Positions 1-47,954 of a DNA stretch of 47,954 bases are shown one piece after another. The DNA comes from an uncultured Spirochaetales bacterium. Its GTDB lineage: Bacteria > Spirochaetota > Spirochaetia > Sphaerochaetales > Sphaerochaetaceae. The notes under the pieces were generated by a model, which saw nothing but the letters and a program-made list of their open reading frames with translations, had not been told where the DNA came from and made no database searches. The stretch is from NCBI GenBank assembly GCA_949297785.1, contig CASFTW010000014.1, positions 1-47,954 on the forward strand, written 5' to 3'. The position numbers were made by a program, and so were the translations under genes. Each line of letters opens with the position of its first letter. The first letter of the stretch is position 1.

Positions 1-187
1 CTGATGCATTAACGACAATCCGTCAAACTTAAACAATCCATTTTATGTCCATATTTTGTTGCATCAACTTTTCTGTTGCATTTACTTTTACAATTTACTA
101 TACGTACAGCATCTTTTTCCGAAAAATGATGGCATTTCTATTAAGGTTTTCAGAGGATTCGCTGCTTTTCTGACTTGGATGGTCTTA

Positions 188-517
188 TCAATCTGCGGTC
201 AGTGATTTGTAATAAGTACCGAAGCGGGCCATCACATCAAGAAGTTCTTTCAGCCTGTTTCCAAGTTCAGTAAGACCGTATTCAACTTTCGGCGGATTGG
301 TGAAGTAATCCTTTCTGTATATTATCCCGTCTGCTTCCAGTTCTCTCAGGCTTGCTGTGAGGACTTTCTGTGATACTCCTTCAAGTGATTTCTGGAGCTC
401 GTTGAATCTCCATGCCCTTTTAGAAAGGTTGCGGATTATGAGAAGTTTCCATTTGTTGCCGATAAGGCTTACTGTTGTAGCCACCGGACATGGCGGCAAT
501 TCCGATTTTGGTTTCAA
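188..517 (-). CDS. HxlR-family transcriptional regulator
   Basis: Winged-helix DNA-binding protein of about 109 residues. The family signature is clear: a short 'ELPPCPV' leader, 'LIGNKWKLLIIRNL', then 'RFNELQKSLEGVSQKVLT', 'LRELEADGIIYR' and 'VEYGLTELG'. HxlR proteins usually repress a neighbouring gene and respond to redox or electrophile stress. I chose a TTG start at 517 because AGGAG lies 8 nt upstream and the family normally begins at this point. A longer reading from ATG at 550 is possible but would add an atypical leader. It is transcribed divergently from the cupin gene, which is its likely target. The inducer is unknown. Confidence 0.87.
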   Translation of the reverse strand: MKPKSELPPCPVATTVSLIGNKWKLLIIRNLSKRAWRFNELQKSLEGVSQKVLTASLRELEADGIIYRKDYFTNPPKVEYGLTELGNRLKELLDVMARFGTYYKSLTAD

Positions 518-568
518 AATTGTATCTCCTGCGCGTATTGTACACCACATTCTCCAAAACAGTGCACA

Positions 569-592
569 GTTACCTTTTTGTGCGTACTTTTC
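569..592. promoter_or_regulatory. Candidate HxlR operator between the divergent genes
   Basis: The 120-bp gap between the HxlR and cupin genes contains two direct copies of TACYTTTT (TACCTTTT at 571-578, TACTTTTC at 585-592), with outer TAC/GTA symmetry. Repeated or symmetric TAC/GTA half-sites are a usual kind of target for this family. This is pattern recognition only, and no clear sigma-70 promoter was resolved next to it. Confidence 0.3.
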
Positions 593-637
593 ATGATCCC
601 AATGATTTAATATTGTGCATTCCATAAGGAGACAAAA

Positions 638-985
638 ATGAGTAATTACACAAAAATCGTAAAGGTTGAAGGGGCAAGGACAGAGCTCCATGATCTGCTT
701 GGACTTACAGGTGCTGAAATCAGCGTCAATACACTTCAGGCAGGAACCTGTGTGCCATTTGTCCATGCACATAAGGCAAATGAGGAAATTTATTTCATTC
801 TTTCCGGCAGGGGAAAGGCAGTAATCGATGATGAGGAAGTTGTTCTTTCTGAAGGTGACTGGGTAAGAATTGCCCCGGAGGGAAAGAGACAGTTTTTCGC
901 ATCTTCTGACAGTCCTGTGACTTATATCTGCATTCAGGTGAAGGCCGGCTCTCTCGGTGCATATACAGCTGATGATGCACTTTAA
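638..985 (+). CDS. Small cupin-domain protein
   Basis: Single-domain cupin of 115 residues. Cupin motif 1 is visible as 'PFVHAHKANEEIYFILSGRG' (His42, His44, Glu48/Glu49 as possible metal ligands), followed by 'VVLSEGDWVRIAPEGKRQFFA' from motif 2. In motif 2 the usual histidine is not obvious, so metal binding is uncertain. AAGGAG sits 7 nt before the ATG. It is divergent from an HxlR regulator and followed by a strong terminator, so it is probably a one-gene transcript. Such proteins range from quercetinase-like enzymes to sugar or ligand binders; I cannot assign a substrate. Confidence 0.85.
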   Translation: MSNYTKIVKVEGARTELHDLLGLTGAEISVNTLQAGTCVPFVHAHKANEEIYFILSGRGKAVIDDEEVVLSEGDWVRIAPEGKRQFFASSDSPVTYICIQVKAGSLGAYTADDAL

Positions 986-991
986 TTAGCA

Positions 992-1036
992 GCAGGTGAG
1001 CCTGTGTGAAGATACATGCAGGCTCACTGCTTTTTT
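992..1036 (+). terminator. Rho-independent terminator after the cupin gene
   Basis: A long stem (GCAG-g-TGAGCCTG pairing with CAGGCTCA-CTGC, one bulged G) is followed directly by six T residues at 1031-1036. Confidence 0.8.
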
Positions 1037-1054
1037 AACTGATTCTCTTCTTTT

Positions 1055-2323
1055 TCATTCAAGCTTTCTCATGTTTTCCAGCCTTGAGAAAACTATGCAC
1101 ACAAGTACTCCCATCACTCCGATTACAGCGAAGAGAAAGGCGGCTCCTGAGCCTTTGCCTGTTCCGAACAGCTGATTGAGTACAGTGTCTGATTTATCAG
1201 CCATGAAGGGTTCAAATACTGTGTCTACAAGAAATCCTCCGGCAAGATAGCCAAGCGGTATTGTGAAGAACTGCAGCATGTTCCTTGCAGAGTAGACTCT
1301 GCCCTGGATGCCGGATGGAATATTGCTTCTCATCAAGGCATCAAGATTGGTATTCATCACGGGAATGCACAGCCATCCCAGGAATGCGCCCAGACACCAT
1401 ATCGCAGGATTTCTGGAGAAGGACAGCATGAAGTTCTCTGTACTCATTGAGATGAACAGGGAGATGATTATCATTTTCACTCTGCTTTTGGGTGCCGGCA
1501 TCATTGCTGCGATCGCGCTGCCAGTAATCATCGCAATTCCTGCTGTGGATTGCACTGCGGCCAGTGTGCTTTCGCTTTCGAAGCTTAGAATCATCGCAGG
1601 AAGTGCTGCATTGTAGATTGAGGCTATGAAGTTGATTGCGGCAAGGAAGAGTATCACCTGAAGTATTCCTGTGTTTGTCTTGAGGAAATACAATGATTCC
1701 TTCAGATCCATCATGATATGGCTGTCTTCCCGTTTCTCATTCTTCATTTCCGGGATCCTTACGAAGAAGAGAAGAGATAGGAATGCTACGGTGAATGTTG
1801 AAAGATCAACGATGATCACAAGAGTAAGGCCTCCGGCTGAATACAGTGCAGTCGCAATCACTGGGGAGGCAATGTTGATCACGCTGTATGCAAGTGCATT
1901 AAGGCTTCCTGCCTTCTGGTACTTGTCCTCCGGGGTGACGAGTGTGGTCGCGACCTCGCTTGCAGGCTGCTGTAATGTCTGAGCTGTTCCGGTTATGGCG
2001 TTCACGAGATACAGATGCCATAGCTCAAGATTTCCTGAAAGCCACACGAAGAGTATCGTGAGGGTGCACAGGGCTGCGGCAGTATCAGATAAAAGCATCA
2101 GATGCTTCTTGTTCATCCTGTCTGTCAGTGTTCCGACGGGAAGAGAGAGAAGAATGTACGGCACGTACGACGATACCGTCAGAAGTGCGGTACTCATTGC
2201 AGAACCTGTCTCACCATAAGCCCAGAGGATGAGTGCGAATGGTGTTAATGAAGACCCGAGACGTGAAAGCGTCTGGGTTGCCCATAATAATATGAAATTG
2301 ATGAATTTCTTTTCGTCTTTCAT
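1055..2323 (-). CDS. MFS drug-efflux-type transporter
   Basis: A 422-residue major facilitator protein with about 12 hydrophobic segments. The loop 2-3 motif appears as 'LPVGTLTDRMNKKHLML' (residues about 61-77), the classic GxxxDRxxRK variant of proton-driven exporters. The opening 'FILLWATQTLSRLGSSLTPFAL' resembles the MefA/MFS_3 macrolide-efflux branch. A good AGGAG lies 8 nt before the ATG. It is probably an efflux pump; the substrate cannot be told from sequence. Its 3' end faces the cupin gene. The Nudix gene lies upstream on the same strand, 196 bp away, so they may or may not share a transcript. Confidence 0.85.
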   Translation of the reverse strand: MKDEKKFINFILLWATQTLSRLGSSLTPFALILWAYGETGSAMSTALLTVSSYVPYILLSLPVGTLTDRMNKKHLMLLSDTAAALCTLTILFVWLSGNLELWHLYLVNAITGTAQTLQQPASEVATTLVTPEDKYQKAGSLNALAYSVINIASPVIATALYSAGGLTLVIIVDLSTFTVAFLSLLFFVRIPEMKNEKREDSHIMMDLKESLYFLKTNTGILQVILFLAAINFIASIYNAALPAMILSFESESTLAAVQSTAGIAMITGSAIAAMMPAPKSRVKMIIISLFISMSTENFMLSFSRNPAIWCLGAFLGWLCIPVMNTNLDALMRSNIPSGIQGRVYSARNMLQFFTIPLGYLAGGFLVDTVFEPFMADKSDTVLNQLFGTGKGSGAAFLFAVIGVMGVLVCIVFSRLENMRKLE

Positions 2324-2519
2324 TGCTTTGCTCCTTATTTGATTTTCTGAAGCAAAGCCTGGCGGACTTGTCTATTCTTGCTCCATGCGGCCGTCCGCTT
2401 CAGGCTTCGCAGGGAGCGCTTGCAATGCAGAGCATAGAATTGTTCTCCTTCTGTATTTGTGAAAAAGATATTTCATATTCCGGTCTTTTGTCTACACAGG
2501 CAGAGGAGTGCAAGCTTTT

Positions 2520-3020
2520 TCATAAATTTGTGCTTTCATCAAGATATGCATTGAGAAAATATGATGCGAGACTGTTCTGCAGGATATTCTCTCTCGCTTC
2601 ATCCGGAGTGAACCATCTGTAAGAATCGATCTCCTCATTTGTGCTGAGTTCACTGTCATCATCCACAAAAGCGGTGAAATTGCACATCAGTGTGTTTGAT
2701 GGCTCGAAGAATTGTGTTCTGTTGAAGGTTATGGAAGAGACAGTCATTCCTGTTTCTTCCTTGATTTCCCTTGCAACCGCATGTTCCAGCGATTCCGTCC
2801 TGTTGACGTATCCCGCAACAAGGATGAAGAAGGGCTTACCGTACTGTCTGATCAGCAGTATCTTGCTGTTTTTCCTGTTCACAACGATCATGCTTACAGC
2901 AACATTGTACATTGGGAAACGGTACTGGCCGCATTCAGGACAGAAGGGGATCATTCCCTCATTTTCAAGATATTTTTCTACAAGTTCAGTTCCGCATTCC
3001 TGACAGTATTTCCTCTCCAT
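2520..3020 (-). CDS. Nudix hydrolase with N-terminal zinc ribbon
   Basis: A 166-residue protein with two parts. Residues 6-31 carry CxxC pairs ('CQEC' and 'CPEC') that form a zinc ribbon. The Nudix domain follows, with a full Nudix box from Gly70 onward: G-x5-E-x7-REIKEETGM. Nudix enzymes cleave nucleoside-diphosphate derivatives. The zinc ribbon plus Nudix layout recalls NADH pyrophosphatase NudC, but the protein is shorter and lacks the NudC N-terminal domain, so the substrate stays open. GGAGG lies 6 nt before the ATG. Confidence 0.87.
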   Translation of the reverse strand: MERKYCQECGTELVEKYLENEGMIPFCPECGQYRFPMYNVAVSMIVVNRKNSKILLIRQYGKPFFILVAGYVNRTESLEHAVAREIKEETGMTVSSITFNRTQFFEPSNTLMCNFTAFVDDDSELSTNEEIDSYRWFTPDEARENILQNSLASYFLNAYLDESTNL

Positions 3021-3066
3021 TGATTACCTCCATTTTTTTCATCAAAAGGTTTCTGAACTTATCCTA

Positions 3067-3858
3067 TCATTCTTCCCCAAGCGGGATCTGTATTTCATAA
3101 TCCCAGTGCAGGATGCCTGATACGACAATCAGCTGTATGGAGAATTCAGGTTGTGCTCCATACTCGGTTCTTGCGGTACAAGCCAGCTGTTCCAGCACCT
3201 GTTCCCTGTTTTCTTCACTGCAGTGTGCACATAGATATTTTCCTCCGGGCAGAGCTCTTATGCTTTCAATATCTTTATGACGGAGACATATTGCAAACAG
3301 CCGTGAAGTGGTGTTGTCTGTGTAGATCCCTGCCATATCTTCAAAGGCAAACTGATCCCTTACAGCATCAGGCAGGCTTTCGTAGAAATGTCCGAGATAA
3401 TTCCAGAGATTGTCGATAGTAGGTCTGGATAATGTTTCTGACAGCATTATCACACGCTGCGGAATATTTCTTATGAATATCCCATCACGGTTTCCCTGCC
3501 TATTCATTTTTCCTTCATAATCTGCTTTTGCCCTTGCAATCTTCTCTTTTCCCAGTTGCAGTGCTGCAATTTTCTCATCCGCTTTTCTCTCTGCACGTTC
3601 AAGAAAAGATATTATTTTCTCAAGATCATCATATTCCAGGACATTCCTTATCTCCTCAAGCGACAGATCCATAAGCTGGAAGAGTTTTACAGTATTCAGG
3701 CGGACTATGTCCTGATCCGTGTAATATCTGTAATTCGTCCATTCATCCTTCCGGCTTGGTTTCACCAGTCCGATACGGTCATAATGCCGCAGTGTCTCGC
3801 TTGTTGTGTTGACAATTTTTGCAGCCTCACTGATTGAATATGATTTTCCTTTTTTCAT
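3067..3858 (-). CDS. MerR-family regulator with BmrR-like effector domain
   Basis: A 263-residue regulator. The N-terminal MerR helix-turn-helix and wing read 'YSISEAAKIVNTTSETLRHY' then 'LVKPSRKDEWTNYRYY'; a coiled-coil dimer helix follows. The C-terminal ~120 residues resemble a GyrI/BmrR ligand-binding fold, which in relatives senses lipophilic or cationic drugs. I start it at the ATG at 3858 because the longer reading from 3891 would run through the divergent promoter described next. It faces the ABC/GNAT/DUF4097 operon. By family precedent it would untwist that promoter when ligand is bound, and probably also control itself. Confidence 0.88.
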   Translation of the reverse strand: MKKGKSYSISEAAKIVNTTSETLRHYDRIGLVKPSRKDEWTNYRYYTDQDIVRLNTVKLFQLMDLSLEEIRNVLEYDDLEKIISFLERAERKADEKIAALQLGKEKIARAKADYEGKMNRQGNRDGIFIRNIPQRVIMLSETLSRPTIDNLWNYLGHFYESLPDAVRDQFAFEDMAGIYTDNTTSRLFAICLRHKDIESIRALPGGKYLCAHCSEENREQVLEQLACTARTEYGAQPEFSIQLIVVSGILHWDYEIQIPLGEE

Positions 3859-3866
3859 TTTTCCAA

Positions 3867-3897
3867 TTGACATTTGTGTTACACAAAACATTATGGT
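3867..3897 (+). promoter_or_regulatory. MerR-type promoter with 19-bp spacer and 7-1-7 dyad
   Basis: On the plus strand a perfect -35 TTGACA (3867-3872) and a -10 TATGGT (3892-3897) are separated by 19 bp, two more than optimal. The spacer holds a perfect inverted repeat, TTTGTGT-T-ACACAAA (3873-3887). An overlong spacer with the operator dyad inside it is the hallmark of MerR-activated promoters. It points at the ABC-transporter operon starting at 3943. Confidence 0.82.
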
Positions 3898-3942
3898 AGC
3901 ACCTGAGATCTCAAATTACAACACGCATAAAAGGAATCTGAA

Positions 3943-4791
3943 ATGGTAGAACTTAAACAGATATCGAAAAAATACGGACAGACATCTGTGCTGAACGGGA
4001 TCAGTCTTTCACTTGAGGAAGCCGGCATTTACTGTCTGCTGGGGCGCAACGGTGCGGGTAAGACAACACTTCTGAAATCAATAGCGGGGTATCAGAACAT
4101 CACAAGCGGGGAAATAAAGGTGAACGGGAAAGGAATCTCGGCATCAGCACTTGAGACGGATGTAAGCTACATTGAGAATTTCGCAGGACATTTCAATCTT
4201 CCTGTACATAAGCTCATAAGGCTTGCTTCGGAAGTCTCTCCTGATTATGACTATGATTTCGCCCTTGAGATGATGGACCGTTTTGAACTGGACGGGAGGA
4301 AGAAATTCAGACAGCTTTCGCTTGGAATGAAAACGATGGTTTCCACGATCATATGTCTGTCCAGCAGCAAGGATGTGATTCTTCTTGATGAGCCGGTTCT
4401 GGGCTTTGATGCAATCATGAGAGCGGAGTTCTATGATATGCTTTCAGAGAGCTTCTGCAGAAAACCGCGGATCATAATAGTATCAACACATATCATTGAG
4501 GAAATCGCGGAAACGGTTCACAGGCTGATAATCATCGATAAAGGCAGGATCTGCTTTTACGATACGATGAAAGCTGTGGGGGAGAAGTCCTTCGCTGTCA
4601 GCGGTTTCAGGGATGATGTTGAAGATGCAGTCCGTACTCTGAATGTGATCTCAAGAGAGATGGCAGGCGGACTGGAAACAGCATACATTTATGACACACC
4701 TCCTGCGCAGGAGGCTGCACTGAAAGTCTGTCCGATGTCACTGCAGGATCTGTTCATCCGCATGGTCGGGCATAAGGGAGGGAGGAAATAA
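3943..4791 (+). CDS. ABC transporter ATP-binding protein (YtrB/drug-export type)
   Basis: A 282-residue ATPase. Walker A is GRNGAGKT (34-41), the signature is the variant LSLGM (125-129), Walker B is VILLDEP (145-151) and the H-loop is at His183 ('VSTHIIEE'). The LSLGM-type signature and short length fit the ABC-2/YtrB exporters involved in antibiotic or envelope stress, not importers. It is the first gene of an operon behind the MerR-type promoter. Its TAA overlaps the ATG of the membrane partner by one base, so the two are translationally coupled. Confidence 0.9.
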   Translation: MVELKQISKKYGQTSVLNGISLSLEEAGIYCLLGRNGAGKTTLLKSIAGYQNITSGEIKVNGKGISASALETDVSYIENFAGHFNLPVHKLIRLASEVSPDYDYDFALEMMDRFELDGRKKFRQLSLGMKTMVSTIICLSSSKDVILLDEPVLGFDAIMRAEFYDMLSESFCRKPRIIIVSTHIIEEIAETVHRLIIIDKGRICFYDTMKAVGEKSFAVSGFRDDVEDAVRTLNVISREMAGGLETAYIYDTPPAQEAALKVCPMSLQDLFIRMVGHKGGRK

Positions 4792-5438
4792 TGAAACAGG
4801 TTTTTGCAATAACAGGACGTCTGCTGGCTGGAAACATTGTCAGTTATATCATCACGGCAGTCATAGTGGTTTCTGCCGTCTCTTCCGGTGATATTGTGAT
4901 CAGCAATGGAAACTATACGTGGCTGCCTGCACTGCTGAGTCCGTTTTTCTTTGTTTTCCGTGATTTCAGGAAACTGATCAATATCGGTGCATGCAAGAAA
5001 GATTATTTCATCTCCTCTCTTCTTAGCTATGGAATACTTGCATCATCCATCTCGCTTGCCAATACATTGATTCATACAGTCATTGATCCTCTGTATGGAA
5101 CAAAGTCTGTGATTAATCTTATGGATGTATGCGGGTGGACGGACAACGGAATCATCATTGCGTTCATACAGCAGGCATTTTTCCTCATACTTGTGATGAC
5201 TTTTCTTCATGTTCTTCTGTCCATGCAGACAAAATGGTATGGATGGCTTGCTGATATCCTGCTGATTGCTGTCATATGCATATTCACGCCATTTGCACCG
5301 CTGAGAAGCCTGCTTGCCGGATTCTTCCATGTCATCATGATAAACAGAAACGCACTCATTCAGATATCTGCCTCTGTTCTTCTGACAGCATTATTGTCTT
5401 TAACCGGTGTTCTGATATTGAAAAAACGTACGCTATAG
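4791..5438 (+). CDS. ABC transporter membrane subunit, ABC-2-like
   Basis: A 215-residue integral membrane protein with about six hydrophobic helices and no soluble domain. I see no family-specific motif; the call rests on its size, topology and one-base overlap with the ATPase gene. It is most likely the permease half of the exporter. Helix 4 to 5 includes 'FFLILVMTFLHVLLSM'. The C-terminus ends in a basic 'KKRTL' tail, consistent with a cytoplasmic end. Confidence 0.8.
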   Translation: MKQVFAITGRLLAGNIVSYIITAVIVVSAVSSGDIVISNGNYTWLPALLSPFFFVFRDFRKLINIGACKKDYFISSLLSYGILASSISLANTLIHTVIDPLYGTKSVINLMDVCGWTDNGIIIAFIQQAFFLILVMTFLHVLLSMQTKWYGWLADILLIAVICIFTPFAPLRSLLAGFFHVIMINRNALIQISASVLLTALLSLTGVLILKKRTL

Positions 5439-5450
5439 GGAGTATGTATC

Positions 5451-5906
5451 ATGATAAGAATTAAACCAATTGATGCTGGCAATATATCTGATATATGTAC
5501 AATGCTTGCAGAAAAAAATCATGAGGATGTGAAAGATGTTGATTGTACTTCCTGTATAGCCATTTCCATCGCTGTCTCTAAATACGTGACGGATGTATAT
5601 GTGAATGTCATTTATGAAGACAGTGCATATGCCGGATTTTTCATGTATGAACGCTTTGAAAAGAGTGCAGAGAAGGCAACTATATTTAAATTTGTCATGT
5701 CTCCATCTTTTGAAGACTGGCATGAGGTCAGGAAAAGAGCTTTTTCACATATGTTGAAGGGGCTGAAACTGCAGGGAGTGAGAAATGTTGCCGTATCCAT
5801 TGATGCGGCAGAGGATGATATGATGCAGTTTTATGTATCAGCAAGATTCCGCCTGGCAGAAGAGCCATGTAATACGGCACAACGCCGTTGTGAGCTTGAA
5901 CTATGA
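5451..5906 (+). CDS. GNAT-like acetyltransferase, BltD-like
   Basis: A 151-residue protein with the layout of a GNAT N-acetyltransferase. The N-terminal half ('AISIAVSKYVTDVYVNVIY', then 'AGFFMYERFE') resembles the spermine/spermidine acetyltransferases BltD and PaiA, and 'MMQFYVSARFRL' matches the family's C-terminal '.lYek.GF' strand. The acetyl-CoA loop (R-x-x-G-x-G/A) is degenerate here ('EVRKRAFSH'), so activity is not certain. GGGAG is 8 nt before the ATG. In Bacillus, bltD sits beside a MerR-controlled exporter, which makes this neighbourhood suggestive. Confidence 0.68.
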   Translation: MIRIKPIDAGNISDICTMLAEKNHEDVKDVDCTSCIAISIAVSKYVTDVYVNVIYEDSAYAGFFMYERFEKSAEKATIFKFVMSPSFEDWHEVRKRAFSHMLKGLKLQGVRNVAVSIDAAEDDMMQFYVSARFRLAEEPCNTAQRRCELEL

Positions 5907-5934
5907 AATTTGATCAAATCAGTGGAGAAAAAAT

Positions 5935-6588
5935 ATGAAAGGAAAATTTCTGATATTATTGATTGTTTTGCTGACAGTATTTTCATTGTCAGGCTGCTCT
6001 GCAGGACATTTTGTCCCCGGGCAATATGTGATTGAAGAAAGCCGCGTGGATACAATCAACATTGATGTGCGTGACAGGCGGATCGATGTTACGGTGTCGG
6101 AAGATGATATGATTCACATTGAATATTTCACAAGTGAAGAGGAAACTTACGGTATTTCTGTTTCCGATTCCGGAGTTCTGACAATGAAAAGCGTCTACAA
6201 TAAAGACTGGATGGATTATATTGGCAGTGTAAAACCTTCAAAGGGAAACAGAGTGATATCAGTACGTATTCCGGAATGTGTACTGTCATCACTTGATATT
6301 TCCACAACGAACGAAACAATATCTGTTAATAACATTTCCGTATCAGATACTCTGAGCCTTCATTCAAATGGCGGTGATGTGCGCTTTTCTGACATTTCAG
6401 TTGGAAGAGAAGCCAATCTGAAAACTAAAAACGGAGATATAAGGGGATACATTGTTGATGACTATGAAAATTTCACTATCAACTGTGATGTGAAGAAAGG
6501 TGACAGCAATATCGGAGACCGCAAAGGAGGGGTGAAAACACTGAATATATCATGTAACAATGGTGATGTGAGTATTGATTTTATTTGA
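5935..6588 (+). CDS. DUF4097-type beta-helical lipoprotein
   Basis: A 217-residue secreted lipoprotein. The signal peptide runs to the lipobox 'LSGC' with Cys21. The rest is a repetitive beta-strand region ('INIDVRDRRIDVTVS', 'LDISTTNETISVNNIS', 'LKTKNGDIRGYIV', 'LNISCNNGDVSI') typical of DUF4097 (putative adhesin-like) proteins, which often sit with envelope-stress or ABC-exporter genes. GGAGA lies 6 nt before the ATG. It is the last gene of the MerR-controlled operon and is followed by a terminator. Its biochemical role is unknown. Confidence 0.78.
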   Translation: MKGKFLILLIVLLTVFSLSGCSAGHFVPGQYVIEESRVDTINIDVRDRRIDVTVSEDDMIHIEYFTSEEETYGISVSDSGVLTMKSVYNKDWMDYIGSVKPSKGNRVISVRIPECVLSSLDISTTNETISVNNISVSDTLSLHSNGGDVRFSDISVGREANLKTKNGDIRGYIVDDYENFTINCDVKKGDSNIGDRKGGVKTLNISCNNGDVSIDFI

Positions 6589-6597
6589 TGAAATTCG

Positions 6598-6650
6598 CTC
6601 TGTATCTTATATCCGCTGTTTAATACATGATTTTCGATACAGAGTTTTTC
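6598..6650 (+). terminator. Terminator after the DUF4097 gene
   Basis: A perfect 9-bp stem, CTCTGTATC (6598-6606) with GATACAGAG (6636-6644), encloses a 29-nt loop and runs straight into TTTTTCTTTC. The loop is long, but the stem and T-run are good. Confidence 0.7.
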
Positions 6651-6718
6651 TTTCTCCATCTTTAAATTTCTTTGCTTTTCTGAGAGAGTATCAGTCAGAG
6701 ATTTACTGGAGGTTTATC

Positions 6719-7510
6719 ATGAAGACATTTGCAGTTGCCGGATGCGGTCATCTTGGAAAGATTGTGCAGAAGGCATATATAAACGGTTTGCTGAAGGATT
6801 ATAAGCTTGTTGCGGCATATTCACGTGAACTAGAGGATGCCGAAGAGCTTGTGAAGGGAACGGAAGCAGTTGCTGCGGCTTCAATGGATGAGGTGATTTC
6901 CCTCAAGCCGGATTATATCATAGAAACAGCTTCAATTGCGCTGCTGAAGGATTTTGCACTTGATGCACTGGAGAACGGAATCAGCATCATACCGCTTTCA
7001 ATCGGAGCATTTGCCGATGCTGCTTTCAAGGCTGAGACTCTTGCCTGTGCAGAAAGAACCGGTGCGAAGATATATATTCCTTCAGGCGCTGTCGGCGGAT
7101 TTGATGTGCTCAGGACAATTGCCCTGATTGCTGAAGCAGAGGGTAGTGCTGTCAAAGCCGGCATACATACTCACAAAGGGCCAAATTCCCTTAAAAATAC
7201 GCCGTTGTATGAGGACGGACTGCAGGAAAAAGAGAAGACAGTGTTCTCCGGCTCCACAAGCGAGGCGATCGGACTTCTTCCGACAAAGGTCAATGTAGCT
7301 GTTGCATCAGCCTTGGCCACCATCGGCCCTGATAACGCAAAGGCTGAAATAACAAGCGTTCCGGAGTTTGTCGGAGATGATCACTGCATCACTGTGGAAA
7401 CAGACGGATTGAAGGCTGTTGTCGATATATATTCTGCAACCAGTGATATCGCGGCATGGTCAGTTGTGGCATTGATGAGGAATCTTTCTTCTTCAATGGT
7501 TTTCTTCTGA
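6719..7510 (+). CDS. L-aspartate dehydrogenase-like protein (NadX family)
   Basis: A 263-residue NAD(P)-dependent enzyme. It opens with a Rossmann motif, 'VAGCGHLGKIVQ', and carries the family blocks 'PSGAVGGFDVLRTIA', 'KAGIHTHKGPNSLKN' and 'TKVNVAVASALATIGPD', matching the Thermotoga TM1643-type aspartate dehydrogenases. These oxidise L-aspartate to iminoaspartate, for NAD synthesis or for aspartate breakdown. No nadA, nadB or nadC is nearby, so a catabolic or unrelated amino-acid substrate is possible. GGAGG lies 7 nt before the chosen ATG. An in-frame extension to 6575 has no ribosome site and crosses a terminator. The next gene follows after 10 bp. Confidence 0.82.
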   Translation: MKTFAVAGCGHLGKIVQKAYINGLLKDYKLVAAYSRELEDAEELVKGTEAVAAASMDEVISLKPDYIIETASIALLKDFALDALENGISIIPLSIGAFADAAFKAETLACAERTGAKIYIPSGAVGGFDVLRTIALIAEAEGSAVKAGIHTHKGPNSLKNTPLYEDGLQEKEKTVFSGSTSEAIGLLPTKVNVAVASALATIGPDNAKAEITSVPEFVGDDHCITVETDGLKAVVDIYSATSDIAAWSVVALMRNLSSSMVFF

Positions 7511-7520
7511 GGAGGACTTT

Positions 7521-8426
7521 ATGAATAAATTCAGGAAACTTGTCGAAGCCGGTCCGATCGGACTGCAGCCGTGGGCAGAAAAAGAGCTTGAAAATTATGC
7601 TGATGAGATAATACGCTATGAAACCCTTCCTGAAAGCGAGGATGAGCTTGTTGCCAGGATAGGGGATGCGGATGCTCTTCTTGTAAGGACTCTTCCTCTT
7701 GTCCCTGCTTCCGTGCTGACAAGATGCGGCAATCTCAAATATGTGGGTATGTGCTGTTCCCTTTATTCAAAGGAAAGCGCCAATGTCGATATCGGTTATG
7801 CGGAAAAGCACGGTATAACGGTCTACGGCATACGCGATTACGGTGACAGGGGTGTGACTGAGTTTGTAGTATATGCACTTGTGAGAATCCTTCACGGCTA
7901 TGACTGGCCGATGTGGAGATCAAGACCGAAAGAGATAACAGGACTTAAAATAGGATTTGTCGGTTTCGGTACAAGCGGACAGATGACTGCAAGACTGCTG
8001 AAGGCGATGGGTGCTGACATAAGCTACTATGCGCGTTCTGTCAAGGAAGAATGTGAGAAAGAGGGTATGCATTACCAGCCTCTTCATGAGCTTCTGAAAC
8101 AGTCGGAGGTTGTGATAACCTGCCTCAACAAAGGCGTGATCCTGCTTCATGAGGAGGAATTCAGATGCCTTGGAAACAGGAAGATAATGATCAATACTTC
8201 CATCGGGCCTGCTTCTGATATGGATGCATTGAAAAGCTGGATTCTCGATGACAGCAATATTTTCATTTCCGATACTGCAGGTGCCGTGGGCAGCATATAT
8301 GATGAAGTCAAAGACAGGGCAAATGTTCTGTGTCCTGATGTTTCTGCAGGCATGACGGAAGAAGCCTATGATCTGATGAGCCGTAAGGTTCTTGATAATA
8401 TAAAGAAAATGCTTTCTGAAAACTGA
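7521..8426 (+). CDS. D-2-hydroxyacid dehydrogenase homologue with altered catalytic site
   Basis: A 301-residue protein of the D-isomer-specific 2-hydroxyacid dehydrogenase family. The NAD fold is intact, with 'IGFVGFGTSG' (144-153) following the linker 'GLK', and the substrate-domain pattern 'NVDIGYAEKHGITV' is present. The three catalytic positions look replaced. The usual N-x-x-R-G block reads 'NTSIG' (Ile228 for Arg). The Glu-bearing strand reads 'DTAGAVG'. The usual P-H-x-x-G block reads 'PDVSAG' (Asp273 for His). It may bind NAD without the standard chemistry, or use a different reaction. It is co-transcribed with the aspartate dehydrogenase-like gene. Confidence 0.82.
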   Translation: MNKFRKLVEAGPIGLQPWAEKELENYADEIIRYETLPESEDELVARIGDADALLVRTLPLVPASVLTRCGNLKYVGMCCSLYSKESANVDIGYAEKHGITVYGIRDYGDRGVTEFVVYALVRILHGYDWPMWRSRPKEITGLKIGFVGFGTSGQMTARLLKAMGADISYYARSVKEECEKEGMHYQPLHELLKQSEVVITCLNKGVILLHEEEFRCLGNRKIMINTSIGPASDMDALKSWILDDSNIFISDTAGAVGSIYDEVKDRANVLCPDVSAGMTEEAYDLMSRKVLDNIKKMLSEN

Positions 8427-8439
8427 GACTGTTTACGGA

Positions 8440-8465
8440 GGGAGAGCCTTGTCTCTCCCATTTTC
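8440..8465 (+). terminator. Terminator after the dehydrogenase pair
   Basis: Stem GGGAGAG (8440-8446) with CTCTCCC (8453-8459), six-base loop, then ATTTT. The T-run is short. Confidence 0.7.
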
Positions 8466-8551
8466 CAGTTTGTCGTGTTTCCATTTCCTGCGGAGTGCTG
8501 CATGAAGTAATTTATTTTAATGTAATATATTATCTGAATTTTATTTTTCAG

Positions 8552-8581
8552 TTGACATGTTTTGCAGTATTCTGCTATAGT
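8552..8581 (+). promoter_or_regulatory. Sigma-70-type promoter of tRNA-Asp
   Basis: TTGACA (8552-8557) and TATAGT (8576-8581) are 18 bp apart, ending 10 bp before the first base of the tRNA. Confidence 0.75.
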
Positions 8582-8591
8582 ACTCTTGTTT

Positions 8592-8665
8592 GTGGGAGTA
8601 GCGAAGCTGGTTATCGCGCTGGCCTGTCACGCCGGAGATCGCGGGTTCGAGCCCCGTCTCTCACG
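8592..8665 (+). tRNA. tRNA-Asp (GTC)
   Basis: A 74-nt cloverleaf. The acceptor GTGGGAG pairs with CTCTCAC (one G-T wobble), the D-stem GCGA with TCGC, the anticodon stem CTGGC with GCCGG around loop CTGTCAC (anticodon GTC), and the T-stem GCGGG with CCCGT around TTCGAGC. The discriminator is G, as expected for tRNA-Asp. The 3' CCA is not encoded. Confidence 0.97.
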
Positions 8666-8669
8666 TAAG

Positions 8670-8698
8670 AATCTCTGGTTTATGCCAGAGATTTTTTT
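8670..8698 (+). terminator. Terminator after tRNA-Asp
   Basis: Perfect 9-bp stem AATCTCTGG (8670-8678) with CCAGAGATT (8685-8693), six-base loop, then a T-run. Confidence 0.88.
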
Positions 8699-8798
8699 GT
8701 TTTCGATATTCCTTCAAATTCTTAACAGTATTTTGTTTAACCAGCTATCTGGGTATTCTGGTATATAATGAAATACAGTTAGGATAAGGAGGGAATGG

Positions 8799-10514
8799 AT
8801 GGGCAGACAGATCACCACCAGCAAGTTTTCTTTCGAACAGCTGATCATGAATGACTGGCTGTATGTCGATAAGACCGAATATGTGTGGAAGCTTGTCAAT
8901 AATCATGCCAGCACATTCTTTTTCTGTTCGCGTCCACGCCGGTTCGGAAAATCGCTTTTCATTTCAACTCTGGAAGCTGTATTCAAAGGCAGGAAGGAGC
9001 TGTTCAAGGATCTTTATATAGGAACTACGGAGTATTCTTTCAGACCTTATCCCGTACTGCATTTCGATTTTTCCGATCTCGATCTGACTTCGTATGGAGA
9101 TTTCAGGGAAAGTCTGCAGCAGCAGATACGGAATATTGCCATGGAGAATGGAGCCTGGGTGGATAATTCATCTCCGGGTACAATGCTGGATAATCTCCTG
9201 AAGGCTTTTGATGACAAAGTTGTGGTTCTGATAGATGAATTCGATGCACCTGTCACCAGAATACTTTCATATAAGGATGAAGATTCTCTTGCTGAGAAGA
9301 TACGTCAGACATTTTCTTCATTTTATTCAAAGCTGAAATCAAATGAGGATCGCATACGTTTCCTTTTCATCACCGGTGTGACGAAACTTTCCAATATGTC
9401 GATTTTCAGCCAGATGAATAACCTGACAGATATATCGATGGATCAGGGATTTGCAGGAGCATTCGGTTATACGCAGAAAGAACTTGAGGAAAACTTTGAT
9501 GACGCTATAAATGAAAAGCTTGCATCAGATGAATGTCCGTATCATTCAAGGCGGGAGTTTCTCGCAGCTCTGAGAAGCTATTACGACGGATACCGTTTTT
9601 CAAATTGCGGTGCATCATCTTTTATTGATATAGAGAAAGCAACTGCGGATGAAGTCCATGAAATTGAGGAAATTTACGGAAATTCAAACAGGATTCCAAG
9701 TGTTTACAATCCTGTTTCCATCGGTATGTATTTTTCTCAGGGAAATCCTGCATTCATGAATTTCTGGGACTGGACGGGAGTATCAACACTTGCGGTTGAA
9801 CTTGCAAAGAGCGTGAATCTGCTTGATATAGTTGAAGAGAATGCTTCTGTATCCATTTCCGCCTTTACATCTTTCGATGTCTCTTCCATTGCATCTGGAT
9901 CTGTTTCCAGATCTGCTGTTCTTGCTCTGCTGTATTATACCGGCTATCTTACACAGGACGGTGTAAGCACAGGGCCTGTCACTCTCAGGTTTCCGGATAT
10001 TGAGGTTGCCAGTTCATTCACAGGTTCACTTGTGACCCGGTATTCTTTATCAGGGAATGACATTCAAACTGTAATCGATTTTGCACGCAATGCCTTGAAA
10101 GACGGAAGGACAGAGGACTTCATTCACCAGATGAAAGTCTATCTTTCAAATTTCAGCTACGAGCTTCTCGATAAGGACAGGGAAAGACAGTACCAGCTGC
10201 TGTTTCTTTCACTGTGTGTTGCATCAGGATTGAGGGTTGAGGGAGAAAAACATACTGACAGAGGACGCATTGATGTCCTGATAGAATCTCCACATCATAT
10301 TTATATCATCGAGATGAAATTTGAAGATACAGCAGACTGTGCACTTTCACAGATTTCAGACAGAAAATACCATTACCGCTTCCTGAATGATGCCGCCAGC
10401 CGTAATAAGACGGTTCATCTTCTGGGAATCAGTTTCTCATGTTCTGAAAGGAACATCAGGGAGTGGAAAGAAAAAATCATAATATCAGAGAATGTTGCAG
10501 ACTATATGAAGTAA
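8799..10514 (+). CDS. AAA-ATPase with C-terminal PD-(D/E)XK nuclease-like domain (first copy)
   Basis: A 571-residue protein of the PF09820 plus PF08011 type common in Bacteroidetes and spirochaetes. The N-terminus has 'LYVDKT' and an unusual P-loop, RPRRFGKS (45-52), that is normal for this family; Walker B is 'VVVLIDEFDAP' (141-151). The C-terminal nuclease-like core reads 'GRIDVLIE' then 'YIIEMKF' (D...ExK). The function of the family is not established; roles in DNA handling, mobile DNA or defence have been guessed. It starts 134 bp after tRNA-Asp, with AAGGAGGG ahead of the ATG. A distant paralogue lies at 46031, also behind a tRNA. Confidence 0.9.
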   Translation: MGRQITTSKFSFEQLIMNDWLYVDKTEYVWKLVNNHASTFFFCSRPRRFGKSLFISTLEAVFKGRKELFKDLYIGTTEYSFRPYPVLHFDFSDLDLTSYGDFRESLQQQIRNIAMENGAWVDNSSPGTMLDNLLKAFDDKVVVLIDEFDAPVTRILSYKDEDSLAEKIRQTFSSFYSKLKSNEDRIRFLFITGVTKLSNMSIFSQMNNLTDISMDQGFAGAFGYTQKELEENFDDAINEKLASDECPYHSRREFLAALRSYYDGYRFSNCGASSFIDIEKATADEVHEIEEIYGNSNRIPSVYNPVSIGMYFSQGNPAFMNFWDWTGVSTLAVELAKSVNLLDIVEENASVSISAFTSFDVSSIASGSVSRSAVLALLYYTGYLTQDGVSTGPVTLRFPDIEVASSFTGSLVTRYSLSGNDIQTVIDFARNALKDGRTEDFIHQMKVYLSNFSYELLDKDRERQYQLLFLSLCVASGLRVEGEKHTDRGRIDVLIESPHHIYIIEMKFEDTADCALSQISDRKYHYRFLNDAASRNKTVHLLGISFSCSERNIREWKEKIIISENVADYMK

Positions 10515-10545
10515 GAGAGGCACCTTGCAGCACCTCTCCTGTTTA
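10515..10545 (+). terminator. Weak terminator-like hairpin after the AAA-ATPase gene
   Basis: GAGAGG (10515-10520) can pair with CCTCTC (10533-10538) over a 12-base loop. The tail CTGTTTATTG is only partly T-rich. It lies between two convergent genes and could serve either. Confidence 0.35.
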
Positions 10546-10552
10546 TTGAACC

Positions 10553-11476
10553 TTATTTCAGGAAGCCTTCAATTATCTTTGCTTCTGCCTCTTCCTCGCT
10601 CAGGCCGAAAGTCCTGAGTTTCATTATCTGCTCACCTGCGATCTTGCCGATTGCGGCTTCATGGATCAGGCTTGCATCCTCACATGCTGCATACAGGGCA
10701 GGGGAAGCATTCACCTTGCCGTCTCCTGTGATGATGGCATCGCATTCACTGTGACCGGTGCAGCGGGCATTGCCCGTGATTGTTGATTTGTACTCCTGAT
10801 AGGAAGAATCCCTTGCAACTGATCTGGAGACAAGATCGACGGCAGAGTCGTCACCGTTGAGGGTGACCTCGAATTCGGTAAATGCCTTTTCGTTTCCTGT
10901 GGTGAGAAGATGCTCTTTTATCACAAGCCGGGCACCGGCTGCAAGCTCTGCTTTTGTCACTCTTCTCGTGCTGTCCACACCTCCAAGCTGACTTGTGTCC
11001 ATTTCAAGGCTGCTTCCTTCTTCCATATAGACTTCAGTGACCGGATCAATGACTCTCCGTGTATCGTGTGTGCCGCCTTTTCCTATATGTTTTTCCTCAT
11101 ATACAGCTTTGCTGTTTCTTCCCATGAAGAAACGGTGGATGCCGCTGTGACGGGCTTCTTCCCCGTTGTTCACATGGATGCCGCAGCCTGCGATGATCCT
11201 GACATCGGCATTTTCTCCTACGTAGAAGTCGTTATAGACCAGATCATTTATGTCAGCAGCAGTGACACAGGCGGGGATTGCGACTTTTTCCCCTCTGGTG
11301 CCGGGTGCGATATGGATATCAAGGCCGGAGCCGTCAGCTTTGGGTTCGATCCTTATATGCTCGCTGGACATTCTTTCAACGCTTTTTCCGTTTTCCCTTA
11401 TGTTGTGCGCACAGCCTTCTTTCTTTATCTCATCCCATGAGGAAATAAGTTCCAGAAGCTCATCTCTTTCTCTCAT
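10553..11476 (-). CDS. SufB-like Fe-S cluster scaffold of a two-gene system
   Basis: A 307-residue beta-helical SufB/SufD-family protein, much shorter than E. coli SufB. It looks SufB-like and not SufD-like: Cys245 lies in 'GHSECDAIITG', and 'IHEAAIGKIAGEQ' supplies the His272-Glu273 pair, where SufD proteins usually have 'SHGATVG'. The C-terminal 'LRTFGLSEEEAEAKIIEGFL' is standard for the family. It would hold the nascent cluster on a SufB2C2-type complex. The start at 11476 gives an ATGA overlap with the SufC-like gene. No sufS, sufU, sufE or second sufD gene is nearby, which resembles the minimal 'SMS' layout of archaea and some anaerobes. Confidence 0.87.
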   Translation of the reverse strand: MRERDELLELISSWDEIKKEGCAHNIRENGKSVERMSSEHIRIEPKADGSGLDIHIAPGTRGEKVAIPACVTAADINDLVYNDFYVGENADVRIIAGCGIHVNNGEEARHSGIHRFFMGRNSKAVYEEKHIGKGGTHDTRRVIDPVTEVYMEEGSSLEMDTSQLGGVDSTRRVTKAELAAGARLVIKEHLLTTGNEKAFTEFEVTLNGDDSAVDLVSRSVARDSSYQEYKSTITGNARCTGHSECDAIITGDGKVNASPALYAACEDASLIHEAAIGKIAGEQIMKLRTFGLSEEEAEAKIIEGFLK

Positions 11477-12195
11477 AGTCTTTCCTCCTCTCTCATCATC
11501 ATCGGGCATGACGGGATCGATACCAGGGAAGGAAGAATTTCGCTGCGGCTTCCGTCTTTTGCAACACTGCCGTTTTCAACAACTATTATTCTGTCGGCGA
11601 CATCAAGGATTCTTTCCTGATGGCTTATGATGATCTGGGAGGCTTTCTTTTCCCTCTTCATTTCCTCAAATGCCGCGATAAGGCCTGTGAATGACCAGAG
11701 ATCGATTCCTGCTTCAGGTTCATCGAAGATCACGAGACGGGAAGGCCGTGCGAGAACCGATGCGATTTCAATCCTTTTTATCTCTCCGCCTGAGAGTGAT
11801 GCATTCACTTCCCTGTCCTTATAGTCCCTTCCGCACAGTCCGACCTTTGCTAGCAGGGTGCAGACTTCTCCGTCGCTGAGGTCTTTCCCGCTACCGAGGC
11901 TGAGAAGATCCTTTACAGTCAGTCCTTTGAATCTCACCGGCTGCTGAAAGGCGTAGCTTATGCCTCTTTTCGCCCTTTGTGTGACGTCAAGACCCGTTAT
12001 ATCCTCTCCGTCCAGCACTATTGTTCCTTTATCCGGCGTGATGAGCCCCGCAATGACTTTTGCAAGTGTGGTCTTGCCTCCGCCGTTGGGACCTGTTATT
12101 ACGGATAATCCTGTATTTTCGATACTGAGGGACAAATCCTTCAGTATCGGCACTCCGTCGGGAGTGCTCCATGATATATTATTCAATTCAAGCAT
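11473..12195 (-). CDS. sufC: SufC-like ATPase for Fe-S cluster assembly
   Basis: A 240-residue ABC-type ATPase without a membrane partner. Walker A is GPNGGGKTT (35-43), the Q-loop region 'YAFQQPVRF' is typical of SufC, the signature is LSGGE (134-138), Walker B is 'LVIFDEP' and the H-loop is His192. SufC powers conformational change in the SufB scaffold. GGAGG lies 7 nt before the ATG at 12195; a TTG one codon upstream is less likely. It is the first gene of the two-gene operon and sits directly behind a Fur-like box. Confidence 0.9.
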   Translation of the reverse strand: MLELNNISWSTPDGVPILKDLSLSIENTGLSVITGPNGGGKTTLAKVIAGLITPDKGTIVLDGEDITGLDVTQRAKRGISYAFQQPVRFKGLTVKDLLSLGSGKDLSDGEVCTLLAKVGLCGRDYKDREVNASLSGGEIKRIEIASVLARPSRLVIFDEPEAGIDLWSFTGLIAAFEEMKREKKASQIIISHQERILDVADRIIVVENGSVAKDGSRSEILPSLVSIPSCPMMMREEERL

Positions 12196-12217
12196 CAATG
12201 TGCCTCCGACAACAAAG

Positions 12218-12236
12218 GATAATGATTATGATTGTT
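12218..12236. promoter_or_regulatory. Fur-like box upstream of the Fe-S assembly operon
   Basis: The 19-mer here begins GATAATGATTATGATT and matches the classical Fur consensus at about 15 of 19 positions. Its core is a near-perfect 7-1-7 dyad, GGATAAT-G-ATTATGA. It lies 23 bp upstream of the sufC-like ATG, where a repressor could block transcription. PerR boxes are similar, so the regulator could be any Fur-family member. No fur gene is in the window. Confidence 0.55.
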
Positions 12237-12271
12237 TTCGGAAAGTGTTAGTTCAAACAAACACAAGGTGC

Positions 12272-12300
12272 AAAAAGAAAACAGCCGGAAGGCCGGCTGT
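12272..12300 (-). terminator. Terminator after the amino-acid ABC transporter ATPase
   Basis: Read on the minus strand: ACAGCCGG, four-base loop, CCGGCTGT, then TTTCTTTTT. It closes the importer operon just before the Fe-S operon begins. Confidence 0.85.
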
Positions 12301-12311
12301 CTGTGCAGTAA

Positions 12312-13055
12312 TCAGAGAATGTGATTCAGGAAGCTTCTCGTTCTCTCTGATTTCGGATTGCTGAAGATTTCATCAGGAGTTCCGGTTTCAATTATCTCAC
12401 CCGCATCCATGAATATGATCTTGTCTGCAGCTGCTTTTGCGAATCCCATTTCATGCGTGACCAGAAGCATTGTCATTCCTTCCTTTGCAAGATCAAGCAT
12501 AACATCAAGAACTTCCTTTATCATCTCGGGATCCAGAGCGCTGGTCGGCTCATCAAAGAGCATGGCTTTGGGCTTCATCGCAAGCGAGCGTGCAATGGCA
12601 ACTCTCTGCTGCTGACCGCCTGAAAGCTGGTTCGGTCTGCTCTTTGCCTTATCCTCAAGTCCGACACGCTTTAAAAGACTCATTGCAAGCTCATCCGCCT
12701 CAGCCTTGTTCATCTTAAGCACCTTGCGGGGGGCAAGCGTTATATTGTCCAGAACGGAAAGGTGGGGAAAGAGATTGAATGACTGGAACACCATGCCGAC
12801 TTCCTCCCTTATTTTCCTCAGATCGGTCCTGGGATCCGTTACTTCAATTCCGTCAATTCTGATTGAACCGCTTGTAGGCTCTTCAAGCTTGTTCACACTT
12901 CTGAGCAGTGTTGATTTTCCCGAGCCGCTTGGCCCGATGATGACAACAACTTCTCCGTCATTCACAGTCAGGCTTGCATGCTTGACTGCATGCACCGTTT
13001 TCACTCCTTCTGCAGTGAAATCCTTGCACAGGTCATTTATTTCAATCTTAGCCAT
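12312..13055 (-). CDS. Polar amino-acid ABC transporter ATPase (GlnQ/HisP type)
   Basis: A 247-residue importer ATPase. It has '[12 protein letters not shown]' (Walker A), '[18 protein letters not shown]' (the Q-loop block typical of amino-acid importers), '[15 protein letters not shown]' (signature), '[12 protein letters not shown]' (Walker B) and 'VTHEMGFA' (H-loop). It couples ATP hydrolysis to uptake of polar amino acids or similar small solutes. The ATG at 13055 overlaps the permease stop by 8 bp, so a longer reading from 13103 is rejected. It is the last gene of the importer operon. Confidence 0.93.
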
Positions 13056-13908
13056 TTTTATGCAGCCTCTCTTCAAGCATGCCCACCAGTCTTGAAAGCA
13101 CAAGGGTGAGTATAAGATATATCAATGCGACGATCAGCATTGTCTCAAGCGAAAGGAAGGTTCTTGAAATATATTCACGTCCCTTTCTCAGGATATCGGC
13201 AAGGGCAAGCTGGCTTACAAGGGAAGAATCCTTGAGCATTGAGATGAATTCGTTTCCGATTGCGGGCAGGACTACCTTCACTGTCTGTGGAAGGATGACA
13301 TGAATGAATGTCTGGCTGCGGCTCATGCCGAGTGCGGTTGCAGCCTCTGTCTGGCCTTTGGGAATTGCCTGAATGCCGGCTCTGACGATTTCCCCCATGT
13401 ATGCGCCGAAGCAGATTGACAGCGAGATGATCGCAGCGAGCATGCCTTCCAAATGCAGGAAGCGGCCGAGTGCATAGTAGATGAATATGAGCTGAACGAG
13501 GAGGGGAATGCCTCTTATGAGCTCAACATAAACACCGGAGATCATGTTGATCCAGCGGTGTTTTGATACCGAGCCGAGTCCTGCGAAGGTACCGATCACG
13601 ACTGCTCCGATAATTGCGAATACAGTGACATGGAAAGTAACCGGTGCACCCTGAATACAGACAATGAAAATCTGTCTGTATGGTTCCGGCTTGAAGATTA
13701 TCAGGGCAAGCAGCAGAGCGATTGCCCCGATAAACGTCACTCTCCAGGAGGAGAGAACATGTTTTTCACCCTTCTTCGGAATCAGCGGACCATCTGTCAT
13801 GGTGATGGTCGCGGGTTTCTTGTCATTAAGCGTGGCAGCATCAACCGAAAGTACTTTTTTTCTTATGCTCTCCGCTTTCAGGGCTTCATCAATCTGGTTG
13901 TTATCCAT
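13048..13908 (-). CDS. Polar amino-acid ABC transporter permease (HisM/GlnP type)
   Basis: A 286-residue inner-membrane permease. The permease domain carries the EAA loop '[21 protein letters not shown]' (shortened here: EAA...G...LPQ) and the upstream '[18 protein letters not shown]' typical of the His/Glu/Gln importer family. It has an extra soluble N-terminal segment of about 50 residues before the first helix, which is unusual for the family. Only one permease is present, so it probably works as a homodimer. It lies 13 bp downstream of the first binding-protein gene. Confidence 0.9.
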
Positions 13909-13921
13909 AAAACCTGTTTCC

Positions 13922-14671
13922 TTAAATCAAATTCCATTTGGCATACAGCTCTTCAAGCTGTCCGCTTTCTCTCAGAGTATCAACGGCAGTGTTGATAAGG
14001 TCAAGCAGTTCCGTGTTGCCTTTCTCAACCGCAATTGCAATGTCTTCGACCGTTTCGCTTGCTGTACCGGTAACAGCAAGCATGTCCTTGTAGTTGTCGT
14101 TTGCAAGAACATAGTCAGATGCAATAACAGAATCGCATACCACCGCGTCGCTGTTGCCGTTGATCATATCCTCGATTGCCAGCGCAATGTCCTCATATGC
14201 CTTTATCTCAACCTCCGGATACTCTTCCATAGCGAAATGACCTGTCGTTCCCATCTGGACGCCGACCGTCTTCCCTGAAAGGGACTGTGCATCCGTCAGA
14301 TCGGCCTTTTCCTTCAGCGTGAGGATAGACTGTGTGACCTGATAGATGGTCTGCGAAAAGTCTATCGTCTGTTTTCTCTCTTCCGTTACCGTAACGCCGC
14401 TTGCAATTCCGTCATACTGTCCGTTTGCAAGGCCTGCGAAGATTGTATCCCATGAAGTGTTGACGTAATCCATCGGAACGCCAGTAACCTCACTCATTGC
14501 CTTGATGAGATCGATTTCAAAGCCGACTATGTCACCGTTCTCATCAACATATTCAAGAGGAGGCCAGTTGGCGTTTGTTGCGAATGTATATCCATCATCT
14601 TCGCCTGCACCTGAGGCGAAAAGGGAAAACGAGCAGATCAGAGCAAGTAAAACAAGAAAAGTTTTTTTCAT
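13922..14671 (-). CDS. Amino-acid ABC transporter substrate-binding protein (copy A)
   Basis: A 249-residue periplasmic binding protein of the SBP_bac_3 type. The signal peptide ends near 'LFASGAGED' without a lipobox cysteine, a leader style seen often in spirochaetes. The mature protein has 'NWPPLEYVDENGDIVGFEID' (start of lobe 1), 'DTIFAGLANGQYDGIASGVT' and 'VGVQMGTTGHFA'. The ligand is probably a polar amino acid. GGAGG lies 6 nt before the ATG. It heads the permease-ATPase operon from its own promoter and is closely related to the next gene upstream. Confidence 0.93.
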   Translation of the reverse strand: MKKTFLVLLALICSFSLFASGAGEDDGYTFATNANWPPLEYVDENGDIVGFEIDLIKAMSEVTGVPMDYVNTSWDTIFAGLANGQYDGIASGVTVTEERKQTIDFSQTIYQVTQSILTLKEKADLTDAQSLSGKTVGVQMGTTGHFAMEEYPEVEIKAYEDIALAIEDMINGNSDAVVCDSVIASDYVLANDNYKDMLAVTGTASETVEDIAIAVEKGNTELLDLINTAVDTLRESGQLEELYAKWNLI

Positions 14672-14703
14672 AATAAACCTCCGTTTTTGTATAATATAGG
14701 CGT

Positions 14704-14732
14704 ATTATGAAAATTTATGCATATAAGGTCAA
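14704..14732 (-). promoter_or_regulatory. Promoter of binding-protein copy A with ATGCATAAA operator
   Basis: On the minus strand TTGACC (14727-14732) and CATAAT (14704-14709) are 17 bp apart. The spacer contains TATGCATAAA, and a second TTATGCATAAA lies just upstream of the -35, one 22-bp step away. The same layout recurs in front of copy B. Confidence 0.68.
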
Positions 14733-14760
14733 GTATTTATGCATAAAACATGCATAAAAA

Positions 14761-14797
14761 TTTAAACATAATAAAAGGAGAGGAAACTCCTCTCCTT
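14761..14797 (-). terminator. Terminator between the two binding-protein genes
   Basis: Perfect 10-bp stem AAGGAGAGGA (14775-14784) with TCCTCTCCTT (14788-14797) and a 3-base loop. On the minus strand it is followed by TTTTATTATG, which is only moderately T-rich, so read-through to copy A is possible. Confidence 0.7.
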
Positions 14798-14811
14798 ATT
14801 CCCGATTATCC

Positions 14812-15561
14812 TCAAAGTATGTTCCACTTTGCCTTGAGCGCATCGAAGGATCCGTCTTCCATCATCATCTCAAGACCTTTGTTGATCAGATCAAGAAGTT
14901 CTGTATTACCTTTCTGCACGGCAATTGCGATCTCTTCTGAAGTGAACGGCTCACCCGCAACGCGGAGAATACCTGAATAGTTTTCATTTGCAAGAACAAA
15001 GTCCGATGCGATGAGGGAGTCACAGACACAGGCTTCAAGGTTGCCGTTGATCATATCCTGAATTGCAAGACCGATATCGTCATACTGTCTTCTGTCAACA
15101 TCGAAGTCGTCAAGCGCGAAGTCTCCTGTCGTTCCGATCTGGACACCTACTCTTGCGCCGTTTGAAAGATCATCTGCGCTCTGGATCGGAGAATCGGACA
15201 GGACAACCACAACCTGTCCCTGATTTGCAATCGGAGTTGAGAAGTCCATCGTGAGCTTTCTCTCATCCGTTATCGTGACACCTGATGCGACACCGTCATA
15301 CTGGCCGTTTGCAAGGCCTGCGAAGATTGTATCCCATGGGATGTTCTCAACAGTCATCTGGACACCTACATGCTCTCCGATAAGAGGAATGAGCTCGACT
15401 TCAAAACCTGTGAGGGTTCCGTTCTCGTCAACGAACTCGAATGGAGGCCATGTTGCGTCTGTAGCGAAATTGTATACACCATCATCCTCGCTTGCACCGC
15501 CTGCAAAAACAGGGCAGATTGCAGCAAGAGCAAGAATCAGAACAAAAGCAATTTTTTTCAT
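14812..15561 (-). CDS. Amino-acid ABC transporter substrate-binding protein (copy B)
   Basis: A 249-residue paralogue of copy A, identical in length. The leader ends 'PVFAGGASEDD', again without a lipobox. Lobe motifs are 'TWPPFEFVDENGTLTGFEVE', 'DTIFAGLANGQYDGVASGVT' and 'VGVQIGTTGDFALDDFD'. The many shared blocks point to recent tandem duplication. It has its own promoter and terminator, so its level can differ from copy A. It probably delivers a related ligand to the single permease downstream. GGGAG lies 6 nt before the ATG. Confidence 0.93.
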   Translation of the reverse strand: MKKIAFVLILALAAICPVFAGGASEDDGVYNFATDATWPPFEFVDENGTLTGFEVELIPLIGEHVGVQMTVENIPWDTIFAGLANGQYDGVASGVTITDERKLTMDFSTPIANQGQVVVVLSDSPIQSADDLSNGARVGVQIGTTGDFALDDFDVDRRQYDDIGLAIQDMINGNLEACVCDSLIASDFVLANENYSGILRVAGEPFTSEEIAIAVQKGNTELLDLINKGLEMMMEDGSFDALKAKWNIL

Positions 15562-15592
15562 TTTTTTCTCCCTTGATTATCAAATCTGCCCC

Positions 15593-15621
15593 AGTATGTA
15601 ATTTTATGCATGCTTGGTCAA
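15593..15621 (-). promoter_or_regulatory. Promoter of binding-protein copy B with ATGCATAAA operator
   Basis: On the minus strand TTGACC (15616-15621) and CATACT (15593-15598) are 17 bp apart, with ATGCATAAAA in the spacer and an ATGCAGAAAA variant upstream of the -35. The segment AATACTTGACC is shared with the copy A promoter. Confidence 0.68.
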
Positions 15622-15669
15622 GTATTTTCTGCATTTTTATTCAAAAATTCAGAAAATCCATGAATAAAA

Positions 15670-16998
15670 TTACGCAACAGGTATGTCCAGCGGCCTGATC
15701 TTCCTCTTATATACATACATGAAGAAGATCACTGCGAATGCAAGGCCGAAAACTTCTGCGACAGTGAAGCTGAGCCATACTCCGCTGATTCCCATCACCT
15801 CTGCAAGGATATATGCACAGGGAAGGAGAACTATCAGCTGCCTTATGATTGAGACCATCATTGATGCGATACCGAATCCGGTTGCCTGGAATGATGAGAT
15901 CAGTATGATTGAGAATGCTGCCGGAATGAAACAGATGCTTATTATTCTCATTGCCGGAATGCCGATGGCCAGCATTTCCTCGCCTGCATTGAAGAATGAA
16001 AGGAGAAGGGAAGGGAAGAACTGGAAGATCAGAGTTCCGATGATCATGATTGTCACGGCAATTACAATACCGTAGCGCATTGAATCCATCATTCTCTTCT
16101 TGCTTCTTGCACCGTAATTGAATGCGAGTATCGGTATGAGTCCGTTGTTGAGACCGAAGATAGGCATGAACACGAATGACTGGAGCTTGTAATAGACACC
16201 GAGGACGCTTACTGCCGTATTTGAGAACTGGATAAGGATTCCGTTGAGTGCCGATACCAGCACCGTGCTGACGCTGTTCATTACGATTGAGGGGGCACCG
16301 ACGACATAGATGTCCTTGATGATCCTCTTGTTCGGTCTCATCTCTCTGAGCTTCAGCTTCACATAATGATTCTTCCTCACATAGAAGATGGCAAGGAACA
16401 TTGATACCCACTGTCCGATCACTGTGGCGATTGCAGCACCGGCGACGCCCATGTCGAATGTGAAGATGAAAACAGGATCAAGGATTATGTTTGTGACTGC
16501 ACCTGATGCCTGGATGATCATCGGATGGAATGAATCTCCGGTCGCCTGAAGTATTCTCTCAATCGCGATGTCAATGAAACATCCGAATGAGAAGCACAGA
16601 CAGATCTGGGCATACTGAGTTGACAGCTCGAGAAGTTCTGCATCCTCAGTGAAGATGCTGAGGAACGGACGTGCGAAAAAAAGACCGATGAATGCGAAAA
16701 TTACAAATGTAATGAATGCCAGAAATACTCCTGTGTTTGCCGCCATGTTTGCAAGGTCTTCCCTTTTTTCGCCGAGTCTTCTTGCAAGAATCGAGTTTAT
16801 ACCGACACCGGTGCCGACTGCGAATGCTATTATCAGGTTCTGCAGCGGAAATGCCAGTGATACTGCTGTGAGTGCCGCTTCGGAGTAGCGGGCTACGAAA
16901 ATAGAGTCTACGACGTTATAAAGTGCCTGAATGAGCATGCTCATCATCATGGGAAGTGACATCTTCATGATGAGACGCGGAATACGCTCGGTTGCCAT
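15670..16998 (-). CDS. MATE-family multidrug/cation exporter
   Basis: A 442-residue protein with about 12 membrane helices in two homologous halves. It opens 'RLIMKMSLPMMMSMLIQALY' then 'NVVDSIFVARYSEAALTAVS', the typical MATE start, and 'ILARRLGE' follows helix 2. It probably exports drugs or metabolites with sodium or proton antiport; the substrate is unknown. I use the ATG at 16998, because the promoter below would start RNA almost at the alternative ATG at 17016. Confidence 0.9.
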   Translation of the reverse strand: MATERIPRLIMKMSLPMMMSMLIQALYNVVDSIFVARYSEAALTAVSLAFPLQNLIIAFAVGTGVGINSILARRLGEKREDLANMAANTGVFLAFITFVIFAFIGLFFARPFLSIFTEDAELLELSTQYAQICLCFSFGCFIDIAIERILQATGDSFHPMIIQASGAVTNIILDPVFIFTFDMGVAGAAIATVIGQWVSMFLAIFYVRKNHYVKLKLREMRPNKRIIKDIYVVGAPSIVMNSVSTVLVSALNGILIQFSNTAVSVLGVYYKLQSFVFMPIFGLNNGLIPILAFNYGARSKKRMMDSMRYGIVIAVTIMIIGTLIFQFFPSLLLSFFNAGEEMLAIGIPAMRIISICFIPAAFSIILISSFQATGFGIASMMVSIIRQLIVLLPCAYILAEVMGISGVWLSFTVAEVFGLAFAVIFFMYVYKRKIRPLDIPVA

Positions 16999-17024
16999 AA
17001 TGTTTTCTTTTTGCATGGATACTT

Positions 17025-17053
17025 TTTTTAAGGCAAAATTTATTTTGTGTCAA
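17025..17053 (-). promoter_or_regulatory. Promoter of the MATE exporter gene
   Basis: On the minus strand TTGACA (17048-17053) and TAAAAA (17025-17030) are 17 bp apart, giving a transcript that starts about 20 nt before the chosen ATG. Confidence 0.6.
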
Positions 17054-17174
17054 GAAAATGAAATAGGGTTTCATAATATGGATCCTGCCCCTGCTGCATG
17101 AGCTCTTGCCTAAGGGGTGAGTTTTCTATAGGATTGCAGTGAAAAAAATTATTAAGAACATATGGAGAATGCCC

Positions 17175-18467
17175 ATGATAGTTTGCAAGTTCGGCGGATC
17201 CTCTGTTGCGGATGACAGTCAGATCAGGAAAGTGAAGGCAATACTGGAGGCTGACAGCAGGCGTACGATCGCTGTTGTAAGTGCTCCCGGCAGACGCAGC
17301 AGTGAAGATGACAAGATTACAGATTTGCTATACGAGTGTAACAGTCTGGCACAGCAGAACAGAAGCTGCCGTCCTGTTTTCGAAAAGATAGCGGACCGCT
17401 ATATTTCCATCGCAAAGGGTCTGAAGCTTGATGAGGGCAGACTCATCCCGGCACTGGACGAGATCAGACAGGGTATCGATGCCGGCAGGGGCACGGACTA
17501 TGCTGCAAGCAGGGGCGAATATCTTTCCGGTCTCATCATTGCCGCATATCTTGGATGGGAGTTTGTTGATCCTGCCGACTACATCGTCATAAATTCCGAC
17601 GGTACGGTCAATCCTATCACATATGAACGTCTTTCTGCCCGTTTCTCTGAAGGCGGACACTATGTTCTTCCCGGTTTTTACGGTTCCACTCCCGAAGGTG
17701 TGATCAAGACCTTCTCCCGCGGCGGCAGCGATATTTCGGGTGCCATCGCATCCCGTGCCGCAAAGGCAGAACTTTATGAGAACTGGACTGATGTCAGCGG
17801 CATTTATGCAGCTGATCCGAGAATTGTGAAAAATGCCAGAGTCATCAGCGAGCTTACATATAAGCAGGTCAGGGAACTGAGTGATGTCGGTGCATCTGTC
17901 TTCCATGAGGAGGCCATTGCTCCCGTTATCGAGGCTCAGATTCCGATAAACATCAGGAATACGAATGAACCAGATGCTCCCGGTACGATGATCAGGGCGG
18001 AAAGCAGCAGCCGCAGTCTTATCGGAATCTCAGGAAAGGGCGGATTCAGCAGAATAAAGATCAGGAAACTCATGATGTTCAAGAAGCCCGGAATGAGACA
18101 TGCGCTGCTGACGATTTTCCATCTTTATGGAGTCCGTCCGAGCTTTTCCCTTTTCGGCATTGACTCAATCGTCTGGTATTTCGAGAGCAGTCAGGCGACG
18201 GACAGTGTCCTTTCTGCTATGTGCGCCCGTCTGAAGAAGGACTTCTCCCTTGATGATATTTCCGTTGAAAGGGATGTTGCTGTTCTCGGCCTTGTAGGTG
18301 TCATGGATGAGAGTACGGCCTTCATTGATGCGGCTGCGGCCTTAAGGGAGGCAGGGATCGCGATCAGGAGTCTTAATTACGGTGCTTCCGATGTCACGAC
18401 TCTGATCGGTGTTGATGACAGGGATTGCAGAAGGGCAGTCGAGGTCATATACAACGCGCTTTTCTGA
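17175..18467 (+). CDS. lysC: Aspartate kinase
   Basis: A 430-residue aspartokinase. It begins 'MIVCKFGGSSVADD' with the ATP-binding KFGGSS block, and has 'SRGEYLSGLIIAAYLG', 'SRGGSDISGAIASRA' and 'WTDVSGIYAADPRIV', all standard. Residues from about 300 on form regulatory ACT-type domains ('VAVLGLVGVMDES'). The enzyme phosphorylates aspartate at the first step to lysine, threonine, methionine and diaminopimelate. I chose the ATG at 17175 because GGAG lies 7 nt upstream; two upstream ATGs give non-family leaders. I see no lysine riboswitch in the 120-bp upstream gap. A terminator follows. Confidence 0.92.
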   Translation: MIVCKFGGSSVADDSQIRKVKAILEADSRRTIAVVSAPGRRSSEDDKITDLLYECNSLAQQNRSCRPVFEKIADRYISIAKGLKLDEGRLIPALDEIRQGIDAGRGTDYAASRGEYLSGLIIAAYLGWEFVDPADYIVINSDGTVNPITYERLSARFSEGGHYVLPGFYGSTPEGVIKTFSRGGSDISGAIASRAAKAELYENWTDVSGIYAADPRIVKNARVISELTYKQVRELSDVGASVFHEEAIAPVIEAQIPINIRNTNEPDAPGTMIRAESSSRSLIGISGKGGFSRIKIRKLMMFKKPGMRHALLTIFHLYGVRPSFSLFGIDSIVWYFESSQATDSVLSAMCARLKKDFSLDDISVERDVAVLGLVGVMDESTAFIDAAAALREAGIAIRSLNYGASDVTTLIGVDDRDCRRAVEVIYNALF

Positions 18468-18493
18468 CAATGTTTTCTTATCTTAAATATATG

Positions 18494-18525
18494 GCTCCAC
18501 ATTTGTGTGGAGCATTTTTTCTTTA
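18494..18525 (+). terminator. Terminator after the aspartokinase gene
   Basis: Perfect 8-bp stem GCTCCACA with TGTGGAGC, four-base loop, then ATTTTTTCTTT. Confidence 0.9.
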
Positions 18526-18538
18526 CTTTTCCGTATGC

Positions 18539-18567
18539 AAAAAAAGAGAGCCGATGCGGCTCTCTTT
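18539..18567 (-). terminator. Terminator after the MsmX/UgpC-type ATPase gene
   Basis: On the minus strand AAAGAGAGCC, five-base loop, GGCTCTCTTT, running into a T-run. It is back to back with the aspartokinase terminator. Confidence 0.88.
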
Positions 18568-18588
18568 CTGTTGTCAGGCTTTTCCTGA

Positions 18589-19683
18589 TCAGCGGATTGC
18601 AAGTTCTGTGTCGATGTCGAAGAACTTTGCCTTTTCCATGTTCGGAATGAGGCTGATCTTGCTTTCAACATCAGGAATGACTGTACCGTCGATCTTGCCG
18701 ATAACCTTTGCTGTGCTTGTTGCAACATAAACGTGGGTTTCAGCACCGAGAGGTTCAACAACTGATACGTGTCCGTCAATTGTCTTGCCTGCCTCAGGAG
18801 TATGAGTGAACTCAACATCCTCAGGACGGATACCGAATGTGACCTGCTTGCCGAGGTATGGTCTGAGGACCTTAGCCTGATCGTCTGTGACATAAAGGGT
18901 GAATGTGCCTTCATCGACAAGGATTCTGCCGCCGGCTTCCTTAACTGTCACTGTAACGAAGTTCATCGGTGGGGAACCAATGAAGCCTGCAACAAACTTG
19001 TTATCAGGATTGTTGTACAGTTCAAGCGGTCCGCCGATCTGCTGGATGACGCCGAGCTTCATGACGACGATCTTGTCAGCCATCGTAAGAGCTTCAACCT
19101 GATCGTGTGTAACGTAGATCATTGTTGCCTTGAGTCTGTGGTGGAGGCCGCTGATCTCGGCTCTCATCTGAACACGGAGCTTTGCATCGAGGTTTGAAAG
19201 AGGCTCGTCGAAAAGGAAGACCTTCGGCTGTCTGACGATTGCACGTCCTACAGCAACACGCTGTCTCTGACCGCCGGAGAGAGCCTTCGGCTTTCTCTCA
19301 AGAAGCTGTTCGATGTCGAGGATCTTTGCTGCTTCTCTTACACGCTTGTCGATTTCTGCCTTGTCGAACTTTCTGATCTTGAGTCCGAATGCCATGTTGT
19401 CATAAACAGTCATGTGCGGATAAAGAGCATAGTTCTGGAATACCATTGCGATATCCCTGTCTTTGGGCGGAACATCGTTGACGACCTTGCCGTCAATGGT
19501 AAGAGTACCGGATGAAATATCTTCAAGACCAGCAATCATTCTGAGTGTGGTTGACTTACCGCAGCCAGAAGGACCTACGAGAACGACGAATTCTCTGTCT
19601 TCAATGTCGATGTTTACATTGTCAACTGCCTTTACGCCGCCGTCGTAAATCTTGCAAATGTTTTCAAGTTTTACTGTTGCCAT
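18589..19683 (-). CDS. Carbohydrate ABC transporter ATPase, MsmX/UgpC/MalK type
   Basis: A 364-residue importer ATPase with the full set of motifs: '[18 protein letters not shown]', '[20 protein letters not shown]', '[15 protein letters not shown]', '[14 protein letters not shown]' and 'VTHDQVEA'. The C-terminal third is the OB-fold (TOBE) regulatory domain, with '[11 protein letters not shown]'. No sugar permease or binding protein is within the window, so it is likely a shared ATPase serving several sugar importers, as MsmX does in Bacillus. AAGGAG is present but 13 nt from the ATG, longer than usual. It is divergent from a TetR regulator. Confidence 0.93.
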
Positions 19684-19808
19684 TTGTAGTTGTTTACTCC
19701 TTTTTGAAACTTATGGCTCAAGTATGATGCAGGAAAAAGGAAAAATAAAGGAAAATTTTTGAAATATTGTTCTGATTTTACTTGAAAACAGGGGAAAAAC
19801 CGTGTTTT

Positions 19809-19832
19809 ACTGACTATATAAATAAATTCAGT
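19809..19832. promoter_or_regulatory. Candidate TetR-type operator
   Basis: ACTGA (19809-19813) and TCAGT (19828-19832) form an inverted repeat around an A+T-rich centre, with flanking TTTT and AAAA. It lies 15 bp before the TetR-family start, where an autoregulatory site would be expected. Short arms make it tentative. Confidence 0.3.
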
Positions 19833-19847
19833 CAAAAAGAGGTGCAT

Positions 19848-20435
19848 ATGCCGAAAAAATACAGTGAAGTGGAGAAGGCGAACATAAAACGGGATCTCCG
19901 CCTTCATGCAGAGCGCAGCCTGTTTCACAAAGGGGTGAAGGGCACGAGTGTTGACGAGCTTGTGAAACTTGCCATGATTCCGAAGGGAACATTCTATCTT
20001 TTCTATGAGACGAAGGAGGCTCTTTTCTTTGATGTGCTCGTGTCTTTCAGACATCAGATGCAGGATGAGATGATGGCAATGCTGCAGGAGCTGGACGAGA
20101 ATCATATCGTGACAAGCCTGACCACAGTATTTGCCTATCTGATCGAGAATATGTACAGAAGAGGAATATTCCGCCTGCTCAATGAAGAGGAAATGCATAT
20201 GATCTCGCGCAAGAATGAGGAAGACATATACATGAGGGAAAGAAAAGAACTGCTTTCCTTCTTCCGTGAGCTTTTCAATCTGTTTGCAATCGACGACAAG
20301 GATGATATCGATGCATTTTTCAATTCATTTCTCATTATTGTCTATTCAATGAACTATGCGGACAGAATGAAAAAGCCCCTGGATGCATGGCGCATGCTTC
20401 TCAGGGGCCTCATACTGCAACTTGTCGGGGAATAA
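19848..20435 (+). CDS. TetR-family transcriptional regulator
   Basis: A 195-residue regulator. The N-terminal helix-turn-helix is seen in 'AERSLFHKGVKGTSVDELVK' followed by 'AMIPKGTFYLFYETKEALFF', the usual TetR recognition region. The C-terminal ligand domain has no recognisable class. AGAGG is 5 nt before the ATG at 19848; the longer reading from 19782 lacks a ribosome site. It is divergent from the MsmX-type ATPase, which may be its target, and its stop is only 2 bp from the end of the convergent CorC-like gene. Confidence 0.88.
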   Translation: MPKKYSEVEKANIKRDLRLHAERSLFHKGVKGTSVDELVKLAMIPKGTFYLFYETKEALFFDVLVSFRHQMQDEMMAMLQELDENHIVTSLTTVFAYLIENMYRRGIFRLLNEEEMHMISRKNEEDIYMRERKELLSFFRELFNLFAIDDKDDIDAFFNSFLIIVYSMNYADRMKKPLDAWRMLLRGLILQLVGE

Positions 20436-20437
20436 GC

Positions 20438-21787
20438 TTATTCTTTCTTATCCTCTTCTGCCTTTTCCTCCGCTTCGGGAACTATCTTCTCGATGACGGC
20501 CTGCGTGATTCTCTTATCCTCGACATGGGTGACCGTTATGCGCAGGTTGTTCACTTCAACAGTGAAGGTCTGTCCGTCTTCCGGTATTTCATGCAGGCAT
20601 GAGAATACCATTCCGCCGACCGTATCGTAATCCCTGTCTTCCGGAATCCTCACGTCAAGCTCATCCTCAAGATCCTCGATTGTCAGTGTTCCCGAAACTT
20701 TCCAGCGGTTGTCGCCGAGCTTCTCGATTTCCGGTGCCTCCGCTTCATCGAATTCGTCATAGATGTTGCCGACGATTTCCTCAAGAAGATCCTCGAGGGT
20801 GATGATGCCTCTTGTCTCTCCGTACTCATCGATGACTATTGCGATATGGACCTTCTTCTTCTGCATGTCCGAGAACAGCTGGTCAGCCTTGATCGTCTCA
20901 GGAACGAAATATGCACTGCGCAGCATCTCGCGTACTGTTTTCTTTTTGCCTTCGTTGATGTTGAGAAGGAAGTCCCTTGCATTGAGAATTCCGATTATGT
21001 TGTTTATATCCTCTTCATATACAGGGTAGCGGGAGTTGCCGCTTTCCTTGATTGTTGCAAGGATTGTCTCGTCATCGTCATCCACGCTGAAGTAGTTCAC
21101 ATCCCCGATGCGTGTCATGATCTCGGAGACATTGATGTCATTGAATTCGAAGATGTTCTGGATCATTTCCTTCTCATCTTCCTCAATGGTTCCGCTGTCG
21201 CCGCCGGACTCGACCATCATTCTTATCTCCGCTTCAGATACCGCGTCATCCTCGCTTGAGGTCTTCAGGTGAAGAAGTTTCAGGATCAGGTTCGTAGAGC
21301 CTGACGTGATCCAGATGACAGGCTTGAATATCGTGGAGATCGCCTGAAGCAGCTTGAGGAATATTTTGGCCATCTCATAGCTTTTCTGCTGTGCGACGCG
21401 CTTGGGGACAAGCTCTCCGAAGATTATGGTCACGACTGTGAGTATTATGGTTATGAATACAACGGAAATGCTGTTGAGCGTCGAATACGGAATGCTGTCA
21501 ACACCCAGTGAGATGATCCAGTCTGTCAGCGGTTCCGAGAGGCTGTCCGCAGCGAATGCGGAACCGAGGAATCCTGAGAGGGTGATCGCAATCTGTATTG
21601 CGGAAAGGAACCCTGCGGGGTTTTCAAGCATTTTGAGAAGTTTTATTGCAGTCCTGTCTCCCTCTTCTTCCAGCATTTTCAGTTTTGTCGAGCTGAGAGA
21701 GACCATGGCCATTTCCAGGCCGGCGAATATTGCGTTTACCAATATGAAAAACGCCTGTATTAACAATTGTCTTGGTACTGATATCAT
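20438..21787 (-). CDS. CorC/HlyC-family membrane protein with CBS domains
   Basis: A 449-residue protein with the standard layout: a CNNM (DUF21) membrane region of about four helices (residues 1-180, ending near 'VVTIIFGELVPKRVAQQ'), a pair of CBS domains (about 215-340, with 'VSEIMTRIGDVNYFSV' and 'HIAIVIDEYGETRGIITLED'), and a C-terminal CorC_HlyC domain. The tail is highly acidic. Relatives are linked to magnesium or cobalt efflux; the 'hemolysin' name is historical. AGGAG lies 8 nt before the ATG. Confidence 0.9.
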   Translation of the reverse strand: MISVPRQLLIQAFFILVNAIFAGLEMAMVSLSSTKLKMLEEEGDRTAIKLLKMLENPAGFLSAIQIAITLSGFLGSAFAADSLSEPLTDWIISLGVDSIPYSTLNSISVVFITIILTVVTIIFGELVPKRVAQQKSYEMAKIFLKLLQAISTIFKPVIWITSGSTNLILKLLHLKTSSEDDAVSEAEIRMMVESGGDSGTIEEDEKEMIQNIFEFNDINVSEIMTRIGDVNYFSVDDDDETILATIKESGNSRYPVYEEDINNIIGILNARDFLLNINEGKKKTVREMLRSAYFVPETIKADQLFSDMQKKKVHIAIVIDEYGETRGIITLEDLLEEIVGNIYDEFDEAEAPEIEKLGDNRWKVSGTLTIEDLEDELDVRIPEDRDYDTVGGMVFSCLHEIPEDGQTFTVEVNNLRITVTHVEDKRITQAVIEKIVPEAEEKAEEDKKE

Positions 21788-22136
21788 TTATTATGCTCCT
21801 TTATCTGGTGATTATCTGAAATGAAAAGGCGGTTTCGCCTCAGAGGAGCATCTTTTTATGAATTAGATAGAAAAAAACTGATGGGCAACTACTGTAAGGG
21901 TCATTGCCAGGGCCTTCGTCCACTTGGTTTATCTGAACCTCCTTGGAAAATATATGTAGTAATATTATTAAGTCTTTGCCAGTGTCGTCAAGGCGGCACA
22001 ATTGTCACTTTGAGAACAGTTTTTGCATACCAGATTGTCTCAAGGGCGTAAAAACAGCGCTTTTATGACATTTCTTTCTTGTTTCCTGTTTCAACCATGT
22101 TATAATTTGTCCAAACAGAAATTGGAGGTACGTTAT
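21788..22136. other. 349-bp intergenic region with possible stem-loops
   Basis: This gap separates the divergent CorC-like and RecA/KaiC-like genes. It holds a ribosome site for the former and a promoter and leader for the latter. Between about 21880 and 21950 several short stem-loops can be drawn on the plus strand: GGCAA with TTGCC, CCA with TGG around CTTCGTC, and GGTT with AACC. No known riboswitch, SRP RNA or 6S signature is recognised, and the short reading frames across it lack ribosome sites. Confidence 0.4.
22079..22106 (+). promoter_or_regulatory. Promoter of the RecA/KaiC-like gene
   Basis: TTGTTT (22079-22084) and a perfect TATAAT (22101-22106) are 16 bp apart, about 30 bp before the start codon. 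Confidence 0.65.
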
Positions 22137-22844
22137 ATGGATATCCAAGAATTAAACAAAATCAGCCCGCTGCGCGTCTTTGATGATGCTATCAACGGTG
22201 GTCTTGGCAAGGGTAATCTCGGTGTTATCGTTTCAAGACACGGTGTGGGCAAGACTGCATGTCTGGTTCACCTGGCAACCGACAAGCTCCTCAGAGGCGA
22301 AAACGTGATTCATGTCTCGTTCTCAGGTAATGTTGAACATGTCATGAACTGGTACAAGGAAGTATTCAAGGAGATTGCAGAAGTCCAGTCTCTTGATGAT
22401 GCTCATAATGTCTATGCAAGCATTCTTGCAAACAGAGTTGTCATGAACTTCTCTCAGACACAGATTTCGATAGAGAAGGTTCTCGCTTCACTCAAGTCCC
22501 TCATCGAGCAGGGCAGCTTCGCAGCAGATGCGATTCTCTTTGACGGTTACAAGCTCACCGTTGCCGATGAAGAGGATATCGTAAAGATCCGTGAATTCGC
22601 AAAGGAAATGAATCTTGAAGTCTGGTTCAGTGTATCTCCAGTAAATCCCGATGTCGTATATGACGAATACGGCGTTCCAAATACACTTGCAAAGTACTAC
22701 AGCTATATTGATGTGCTGGTAGGTCTCCGCTATCAGGAAGCGATAGACAAGGTCGTCATGACCGTGGTCAGGGCACACGGCAAGGAAGTTCCAAAGCCGA
22801 TGCAGGTAAAGCTGGATCCCAAGACCATGCTTATAAGTCACTGA
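22137..22844 (+). CDS. RecA/KaiC-like P-loop protein, function unknown
   Basis: A 235-residue cytoplasmic protein with a RecA-type nucleotide-binding fold. The Walker A motif is 'SRHGVGKT' in 'LGVIVSRHGVGKTACLVHLA'. A hydrophobic strand ending 'DAILFDGYKLT' occupies the Walker B position. It has no recognisable DNA-binding or hexamer-linker domain and is about the size of a single KaiC or RadA core. GGAGG is 8 nt before the ATG, and the longer reading from 22023 would start inside the promoter. It stands alone with its own promoter. I cannot name it; it looks like a lineage-conserved protein. Confidence 0.75.
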   Translation: MDIQELNKISPLRVFDDAINGGLGKGNLGVIVSRHGVGKTACLVHLATDKLLRGENVIHVSFSGNVEHVMNWYKEVFKEIAEVQSLDDAHNVYASILANRVVMNFSQTQISIEKVLASLKSLIEQGSFAADAILFDGYKLTVADEEDIVKIREFAKEMNLEVWFSVSPVNPDVVYDEYGVPNTLAKYYSYIDVLVGLRYQEAIDKVVMTVVRAHGKEVPKPMQVKLDPKTMLISH

Positions 22845-22852
22845 CGTATGAG

Positions 22853-22880
22853 AACGGCACCGTGAAGGTGCCGTTGTTCA
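22853..22880 (+). terminator. Hairpin between the convergent RecA/KaiC-like and ispF genes
   Basis: Perfect 9-bp stem AACGGCACC with GGTGCCGTT, five-base loop GTGAA. The flanks are not T-rich on either strand, so termination would be weak, but the position between convergent stops fits. Confidence 0.55.
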
Positions 22881-23339
22881 TTCTATGAGAATTGTCACCG
22901 CTGCGGCGACCGCATCACCGCTTCCCAGTTCTCCCAGACAGCCTTCGGCAGTTTTCGCCTTGAGTGAGACTGCTTTCACATCAAGATCAAGAAGGGCAGC
23001 CAGGCTTGCCCTCACTTCATCAACATGAGGACGGAGTTTCGGTCTTTCCAGAATGACCGTCGCGTCGATGTTTATTATTTCCGCCTTCGTATCATCAAGT
23101 ACTGCTTTCAGCAGCATCCTGCTGTCGGCATCCTTCCACTTGTCATCTTCGGGAGGGAAGTGGGAGCCGATGTCCCCGTCTGCACAGCTGCCCAGTATCG
23201 CATCAATGAGCGCATGAAGCAGAACATCCCCGTCAGAGTGGGCTTCTTCTCCCTTTTCTGACGGAATGATCACTCCGCCGAGGTAAAACGGACGTCCTTC
23301 AACCATGCGGTGAAGATCATAACCTGTGCCGACTCTCAT
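22878..23339 (-). CDS. ispF: 2-C-methyl-D-erythritol 2,4-cyclodiphosphate synthase
   Basis: A 153-residue protein of normal length. 'GTGYDLHRM' supplies the zinc ligands Asp8 and His10, and 'HSDGDVLLHALIDAILG' the third ligand and active-site loop. 'SLKAKTAEGCLGELGSGDAV' is the substrate-binding end. It forms the cyclic diphosphate in the MEP isoprenoid pathway. Its ATG overlaps the ispD stop by four bases. It is the last gene of a carD-ispD-ispF operon. Confidence 0.96.
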   Translation of the reverse strand: MRVGTGYDLHRMVEGRPFYLGGVIIPSEKGEEAHSDGDVLLHALIDAILGSCADGDIGSHFPPEDDKWKDADSRMLLKAVLDDTKAEIINIDATVILERPKLRPHVDEVRASLAALLDLDVKAVSLKAKTAEGCLGELGSGDAVAAAVTILIE

Positions 23340-24142
23340 TGCCTGTCCTCCATGCCGTTGAGAAAACGGCGGAACATTTGTGAGTGTTCTCTCTCTTTCC
23401 TGCCTTCACGCCGCTCCTCAATATAAGTCAGTATCTGTTCTCTGGCATCCGGAATATCCTGTTCGAATGTGATCTTGACATTCCTTTCATCCCCCGGGAC
23501 TATGGTGCATTCTCCTCCGGCTTTTATGTAAAGCTCGGCATCATCGCTTGCGCTGTTGTCTTTTCCTGCAAGTCTGTGGGCTTCGAGAATGCGTGTGAAA
23601 GGAAAGATCTGTGGTGTCTGCACCCTGACAAGACCTCTGCGGTCGACAATTTCCACAATGTGCCCGTTCCTGTCGATTCTCCTTATCGAGTCCGTGACGG
23701 CAAGACCCGGCAGGGCCGCGTCCTGTGTTGCCGCGACGGCAAGTGTCGAGAGTATGAGTTCCTGTGTTATATACGGCCTTGCCCCGTCGTGAATTGCCAC
23801 GTAATCGAAACTGACTGGGAGGGAGGCAAGCTTTTCAAGAGCAAGATGCACTGACTCCTGTCTTGTCTCTCCTCCTTTGACGAACACAAGTGGAATTGCC
23901 GATATGTCGGCAAGATCCTCAAGAGCGATTATTGTCTCGTCCTCGCAGCCTTCCCTGTAAGTCACTGCGACTGCTGCAAGACCCGGAGTCTGGTAGAAGG
24001 GCAGGGCCGCCCTGTACAGCACACTGTGCCCGTCAATCTTCAGGAATTCCTTTTTCACGCTTTCGCCTTCGGCAAATGATGATGAGAAACGCAGGGAGGA
24101 GCCTGCTGCTGTAAGCACAAGTGAAAACGGCGGAATATGCAT
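23336..24142 (-). CDS. ispD: 2-C-methyl-D-erythritol 4-phosphate cytidylyltransferase
   Basis: A 268-residue cytidylyltransferase of the MEP pathway. The N-terminal nucleotide-binding loop reads 'VLTAAGSSLRF' followed by 'KKEFLKIDG'; 'YVAIHDGARPYI' and 'RRGLVRVQTPQIF' are the conserved catalytic blocks. It is about 35 residues longer than usual, with a charged C-terminal extension after 'REQILTYIEE'. It converts MEP to CDP-ME. It lies one base after carD and overlaps ispF. Confidence 0.95.
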   Translation of the reverse strand: MHIPPFSLVLTAAGSSLRFSSSFAEGESVKKEFLKIDGHSVLYRAALPFYQTPGLAAVAVTYREGCEDETIIALEDLADISAIPLVFVKGGETRQESVHLALEKLASLPVSFDYVAIHDGARPYITQELILSTLAVAATQDAALPGLAVTDSIRRIDRNGHIVEIVDRRGLVRVQTPQIFPFTRILEAHRLAGKDNSASDDAELYIKAGGECTIVPGDERNVKITFEQDIPDAREQILTYIEERREGRKEREHSQMFRRFLNGMEDRQ

Positions 24143-24143
24143 T

Positions 24144-24647
24144 TTATTTTTCCAGTTTGGAGAATATCAAAGTTGAGATTTCTTCCTTGTCCTTTTTCAT
24201 CGCATAGCTGGCTTCGTCAATGAGCAGACACAGCGCATTGTCATACAGCTTGCGTTCCTGGACAGGCAGTTCTTTGATCTTTGAACGATGGTACAGGCTC
24301 TGGACCACTTTTGCAATCGCCCCTATGGTCCCGCTTCTGATGAGGTCCTGGTTTTTCTGATAGCGCAACTTCCAGTCGGCAGGAACGGGGTCCATACGGG
24401 AGGACATGGAGTTTATTGCCTTCTGCGCCTCATCTTTGGTCACAATGGAACGGACACCAAGCTCACAGGCCTTGTTCACCGGTATGAGCAGAGTCATGTC
24501 TGTCGGTTCCAGATATATTGCATAATAACGAATGGTCTGTCCGTCCTTAGCTCTTTCCCTTATGTCTTTGATGATCCCGAGTCCCTGCTGGGGGTAGACT
24601 ACCGGCTGACCTATACTGAACTGAAGTTTCCCACTCTTGCTATCCAT
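24144..24647 (-). CDS. carD: CarD-family transcriptional regulator
   Basis: A 167-residue protein. The N-terminal Tudor-like RNA-polymerase-interaction domain reads 'FSIGQPVVYPQQGLGIIKDI', and the helical C-terminal domain contains 'RYQKNQDLIRSGTIGAIAKV' and 'LSKLEK'-like terminal helices. CarD binds the RNA polymerase beta subunit and stabilises open promoters, often at rRNA and housekeeping genes. It leads the carD-ispD-ispF operon, an order seen in other bacteria too. Confidence 0.9.
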   Translation of the reverse strand: MDSKSGKLQFSIGQPVVYPQQGLGIIKDIRERAKDGQTIRYYAIYLEPTDMTLLIPVNKACELGVRSIVTKDEAQKAINSMSSRMDPVPADWKLRYQKNQDLIRSGTIGAIAKVVQSLYHRSKIKELPVQERKLYDNALCLLIDEASYAMKKDKEEISTLIFSKLEK

Positions 24648-24752
24648 AGCCCCATTTTACTTCAAGTTTACGGGAAACTCAATATATCTTTTTGTAAAGA
24701 ATGTAATTACATAGTGATCAAACAGCGTAAATCAATGATGATACAATCAAAT

Positions 24753-24781
24753 ATTATACCATATGTTTTATTTTTTTAACA
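24753..24781 (-). promoter_or_regulatory. Candidate promoter of carD-ispD-ispF
   Basis: On the minus strand TGTTAA (24776-24781) and a perfect TATAAT (24753-24758) are 17 bp apart. The -35 is weak. The implied leader is about 100 nt. Confidence 0.45.
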
Positions 24782-24816
24782 TTGAAAATCTGCATTTTTT
24801 CAGCCATAATCATGCT

Positions 24817-26322
24817 ATGGAAAACAAAACAAGAGAATGCGGGGTGCTGCTGCATCCTGTAAGTCTTCCCTCTCATTGGGGAATCGGTGATATCGGAGAG
24901 AATGCCTTCAGGTTCGTTGACAAGATGAAGGATGCCGGAATCAGGCTCTGGCAGGTCCTTCCGCTCGGTCCTACCGGCTTCGGAGACAGCCCTTATGCCG
25001 CCCGTTCCACGTTTGCGGGCAATGAGCTGCTTATCAGCATGGAAAGCCTTTATGAGAACGGTTATCTGGAGCTTGTCGATATATTCAATGTGAATCTTGA
25101 TACCGAGCGTGTCGATTACGGCCAGGTGAGAGAGCTCAAGATGCCTCTTCTGAGAAAGGCCGCACAGAATTTTCTCGTTAAGCCCCCAAAGGAATACCGG
25201 AAATTCTGCAATGCTAAGGCATGGTGGCTGGATGACTATGCGCTCTATCAGGTGCTTTGCGGCTATTACAATGATTCCCGCTGGTTCTCGCAGTGGCCTG
25301 AGGAGCTGAAGGTCCGTGACAAAGCCGCTCTCGATAAAGCGAGGAGTGAGTTCAGGGATGAGATAGAGCTTTACAAGGTGTATCAGTATTTCTTCTTCTC
25401 CCAGTGGGCTGAACTGAAGAAATATGCAAATGAGAACGGCATCAGAATCATCGGAGACATACCTATATTCGTCGCCCCTGATTCAGTTGATGCATGGACG
25501 AATACAAAACTTCTCAAAATAGATGAGAACGGCGTGCAGGAAGCTTCATCCGGAGTTCCGCCTGATGCATTCAGTGCGACCGGGCAGCTCTGGGGCAATC
25601 CTCTTTACAGATGGGAGGAGCATGAGAAAACCGGCTTTGCCTGGTGGATAAGCCGTCTGCGCGAAACTTTCTCCCTGTGCGATATCATACGCATTGATCA
25701 CTTCAGAGGCTTTGCCGCCTGCTGGGAAGTGCCTGCAGGTGAGGATACCGCAATGAACGGCAAGTGGGTGCCCAGTCCGGGGCGCAAGCTGCTTGAAGCT
25801 TTCAGAAAGGAATTCGGAGATGACCTTCCGATCATCGCAGAGGATCTCGGAGTGATCACTCCTGATGTTGAGGCCCTCAGGGATGAGAACAATCTGCCCG
25901 GAATGAAGATTCTTCAGTTTGCCTTCTCCGTTGACGAGAGGGACGGCGAGATTGACGCGGCAAATGCGTATCTCCCTCACAATGTGGATGAGAACAGTGT
26001 CATCTATACCGGTACTCATGACAATGACACGACGCTGGGCTGGTACAAGTCTCAGAGCGACAAGATGAAAGACATTGTCCGCCGTTACTTTGAATGCTCG
26101 GATGAGGATATCGTCTACCGTTTCATCAGGGCAGCTCTTTCAAGTCGTTCCCGTTATGCGGTCATTCCTTTCCAGGATGTGCTCGGCCTTGACAGCGATG
26201 CCAGAATGAATGTTCCTTCCACCTGCGGTACTTCAAACTGGTCGTGGAAGATGAGTCAGGGAATGCTTGATGATGACAATTTCGGACGCCTCAGGTATTA
26301 CATCAGGATGTACAACCGTTGA
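24817..26322 (+). CDS. malQ: 4-alpha-glucanotransferase (amylomaltase)
   Basis: A 501-residue GH77 enzyme of normal size. The start 'GVLLHPVSLPSHWGIGDIGE' and 'WQVLPLGPTGFGDSPYAARS' are characteristic. The catalytic acids lie in 'IIRIDHFRGF' (nucleophile Asp), 'IIAEDLGVITPDV' (Glu) and 'YTGTHDNDT' (Asp). It transfers alpha-1,4-glucan segments in maltodextrin and glycogen metabolism. I use the internal ATG at 24817 because the reading upstream to 24763 is not family-like; no strong ribosome site is visible. Its stop overlaps the rsmE start. Confidence 0.95.
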   Translation: MENKTRECGVLLHPVSLPSHWGIGDIGENAFRFVDKMKDAGIRLWQVLPLGPTGFGDSPYAARSTFAGNELLISMESLYENGYLELVDIFNVNLDTERVDYGQVRELKMPLLRKAAQNFLVKPPKEYRKFCNAKAWWLDDYALYQVLCGYYNDSRWFSQWPEELKVRDKAALDKARSEFRDEIELYKVYQYFFFSQWAELKKYANENGIRIIGDIPIFVAPDSVDAWTNTKLLKIDENGVQEASSGVPPDAFSATGQLWGNPLYRWEEHEKTGFAWWISRLRETFSLCDIIRIDHFRGFAACWEVPAGEDTAMNGKWVPSPGRKLLEAFRKEFGDDLPIIAEDLGVITPDVEALRDENNLPGMKILQFAFSVDERDGEIDAANAYLPHNVDENSVIYTGTHDNDTTLGWYKSQSDKMKDIVRRYFECSDEDIVYRFIRAALSSRSRYAVIPFQDVLGLDSDARMNVPSTCGTSNWSWKMSQGMLDDDNFGRLRYYIRMYNR

Positions 26323-27026
26323 ACATCATTCTCTTTGACAAGGATACCAGACATTTTGACTGCACTGACGAGCGCTTTCTTCATATAAGGAAAGTGCTCC
26401 GTCTCAAGGAAGGTGACAGCTTCATTGCGGGTGAATACGATTCTTTCCGCGGCGAGGCTGTCATAACTTCCCTTACCGGTGACGGTCTTGATTTCACATT
26501 CCATCCGCACTGTGACGACAGTAAGCTCAATCCTCTGACCATGATACTTGCCATGGTGCGTCCGATCTGCATGAAAAGGATTCTCAGGGAACTTGCCTCA
26601 ATGGGGCTTTCCCGTCTGATACTCGTAAAAAGCGATCTGGGCGAGAAAAGCTATCAGGAGGCAGGACTTTACACAAACGGGGAATACAGGGAAATTGTGG
26701 TTTCGGGTGCCATGCAGGGCGGACACACCGGCATAATGAAGGTGAGCTTTGCCTCCTGTCTTGAAGAAGCGCTTGAAATGAATGAAAGCGATACAGATCT
26801 TCTTCTTGACAATGTCATCGGTTCAAAGCGTTTCGGCGAACTTGACTTAAAAGGAAGAGTTCTTACAATTGCAGTAGGCAGCGAACGGGGCTGGAGCGCA
26901 AGGGAAAGGGAAGTTTTCCTCACTCATTCATTCATCCCTGTTAAGATGGGAGAGAGAATACTCCGCAGCGAGACTGCCGCTGTTGCATCCAGCGCACTGG
27001 CGCTTGAAGCCATGGGAATTATTTAG
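26319..27026 (+). CDS. rsmE: 16S rRNA m3U1498 methyltransferase
   Basis: A 235-residue SPOUT methyltransferase. It has the N-terminal PUA-like part ('HIRKVLRLKEGDSFIAGEYD') and the C-terminal knotted domain with 'LTIAVGSERGWSAREREVF' and 'MGERILRSETAAVASSAL', the AdoMet-binding knot motifs of RsmE. It methylates U1498 in the ribosomal decoding region. It begins at a TTG that overlaps the malQ TGA (TTGA), so translation is probably coupled. thyX follows after 10 bp. Confidence 0.92.
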   Translation: MNIILFDKDTRHFDCTDERFLHIRKVLRLKEGDSFIAGEYDSFRGEAVITSLTGDGLDFTFHPHCDDSKLNPLTMILAMVRPICMKRILRELASMGLSRLILVKSDLGEKSYQEAGLYTNGEYREIVVSGAMQGGHTGIMKVSFASCLEEALEMNESDTDLLLDNVIGSKRFGELDLKGRVLTIAVGSERGWSAREREVFLTHSFIPVKMGERILRSETAAVASSALALEAMGII

Positions 27027-27036
27027 GAGGTGCTTT

Positions 27037-27861
27037 ATGGCACATTGCATTGTAGAAGAAGCCGAGAAAATACTTGATAGGGAATTCCCGGTTCTCGACA
27101 AGGGGTTTGTCCGCCTTGTTGATTACCTCGGTTCAGACCAGAGGATCGTGCAGAGCGCACGCGTGAGCTATGGGGAAGGAACAAAGACATACCGTCAGGA
27201 CAAAGGACTCATAAATTACCTTCTCAGGAATGATCATACCTCTCCTTTTGAACAGGTTGTTTTCACATTCCACGTCAAGGCTCCGATTTTTGTTGCCCGC
27301 CAGTGGGTAAGGCACAGAACTGCGAGAATGAATGAGATTTCAGGCCGCTATTCTGTCATGAAGGATGAAACCTATCTTCCATCTGATGATCTGATCGCGC
27401 TTCAGAGTGAAGACAACAAGCAGGGAAGAAAGAATGAGCCTGTTGACAGAGAGACTGCAGAGAAGGTTAAAAAGCTTCTTGAAGACAATGCAAGGGCGAC
27501 ATTCGACACTTATCATGAACTTCTTGATATGGGTATCGCCCGTGAGCTTTCGAGAATCAACCTGCCTTTGTCAATTTATACCGAATTCTACTGGGAAATC
27601 GATCTGCACAATCTTTTCCACTTCCTTGCACTCAGACTTGATCATCATGCCCAGGCTGAGATCAGGGCTTATGCCGAGGTCATGTTTGAGATGGTGAAGG
27701 CTGTATGCCCGATGGCGGCAGAGGCTTTTGAGAACCACAAGCTGAAAGGCCGGAGCTTCTCCGGAAAGGAAGTCGCTGCGATAAAGGCAATGGCGGAAGG
27801 TCAGCCCAATCCGCTTGAAGGCCGTGACAGGGAGATCTTCATGGAGAAACTGAACAAATAG
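27037..27861 (+). CDS. thyX: Flavin-dependent thymidylate synthase
   Basis: A 274-residue ThyX. The ThyX motif is intact at residues 92-106: 'RHRTARMNEISGRYS'. 'LRNDHTSPFEQVVFTFHV' and 'NLFHFLALRLDHHAQAEIR' are conserved FAD/dUMP-binding blocks. It makes dTMP using FAD, NADPH and methylene-THF. It is longer than many homologues, with a charged insert around residues 118-150. AGGAGG lies 6 nt before the ATG at 27037, inside the longer reading that begins at 26983. It closes the malQ-rsmE-thyX operon. Confidence 0.95.
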   Translation: MAHCIVEEAEKILDREFPVLDKGFVRLVDYLGSDQRIVQSARVSYGEGTKTYRQDKGLINYLLRNDHTSPFEQVVFTFHVKAPIFVARQWVRHRTARMNEISGRYSVMKDETYLPSDDLIALQSEDNKQGRKNEPVDRETAEKVKKLLEDNARATFDTYHELLDMGIARELSRINLPLSIYTEFYWEIDLHNLFHFLALRLDHHAQAEIRAYAEVMFEMVKAVCPMAAEAFENHKLKGRSFSGKEVAAIKAMAEGQPNPLEGRDREIFMEKLNK

Positions 27862-27886
27862 GAATTCAGATTATTTTTGAACGAAG

Positions 27887-27908
27887 CAAGACGCCATCCG
27901 GCGTCTTG
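27887..27908. terminator. Hairpin between convergent thyX and esterase genes
   Basis: Perfect 9-bp stem CAAGACGCC with GGCGTCTTG, four-base loop. Neither flank has a clean T-run, so it is probably a weak bidirectional terminator. Confidence 0.5.
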
Positions 27909-27910
27909 TC

Positions 27911-28666
27911 TCATTCCTCAAACTCCAGCTGTCTGAAAAGCCACTTTATCGAAAGATCCACCCAGGACTGGAATTCCTCGCTCCTGTTGCCTGTTTCCTT
28001 TGTCGCAACTGAAAGGCCATGCACTCCGTGGGGGAATATGTGCATCTCAAAGGGAACATTGTGTCTTGCAAGAGCATCGGCGAAGATGAGGGAATTGCGG
28101 ACATTCACATTGCCATCATCGCTTGTGTGGAATATGAATGAGGGAAGGGTATCTTCATCAACTCTGTCTTCAAGAGAATAAAATGCTTTCTCCTCTTCAC
28201 TCCGGCAGAGAGTCTGGAAAGAACCCTGATGACCGAATTCCCTTGATGATATTACGGGATAGCCGAGTATCATGGCCTTCAGGTGTTCTCCTTTGTATAC
28301 TGTGCCGTAGCTTGCGGCAAGATGGGCACCTGCGGAAAACCCTATAACCGCCATCCTTTCTGCATCAATGCCATATTCCTTCCTGTTTTCAATGAGATGT
28401 TCCACAAGCTGTTTAACTGTTTCCAGCGGTTTTTCAACAATGATGTCTTTATCTGTCGGATAGTCAAGGATGAACGTGTTCACGGCATGTGCGAAATACC
28501 GGAGGGCAACCGGATCAGCTTCGCGGGCAGAAGTGTAGCGGTATCCTCCACCCGGCAGTACGATGAGTGCCGGATGGCTTTCATGAGAATTTTCGCATAC
28601 GTATGAATGCAGATAAGCCGTGACTTTTGAACAGGCTTTGCCGATTGTGAATTCAAGTTTTGTCAT
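27911..28666 (-). CDS. Alpha/beta hydrolase, acetyl-esterase-like
   Basis: A 251-residue alpha/beta hydrolase. 'LIVLPGGGYRYTSARE' is the oxyanion-hole region typical of sugar acetyl-esterases and lipase-like BD-FAE proteins; the nucleophile elbow is 'GFSAGAHLAAS' (Ser in GxSxG), the acid is in 'HTSDDGNV' and the base in 'FPHGVHGL'. The catalytic triad is complete. It may deacetylate xylo-oligosaccharides or other carbohydrate esters; no glycosidase is adjacent. Its ATG overlaps the stop of the upstream membrane-protein gene by one base. Confidence 0.88.
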   Translation of the reverse strand: MTKLEFTIGKACSKVTAYLHSYVCENSHESHPALIVLPGGGYRYTSAREADPVALRYFAHAVNTFILDYPTDKDIIVEKPLETVKQLVEHLIENRKEYGIDAERMAVIGFSAGAHLAASYGTVYKGEHLKAMILGYPVISSREFGHQGSFQTLCRSEEEKAFYSLEDRVDEDTLPSFIFHTSDDGNVNVRNSLIFADALARHNVPFEMHIFPHGVHGLSVATKETGNRSEEFQSWVDLSIKWLFRQLEFEE

Positions 28667-29619
28667 CAGTCAGTCTCCTGCCGGAAAACAAGGTTCGGAT
28701 AAATCTTCTCAAGCCGTTCATCCGGGAATCTTTCATCCATAAGACGTTCAATTGCATTGGCTGCAGGCTTCCCTTCAATGCGCTGAGACCAGCGGAATAC
28801 GGCCAGGCCTGATACGATGGAGTTGAAGAGCATGAACACCAGAAGTATCCACACAAGTGTCTTTCCGATGCTGTTCGGTATTTTGAGAGTATATGTCGCA
28901 AGGCGGGGATATACGGACTTGATCCAGAGAATTCCGAGGAAACCCCAGAAAATCGAATACAGCAGACATATCCTGCCATTCAGGTTGAAAGGTATTTTCG
29001 AGTAATCCCAGCTTGTGGAACCGAAGAGCATTTCCTGAAAGTATGAACACAGGTATTCGACAACGCTTCCTGTTATGAAACCGCCTATGAATGAATATAT
29101 CGCGGATCTGTTGCGGTATTTATACAGCGTCAGTGTAAGGCACAGTGCACCGAGGCCGTAGACAAGATTGAAAGGACCGTAGACAAGGCCGGAACGGCTT
29201 TCAAAATAACCGTGCCGGATGAAACACCATAGCAGTTCTATTATCACACCGGCGAATGAGCCGATGAAAAGGATGAGAAAGAGTTTGTAGAAATTCATGC
29301 CGCGGGCGAAATGATTCTGCAGCTTCTCCTGATAGTCGATTGTGCCGTTTGCGGGAGCCCTTTTGAACAGGAAGAAGGTTTTTTCGCTGTTCTGCGTGTC
29401 CTTGAGTCTGGCTTCAAGCTCGTCGCGTGAATCTGAGAGGATTTTCGCCCAGTCTTTCGCATCTTCCTCCTGCACTTTCAGCTTTTCAATGGATTTTGAA
29501 ATATCCCTGTAGAGCTTTTTCTGTTCCTTATCGCTGAGTGTGTCAACGGTAGCCAGCGCTGAATAGTAGGCATTAAGGCGTGCCTGCAGTTTTTCATTTC
29601 TAACTATTGGTATACTCAT
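28666..29619 (-). CDS. PF06541-type membrane protein with N-terminal coiled coil
   Basis: A 317-residue protein. The first ~100 residues are soluble and charged ('LYRDISKSIEKLKVQEEDAK') and probably coiled coil. The rest has about six membrane helices and the hallmark blocks 'LVYGPFNLVYGLGALCL', 'GSVVEYLCSYFQEMLFG' and 'WDYSKIPFNLNGRICLLYSI' of the family called 'putative ABC-transporter type IV' (PF06541/CmpB). No ATPase partner is here, and the function of the family is unclear. It is divergent from uvrC and overlaps the esterase gene. Confidence 0.85.
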   Translation of the reverse strand: MSIPIVRNEKLQARLNAYYSALATVDTLSDKEQKKLYRDISKSIEKLKVQEEDAKDWAKILSDSRDELEARLKDTQNSEKTFFLFKRAPANGTIDYQEKLQNHFARGMNFYKLFLILFIGSFAGVIIELLWCFIRHGYFESRSGLVYGPFNLVYGLGALCLTLTLYKYRNRSAIYSFIGGFITGSVVEYLCSYFQEMLFGSTSWDYSKIPFNLNGRICLLYSIFWGFLGILWIKSVYPRLATYTLKIPNSIGKTLVWILLVFMLFNSIVSGLAVFRWSQRIEGKPAANAIERLMDERFPDERLEKIYPNLVFRQETD

Positions 29620-29683
29620 ACTTTAAGATACCCCAGAAAAAAACCGGTTGCAAGACTTTGATATTAAGGCTAAAAAGTATTGT

Positions 29684-31459
29684 ATGACTGCAAAAGAACA
29701 GGCACATGCACTTCCTGACAATCCCGGCGTATACATGATGAAGAACAGGGATGACAGGATCATATATGTCGGTAAGGCGAAGAATCTGAGAAAGAGGGTG
29801 ACGAGCTACTTTCTTCCCAACAGAGATGCGAAAACGACAGCTCTTGTGGAGAAGATAGATCACATCGATTACATCATCACAGGAAATGAGTATGAGGCAC
29901 TTGTGCTTGAGAATAACCTGATCAAGCGTCATAACCCGCATTACAACATTCTGCTCAAGGACGGAAAGAGCTATCCCATGATAAAGATAACCAATGAGGA
30001 TTTTCCGCGCGTCTACAAGACACGGCGCATAATCCCGGACGGCTCGTCCTATTTCGGGCCTTTTCCTGCCGGGGGTGCCCTTGAGACGTATCTTGACCTC
30101 ATAAGGGAAAATTATCCCCTGCGCCTGTGTTCCGGCAGTATCGGAAAGCATAAAAGCCCGTGTCTTTATTATCACATACATAAGTGTGCGGCACCGTGCA
30201 TAGGAAAGATCAGCGAAAAGGATTACATGGCGTATGTCGATGAGATAAAGGAATTCCTCAGCGGGGATGACATGAAGATGATTGCCCGCCTTGAGAAGGA
30301 GATGAAGGATGATGCGAAAGCCCTCCGCTTCGAGGAGGCGGCGAAGAAACGCAATCTCATTGAGGATCTGAAAAACATCACAAAGGGGCAGTCTGTGGAA
30401 GAAGCATGTGCCAGCGACAGCCGTGATTATGCCGCAGTTGCGCTGCGCGGTTCACTGTGCACTGTCGCGATCATACAGCTGAGGGACGGAAGGGTGATAG
30501 GCAAGGCCCTTTACAGGGCAGAGACCTTCTCCGATGAGACGGAAATTCTCCTGAGCTTTCTCATACAGTATTACAGTGACGGCGACAATCTTCCGCATGA
30601 GCTGTATGTGAATCAGGAGATTGACACATCCCTTCTTTCTTCGTATTTCAGAAACGAGCTCGGAGTTCCGCTCTACATAGGCTTTCCGCGGGATGGCAAG
30701 CATTACCGCATATTGAGAATGGCCGAGGTGAATGCTGCCGAGGATGTTGACAAGAGGCTGTGCAAGGTTGACAACACTCCGGCCCTCGAGAAACTTGCAC
30801 AGTACCTCGAACTTGACAGAATCCCGCTTTATATCGAAGGATTTGACATAGCGCAGCTCGCGGGAAAATACACAACGGCAAGTCTCATCGTGTTCAGGAA
30901 CGGGAATCCTTCCGTCAAGGAATACAGACGTTTCAACATGAAAACTCTGGGTGGAAGAATTGATGATTTTCAGTCGATGAGGGAGGCGGTCAGCAGGCGT
31001 TATTCCCGTCTTTACAATGAAGAGAAGGAAATGCCTGATCTCATAATGGTTGACGGCGGCAAGGGTCAGGTGCATGCCGCAATAGACGAGCTTGAGGCGC
31101 TGGGCCTTGATTATATTCCGGTCGTAGGACTTGCAGAGAAAAATGAGGAGATCGTCTTTCCCGATGACAGGGACAACCTTGTGCTCGACAAGGCGGATCC
31201 TGCACTCAGGGTTCTTATCGCACTGCGTGATGAGTGCCATCGTTTTGCGACTTCTGCAAACCAGAGGATGAGAAGCCGCGATGCCGGCTTTGCGCTTCTT
31301 CAGTCGATTGAGGGAGTCGGGCGGAAAAGAGCCGAGAAGATAATAAAGGAATGCACTTCAATAGAGACCATCATCTCGATGAGCCCTGAGGAACTTGCGA
31401 AAAGATGTTCAGTTCCACTGACGGTGGCTCAGAGAATTATCAAAAAGCTCACTCTGTAG
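29684..31459 (+). CDS. uvrC: Excinuclease ABC subunit C
   Basis: A 591-residue UvrC with all domains: GIY-YIG nuclease ('NPGVYMMKNRDDRIIYVGKAKNLRKR', given in part), a Cys-containing linker, the UVR helical hairpin ('KALRFEEAAKKRNLIEDL'), the RNase H-like C-terminal nuclease ('IEGFDIAQLAGKY', 'MVDGGKGQVHAA', 'LRDECHRFA') and two helix-hairpin-helix motifs at the end ('LLQSIEGVGRKRAEKI'). It makes both incisions in nucleotide-excision repair. I start it at the ATG at 29684, where homologues begin; a TTG at 29648 is possible. Its last 51 bp overlap holA on the other strand. Confidence 0.95.
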   Translation: MTAKEQAHALPDNPGVYMMKNRDDRIIYVGKAKNLRKRVTSYFLPNRDAKTTALVEKIDHIDYIITGNEYEALVLENNLIKRHNPHYNILLKDGKSYPMIKITNEDFPRVYKTRRIIPDGSSYFGPFPAGGALETYLDLIRENYPLRLCSGSIGKHKSPCLYYHIHKCAAPCIGKISEKDYMAYVDEIKEFLSGDDMKMIARLEKEMKDDAKALRFEEAAKKRNLIEDLKNITKGQSVEEACASDSRDYAAVALRGSLCTVAIIQLRDGRVIGKALYRAETFSDETEILLSFLIQYYSDGDNLPHELYVNQEIDTSLLSSYFRNELGVPLYIGFPRDGKHYRILRMAEVNAAEDVDKRLCKVDNTPALEKLAQYLELDRIPLYIEGFDIAQLAGKYTTASLIVFRNGNPSVKEYRRFNMKTLGGRIDDFQSMREAVSRRYSRLYNEEKEMPDLIMVDGGKGQVHAAIDELEALGLDYIPVVGLAEKNEEIVFPDDRDNLVLDKADPALRVLIALRDECHRFATSANQRMRSRDAGFALLQSIEGVGRKRAEKIIKECTSIETIISMSPEELAKRCSVPLTVAQRIIKKLTL

Positions 31460-32488
31460 GCGGATGTCAGTGACCTTGCCTTTGTTCACTATTATGGTGA
31501 AAAGCATAAGTTCCAGGGTTAGTCTCACGTCATCGCTTCCGGCAGTTTTCACCACGGTGTCCATTTCATCAAGATACAGTATGATGTTCCTCACATCGGT
31601 GTATGTGTAGTTTGCCGCCGCAGTCCTGAATGTCTGCTTGTCCCTTGATGTCTTTATCCCTTTTATTTCGGCTGCACCCGTGCTCATTGCCGATGCATTT
31701 GCAAAAGCGGCATCCTCTCCTTCATCTTCCCTGATCTTTATGAAGCTTTCGAGAAGGCGGAACTGTCTCAGCAGGACCGGAATGATCATCATCGCAGATC
31801 TTGTGTCAGATACCAGTATCTTCCTGAGGCATGAAAGGCTTTTGGAAAGGTCCGCCTTTGCCATGCAGGCGAAAAGGGAGAAGCCGTCTTCTTCCTTTGT
31901 ATGCGATACGTATGATGCTATGTCGTCAAGAGTGATCTGACCGCTTTTATGATTGAGGGAGAAAAAGAGTGCCAGCTGCGAGCAGGTGTTCTTCATTTCC
32001 TGTGTGTTGTTCTCGATCATGTCAAGGATGTAGCGCACGGCTTCATTGTTTATGCCGTAGCCTTCTTTCCTGAAGAAGTTTCTGATCCAGTCCTGCTTTT
32101 TGTTTTCAAACATCTCCCAGAAGACGATCATGTCGTCTTTTCCGAGAGCTTTGCTTATGCTCTGAGGCAGATTGTAGCTTGTGCCGGTTGAAAGAACGAG
32201 GAGATAGGCAGATGGATTATCTTCACTGATGAAACGCAGTATTATCCTGTTTATCTGGCTGTCCTTTTTCACTTCCTCGTAATGTTTGAGTATCACAAGG
32301 GTGAATGAGGTGAAGAGGGATGGTGAGAAAAGCGCATCCTGCAGCTGGGAAACATCCGAATCGAAAGCGAAGACCGTCTTGACTTCAAGATCCGGATACT
32401 GTCCCCTGAGTCTCGTTTTTTCCTTTTCAATGAATTCTTCCTTTTCTCCCTCCTCGCTTCCGAGGAGAAACTTCACATTGCTACTCAT
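31409..32488 (-). CDS. holA: DNA polymerase III delta subunit
   Basis: A 359-residue HolA-type clamp-loader subunit. It shows the expected order: an AAA-like N-terminal domain beginning 'VKFLLGSEEGEKEEFIEKEK', middle motifs 'SQLQDALFSPSLFTSFTLVI' and 'NNTQEMKNTCSQLALFF' (the conserved E-x-x-K/L pattern of delta), and a helical collar domain. It opens the sliding clamp ring. The similarity is moderate, as usual for this family. It overlaps the lexA-like stop by 8 bp at its start and the end of uvrC by 51 bp at its end. Confidence 0.87.
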   Translation of the reverse strand: MSSNVKFLLGSEEGEKEEFIEKEKTRLRGQYPDLEVKTVFAFDSDVSQLQDALFSPSLFTSFTLVILKHYEEVKKDSQINRIILRFISEDNPSAYLLVLSTGTSYNLPQSISKALGKDDMIVFWEMFENKKQDWIRNFFRKEGYGINNEAVRYILDMIENNTQEMKNTCSQLALFFSLNHKSGQITLDDIASYVSHTKEEDGFSLFACMAKADLSKSLSCLRKILVSDTRSAMMIIPVLLRQFRLLESFIKIREDEGEDAAFANASAMSTGAAEIKGIKTSRDKQTFRTAAANYTYTDVRNIILYLDEMDTVVKTAGSDDVRLTLELMLFTIIVNKGKVTDIRLQSELFDNSLSHRQWN

Positions 32489-33089
32489 ACCGTCTTACCA
32501 CTGCCTGAAGAATAGCCTGTATCTCGCAGCTTTGGCAACTTATGTTTCCGATGCTGTCGCATTCCGCCTGAAGGATTATCTTGTTCTTTGTCCGGTGGAA
32601 GCTTCTTATCTGGCAGACGGAGGAACCTTCCGTACGGGCGATCACTATGTCATTCTCCCCGGCACTGCTGCTTTTCCTGAAGATCAGTATGTCACCGGGG
32701 ATGATATGAATGTTCATAAGACATCCGCTTTCCATCCTGAGGGCAAAATATGTAGAGCCTTTCTCCAGACGCAGTCCCGTGGCGTTGAATTCCCTCTTCT
32801 GTTCTCTTTCTCCCCTGAGCCAGCGCTCCTCATCGAAAAACGGGATGATGGTGATGGCGGGGGAATATTCATTCCATTCTCTGAGTCTTATTCCCCTTGC
32901 AATGCTTCCCCTGCTGTCAATGAAGCCTTTTTTCTCAAGCGTATCCACATGATACCATGCTCCCGCATCTGAAATGGAGAAGAAAGATGCGATCTCATGC
33001 AGAGTGGGGGTGATGTTGTTCTCGGCATAGAAAGAGGAAATGAAGCGGAGAATGTCTTCCTGCCGTTTTGTGAGTTTTTTTTTAATCAT
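32481..33089 (-). CDS. LexA-like regulator lacking the autoproteolysis residues
   Basis: A 202-residue LexA homologue. The N-terminal winged helix is typical ('LTKRQEDILRFISSFYAENN', 'LEKKGFIDSRG', then 'ARGIRL'). The C-terminal peptidase-like fold is present, but its active site is altered. Aligned on 'FALRME...PGD', Cys123 takes the place of the catalytic Ser; the strand after 'IVIAR' reads 'SVCQIRSF', with no Lys where the catalytic Lys belongs; and no Ala-Gly cleavage site is seen in residues 70-110. It may be a repressor that RecA cannot trigger to self-cleave. Start at 33089 overlaps ptsH by 8 bp. Confidence 0.85.
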   Translation of the reverse strand: MIKKKLTKRQEDILRFISSFYAENNITPTLHEIASFFSISDAGAWYHVDTLEKKGFIDSRGSIARGIRLREWNEYSPAITIIPFFDEERWLRGEREQKREFNATGLRLEKGSTYFALRMESGCLMNIHIIPGDILIFRKSSSAGENDIVIARTEGSSVCQIRSFHRTKNKIILQAECDSIGNISCQSCEIQAILQAVVRRYE

Positions 33090-33351
33090 CAGTTTCGAAC
33101 CTGTTTGCAAAGAGCCGTGTCATTGCCTGAAGTGCCTCACTCTCATCCTCCCCGTCGCAGATGCAGGTGAGTTTTGTCCTGTATGTCGCGCCGAGCGTTA
33201 TTATTCCCATTACTGACTTCGCATTTATCCTCATCGTATCCTTTTCAAAGAAAATATCCGATTTGTAGCGGGCGGCAACCTTTACGATCTGGGTTGCCGG
33301 GCGGGCGTGGATTCCGGCTCTGTTCTCGACAGTCAGTTCATTTGAAATCAT
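33082..33351 (-). CDS. ptsH: Phosphocarrier protein HPr
   Basis: An 89-residue HPr. His15 lies in 'AGIHARPATQI' (phosphorylated by PEP via enzyme I) and Ser46 in 'AKSVMGII' (phosphorylated by HprK). Both key sites are intact. It overlaps hprK by four bases, so the kinase and its target are co-produced. No enzyme I gene is in the window; in several spirochaetes HPr serves regulation and not sugar transport. Confidence 0.94.
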   Translation of the reverse strand: MISNELTVENRAGIHARPATQIVKVAARYKSDIFFEKDTMRINAKSVMGIITLGATYRTKLTCICDGEDESEALQAMTRLFANRFETDD

Positions 33352-34340
33352 TTGTCCCCGTCCTCCTGCGAAAGTGTGTTGTAATACATTTCCCTTGTGG
33401 CTTCGCTTTCAAGCCATGACATCACATTCTGATCGAATTCCTTTGCCGAGTAAAAGCCCTGTTTCTTGAGTCTTTCATTCCTTGCCGCTGTTTCTATGAG
33501 AATCGGGACGTTGCGTCCGGGTTTTACCGGTATCTCGACACGCGGGATCTTGATTCCGAGGTACTCCGCCTGCAGACTGTCGCCCAGATGATCATAGTTT
33601 TTCTTGTCATCCCATTTCTCAAGATGCACTGAGAGCTGCACCTGTTTTTTCTCCCTTATGGCACCTATTCCGTACATATTCGCGACATTTATTATTCCAA
33701 GTCCCCTGATTTCCATATGATGGGCAAGAGCTGCATTCGGGCCGCTGCCTACAAGATACGAGTCTGAAATGTTCATGAGCTTCACAGTGTCATCACTTAT
33801 GAGACGGTGTCCCCTGCTTATGAGCTCCAGTGCGGTCTCGCTTTTACCGACTCCTGCATCTCCCGTGATGAGCACTCCGATGCCGAAGACCTCGATGAGC
33901 ACGCCGTGAATGGTCTCGGTTCTGGCGAAAACTTCTTCAAGTATGTTGTAAAGACGGCGTGAGAAGTCAGAAGAGTTGAGTTTTGTGGTTAGAATTGCAG
34001 TCGCATAGCGTTCAGCCAGTTCCGTTATATTGTTTGACGGAGTCTGTCCGTCTGTGAAAACACAGCAGGGAATGCCCGATGAGAGGATTTTCTCGACGTT
34101 GTCCAGTTTCCCGCTTTCATCAAGCAGCCTGAGGTATGCCTGCTCGCCTTTTCCGAACAGCTGTATGCTTCTGCAGTTGAAATCGGTGAAAAAGCCGGAA
34201 AGGGGAAGGCCGGGACGGGATATCATCGCACTCGTTATCTGGCGGGACAGACCGCTTCTGCCGGCAGTGCAGCTGAGTTCGAGATGATTCTTTTCCTTGA
34301 GGTCTATGTCAAGAAGATCGAGAATTGTGAAATTGTTCAT
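33348..34340 (-). CDS. hprK: HPr kinase/phosphorylase
   Basis: A 330-residue HprK. The N-terminal domain reads 'FTILDLLDIDLKEKNHLEL'. The C-terminal kinase domain has His145 ('ETIHGVLIEV'), the P-loop 'GDAGVGKSE' (160-168), 'RLISDDTVKL' and the signature 'MEIRGLGIINV'. The P-loop has Ala162 where Ser is usual. It adds or removes phosphate on Ser46 of HPr in response to metabolites. No clear ribosome site precedes the ATG at 34340; the extension to 34409 runs through the hpf terminator and is rejected. Confidence 0.93.
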   Translation of the reverse strand: MNNFTILDLLDIDLKEKNHLELSCTAGRSGLSRQITSAMISRPGLPLSGFFTDFNCRSIQLFGKGEQAYLRLLDESGKLDNVEKILSSGIPCCVFTDGQTPSNNITELAERYATAILTTKLNSSDFSRRLYNILEEVFARTETIHGVLIEVFGIGVLITGDAGVGKSETALELISRGHRLISDDTVKLMNISDSYLVGSGPNAALAHHMEIRGLGIINVANMYGIGAIREKKQVQLSVHLEKWDDKKNYDHLGDSLQAEYLGIKIPRVEIPVKPGRNVPILIETAARNERLKKQGFYSAKEFDQNVMSWLESEATREMYYNTLSQEDGDK

Positions 34341-34364
34341 GTGGAAATGATAGCACAGATGGGC

Positions 34365-34395
34365 AAAAAAGAAACGGCTGAAAAACCAGCCGTTT
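34365..34395 (-). terminator. Terminator between hpf and hprK
   Basis: On the minus strand AAACGGCTG, six-base loop, CAGCCGTTT, then CTTTTTT. It ends about 25 nt before the hprK ATG, so hprK either has a promoter inside hpf or depends on read-through. Confidence 0.82.
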
Positions 34396-34419
34396 TCACA
34401 CTGACGCATCTGATGATGT

Positions 34420-34716
34420 TCAGATATTCATTACTTTTTCCTTTTCCTTCTTGGCCACGCTCTGTATCTTGTCGGCAATAAGTTCAATTCCCTCATAAAG
34501 CTCGTAGCAGTCATTGCTGACTATTTTCTCAGTCTTCCATTTGAAGTGGAGAATGGCATCGATATGATAGCCGATTCCCTTTGTCTCCCGCTTGATTGCG
34601 ATGTCAAGATCGTGAAGATAATCCTCGGCAAATCCGATTTTCTTCAGTTTCTTGTCGATGAAGTCCTTTGTCTCCTGACTCGGGACATAGTTTATACCTC
34701 TGACTGTAAGATTCAT
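34420..34716 (-). CDS. hpf: Ribosome hibernation-promoting factor, short form
   Basis: A 98-residue HPF/YhbH protein. It begins 'MNLTVRGINYVPSQETKDFI' and has the beta-alpha-beta-beta-beta-alpha pattern ending in 'ELYEGIELIADKIQSVAKK'. It binds the 30S subunit and protects idle ribosomes. It is the short type without the C-terminal dimerisation domain. AGGAGG lies 5 nt before the ATG. It sits between rpoN and hprK, the same linkage known from other bacteria, but with its own promoter and terminator. Confidence 0.92.
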   Translation of the reverse strand: MNLTVRGINYVPSQETKDFIDKKLKKIGFAEDYLHDLDIAIKRETKGIGYHIDAILHFKWKTEKIVSNDCYELYEGIELIADKIQSVAKKEKEKVMNI

Positions 34717-34780
34717 AAATACCTCCTCTTAAAGCCGAATCTGACATCAGGAAGAAACAGTTTCTCCATCAGTCAATATC

Positions 34781-34808
34781 ATTTTACCACGGGTGGTGGT
34801 ACAAACAA
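34781..34808 (-). promoter_or_regulatory. hpf promoter containing an inverted repeat
   Basis: On the minus strand TTGTTT (34803-34808) and TAAAAT (34781-34786) are 16 bp apart. A perfect dyad TACCAC-N5-GTGGTA (34785-34801) covers the spacer, so a regulator could block or activate here. Confidence 0.5.
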
Positions 34809-34826
34809 AGAAAAATGTTGCTTTTT

Positions 34827-36212
34827 TCATCGGCTGCGTTCGAAAGATGAGTCTATGTTGAGCTCTTTTCTGTACTTGTTGACGGTGCGGCGTGCACAGC
34901 TTATTCCCTTTTCCTTAAGCATGTCGCTTATCCTCTGGTCCGACAGCGGCTTTCCGTCTGCATTGTCCTCAATCATCTTCCTGACCATTTCCTTTACGGC
35001 TTCCTTTGAAAGCTCATCATCTCCTCCGGTGGTTCTTACAGCTGATGAGAAGAGACTTTTCAGACTTATTATTCCCCAGTCCGTATCAGCATATTTGCTG
35101 GTGGTTATCCTGCTGACGGTGGCCTCATGCACGCCGATTTCAGAGGCGACGTCCCTGAGAGTGAGCGGTTTCAGGTATCCGGGACCGAAAAGGAAGAAAG
35201 CTTTCTGCCTGAGCGCAAGCACCTTCGCTACCTTCTCCAGCGTTGTGTTTCTCAGGTCAACCTGTCTGATGAGATTCTCCGCACTCTGCATTTCCTTCTT
35301 CAGATACCTGCATGTCTCCTTTTCAGAGGGGTTCCTGCTTCCTGCAAGTTCCTTTGCCATTTGCTCATAGTCCCTGTCGATCGACAGAAGAGGAAGGGCA
35401 GAGGAATTGAGCCTTACGGTAAGCTTTCCGTCCTCGACCTTTATTGAAAGATCAGGTTCTATGTAGCGGTCATATCCTGATGAATACAGACTTGCCGGGT
35501 AAGGAGTGAGGGTTTTGAGAAAGCCGTAAAGCGCCTCGACATCTTCTTTTTCAACATGAAGTCTTCTGGCAGCCTCCTCGAATTTTCCGCTCCTGAGAGT
35601 GTCGAGTTCCCCGTACACCATGCGGCGGAAGACTTCAAGCTCATCGCCTTCAAGGCCGAGGTTCTGCGCCTGGATTACCAGGGAATCGCGGAAATCGCGG
35701 GCACACACGCCGCTCGGGTCAAAGCTGTGGAGAAGCGTGAGCGCCTCGTCTCTGTGTTCTTTCTGCCTGGCCGAAAGCAGACTGTCCAGATCAGATGGAT
35801 AGAAGCCGTTTTCATCCAGCGACGAGATGATCAGCGAGGCCGTCTCTCTTACATCATCACTGCATGCTGCGCTTCCAAGCTGATTCATGAGATGTTCTTC
35901 AAGCGTTTCTCTGCTGCTCAGGGCGCCTTCAAGCCATGCCTGATGACTGTCTGAAAGATCACTGCCGTAAGCGGATGAGTCAGAGTAACTGTCAGTATGG
36001 GATTCTTCCCTGATCTGTCCTTTCACATACTCTTCGTAGCTTACATGCGAAGCTGAATCATCCGCATGCAGAGTCGGGTTTTCAAGCAGTTCGTTCTCAA
36101 TTTTCGCCTGAAGCTCTGCAAGGGGAAGCGTCATCAGTTCCAGAGACTGAAGCATCTGCGTGTTGAGTTTGAGTGTCTGTTTCTGGCTGAGAGACAGAGA
36201 CTGTTCCATCAT
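34827..36212 (-). CDS. rpoN: RNA polymerase sigma-54 factor
   Basis: A 461-residue sigma-54. Region I reads 'LSLSQKQTLKLNTQMLQSLE' (Gln-rich activator-binding start), followed by the acidic region II, the core-binding region ('LDENGFYPSDLDSL', 'FDPSGVCARDFRDSL'), a helix-turn-helix ('TLRDVASEIGVHEATVSRI') and the RpoN box 'ARRTVNKYR' (440-448), all intact. It reads -24/-12 promoters with AAA+ activators. Its ATGATG start overlaps the lptB stop, with the second ATG also possible. I found no convincing -24/-12 site in the window. Confidence 0.96.
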   Translation of the reverse strand: MMEQSLSLSQKQTLKLNTQMLQSLELMTLPLAELQAKIENELLENPTLHADDSASHVSYEEYVKGQIREESHTDSYSDSSAYGSDLSDSHQAWLEGALSSRETLEEHLMNQLGSAACSDDVRETASLIISSLDENGFYPSDLDSLLSARQKEHRDEALTLLHSFDPSGVCARDFRDSLVIQAQNLGLEGDELEVFRRMVYGELDTLRSGKFEEAARRLHVEKEDVEALYGFLKTLTPYPASLYSSGYDRYIEPDLSIKVEDGKLTVRLNSSALPLLSIDRDYEQMAKELAGSRNPSEKETCRYLKKEMQSAENLIRQVDLRNTTLEKVAKVLALRQKAFFLFGPGYLKPLTLRDVASEIGVHEATVSRITTSKYADTDWGIISLKSLFSSAVRTTGGDDELSKEAVKEMVRKMIEDNADGKPLSDQRISDMLKEKGISCARRTVNKYRKELNIDSSFERSR

Positions 36213-36949
36213 AGGCCGAGACCTCTGGCGAAATCGTGTCCGAAGTAAATTTCCTGGGCTGTTTCGTTGTTTATGAGTTCCTCGCTTGTGCCGGAAATGA
36301 GAATCTCCCCTTCGTTGATTATGTGGGCACAGGTTGTGATGGAAAGCGCATCACGTACATTGTGGTCGGTCAGGAGGATTCCGATTCCTCTTCTGCTCAG
36401 TTCCTTGATTATCTGCTTGATCTCGTAGACGGCCTTTGGATCGATTCCTGCAAAAGGTTCGTCAAGAAGCAGGAAACGGGGGCTTGTTGCGAGGGAGCGG
36501 GCAATTTCCGTCCTTCTTCTTTCCCCTCCGGAAAGGGTATAGCCGTACTGCTTTCTGACTTTTCCGATTCCGAAATCACAGATCAGGGACTCAAGAAGAT
36601 TCTTTTTCTCTTCCCTATCAAGATCCTTTCTTGTCTGGATCACAAGGTTTATGTTGTCTTCAACCGTAAGCTTCCTGAATATGGAGCTTTCCTGTGGCAG
36701 ATAGCTGAGACCGAGCTTGCTGCGCTTATACATCGGAAGATTTGTTATATCTGTCTCATTGAGACGTATCGTTCCACCGTTCGCCTTTATGAATCCCACT
36801 ATCATGTAGAATGTAGTGGTCTTGCCGGCACCGTTGGGACCGAGCAGTCCTGTTATCTGGCCGCTTTCCATGCTGAATGAGAGATGGTTCACGACTGTCT
36901 TGCGTCCGTATTTCTTCACAAGTCCTTCAACGGAGAGCACATTAACCAT
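36209..36949 (-). CDS. lptB: LPS export ABC transporter ATPase LptB
   Basis: A 246-residue ATPase. It has 'GLLGPNGAGKTTTFYMIVG' (Walker A), 'LPQESSIFRKLTVEDNI' (the LptB-type Q-loop), 'LSGGERRRTEIARSL' (signature) and 'LLLDEPFAGIDPKAV' (Walker B), and 'LTDHNVRDAL' at the H-loop. It drives lipid extraction from the inner membrane with LptFG, which is not in the window. I start it at 36949, where GGAGG is 8 nt upstream; the ATG two codons earlier is too close. It overlaps lptA by 8 bp and rpoN by 4. Confidence 0.95.
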   Translation of the reverse strand: MVNVLSVEGLVKKYGRKTVVNHLSFSMESGQITGLLGPNGAGKTTTFYMIVGFIKANGGTIRLNETDITNLPMYKRSKLGLSYLPQESSIFRKLTVEDNINLVIQTRKDLDREEKKNLLESLICDFGIGKVRKQYGYTLSGGERRRTEIARSLATSPRFLLLDEPFAGIDPKAVYEIKQIIKELSRRGIGILLTDHNVRDALSITTCAHIINEGEILISGTSEELINNETAQEIYFGHDFARGLGL

Positions 36950-37565
36950 AGACATGTCCTCCGATCTGCCCTTCAAGCCGGATTCTCTCGCTCTCAAGGT
37001 CTATTGCGATGACTGATGCCGAATATGTGTCATCCTTCCATCTGACATCTGCAGGACCGGATAGGATGAGGCTTTCCTCATTCCTGTCGTATATCATGCT
37101 TTCGCATGAGGCGCTGAGCATGCCGCTTGATGTGTTCTTCACGAGATTCACTCTCATGCTCAGCTCGAGCTTTTCTTCTCTCATGTCATAATAAAGAGCT
37201 GATGCTGATGCTGTCAGTTCATTCTGTGTGTCATTGAGCTCGCACCATGATGATATTAGTAGCCTTTCGGCCGTCCTGTCATAATAAAGGGCAGAGGTTC
37301 TGATGGTAAGGCCTCTTTCCTCATCGGTGATGAGAATGCTGCCGCGGCAGGTTATCTTGTCATAATCATCTCCTTCAATGATTATGCTGTCGGCTGTGAT
37401 TGAAAGTGTGTCCACAGTGACGTACGCTCCCCCTGAAAGGCTTACCGAACGCTTGCCGTCCTGAAGCGAGACTGAAGATGTGCCGCCTGAAAAGGTTATG
37501 CTGTCATCTGCATTCAGAGGAAGAAGAAGGCAGAATAGAAGTGCTGTTACTGTCAGAATTTTCAA
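36942..37565 (-). CDS. lptA: LptA/OstA-like periplasmic protein
   Basis: A 207-residue secreted protein. A signal peptide ('LTVTALLFCLLLPLNA') precedes beta-jellyroll repeats such as 'LSITADSIIIEGDDYDKITC' and 'LTASASALYYDMREEKLELS', the OstA/LptA pattern. It would form part of the lipid bridge across the periplasm. The sequence is divergent, so the call leans on its place between lptC-like and lptB genes. It overlaps both neighbours. Confidence 0.8.
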   Translation of the reverse strand: MKILTVTALLFCLLLPLNADDSITFSGGTSSVSLQDGKRSVSLSGGAYVTVDTLSITADSIIIEGDDYDKITCRGSILITDEERGLTIRTSALYYDRTAERLLISSWCELNDTQNELTASASALYYDMREEKLELSMRVNLVKNTSSGMLSASCESMIYDRNEESLILSGPADVRWKDDTYSASVIAIDLESERIRLEGQIGGHVYG

Positions 37566-38092
37566 ATTTCAACCTCCCCGGATGTTATGCTCTGGATATC
37601 GAACCTGAGACGGACAAGATCCCCGCTGAGATTATAACCGGTTATTGATCCTCCATCAAAGCTTATGGACACCTCGTCTTCACTGTTGAGTGTGCTGTTG
37701 TGTGTATCAAAGATAAGATATTGCGTGCTGATCGACAAATCATCCTTCAGGCTTTCAAGTACCACGTTTCCTTCAAGGTTCATGACTTTTGATGAAGAGT
37801 CTATCACTGCTTTGTCGGCTCTGCCCCTTACGGCTGTGTTTCCCTCCCCGTCATTCTGGATGAATGAAATGCCTTCAGCTTCAATCCTGTCATTGTCTAT
37901 CCAGTAGGAAAGAGTTCTGCTTTCAAGCCTTATCGGCTCCTCATTTTCCTGTGCAAGCGTATACACGGCATTGGTCAGGACTATGTCCGCTCTTTCGATT
38001 TGTCCGGCCCGCTGCGCAGTATAGTCCTGATCATCAAGGCTGCAGGATGAAAGAAGTACGATGAGGGACAGGATGAGAAAACTTTTTTTCAT
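37562..38092 (-). CDS. lptC: LptC-like lipoprotein
   Basis: A 176-residue protein with a lipoprotein signal ending in the lipobox 'LSSC' (Cys17). The mature part has beta-strand motifs 'IEAEGISFIQNDGEGNTAVR' and 'KVMNLEGNVVLESL', typical of the LptC/OstA fold. LptC normally has an N-terminal membrane helix; here a lipid anchor replaces it. It likely passes lipid from LptBFG to LptA. Four-base overlaps on both sides show tight coupling. Confidence 0.75.
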   Translation of the reverse strand: MKKSFLILSLIVLLSSCSLDDQDYTAQRAGQIERADIVLTNAVYTLAQENEEPIRLESRTLSYWIDNDRIEAEGISFIQNDGEGNTAVRGRADKAVIDSSSKVMNLEGNVVLESLKDDLSISTQYLIFDTHNSTLNSEDEVSISFDGGSITGYNLSGDLVRLRFDIQSITSGEVEI

Positions 38093-38511
38093 AAATCAGA
38101 ATTTTTTTCCCTTTCAATCTTATCAGTTATCACAGGAGTGTACTTGACACGTGTGAAACGGAAATAGACTGATGAGATGAGAAATCCTGCCGCAAGCCCT
38201 ATTACGGCACACAGCAGCTGCAACAGCTCGTCATCCGGTGTTATGAAGTAACCTGCCAGCATCGCGAGAAAGAAACATGCCAGGGGAAAGATGAGACTCA
38301 TGACTGATGCGAATATCGTTTTCCCGGGAGGCATGTCGATTGTGACTTCATCTCCTTTCTCAAGTTCCAGCTTACGGGGATTGAAGACTTCGAATTCGCT
38401 GTTTTTGCCGCGGCAGAAAAGAGAGCTTTTGCAGCCTTCGCAGGCATTCCTGTCGCATCCGGCCGTGATCTTTCCCTCTTCTATGTTTATTATCCTGACA
38501 TCTTTAGTCAT
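38089..38511 (-). CDS. RseC/MucC-family membrane protein
   Basis: A 140-residue protein. Cys19, Cys24, Cys27 and Cys33 form the RseC/MucC cysteine cluster ('CDRNACEGCKSSLFCRG'), followed by two membrane helices (about residues 66-90 and 95-115). Relatives act in sigma-E control and in the SoxR reducing system with RnfABCDGE. Neither sigma-E nor rnf genes are nearby. GGAGG is 6 nt before the ATG, and it overlaps the ymdB-like stop by 8 bp. Confidence 0.85.
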   Translation of the reverse strand: MTKDVRIINIEEGKITAGCDRNACEGCKSSLFCRGKNSEFEVFNPRKLELEKGDEVTIDMPPGKTIFASVMSLIFPLACFFLAMLAGYFITPDDELLQLLCAVIGLAAGFLISSVYFRFTRVKYTPVITDKIEREKNSDL

Positions 38512-39322
38512 GTTTGTCCTCCGGTTTTTCTATTTTCACGCTCTCGATGACCGGAATGATGCTTTCGGCAAGGCCGCTTTCTTCGTTTATCCTCACAAGA
38601 ACACCCTGTATCTGGCCGTCCCTCCATGCTTCCCTGCTTCTCAATGGAAGTGCCTTGAGGAATTTCTCAATCTCCGTCGATTCATCAAGCCCTCCCACTG
38701 AAAGAGCAGAACCGCAGCGTCCGTTGTCAGAGATGAATGCAGTTCCTTTTTCCAGCACCGATGCATCTGCCGTGAGCACCTTGTTGTGTGTTCCGATCAC
38801 GGCGGCCGCCTTTCCGTCAAGGAAATGCGCGAACGTTGCAGCCTCTGCGGTTGTCGCACAGTGGAACTGGACAAGCACTATGTCATTTTCCTCTTTAAGC
38901 TTTGAGATGAGGAATTCAGCCTGTGTGAACGGATTATTGGCACTGGATCTCGAAAAGCCCGAGGATGAGAGGAAATTCGTGACTGCGATCTTCCTGTCCT
39001 TTATGTTCAGTATCCTGTATGCCCGTCCCGGACTCTGCGGCGGATAGTTTGCAGGCCTTATTATATAGCTGCACTTTGCGATGTTCTCGACAAGATCAGG
39101 CTTGTAATACAGCTTTTCTCCGCCTGTGATGACATCGATTCCGAGTTTTGACAGCTGCACGGAATGCGGGAAGCCAAGACCGAAACCGTTGGTCGTACCT
39201 TCTCCGTTTGCGATGCACAGATCGGCTTCATATTTTTGCTTCAGGCCCTTCAGGCCCTTCTTCAGACAGGCTATGCCGGCACGGCCCACAATCTCACCCA
39301 GAAACAGAACATTCAGACTCAT
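38504..39322 (-). CDS. YmdB-family phosphodiesterase homologue with substituted metal ligands
   Basis: A 272-residue protein of the YmdB/TIGR00282 metallophosphoesterase family. The fold is clear ('VLFLGEIVGRAG', 'IRPANYPPQSPG', 'AVIGTHNKVLTAD'), but several metal-binding positions differ from family norms. Asp of 'GD(I/V)VG' is Glu10. 'GEN' reads 'GEG' (Gly42). 'GNH' reads 'GGE' (Gly68, Glu69). 'GTHTHV' reads 'GTHNKV' (Lys181). Glu41, His154 and His179 remain. It may be inactive or have altered metal use. It is the first gene of the lpt-rpoN operon. I start it at the ATG at 39322, not the upstream one. Confidence 0.85.
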   Translation of the reverse strand: MSLNVLFLGEIVGRAGIACLKKGLKGLKQKYEADLCIANGEGTTNGFGLGFPHSVQLSKLGIDVITGGEKLYYKPDLVENIAKCSYIIRPANYPPQSPGRAYRILNIKDRKIAVTNFLSSSGFSRSSANNPFTQAEFLISKLKEENDIVLVQFHCATTAEAATFAHFLDGKAAAVIGTHNKVLTADASVLEKGTAFISDNGRCGSALSVGGLDESTEIEKFLKALPLRSREAWRDGQIQGVLVRINEESGLAESIIPVIESVKIEKPEDKHD

Positions 39323-39389
39323 GCCTATAAAATAGAATAAGTTCATCAAAATTCCAACAGCCCGTATCTTCTTTTTTTCATTTTGTATC

Positions 39390-39418
39390 TTGACAGAAAG
39401 GTATGATTATCCGTAATC
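39390..39418 (+). promoter_or_regulatory. Candidate promoter of tRNA-Leu
   Basis: A perfect TTGACA (39390-39395) lies 16-17 bp before CGTAAT/GTAATC, about 20 bp ahead of the tRNA. The -10 is imperfect. Confidence 0.5.
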
Positions 39419-39438
39419 TTGCCGTGATTGATGTTATT

Positions 39439-39520
39439 GCCCAGATGGCGGAATTGGTAGACGCGCTAGCTTCAGGTGCTAGTACCCACCGGTGTGCAAG
39501 TTCGAGTCTTGTTCTGGGCA
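39439..39520 (+). tRNA. tRNA-Leu (CAG)
   Basis: An 82-nt class II tRNA. The acceptor GCCCAGA pairs with TCTGGGC, the anticodon stem CTAGC with GCTAG around loop TTCAGGT (anticodon CAG), a 13-nt variable arm follows, and the T-stem GCAAG pairs with CTTGT around TTCGAGT. Discriminator A; CCA not encoded. A T-rich stretch follows. Confidence 0.96.
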
Positions 39521-39572
39521 AAATTTTTTTTAATCTTCTACATACAGTTTTTTTTTTCAAGGAGACCCATTT

Positions 39573-40421
39573 ATGAACAAGATCGTTATGAAGAGGCAGC
39601 TTTCAGCTGAAGTCTTCGAACTGGAAGTGGAAGCTCCGCTTATCGCGAAGGAAAGAAAGGCCGGGCAGTTTGTCGTTCTCCAGCTCGGCGATGATTTCAA
39701 TGAACGCATTCCCCTTACAATAGCAGATGCGGATGTGGATAAAGGCACGATCACGCTCATCGTGCAGGCCGTAGGAGAGTCGACACACCGTCTTGTCCGC
39801 CTCAATGAAGGCGATTACATCGCAAACCTGCTCGGTCCTCTCGGGCGTCCTACAGATGTCCGTAAATACGGACGTGTCGTGATTGTAGGCGGAGGAATAG
39901 GTGTTGCACCTGCTTATCCGATTGCAAAGGCAATGAAGGATGCCGGAAATGATGTGAGAGTCATAATCGGAGCCAGAAATGAGAGTCTCCTTATCTTTGA
40001 AGACAGGATGAGAAGCATCGATAAAGACACAATTACGGTAACAGATGACGGCTCAAAAGGCATCAAGGGTGTCGTAACCGCTCCTCTCGAGGAGCTCTGT
40101 CAGAACTGGAAGCCGGACTGCGTGGTTGCAATCGGCCCTGCTGTTATGATGAAGTTCTGCAGCCTGACTACAAAGAAATATGATGTGCATACTCTCGTAT
40201 CACTCAACACAATCATGATTGACGGTACAGGAATGTGCGGTGGCTGCCGTGTCGTTGTGGACGGTAAGATGAAGTTCGTATGTGTTGAAGGTCCTGAATT
40301 CGACGGCCATCTGGTCGACTGGGACAATCTCATGGCCCGTCAGGCCACTTTCCGTGATTTCGAGAAGGAACATCACCACAAGTGTCATATAGATATGCAG
40401 ATCGAGGAGGGAAGAGCATGA
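39573..40421 (+). CDS. nfnA: NfnA/SudB: NADH-dependent ferredoxin:NADP+ oxidoreductase small subunit
   Basis: A 282-residue flavin reductase-type subunit. The FAD/NAD part shows 'GQFVVLQL', 'ERIPLTIAD' and 'VVIVGGGIGVAPAYPIAKA'. The [2Fe-2S] site is near the C-terminus: Cys222 and Cys225 ('MCGGC'), Cys237, and Asp217 as a plausible fourth ligand, as known for NfnA. With NfnB it runs flavin-based electron bifurcation between NADH, ferredoxin and NADPH, an anaerobe's trait. GGAG is 8 nt before the ATG, and it overlaps nfnB by 4 bp. Confidence 0.9.
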   Translation: MNKIVMKRQLSAEVFELEVEAPLIAKERKAGQFVVLQLGDDFNERIPLTIADADVDKGTITLIVQAVGESTHRLVRLNEGDYIANLLGPLGRPTDVRKYGRVVIVGGGIGVAPAYPIAKAMKDAGNDVRVIIGARNESLLIFEDRMRSIDKDTITVTDDGSKGIKGVVTAPLEELCQNWKPDCVVAIGPAVMMKFCSLTTKKYDVHTLVSLNTIMIDGTGMCGGCRVVVDGKMKFVCVEGPEFDGHLVDWDNLMARQATFRDFEKEHHHKCHIDMQIEEGRA

Positions 40422-41899
40422 AAAGCAGGGATGAAATGAATCTTGAAGCAGCACGGATGCTTGAAAAACTTCCTGAAAACCTCAGCGTGAAAGACAGGAT
40501 GGCGATTCCCGTATGCCCGATGCCGAGTCAGGATGCGGCGGTACGCTGTCACAACATGAAGGAAGTCGCTCTCGGATACGGCGAGGATCAGGCCGTGCTT
40601 GAGGCGAAGAGATGTCTTGACTGCAAGAACAAGCCGTGCGTTGCCCTCTGTCCTGTTTCGATCGATATCCCGCGCTTTGTCGGTTTCGTTGCGCAGAGGA
40701 AATTCAAGGAAGCCCTTGATGTCATTCTGGAAAGCTCGCTTCTTCCTTCAATCTGCGGCCGTGTCTGTCCGCAGGAGAATCAGTGTCAGAAGAACTGCAC
40801 TGTAGGAAAAGCACATAAGAATGTCGATGAAGCCGTGGCAATCGGAAGAATAGAACGTTTTGTCGCGGACTGGGCCATGGAAAACGGAATAAGCTCAATC
40901 CCTCCTGTTGCACCGGATAGCGGCAGGAAGGTTGCTGTTGTCGGTTCGGGGCCTGCGTCTATTGCCGCTGCCGCCGACCTCAGGAAGGCCGGGCATGATG
41001 TATATATGTTTGAGGCACTTCACAAAACGGGAGGTGTTCTTGTTTACGGCATTCCCGAATTCCGTCTTCCGAAGGCTCTTGTGGAGAGGGAGATCGGAAA
41101 ACTGAAGGAGATGGGTGTCCATATAGAGACAAACTATCTTGTGGGGCGCACCAGAACCATCCATGAACTTATGGAAGAGGACGGTTTTGATGCCATCTTC
41201 ATAGGTACTGGTGCAGGTCTGCCGAAATTCATGGGAATCCCCGGTGAGAACTATGTCGGTGTGTTTTCCGCCAATGAATACCTCACACGCAGCAATCTGA
41301 TGAAAGCATACGATGAGAAAGATTCCCAGACTCCGCTGTACCATGCAAAGCGTGTAGCTGTCTTCGGAGGCGGCAATGTCGCCATGGATGCAGCACGCAC
41401 CGCGCTTCGTCTCGGAGCCGATGATGTTACGATCATCTACAGAAGAACCAGAGAGGAAATGCCTGCAAGAAAGGAAGAAGTTGAACATGCTCATGAGGAA
41501 GGCGTAAACTTCCTCATGCTCAGTCAGCCTGTGGAGATCACTGCGGATGAAAAGGGGCGGGTGAACGGTGTTGTGGTCCGTAAATGCGAACTCGGAGATG
41601 CCGATGAATCAGGCCGCCGCCGTCCTGTCGAGATTGCCGGATCGGATTATCTCATTCCGTTTGACTGCGTGATAGTTGCAATCGGAAACGCCTCAAATCC
41701 GCTCATAAAGATGACCACTCCTGAAATTGAAGTCAATAAGAGGGGTAACTTCATTGTGAATGAGGAAACCGGTGAAACTTCAATCAAAGGTGTTTATGCC
41801 GGAGGCGACATAGTACTCGGAGCGGCAACCGTAATTCTTGCCATGGGACAGGGAAGAAAAGCGGCAAAAGCCATGAATGAGTATCTTGAGAGAAAATAA
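40418..41899 (+). CDS. nfnB: NfnB/SudA/GltD-like large subunit
   Basis: A 493-residue Fe-S flavoprotein. Two N-terminal cysteine sets are present: Cys66, 69, 74, 78 ('CLDCKNKPCVALC') and Cys113, 117, 123, 127. Two Rossmann folds follow, 'VAVVGSGPASIAAA' for FAD and 'VAVFGGGNVAMDAARTA' for NADPH. It resembles the glutamate synthase small chain, but pairing with NfnA points to the bifurcating transhydrogenase. The ATG at 40418 overlaps the nfnA stop (ATGA). Confidence 0.92.
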   Translation: MKSRDEMNLEAARMLEKLPENLSVKDRMAIPVCPMPSQDAAVRCHNMKEVALGYGEDQAVLEAKRCLDCKNKPCVALCPVSIDIPRFVGFVAQRKFKEALDVILESSLLPSICGRVCPQENQCQKNCTVGKAHKNVDEAVAIGRIERFVADWAMENGISSIPPVAPDSGRKVAVVGSGPASIAAAADLRKAGHDVYMFEALHKTGGVLVYGIPEFRLPKALVEREIGKLKEMGVHIETNYLVGRTRTIHELMEEDGFDAIFIGTGAGLPKFMGIPGENYVGVFSANEYLTRSNLMKAYDEKDSQTPLYHAKRVAVFGGGNVAMDAARTALRLGADDVTIIYRRTREEMPARKEEVEHAHEEGVNFLMLSQPVEITADEKGRVNGVVVRKCELGDADESGRRRPVEIAGSDYLIPFDCVIVAIGNASNPLIKMTTPEIEVNKRGNFIVNEETGETSIKGVYAGGDIVLGAATVILAMGQGRKAAKAMNEYLERK

Positions 41900-42378
41900 T
41901 GCCGAACAAGGAACGATTTGACGAATTTTGTACATTGTTGCCGGAAGCGATAGATAAATTTGCCGCTTTCGGCGAAATTGTCAGAAACTGCAGCGTGTTT
42001 GATGTAGTGAGTGACAAGCATGCCTTTCTCGATTCAGTGATCAGAAGAGAGAAACTGCAGTCAACCGGCATCGGGCATGGTGTGGCTATCGCCCACGGCA
42101 AGGTTCCCCATCTTGAGAGCACCAGAATCGCACTTGGGATAAGCAGGGACGGCATTTACTTTGATGACATATTTCCCTCTCCGGTTCATCTTGTCTTTCT
42201 CATTGCGAGCTGCCCGACAAAACCGTCCGAATACGTCAAGGCTCTGGGGTCACTGCTTTCATGGGTTCACGACAGTGATCTGAGACAAGCCATCAGAAAC
42301 CGCGATGAGTCTTCGCCCCGGCTCACGGCTTTCCTTGACATGATGCTGAATCAGGATTTCCATCCGGTCAGTCAGTAA
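41899..42378 (+). CDS. PTS EIIA-like protein, PtsN/fructose type
   Basis: A 159-residue EIIA domain. The active-site block reads 'TGIGHGVAIAHGKVP' with His66 as the phospho-accepting residue, close to the PtsN consensus. It has no membrane or EIIB part, so it is probably regulatory, as EIIA-Ntr is. Its start overlaps the nfnB stop by one base, which ties it to the Nfn operon. HPr and HprK are encoded 8 kb away. Its 3' end overlaps the convergent cyclo-ligase gene by 11 bp. Confidence 0.85.
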   Translation: MPNKERFDEFCTLLPEAIDKFAAFGEIVRNCSVFDVVSDKHAFLDSVIRREKLQSTGIGHGVAIAHGKVPHLESTRIALGISRDGIYFDDIFPSPVHLVFLIASCPTKPSEYVKALGSLLSWVHDSDLRQAIRNRDESSPRLTAFLDMMLNQDFHPVSQ

Positions 42379-42862
42379 TCGTTTCATCAGCTTTCAGATC
42401 ATGTTCTTCATAAGGCAGACCTTCAATGAGTCTGTCTTTTGTTATGAGACCTATCTTGTAGATGTCCTTTCCTTTCATGAACCTGTCGTAAAAGCCCTTG
42501 CCGCGTCCCAGCCTGTATCCCTCAGGGGAAAAAGCGACAGCCGGTATGAGTGCAATGCATGTTTCATCCAGATGGAGAGGAACCTTGTTCCTGCATTCCA
42601 TCACACCGAATGCTCCCTTTACAAGATCTCCTGTGTAAAGACTGTAGTCCATCTTTCCTTTCTCAATATAAGGCAGTGCTGTTTTCTTGCCGCAATCAAG
42701 AAGAGGTCTCACATCAACTTCATCATCAAGCGGGTAGTACAGCAGTATTGTGGAGGCATTGATGAATCTTTCATTGTGCATGAGCTTTTCAAGGACAGCT
42801 TCACTTTGCATCCTGCTGACTTTCCTTCCTCTCAGCATCAGCCGTATATCCTCTTTTGTCAT
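42368..42862 (-). CDS. 5-formyltetrahydrofolate cyclo-ligase
   Basis: A 164-residue protein, a little short for the family. 'RLGRGKGFYDRFMKG' is the diagnostic ATP/folate-binding loop, and 'ILLYYPLDDEVDVRPLL' and 'IPAVAFSPEGYRLG' are typical. It turns 5-formyl-THF into 5,10-methenyl-THF. I start it at the ATG at 42862, which has GGAGG 8 nt upstream; the long reading to 43045 would overlap the divergent permease gene. Confidence 0.9.
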   Translation of the reverse strand: MTKEDIRLMLRGRKVSRMQSEAVLEKLMHNERFINASTILLYYPLDDEVDVRPLLDCGKKTALPYIEKGKMDYSLYTGDLVKGAFGVMECRNKVPLHLDETCIALIPAVAFSPEGYRLGRGKGFYDRFMKGKDIYKIGLITKDRLIEGLPYEEHDLKADETITD

Positions 42863-42937
42863 GCGTCCGTCCTCCATGTTCCTGAATGATAATCCAAACA
42901 CGTGCACAAGGAAAAGCTTTCTGCTAGAATCATTCAC

Positions 42938-43858
42938 ATGCTGAGAGAGTGTATTGGAAAACTGCTTTCGGCAGTACTGTTGCTGTTGATTGTCTCTCTT
43001 ATTGTCTACTGCATAGTTTCCATCCTCCCCGGAGAGAGAAGCCATATCATATTCGGGGACAGCGTGGGCGAGGAAAGCTATGCTCTGATAGACAGTGAAG
43101 TTCCATCCTATGCACAGTGGCTGGGCAGGGTGCTGCGTCTCGATTTCGGAGTCAGCAGTTTCGGCTCCCAGAGTGTTTCATCGCTTATTGCGCAGCGCAT
43201 TCCGCTTTCTCTGACACTTGCATTCTTCTCTCTTGTCTTCGCATTTCTTTTTTCATCATTCATAGCGGGCATGGCCGTAATACAGAAGAGAAAGTCAGCC
43301 GTGCTTATTTATGAAACAGTATCCCTGGTAAGCCTTTCTCTGCCTTCATTTGTCATTTCCCTTCTTCTCATACTGCTGTTTTCCGTTAAGCTGGGACTGC
43401 TGCCTTCCGGAGGCTTTGTACATTTCACACAGGATCCGGCTGGTTTTTTCAAAAGCCTGATACTCCCGTCCCTGTCACTTGGTTTCATGCACAGCGGATT
43501 ATTCATGAGACTTATGAAATCATCGCTGGAGAGGGAAATGCAGCTTTCATATATAACACTGGCTAAAGCAAAAGGATTGAGGGAAAGCGCAGTTGTGATA
43601 ATCCATGCGGGTGTGAATGTCCTTAATGAAGTCCTCACGCTCGGCTTCCAGAGTTTCATATCCCTTTTCACGTCAGGTGCGGCTGTTGAATACATATTCT
43701 CACTTCCCGGGATAGGCGCACTGACTGTAAGCGCGATCGGCCGCAGGGACATAAACACAGTGACGGCTCTTGTGCTCATCGGCGCAGCGCTGAGCATAGC
43801 TTCATCCACGGCAGCAGACATAATAACGTTCTCAAGGACAAGGAAGGCGCTTGGATGA
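42938..43858 (+). CDS. Dipeptide/oligopeptide ABC transporter permease, DppB type
   Basis: A 306-residue permease with about six helices. After the first helix, the periplasmic loop contains 'WLGRVLRLDFGVSSF', a variant of the DppB 'GDFG.S' motif. The EAA region reads 'YITLAKAKGLRESAVVIIHA'. It would form half of a peptide or nickel-type importer. Start is the ATG at 42938; a GTG at 42902 is possible. Its stop overlaps the next permease by four bases. No binding protein or ATPase gene is adjacent. Confidence 0.88.
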   Translation: MLRECIGKLLSAVLLLLIVSLIVYCIVSILPGERSHIIFGDSVGEESYALIDSEVPSYAQWLGRVLRLDFGVSSFGSQSVSSLIAQRIPLSLTLAFFSLVFAFLFSSFIAGMAVIQKRKSAVLIYETVSLVSLSLPSFVISLLLILLFSVKLGLLPSGGFVHFTQDPAGFFKSLILPSLSLGFMHSGLFMRLMKSSLEREMQLSYITLAKAKGLRESAVVIIHAGVNVLNEVLTLGFQSFISLFTSGAAVEYIFSLPGIGALTVSAIGRRDINTVTALVLIGAALSIASSTAADIITFSRTRKALG

Positions 43859-44646
43859 ACAGGAAACTGGTGTGCGGTATTGCAGTTCTTTCTCTGATAA
43901 TGCTTTCAGCCTTCATATCTCCTTTCTTCAGTGCTGATGCGCTTACCGTGAATCTTGCCGAAAGACTTCTTCCTCCCTCTTCTTTTCATCTTTTCGGAAC
44001 CGACAGTCTCGGACGTGATCTTTTTTCAAGAGTGATCACAGGATCACGCATTTCACTTTCCATTGCACTGCTGGTGTGCATTATTTCAACTGCAGCAGGC
44101 ACCGCTATCGGGCTCATGTCCCGGCTTGGGAAGAATATTGATCTGGTTCTGATGCGGGTATGTGACGGGATGAAGGCGCTTCCGGCCTCACTGCTTGCCG
44201 TTCTTATCATTCTGATACTTGACGGCGGCAGAACGGGCATCGTCATCTCTCTTGCCGTTGTGAATATTCCCCAGACAGCGCGTCTTGTCAGACAAAGGGC
44301 GGTGCATATTGAGAAACAGACCTTCGTAGATGTGCAGAGACTGATGGGGTATTCGGAATTGAGAATACTGTTCACAACGGTACTCCGTCATGTGAAAAGC
44401 ACGCTGCTGATACAGTCCTGTTTCATATTCACATCAAGCATAATCGCCGAAGCCGGTCTCAGCTTCATAGGAGCTGGACTTGAAGCCGGCACTCCCAGCT
44501 GGGGGAATATTCTCAGAGAGGCGAAGGATGTCATCTACCAGGCATGGTGGATGACTGCATTTCCGGCCGCATTCATTTTCCTGACAGTCCTTTCCCTCAA
44601 CCTCATTTCTGATGGACTGAGGGAAAGGGACAGTGTTAAGATCTGA
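43855..44646 (+). CDS. Dipeptide/oligopeptide ABC transporter permease, DppC type
   Basis: A 263-residue permease. 'HLFGTDSLGRDLFSRVITGS' is the classic DppC/OppC block, 'YSELRILFTTVLRHVKSTLL' the EAA-like loop, and 'EAGLSFIGAGLEAGTPSWG' the conserved late motif. It pairs with the DppB-type protein. It is followed after 17 bp by an M20 peptidase gene, suggesting uptake and hydrolysis of peptides or acyl-amino acids. Confidence 0.92.
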   Translation: MNRKLVCGIAVLSLIMLSAFISPFFSADALTVNLAERLLPPSSFHLFGTDSLGRDLFSRVITGSRISLSIALLVCIISTAAGTAIGLMSRLGKNIDLVLMRVCDGMKALPASLLAVLIILILDGGRTGIVISLAVVNIPQTARLVRQRAVHIEKQTFVDVQRLMGYSELRILFTTVLRHVKSTLLIQSCFIFTSSIIAEAGLSFIGAGLEAGTPSWGNILREAKDVIYQAWWMTAFPAAFIFLTVLSLNLISDGLRERDSVKI

Positions 44647-44663
44647 CTGAAAGGAGGTTCAAG

Positions 44664-45779
44664 ATGGATTTTTCATCCTTATACTACGATAGGACACTTG
44701 ATTTGCTGAAACAGCTGTGCCCGATTCCCTCTCCCAGTCATGATGAGGGGCGGCGGGCTGAGTTCATATGCAGCTATCTTGAAAAAGAAGGGATTGAAGG
44801 TTTCTATGTCGATGAGGCGAAGAACGTGATCATACCGTACAATGATGACGGGAAATGTGAACTTGATGTCTTTGCCGCGCACACCGACGTTGTTTTTCCT
44901 GATACAGAAGAGCTTCCCATGAGGATTGAAGGGGGCAGACTGTATTGTCCCGGATGCGGGGATGATACAGCCAATGTCGCCGGACTTATCATGTATGCTC
45001 TTCATTTCATAAAGGAAAGGATCAAGACGAAAAGAGGCGTTCTCTTTGTCTGTAATTCCTGTGAGGAAGGACTTGGAAATCTCTACGGGGTGAGGACTCT
45101 TTTTGAAAATTACAAAGGCAGGATCTCATCTTTCACATCATTCGACCACTGTCTTGGAAAGGGGATTGTCAACGTTGCCGTGGGAAGTGAGCGTTACCGC
45201 ATAAAGGTGAAAACGGAAGGGGGACACTCTTATGCAAATTTCGGCAACAGGAATGCAATCGCCATCCTGAGCGAGATCATAACAAAACTCTACAGGCAGA
45301 CACTTCCAGACAGCGGAAAAACCACATACAACGTCGGTACCATAAGCGGCGGTACGAGCATCAACAGTATTGCCCAGGAGGCTGAATGCACATATGAATT
45401 CCGTTCTGTTGACGAGAGCGCCCTTTCAAAAATGAGATCATCATTTGACAGCATCATTTCGTCGTTCAAAGCTAAAAACAATGATGTGACAGCAGAATGC
45501 ATCGGGCTCAGACCATGTTCCAGCGGCGAGGCTGATACGACAGGGATGGAGAATCTTGCACGCACCCTTATGGAGAAGTATGGAATGAAGTATACTCCTG
45601 GGGCTGGTTCCACGGACTGCAACATTCCTCTTTCCCTCGGCATAAAGGCAATCTGCCTTGGTCTGATTTATGTGAAAGGATCCCACACAAGAGAGGAATA
45701 TGTTGACCTGAAGAGTTTTTTTACAGGGTTAAATCTTGGCTATGATTATATTTACGAACTGGTTTCTTCAGAAATGTGA
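44664..45779 (+). CDS. M20-family metallopeptidase (PepT/carboxypeptidase type)
   Basis: A 371-residue zinc peptidase. Metal-site motifs are 'VFAAHTDVVFP' (His73, Asp75), 'CPGCGDDTANVAG' (bridging Asp), 'NSCEEGLGN' (catalytic and ligand Glu) and 'KGSHTREEYV' (late His). The bacterial dimerisation insert includes 'GGHSYANFGNRNAI'. It is cytosolic, with no signal peptide. AAGGAGG sits 6 nt before the ATG. It probably processes what the preceding permeases import; the exact substrate is unknown. Confidence 0.9.
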   Translation: MDFSSLYYDRTLDLLKQLCPIPSPSHDEGRRAEFICSYLEKEGIEGFYVDEAKNVIIPYNDDGKCELDVFAAHTDVVFPDTEELPMRIEGGRLYCPGCGDDTANVAGLIMYALHFIKERIKTKRGVLFVCNSCEEGLGNLYGVRTLFENYKGRISSFTSFDHCLGKGIVNVAVGSERYRIKVKTEGGHSYANFGNRNAIAILSEIITKLYRQTLPDSGKTTYNVGTISGGTSINSIAQEAECTYEFRSVDESALSKMRSSFDSIISSFKAKNNDVTAECIGLRPCSSGEADTTGMENLARTLMEKYGMKYTPGAGSTDCNIPLSLGIKAICLGLIYVKGSHTREEYVDLKSFFTGLNLGYDYIYELVSSEM

Positions 45780-45797
45780 AAAAGATCGTAAAACTTA

Positions 45798-45827
45798 TTG
45801 ACAAGGGACAGCGTTTTTTGGTACAAA
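45798..45827 (+). promoter_or_regulatory. Promoter of tRNA-Phe
   Basis: TTGACA (45798-45803) and TACAAA (45822-45827) are 18 bp apart, ending 12 bp before the tRNA. Confidence 0.68.
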
Positions 45828-45839
45828 TTCTACCGTTAC

Positions 45840-45912
45840 GCCGCTTTAGCTCAGTTGGTAGAGCAAAGGACTGAAAATCCTTGTGTCCCTGGTTCAATTC
45901 CTGGAGGCGGCA
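45840..45912 (+). tRNA. tRNA-Phe (GAA)
   Basis: A 73-nt cloverleaf. The acceptor GCCGCTT pairs with AGGCGGC, the D-stem GCTC with GAGC, and the anticodon stem AAGGA with TCCTT around CTGAAAA (anticodon GAA). The T-arm is CCTGG-TTCAATT-CCTGG, which leaves one T-T mismatch in the middle of the T-stem. Discriminator A; CCA not encoded. Confidence 0.95.
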
Positions 45913-45920
45913 CTCAGAAG

Positions 45921-45943
45921 GCTCCCTGAACGGGAGCTTTTTT
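45921..45943 (+). terminator. Terminator after tRNA-Phe
   Basis: Stem GCTCCC with GGGAGC, five-base loop, then six T residues. Confidence 0.85.
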
Positions 45944-46030
45944 CGTATATGCAGAACTTCCATCATGTCATTACTTTGTTTTCTTTATTCTTTTTTTTGT
46001 GTTACTATCCATACATAAAGGGAGTCAGTG

Positions 46031-47695
46031 ATGGATAGAATAGCTTTGCCGATCGGATCCGCAGATTTCAAAGATATAAGGACATCAGGGGATTATTATG
46101 TAGATAAGACTGCTGCTATCAGTCAGCTTGTTCATGACAGTTCCAGGGCTATCCTTTTTACCCGTCCGAGGCGTTTTGGAAAGACTACATTCATCACCAT
46201 GCTCAGATATTTTTTTGATATCAGGGAGAAGAGTGAAGGGCTTTTCGAAGGACTGAAAATATTACAAGATGAGGAAACATGTGCAAAATGGATGAATAAA
46301 GTTCCGGTGATATATCTTACACTCAAAGATATTGACGGACCGGATTTCACTTCAGCATTTTCCATGCTGCAGAATCTGATACTTGATCTGTTCCAGAGCT
46401 ATGAATATCTGCTGGAAGATGATATGCCCAATGGAAACAGGATGCTTTTCAAGCGGATACTCGACAAGGAATCGACGGAAACAGATATAAGGGAATCATT
46501 GAAGGTTCTGGCAAAACTGCTGAACATCCATTATGGTACAGAAATCATTATTCTGATTGATGAATACGATGTCCCTCTGGATAAAGCGGAGAGAAACGGA
46601 TATTACAATGAAATGCTTGGACTGCTCCGTACAATTTTCTCTTCTGTGCTTAAAGATAATCCTGATGTAAGGAAAAGTGTCCTCACTGGATGTTTGAGAA
46701 TATCAAAGGAAAGTCTTTTCACCGGGTTGAATAATCTCTCTGTGTATTCAATCACTTCTGATGCTTATGCCTCATCATTCGGCTTTACCGAAGATGAGGT
46801 GGATGATCTGCTTGTTGCGGCAGGGTTCCAGAACAGAAAGAAAATCATCAGGGAGTGGTATGACGGATACCGGATCGGTTCCTCCATGATATTTGCTCCA
46901 TGGGATGTTCTTTCGTATGTGAAGGATTTACAGAGTGATGTGCATGCACAGCCGAACAATTACTGGGCAAATACAAGCAGCAATGATGTAATCAGAAAGC
47001 TTATCGATGAAACAAAAGCATCTATTTCAAATGACTACAGTGCGCTGATCAATGGTGAGAGCATATCAAAGACCATCACAGAAAATCTGACATATAATGA
47101 TCTGTATACGGATGAGAACAATATATGGAGTCTGATGCTTGAAACCGGATATCTCACTCTTGCCGGTAAATTCCGTCCGAACGGGGAAAATCTCCTGCGT
47201 ATTCCAAATGAGGAGATCAAACAGCTTTTCATCTCAACGGTGAATAAGTGGTTTTCCGATTCTGTAAAGGAAGAGGACATATCTCCTCTGTTTGATGCGA
47301 TCTGGAATAAAGATGCAAAAAAGATGGAAGAGTACATCAACAGGTATCTGGCAAGAAGCATAAGCTATTATGACTACAGTGAATCGTTTTATCACGCTTT
47401 TCTGACCGGATTGTTCTATGGCCGCGGATACGCTGTCAAGTCAAACAGGGAATCAGGCCTTGGCCGTCCTGATATTCTGCTACTGGATAACATGAATTCG
47501 CGTGCTGCAGTATTTGAAATCAAGCAGGCAAAAAAGGAAGTTGAAATAGAGTCCAGAAGGAAAGCTGCTGCAAAGCAGATCAAAAATATGGAATATGAAA
47601 CTATTGCAGATGACTACAATATGGTTGCCTTATATTCCATTGTCTTTTACCGGAAGAGGGCTTTTGTTGATTTTCTGAAATCGGCTCAATCCTAA
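46031..47695 (+). CDS. AAA-ATPase with C-terminal PD-(D/E)XK nuclease-like domain (second copy)
   Basis: A 554-residue relative of the protein at 8799. N-terminal 'DYYVDKTAAI', P-loop RPRRFGKT (45-52), Walker B 'IIILIDEYDVPLD', sensor region 'SVLTGCLRISKES', and a C-terminal nuclease core 'GRPDILLLD' then 'AVFEIKQAKK'. The two copies differ throughout, so this is not a recent duplication. GGGAG is 6 nt before the ATG; a GTG one codon earlier is less likely. It starts 118 bp after tRNA-Phe. Function unknown. Confidence 0.9.
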   Translation: MDRIALPIGSADFKDIRTSGDYYVDKTAAISQLVHDSSRAILFTRPRRFGKTTFITMLRYFFDIREKSEGLFEGLKILQDEETCAKWMNKVPVIYLTLKDIDGPDFTSAFSMLQNLILDLFQSYEYLLEDDMPNGNRMLFKRILDKESTETDIRESLKVLAKLLNIHYGTEIIILIDEYDVPLDKAERNGYYNEMLGLLRTIFSSVLKDNPDVRKSVLTGCLRISKESLFTGLNNLSVYSITSDAYASSFGFTEDEVDDLLVAAGFQNRKKIIREWYDGYRIGSSMIFAPWDVLSYVKDLQSDVHAQPNNYWANTSSNDVIRKLIDETKASISNDYSALINGESISKTITENLTYNDLYTDENNIWSLMLETGYLTLAGKFRPNGENLLRIPNEEIKQLFISTVNKWFSDSVKEEDISPLFDAIWNKDAKKMEEYINRYLARSISYYDYSESFYHAFLTGLFYGRGYAVKSNRESGLGRPDILLLDNMNSRAAVFEIKQAKKEVEIESRRKAAAKQIKNMEYETIADDYNMVALYSIVFYRKRAFVDFLKSAQS

Positions 47696-47861
47696 TATTG
47701 CAGTTGGATTCTTCAGAGCCGGTTTAGCTGAATGCTTTGGTTCCGGCATACAGAAAATCATCATTTCATGTATATCGAATGGAAATCCGACACCAAAATA
47801 CTCTATCCAGCCGGATATGGGTACCCTGAAAATGGGGTCAAGACCTGAAAACATTGAATAA
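47679..47861 (+). pseudogene. C-terminal remnant of an AlbA/HATPase_c_4-type ATP-binding protein
   Basis: An open stretch without a start codon encodes 'NRLNPNIAVGFFRAGLAECF' and then 'GSGIQKIISCI' before TAA at 47859. This closely matches the conserved end of AlbA_2/RecG-like predicted regulators, typically RNPLIA..FFRAG...WGSGI. A stop codon lies directly before it, and it overlaps the end of the AAA-ATPase gene by 17 bp. The rest of the gene is gone, so it is a decayed fragment. Confidence 0.72.
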
Positions 47862-47900
47862 AAGAACCTGAATTCATAGGACTATAGGAAATACGCTTAG

Positions 47901-47934
47901 AACGGCCTTTCAACGGGCCGTTTTCTATATTTTA
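47901..47934 (+). terminator. Terminator near the window's right end
   Basis: Stem AACGGCC (47901-47907) with GGCCGTT (47916-47922), eight-base loop, then a T-rich tail. Confidence 0.65.
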
Positions 47935-47954
47935 AGGGTTTACTGCGACAATCT

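Follow-up and report, generated by a model that had tools for sequence, protein, structure and literature searches.

The gene at positions 7521..8426 (+ strand) of the window (the whole 47,954-nucleotide stretch of spirochaete DNA analysed here) encodes a 301-amino-acid variant 2-hydroxyacid dehydrogenase, hereafter HADH*, that belongs to a conserved, apparently undescribed subfamily of the D-2-hydroxyacid dehydrogenases (2HADHs) whose active site has been rebuilt. The 2HADHs are a standard example of a family with a single conserved catalytic triad. A cross-phylum clade in which the Arg, Glu and His of that triad and the substrate-binding Gly have been replaced together, and in which a new loop is nearly fixed, offers a clean natural example of an old fold with a rebuilt active site. 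Searches of the open-access full text of PubMed Central found no account of the subfamily, of the gene pair that it forms with its neighbour, of its motif or of a 2HADH pseudoenzyme.

The open reading frame is intact, and its translation matches PF02826 (E = 6.9e-17, 61.8 bits) and PF00389 (E = 4.6e-15, 55.9 bits), both above cut-off. An AlphaFold2 model built with 60 sequences reached a mean pLDDT of 95.2 and a pTM of 0.88; Foldseek paired it best with 1wwk (E = 2.6e-19), and among the matches listed by VIA-align (n = 50) 2HADH-fold proteins scored Z 25.3–27.5 over 279–288 residues. HADH* thus combines both Pfam domains with the two-domain Rossmann fold of the superfamily, and we regard the predicted assignment to a genuine 2HADH fold as solid because the Pfam domains, the high-confidence model and the structural matches are all 2HADH. 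None of the named NCBIfam 2HADH equivalogs (SerA, GhrB, PdxB, VanH, PRK08410 and others) reached its cut-off for HADH*, the best being PRK08410.1 (67.2 versus 389 bits).

More than 90% of 2HADHs share Gly73, Arg230, Glu259 and His277, and an Asn three residues upstream fixes the catalytic Arg (PMC6303947). The Arg site of HADH* is I228 (8202..8204, +), an assignment that is certain, as INTSRGP of 1wwk pairs with INTSIGP of HADH* without a gap and the joint alignment agrees; the structural Asn is retained as N225 (83/83 rows), and I228 is invariant in 40/40 orthologues of the window's spirochaete family. The Glu site is V256 (8286..8288, +) and the His site is V274 (8340..8342, +), both located in a joint alignment of 82 subfamily proteins with 2HADHs that a Pfam search recovered from spirochaete, Bacillota and Bacteroidota genomes. 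The original prediction that the fold is kept and all three catalytic residues are gone, with Ile228 at the Arg position and a strand lacking the Glu, is borne out by these positions and by the model, and the joint alignment, which could have restored a canonical Arg, Glu and His, restores none. Its placement of the His position at Asp273 was one residue off: D273 adjoins the site and replaces the Pro of the canonical 'TPH'. D273 was also rejected as a substitute for that His, given that the alignment puts the His at V274 and that position 273 is Asp in only 40/82 rows.

The replacements hold across the subfamily. Final counts compared 85 subfamily rows (81 distinct sequences) with 60 canonical rows; L078, cut by a contig end, was left out of the 82-row sets and L192, with no match, out of the canonical set, and three sequences fetched as canonical (L196, L203 and L204, from the genomes of L110, L095 and L087) were taken as the same genes again and counted with the subfamily. 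Arg occupies its site in 0/85 subfamily rows versus 60/60 canonical rows, Glu in 0/85 versus 56/60, and His in 1/85 (L088) versus 58/60, the other two canonical rows having Lys. The full Arg-Glu-His set is present in 56 of the 60 canonical rows, and the remaining four all retain the Arg. The subfamily residues at the three sites are mostly hydrophobic. In 29 of the 85 subfamily rows a Glu occurs no more than three columns from the Glu site, at no fixed position, and the strand has no conserved acidic residue. Arg is the most conserved active-site residue of 2HADHs, and a 2018 survey of 22 subfamilies reports triad substitutions in single cases only (PMC6303947).

The substrate-binding region is rebuilt as well. 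Residues 76–91 (GMCCSLYSKESANVDI; 7746..7793, +) form a loop in which, by the joint alignment, the canonical Gly is replaced by L81 and four residues (K84–A87) are inserted. The Gly site is Leu in 85/85 subfamily rows versus Gly in 59/60 canonical rows, so that HADH* lacks the conserved Gly that gives its backbone amide to the substrate carboxylate. Among 16-residue windows of the protein, entropy is lowest in this loop, with 10/16 positions invariant versus 33/285 elsewhere (p = 5.5e-6), a figure inflated by the choice of 80 loci, the best 80 of 209, with two loop patterns, one of which contained GMCC. Rows found without the patterns (family genomes, L133/L134 and L206–L210) retain GMCC(S/T)L and SANVD. 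Within the loop, Cys79 is conserved in 83/83 rows and Cys78 in 82/83; Cys201 and Cys271 are each found in 76/83. A four-cysteine metal site was considered and rejected, as several rows have lost one of C201 and C271 without the other. C201-L-N-K204 (8121..8132, +) is a shortened loop in place of the canonical 'LHxP' stretch, and the His of that stretch falls in an alignment gap in the subfamily. Position 204 is always basic (Lys in 76/83, Arg in 7/83), and H125 is His in 83/83 subfamily rows. As a guess from these alignments, K204 might replace Arg as the binder of the substrate carboxylate.

The cofactor site, by comparison of the same rows, is preserved. The GxGxxG nucleotide-binding motif (residues 148–153; 7962..7979, +) has G148, G150 and G153 each in 83/83 rows, and it is followed by R172-x-x-K175 (8034..8045, +), an NADP-type motif with both residues in 83/83. 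The cofactor loop of the subfamily mostly reads A-R-S-x-K; [ST]R[ST]X[RK] in this loop is the NADP(H) fingerprint of GHRA enzymes (PMC6303947). HADH* therefore likely binds NADP(H), and the earlier description of an intact NAD-binding loop stands as to the loop and needs amending as to the cofactor, the signature being of the NADP(H) type and not the NAD type.

HADH* occurs in 40 of 139 genomes of the window's spirochaete family, the window's own included, at 68–100% identity; two further weak matches (G077 and G080) fall among the canonical 2HADHs in the tree. A loop-pattern scan of the genome collection gave 209 relatives, and the best 80 that were kept come from Spirochaetota, Bacillota (Lachnospiraceae, Faecalibacterium and Hungatella), Bacteroidota (Prevotellaceae, Flavobacterium and Sphingobacterium) and one Acholeplasmatales (Mycoplasmatota) MAG. 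The subfamily is rare: it was found in 15/392 genomes of the window's phylum, in 6/299 genomes drawn around Hungatella (Hungatella counted) and in 1/296 drawn around Flavobacterium, namely Flavobacterium itself. A tree of 36 subfamily and 60 canonical rows unites the former in one clade with 100/100 support on a stem of 2.95 changes per column, so the family tree called for at the outset does show that the substitutions define a conserved subfamily. The spirochaete rows nest with Lachnospiraceae, which suggests transfer. The reading frame is open in 40/40 family orthologues (one row ends at a contig end) and dN/dS is about 0.04–0.12 for pairs with usable dS; the subfamily is under purifying selection. 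Because the triad pattern defines one 100/100 clade and dN/dS is low, the pattern is more than chance. The label '2-hydroxyacid dehydrogenase' is probably a mis-annotation for these proteins in gut bacteria, for example in Faecalibacterium, Hungatella, Prevotella relatives and Treponema ruminis.

A pattern-free search brought in an ordinary member, L206, as well as a sister clade, L207–L209 plus the broken L210 (from genomes G751, G573, G612 and G726, for L207–L210), which joins the subfamily at 100/100. Its triad sites read Leu/Met/Lys. The sister clade keeps the loop as GMCC(S/T)LID..SANVD, together with R172/K175 and the basic residue at 204, and differs from the subfamily between the GMCC(S/T)L and SANVD stretches and at position 125 (His, Gln or Lys). 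From this alignment, the Arg is therefore absent in both branches, and the His site is Lys in the sister clade and mostly hydrophobic in the subfamily; the Lys-bearing clade may represent a stepping stone toward the rebuilt site. L210 is split over two frames, reflecting a broken gene or an assembly error. In L208 and L209, the start overlaps the end of a gene of about 550 amino acids, which we take to encode an M20-type (RocB-like) peptidase.

Directly upstream of HADH* lies a gene for a 263-amino-acid protein of the aspartate-dehydrogenase (NadX) family (6719..7510, +), assigned through PF03447, PF01958 and its model and referred to here as the partner. Its start, ATG 6719, was picked from the alignment; the mechanical open reading frame begins at TTG 6575. 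The partner has the Asp_DH_C domain (PF01958, 50.7 bits) and the corresponding fold, the model matching the L-aspartate dehydrogenases 2dc1 (Z 28.5) and 1j5p (Z 26.1) ahead of the next family (Z 17.4). The residue aligned with the 'NIHEI' His of 2dc1, which we take to be the catalytic His, is His in 62/66 rows. The partner has the fold and this catalytic-type His in common with NadX (2dc1 and 1j5p), and differs in that all NCBIfam NadX models score below cut-off (PRK13304, the best, 146.2 versus 267 bits; TIGR03855, 132.5 versus 206.55) and in that the window's genome has no NadA. Of 12 genomes searched for NadA, 7 have none, that of the window among them; NAD synthesis is therefore not the general reason for the presence of the partner, and a NadX of NAD biosynthesis was rejected as its identity.

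A ribosome-binding-site-like hexamer, AGGAGG (7510..7515, +), overlaps the partner stop codon and ends 5 bases before the HADH* ATG; the two genes are likely translationally coupled, and the gap between them is 8–14 bases in the spirochaete pairs. By tblastn neighbour calls, the partner adjoins HADH* in 66/82 loci; it precedes HADH* in tandem, follows it in tandem (L110) or is convergent with it. The convergent pairs (L111, L112, L115, L119 and L134), several from Bacteroidota and one from a genome of the window's class (G461), overlap at their 3' ends by 14–33 bases. Sixteen loci have no adjoining partner; in 4 of these genomes the partner lies elsewhere and 12 genomes, some of them incomplete MAGs, have none. 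Among the 139 family genomes, 38 have both genes, 2 have HADH* alone, 6 have the partner alone and 93 have neither, an association inflated by shared ancestry. Five partner-only genomes read by eye had no other 2HADH beside the partner in place of HADH*, and the partner gene was absent from the sister-clade genomes (0/4). In a Firmicutes MAG (L104), the partner is truncated (7531-7980) next to an intact HADH*. G037 has two HADH*–partner pairs (contigs C8 and C73) at 6% contamination, and is probably a mixed bin.

HADH* has the two-domain fold, GxGxxG and the Asn before the Arg site in common with canonical 2HADHs, namely SerA type IIIH (1wwk, also its best phmmer match) and glyoxylate reductase (5aov/6bii), and differs from them in the replaced Arg, Glu, His and Gly, the four-residue insertion in the substrate loop and the shorter 'LHxP' loop. 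Partial losses of the triad are known. SerA type IIIK has Lys for His and no Glu, and is active with its Arg retained (PMC6303947). HADH* resembles it in lacking His and Glu, and the sister clade resembles it in the Lys at the His site, but neither has the combination of a kept Arg with Lys that characterizes type IIIK: HADH* has I228 and the hydrophobic V274, and the sister clade has Leu for the Arg. In the archaeal subfamily X4, His is changed to Trp and Glu is lost in only about half of the members (PMC6303947); X4 is like HADH* in losing part of the triad and in its NADP-type loop, whereas HADH* loses Arg, Glu, His and Gly throughout.

The loss of these four residues leaves no polarising group and no proton relay, making ordinary 2-keto-acid reduction by the known 2HADH mechanism unlikely. 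With its remodelled pocket conserved in several phyla and the partner usually next to it, HADH* probably serves another function. A precedent for other chemistry on the fold is Bsp5, an acyclic imino acid reductase of the 2HADH fold (PMC11876095). Its structure (6p2i) shares the fold of the HADH* model (Z 27.5, r.m.s.d. 2.5, 282 residues aligned), in a top rank tied with other 2HADHs, and its sequence places it with ordinary 2HADHs (1.2e-45 to a canonical member); for both reasons it serves as a precedent for the capacity of the fold and not for kinship. Bsp5 is said, after Guo et al. 2019, to work with an imine-producing partner. That partner is an oxidase, whereas the recurrent neighbour of HADH* is the aspartate-dehydrogenase-family gene, and no constant oxidase was seen among the clustered HADH* neighbours.

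We tentatively propose, as the likeliest of the readings although it falls short of being probable, that HADH* is an NADP(H)-binding protein whose rebuilt substrate site carries out NADPH-linked chemistry on a C=N compound supplied by the partner; cofactor binding, catalysis, substrate and direction are all things that we infer. In this scheme, the partner would convert an L-amino acid, aspartate or one like it, to the 2-imino acid and back. I228, V256 and V274 would line a hydrophobic site in which HADH* binds this imine or a closely related C=N compound, and a hydride would pass between that compound and NADP(H). The C=N chemistry is proposed because a 2-imino acid is what the family of the partner produces and because Bsp5 provides an example of an imino acid reductase on the 2HADH fold. 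A protonated imine would need neither a carbonyl-polarising Arg nor a His-Glu proton relay, and the triad could for that reason be lost with the cofactor site kept. Going by the usual stereochemistry of the 2HADH fold, the product would be a D-amino acid, and the HADH*–partner pair could form a redox-neutral L/D converter. The narrower version, in which two dehydrogenases sharing one NADP(H) pool act as a stereo-inverter, the partner turning the L-form into the imino acid and HADH* reducing this to the D-form (or the reverse), strikes us as improbable; if true, it would yield a D-amino acid by a route that needs neither PLP nor an oxidase. Counting against the pair mechanism are the 12/82 loci in partner-less genomes, the sister clade without the partner in 4/4 and the lack of a constant pathway beyond the pair, and the substrate-carboxylate-binding Arg that HADH* has lost counts against the C=N reading itself.

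The main rival, which we judge rather unlikely, is that HADH* is a pseudoenzyme that serves the partner as a regulatory subunit and senses NADP(H), comparable to the 2HADH-fold corepressor CtBP. Every acid-base residue is gone and the NADP motif is kept in 83/83 rows, in close linkage to a partner that retains its own catalytic-type His, and CTBP_ARATH is described as having no catalytic residues (PMC6303947). A sensor would fit less well with a substrate loop that is the most conserved window of the protein (a conservation biased upward by the loop patterns), or with HADH* occurring without the partner in the genomes of 12/82 loci and in the sister clade, and the convergent Bacteroidota genes are awkward for co-translated subunits. 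A new reaction or a sensing role, as originally suggested, was a fair either/or, and the data do not decide between the two; that suggestion had overlooked the aspartate-dehydrogenase-family neighbour, the missing Gly with the loop insertion and the NADP-type motif. We favour a ligand-binding, probably catalytic role, because the loop is the most conserved part (partly through pattern selection) and the partner-less sister clade has the Lys.

Two other catalytic readings compete with the C=N proposal. HADH* could be an ordinary 2-keto-acid reductase in which K204, H125 or residues of the other subunit take the roles of Arg and His; we consider this unlikely. It would account for the invariant H125 and the K/R at position 204 (83/83 each), and the Lys at the His site of the sister clade recalls the active lysine-type SerA (PMC6303947), but H125 is Gln or Lys in some sister-clade members, the carboxylate-binding Gly is lost too (85/85), and the residue to be replaced is the one most conserved in 2HADH active sites (PMC6303947). 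Less likely still is another new NADP-linked reaction, for example through a Cys79 thiol adduct of an aldehyde or through formate-dehydrogenase-like hydride transfer without proton transfer, formate oxidation being the only 2HADH reaction of that kind (PMC6303947). The invariant Cys79, the near-invariant Cys78 and the common Cys201 and Cys271 speak for it; GMCC, however, was part of the search pattern, so its invariance is partly imposed, the separate losses of Cys201 and Cys271 tell against a joint metal site, and the gene neighbourhoods offer no pathway context suggesting an aldehyde. That HADH* is a decaying or mis-sequenced gene without function is hardly credible: all catalytic residues are lost and some distant copies are broken (L210), but open frames in all 40 family orthologues and low dN/dS rule out a pseudogene or frameshift, and the replacements are shared across phyla within one clade.

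The wider neighbourhood varies. A LarAH10-like nickel racemase relative, a class I aminotransferase and an amino-acid ABC transporter lie near 6–8 of the 82 loci, nearly all of them spirochaete, with unrelated neighbours elsewhere, and a wider conserved operon was rejected on these counts; neither the LarAH10-like gene nor the aminotransferase reached an NCBIfam cut-off. At L120, tartrate-dehydrogenase and DapA-like genes lie upstream, and one neighbouring protein, with no NCBIfam match, presumably is an asparaginase II. Such neighbours hint at amino-acid and C4-acid metabolism around HADH*, though not constantly. In the window, a DUF4097 (Toastrack) lipoprotein-like gene (5935-6588) stands directly upstream of the pair, and downstream of HADH*, after about 165 bases, come a tRNA-Asp gene (anticodon gtc, 8591-8666) and then a gene for an AAA-ATPase_like/PDDEXK_9 protein (8799-10514).
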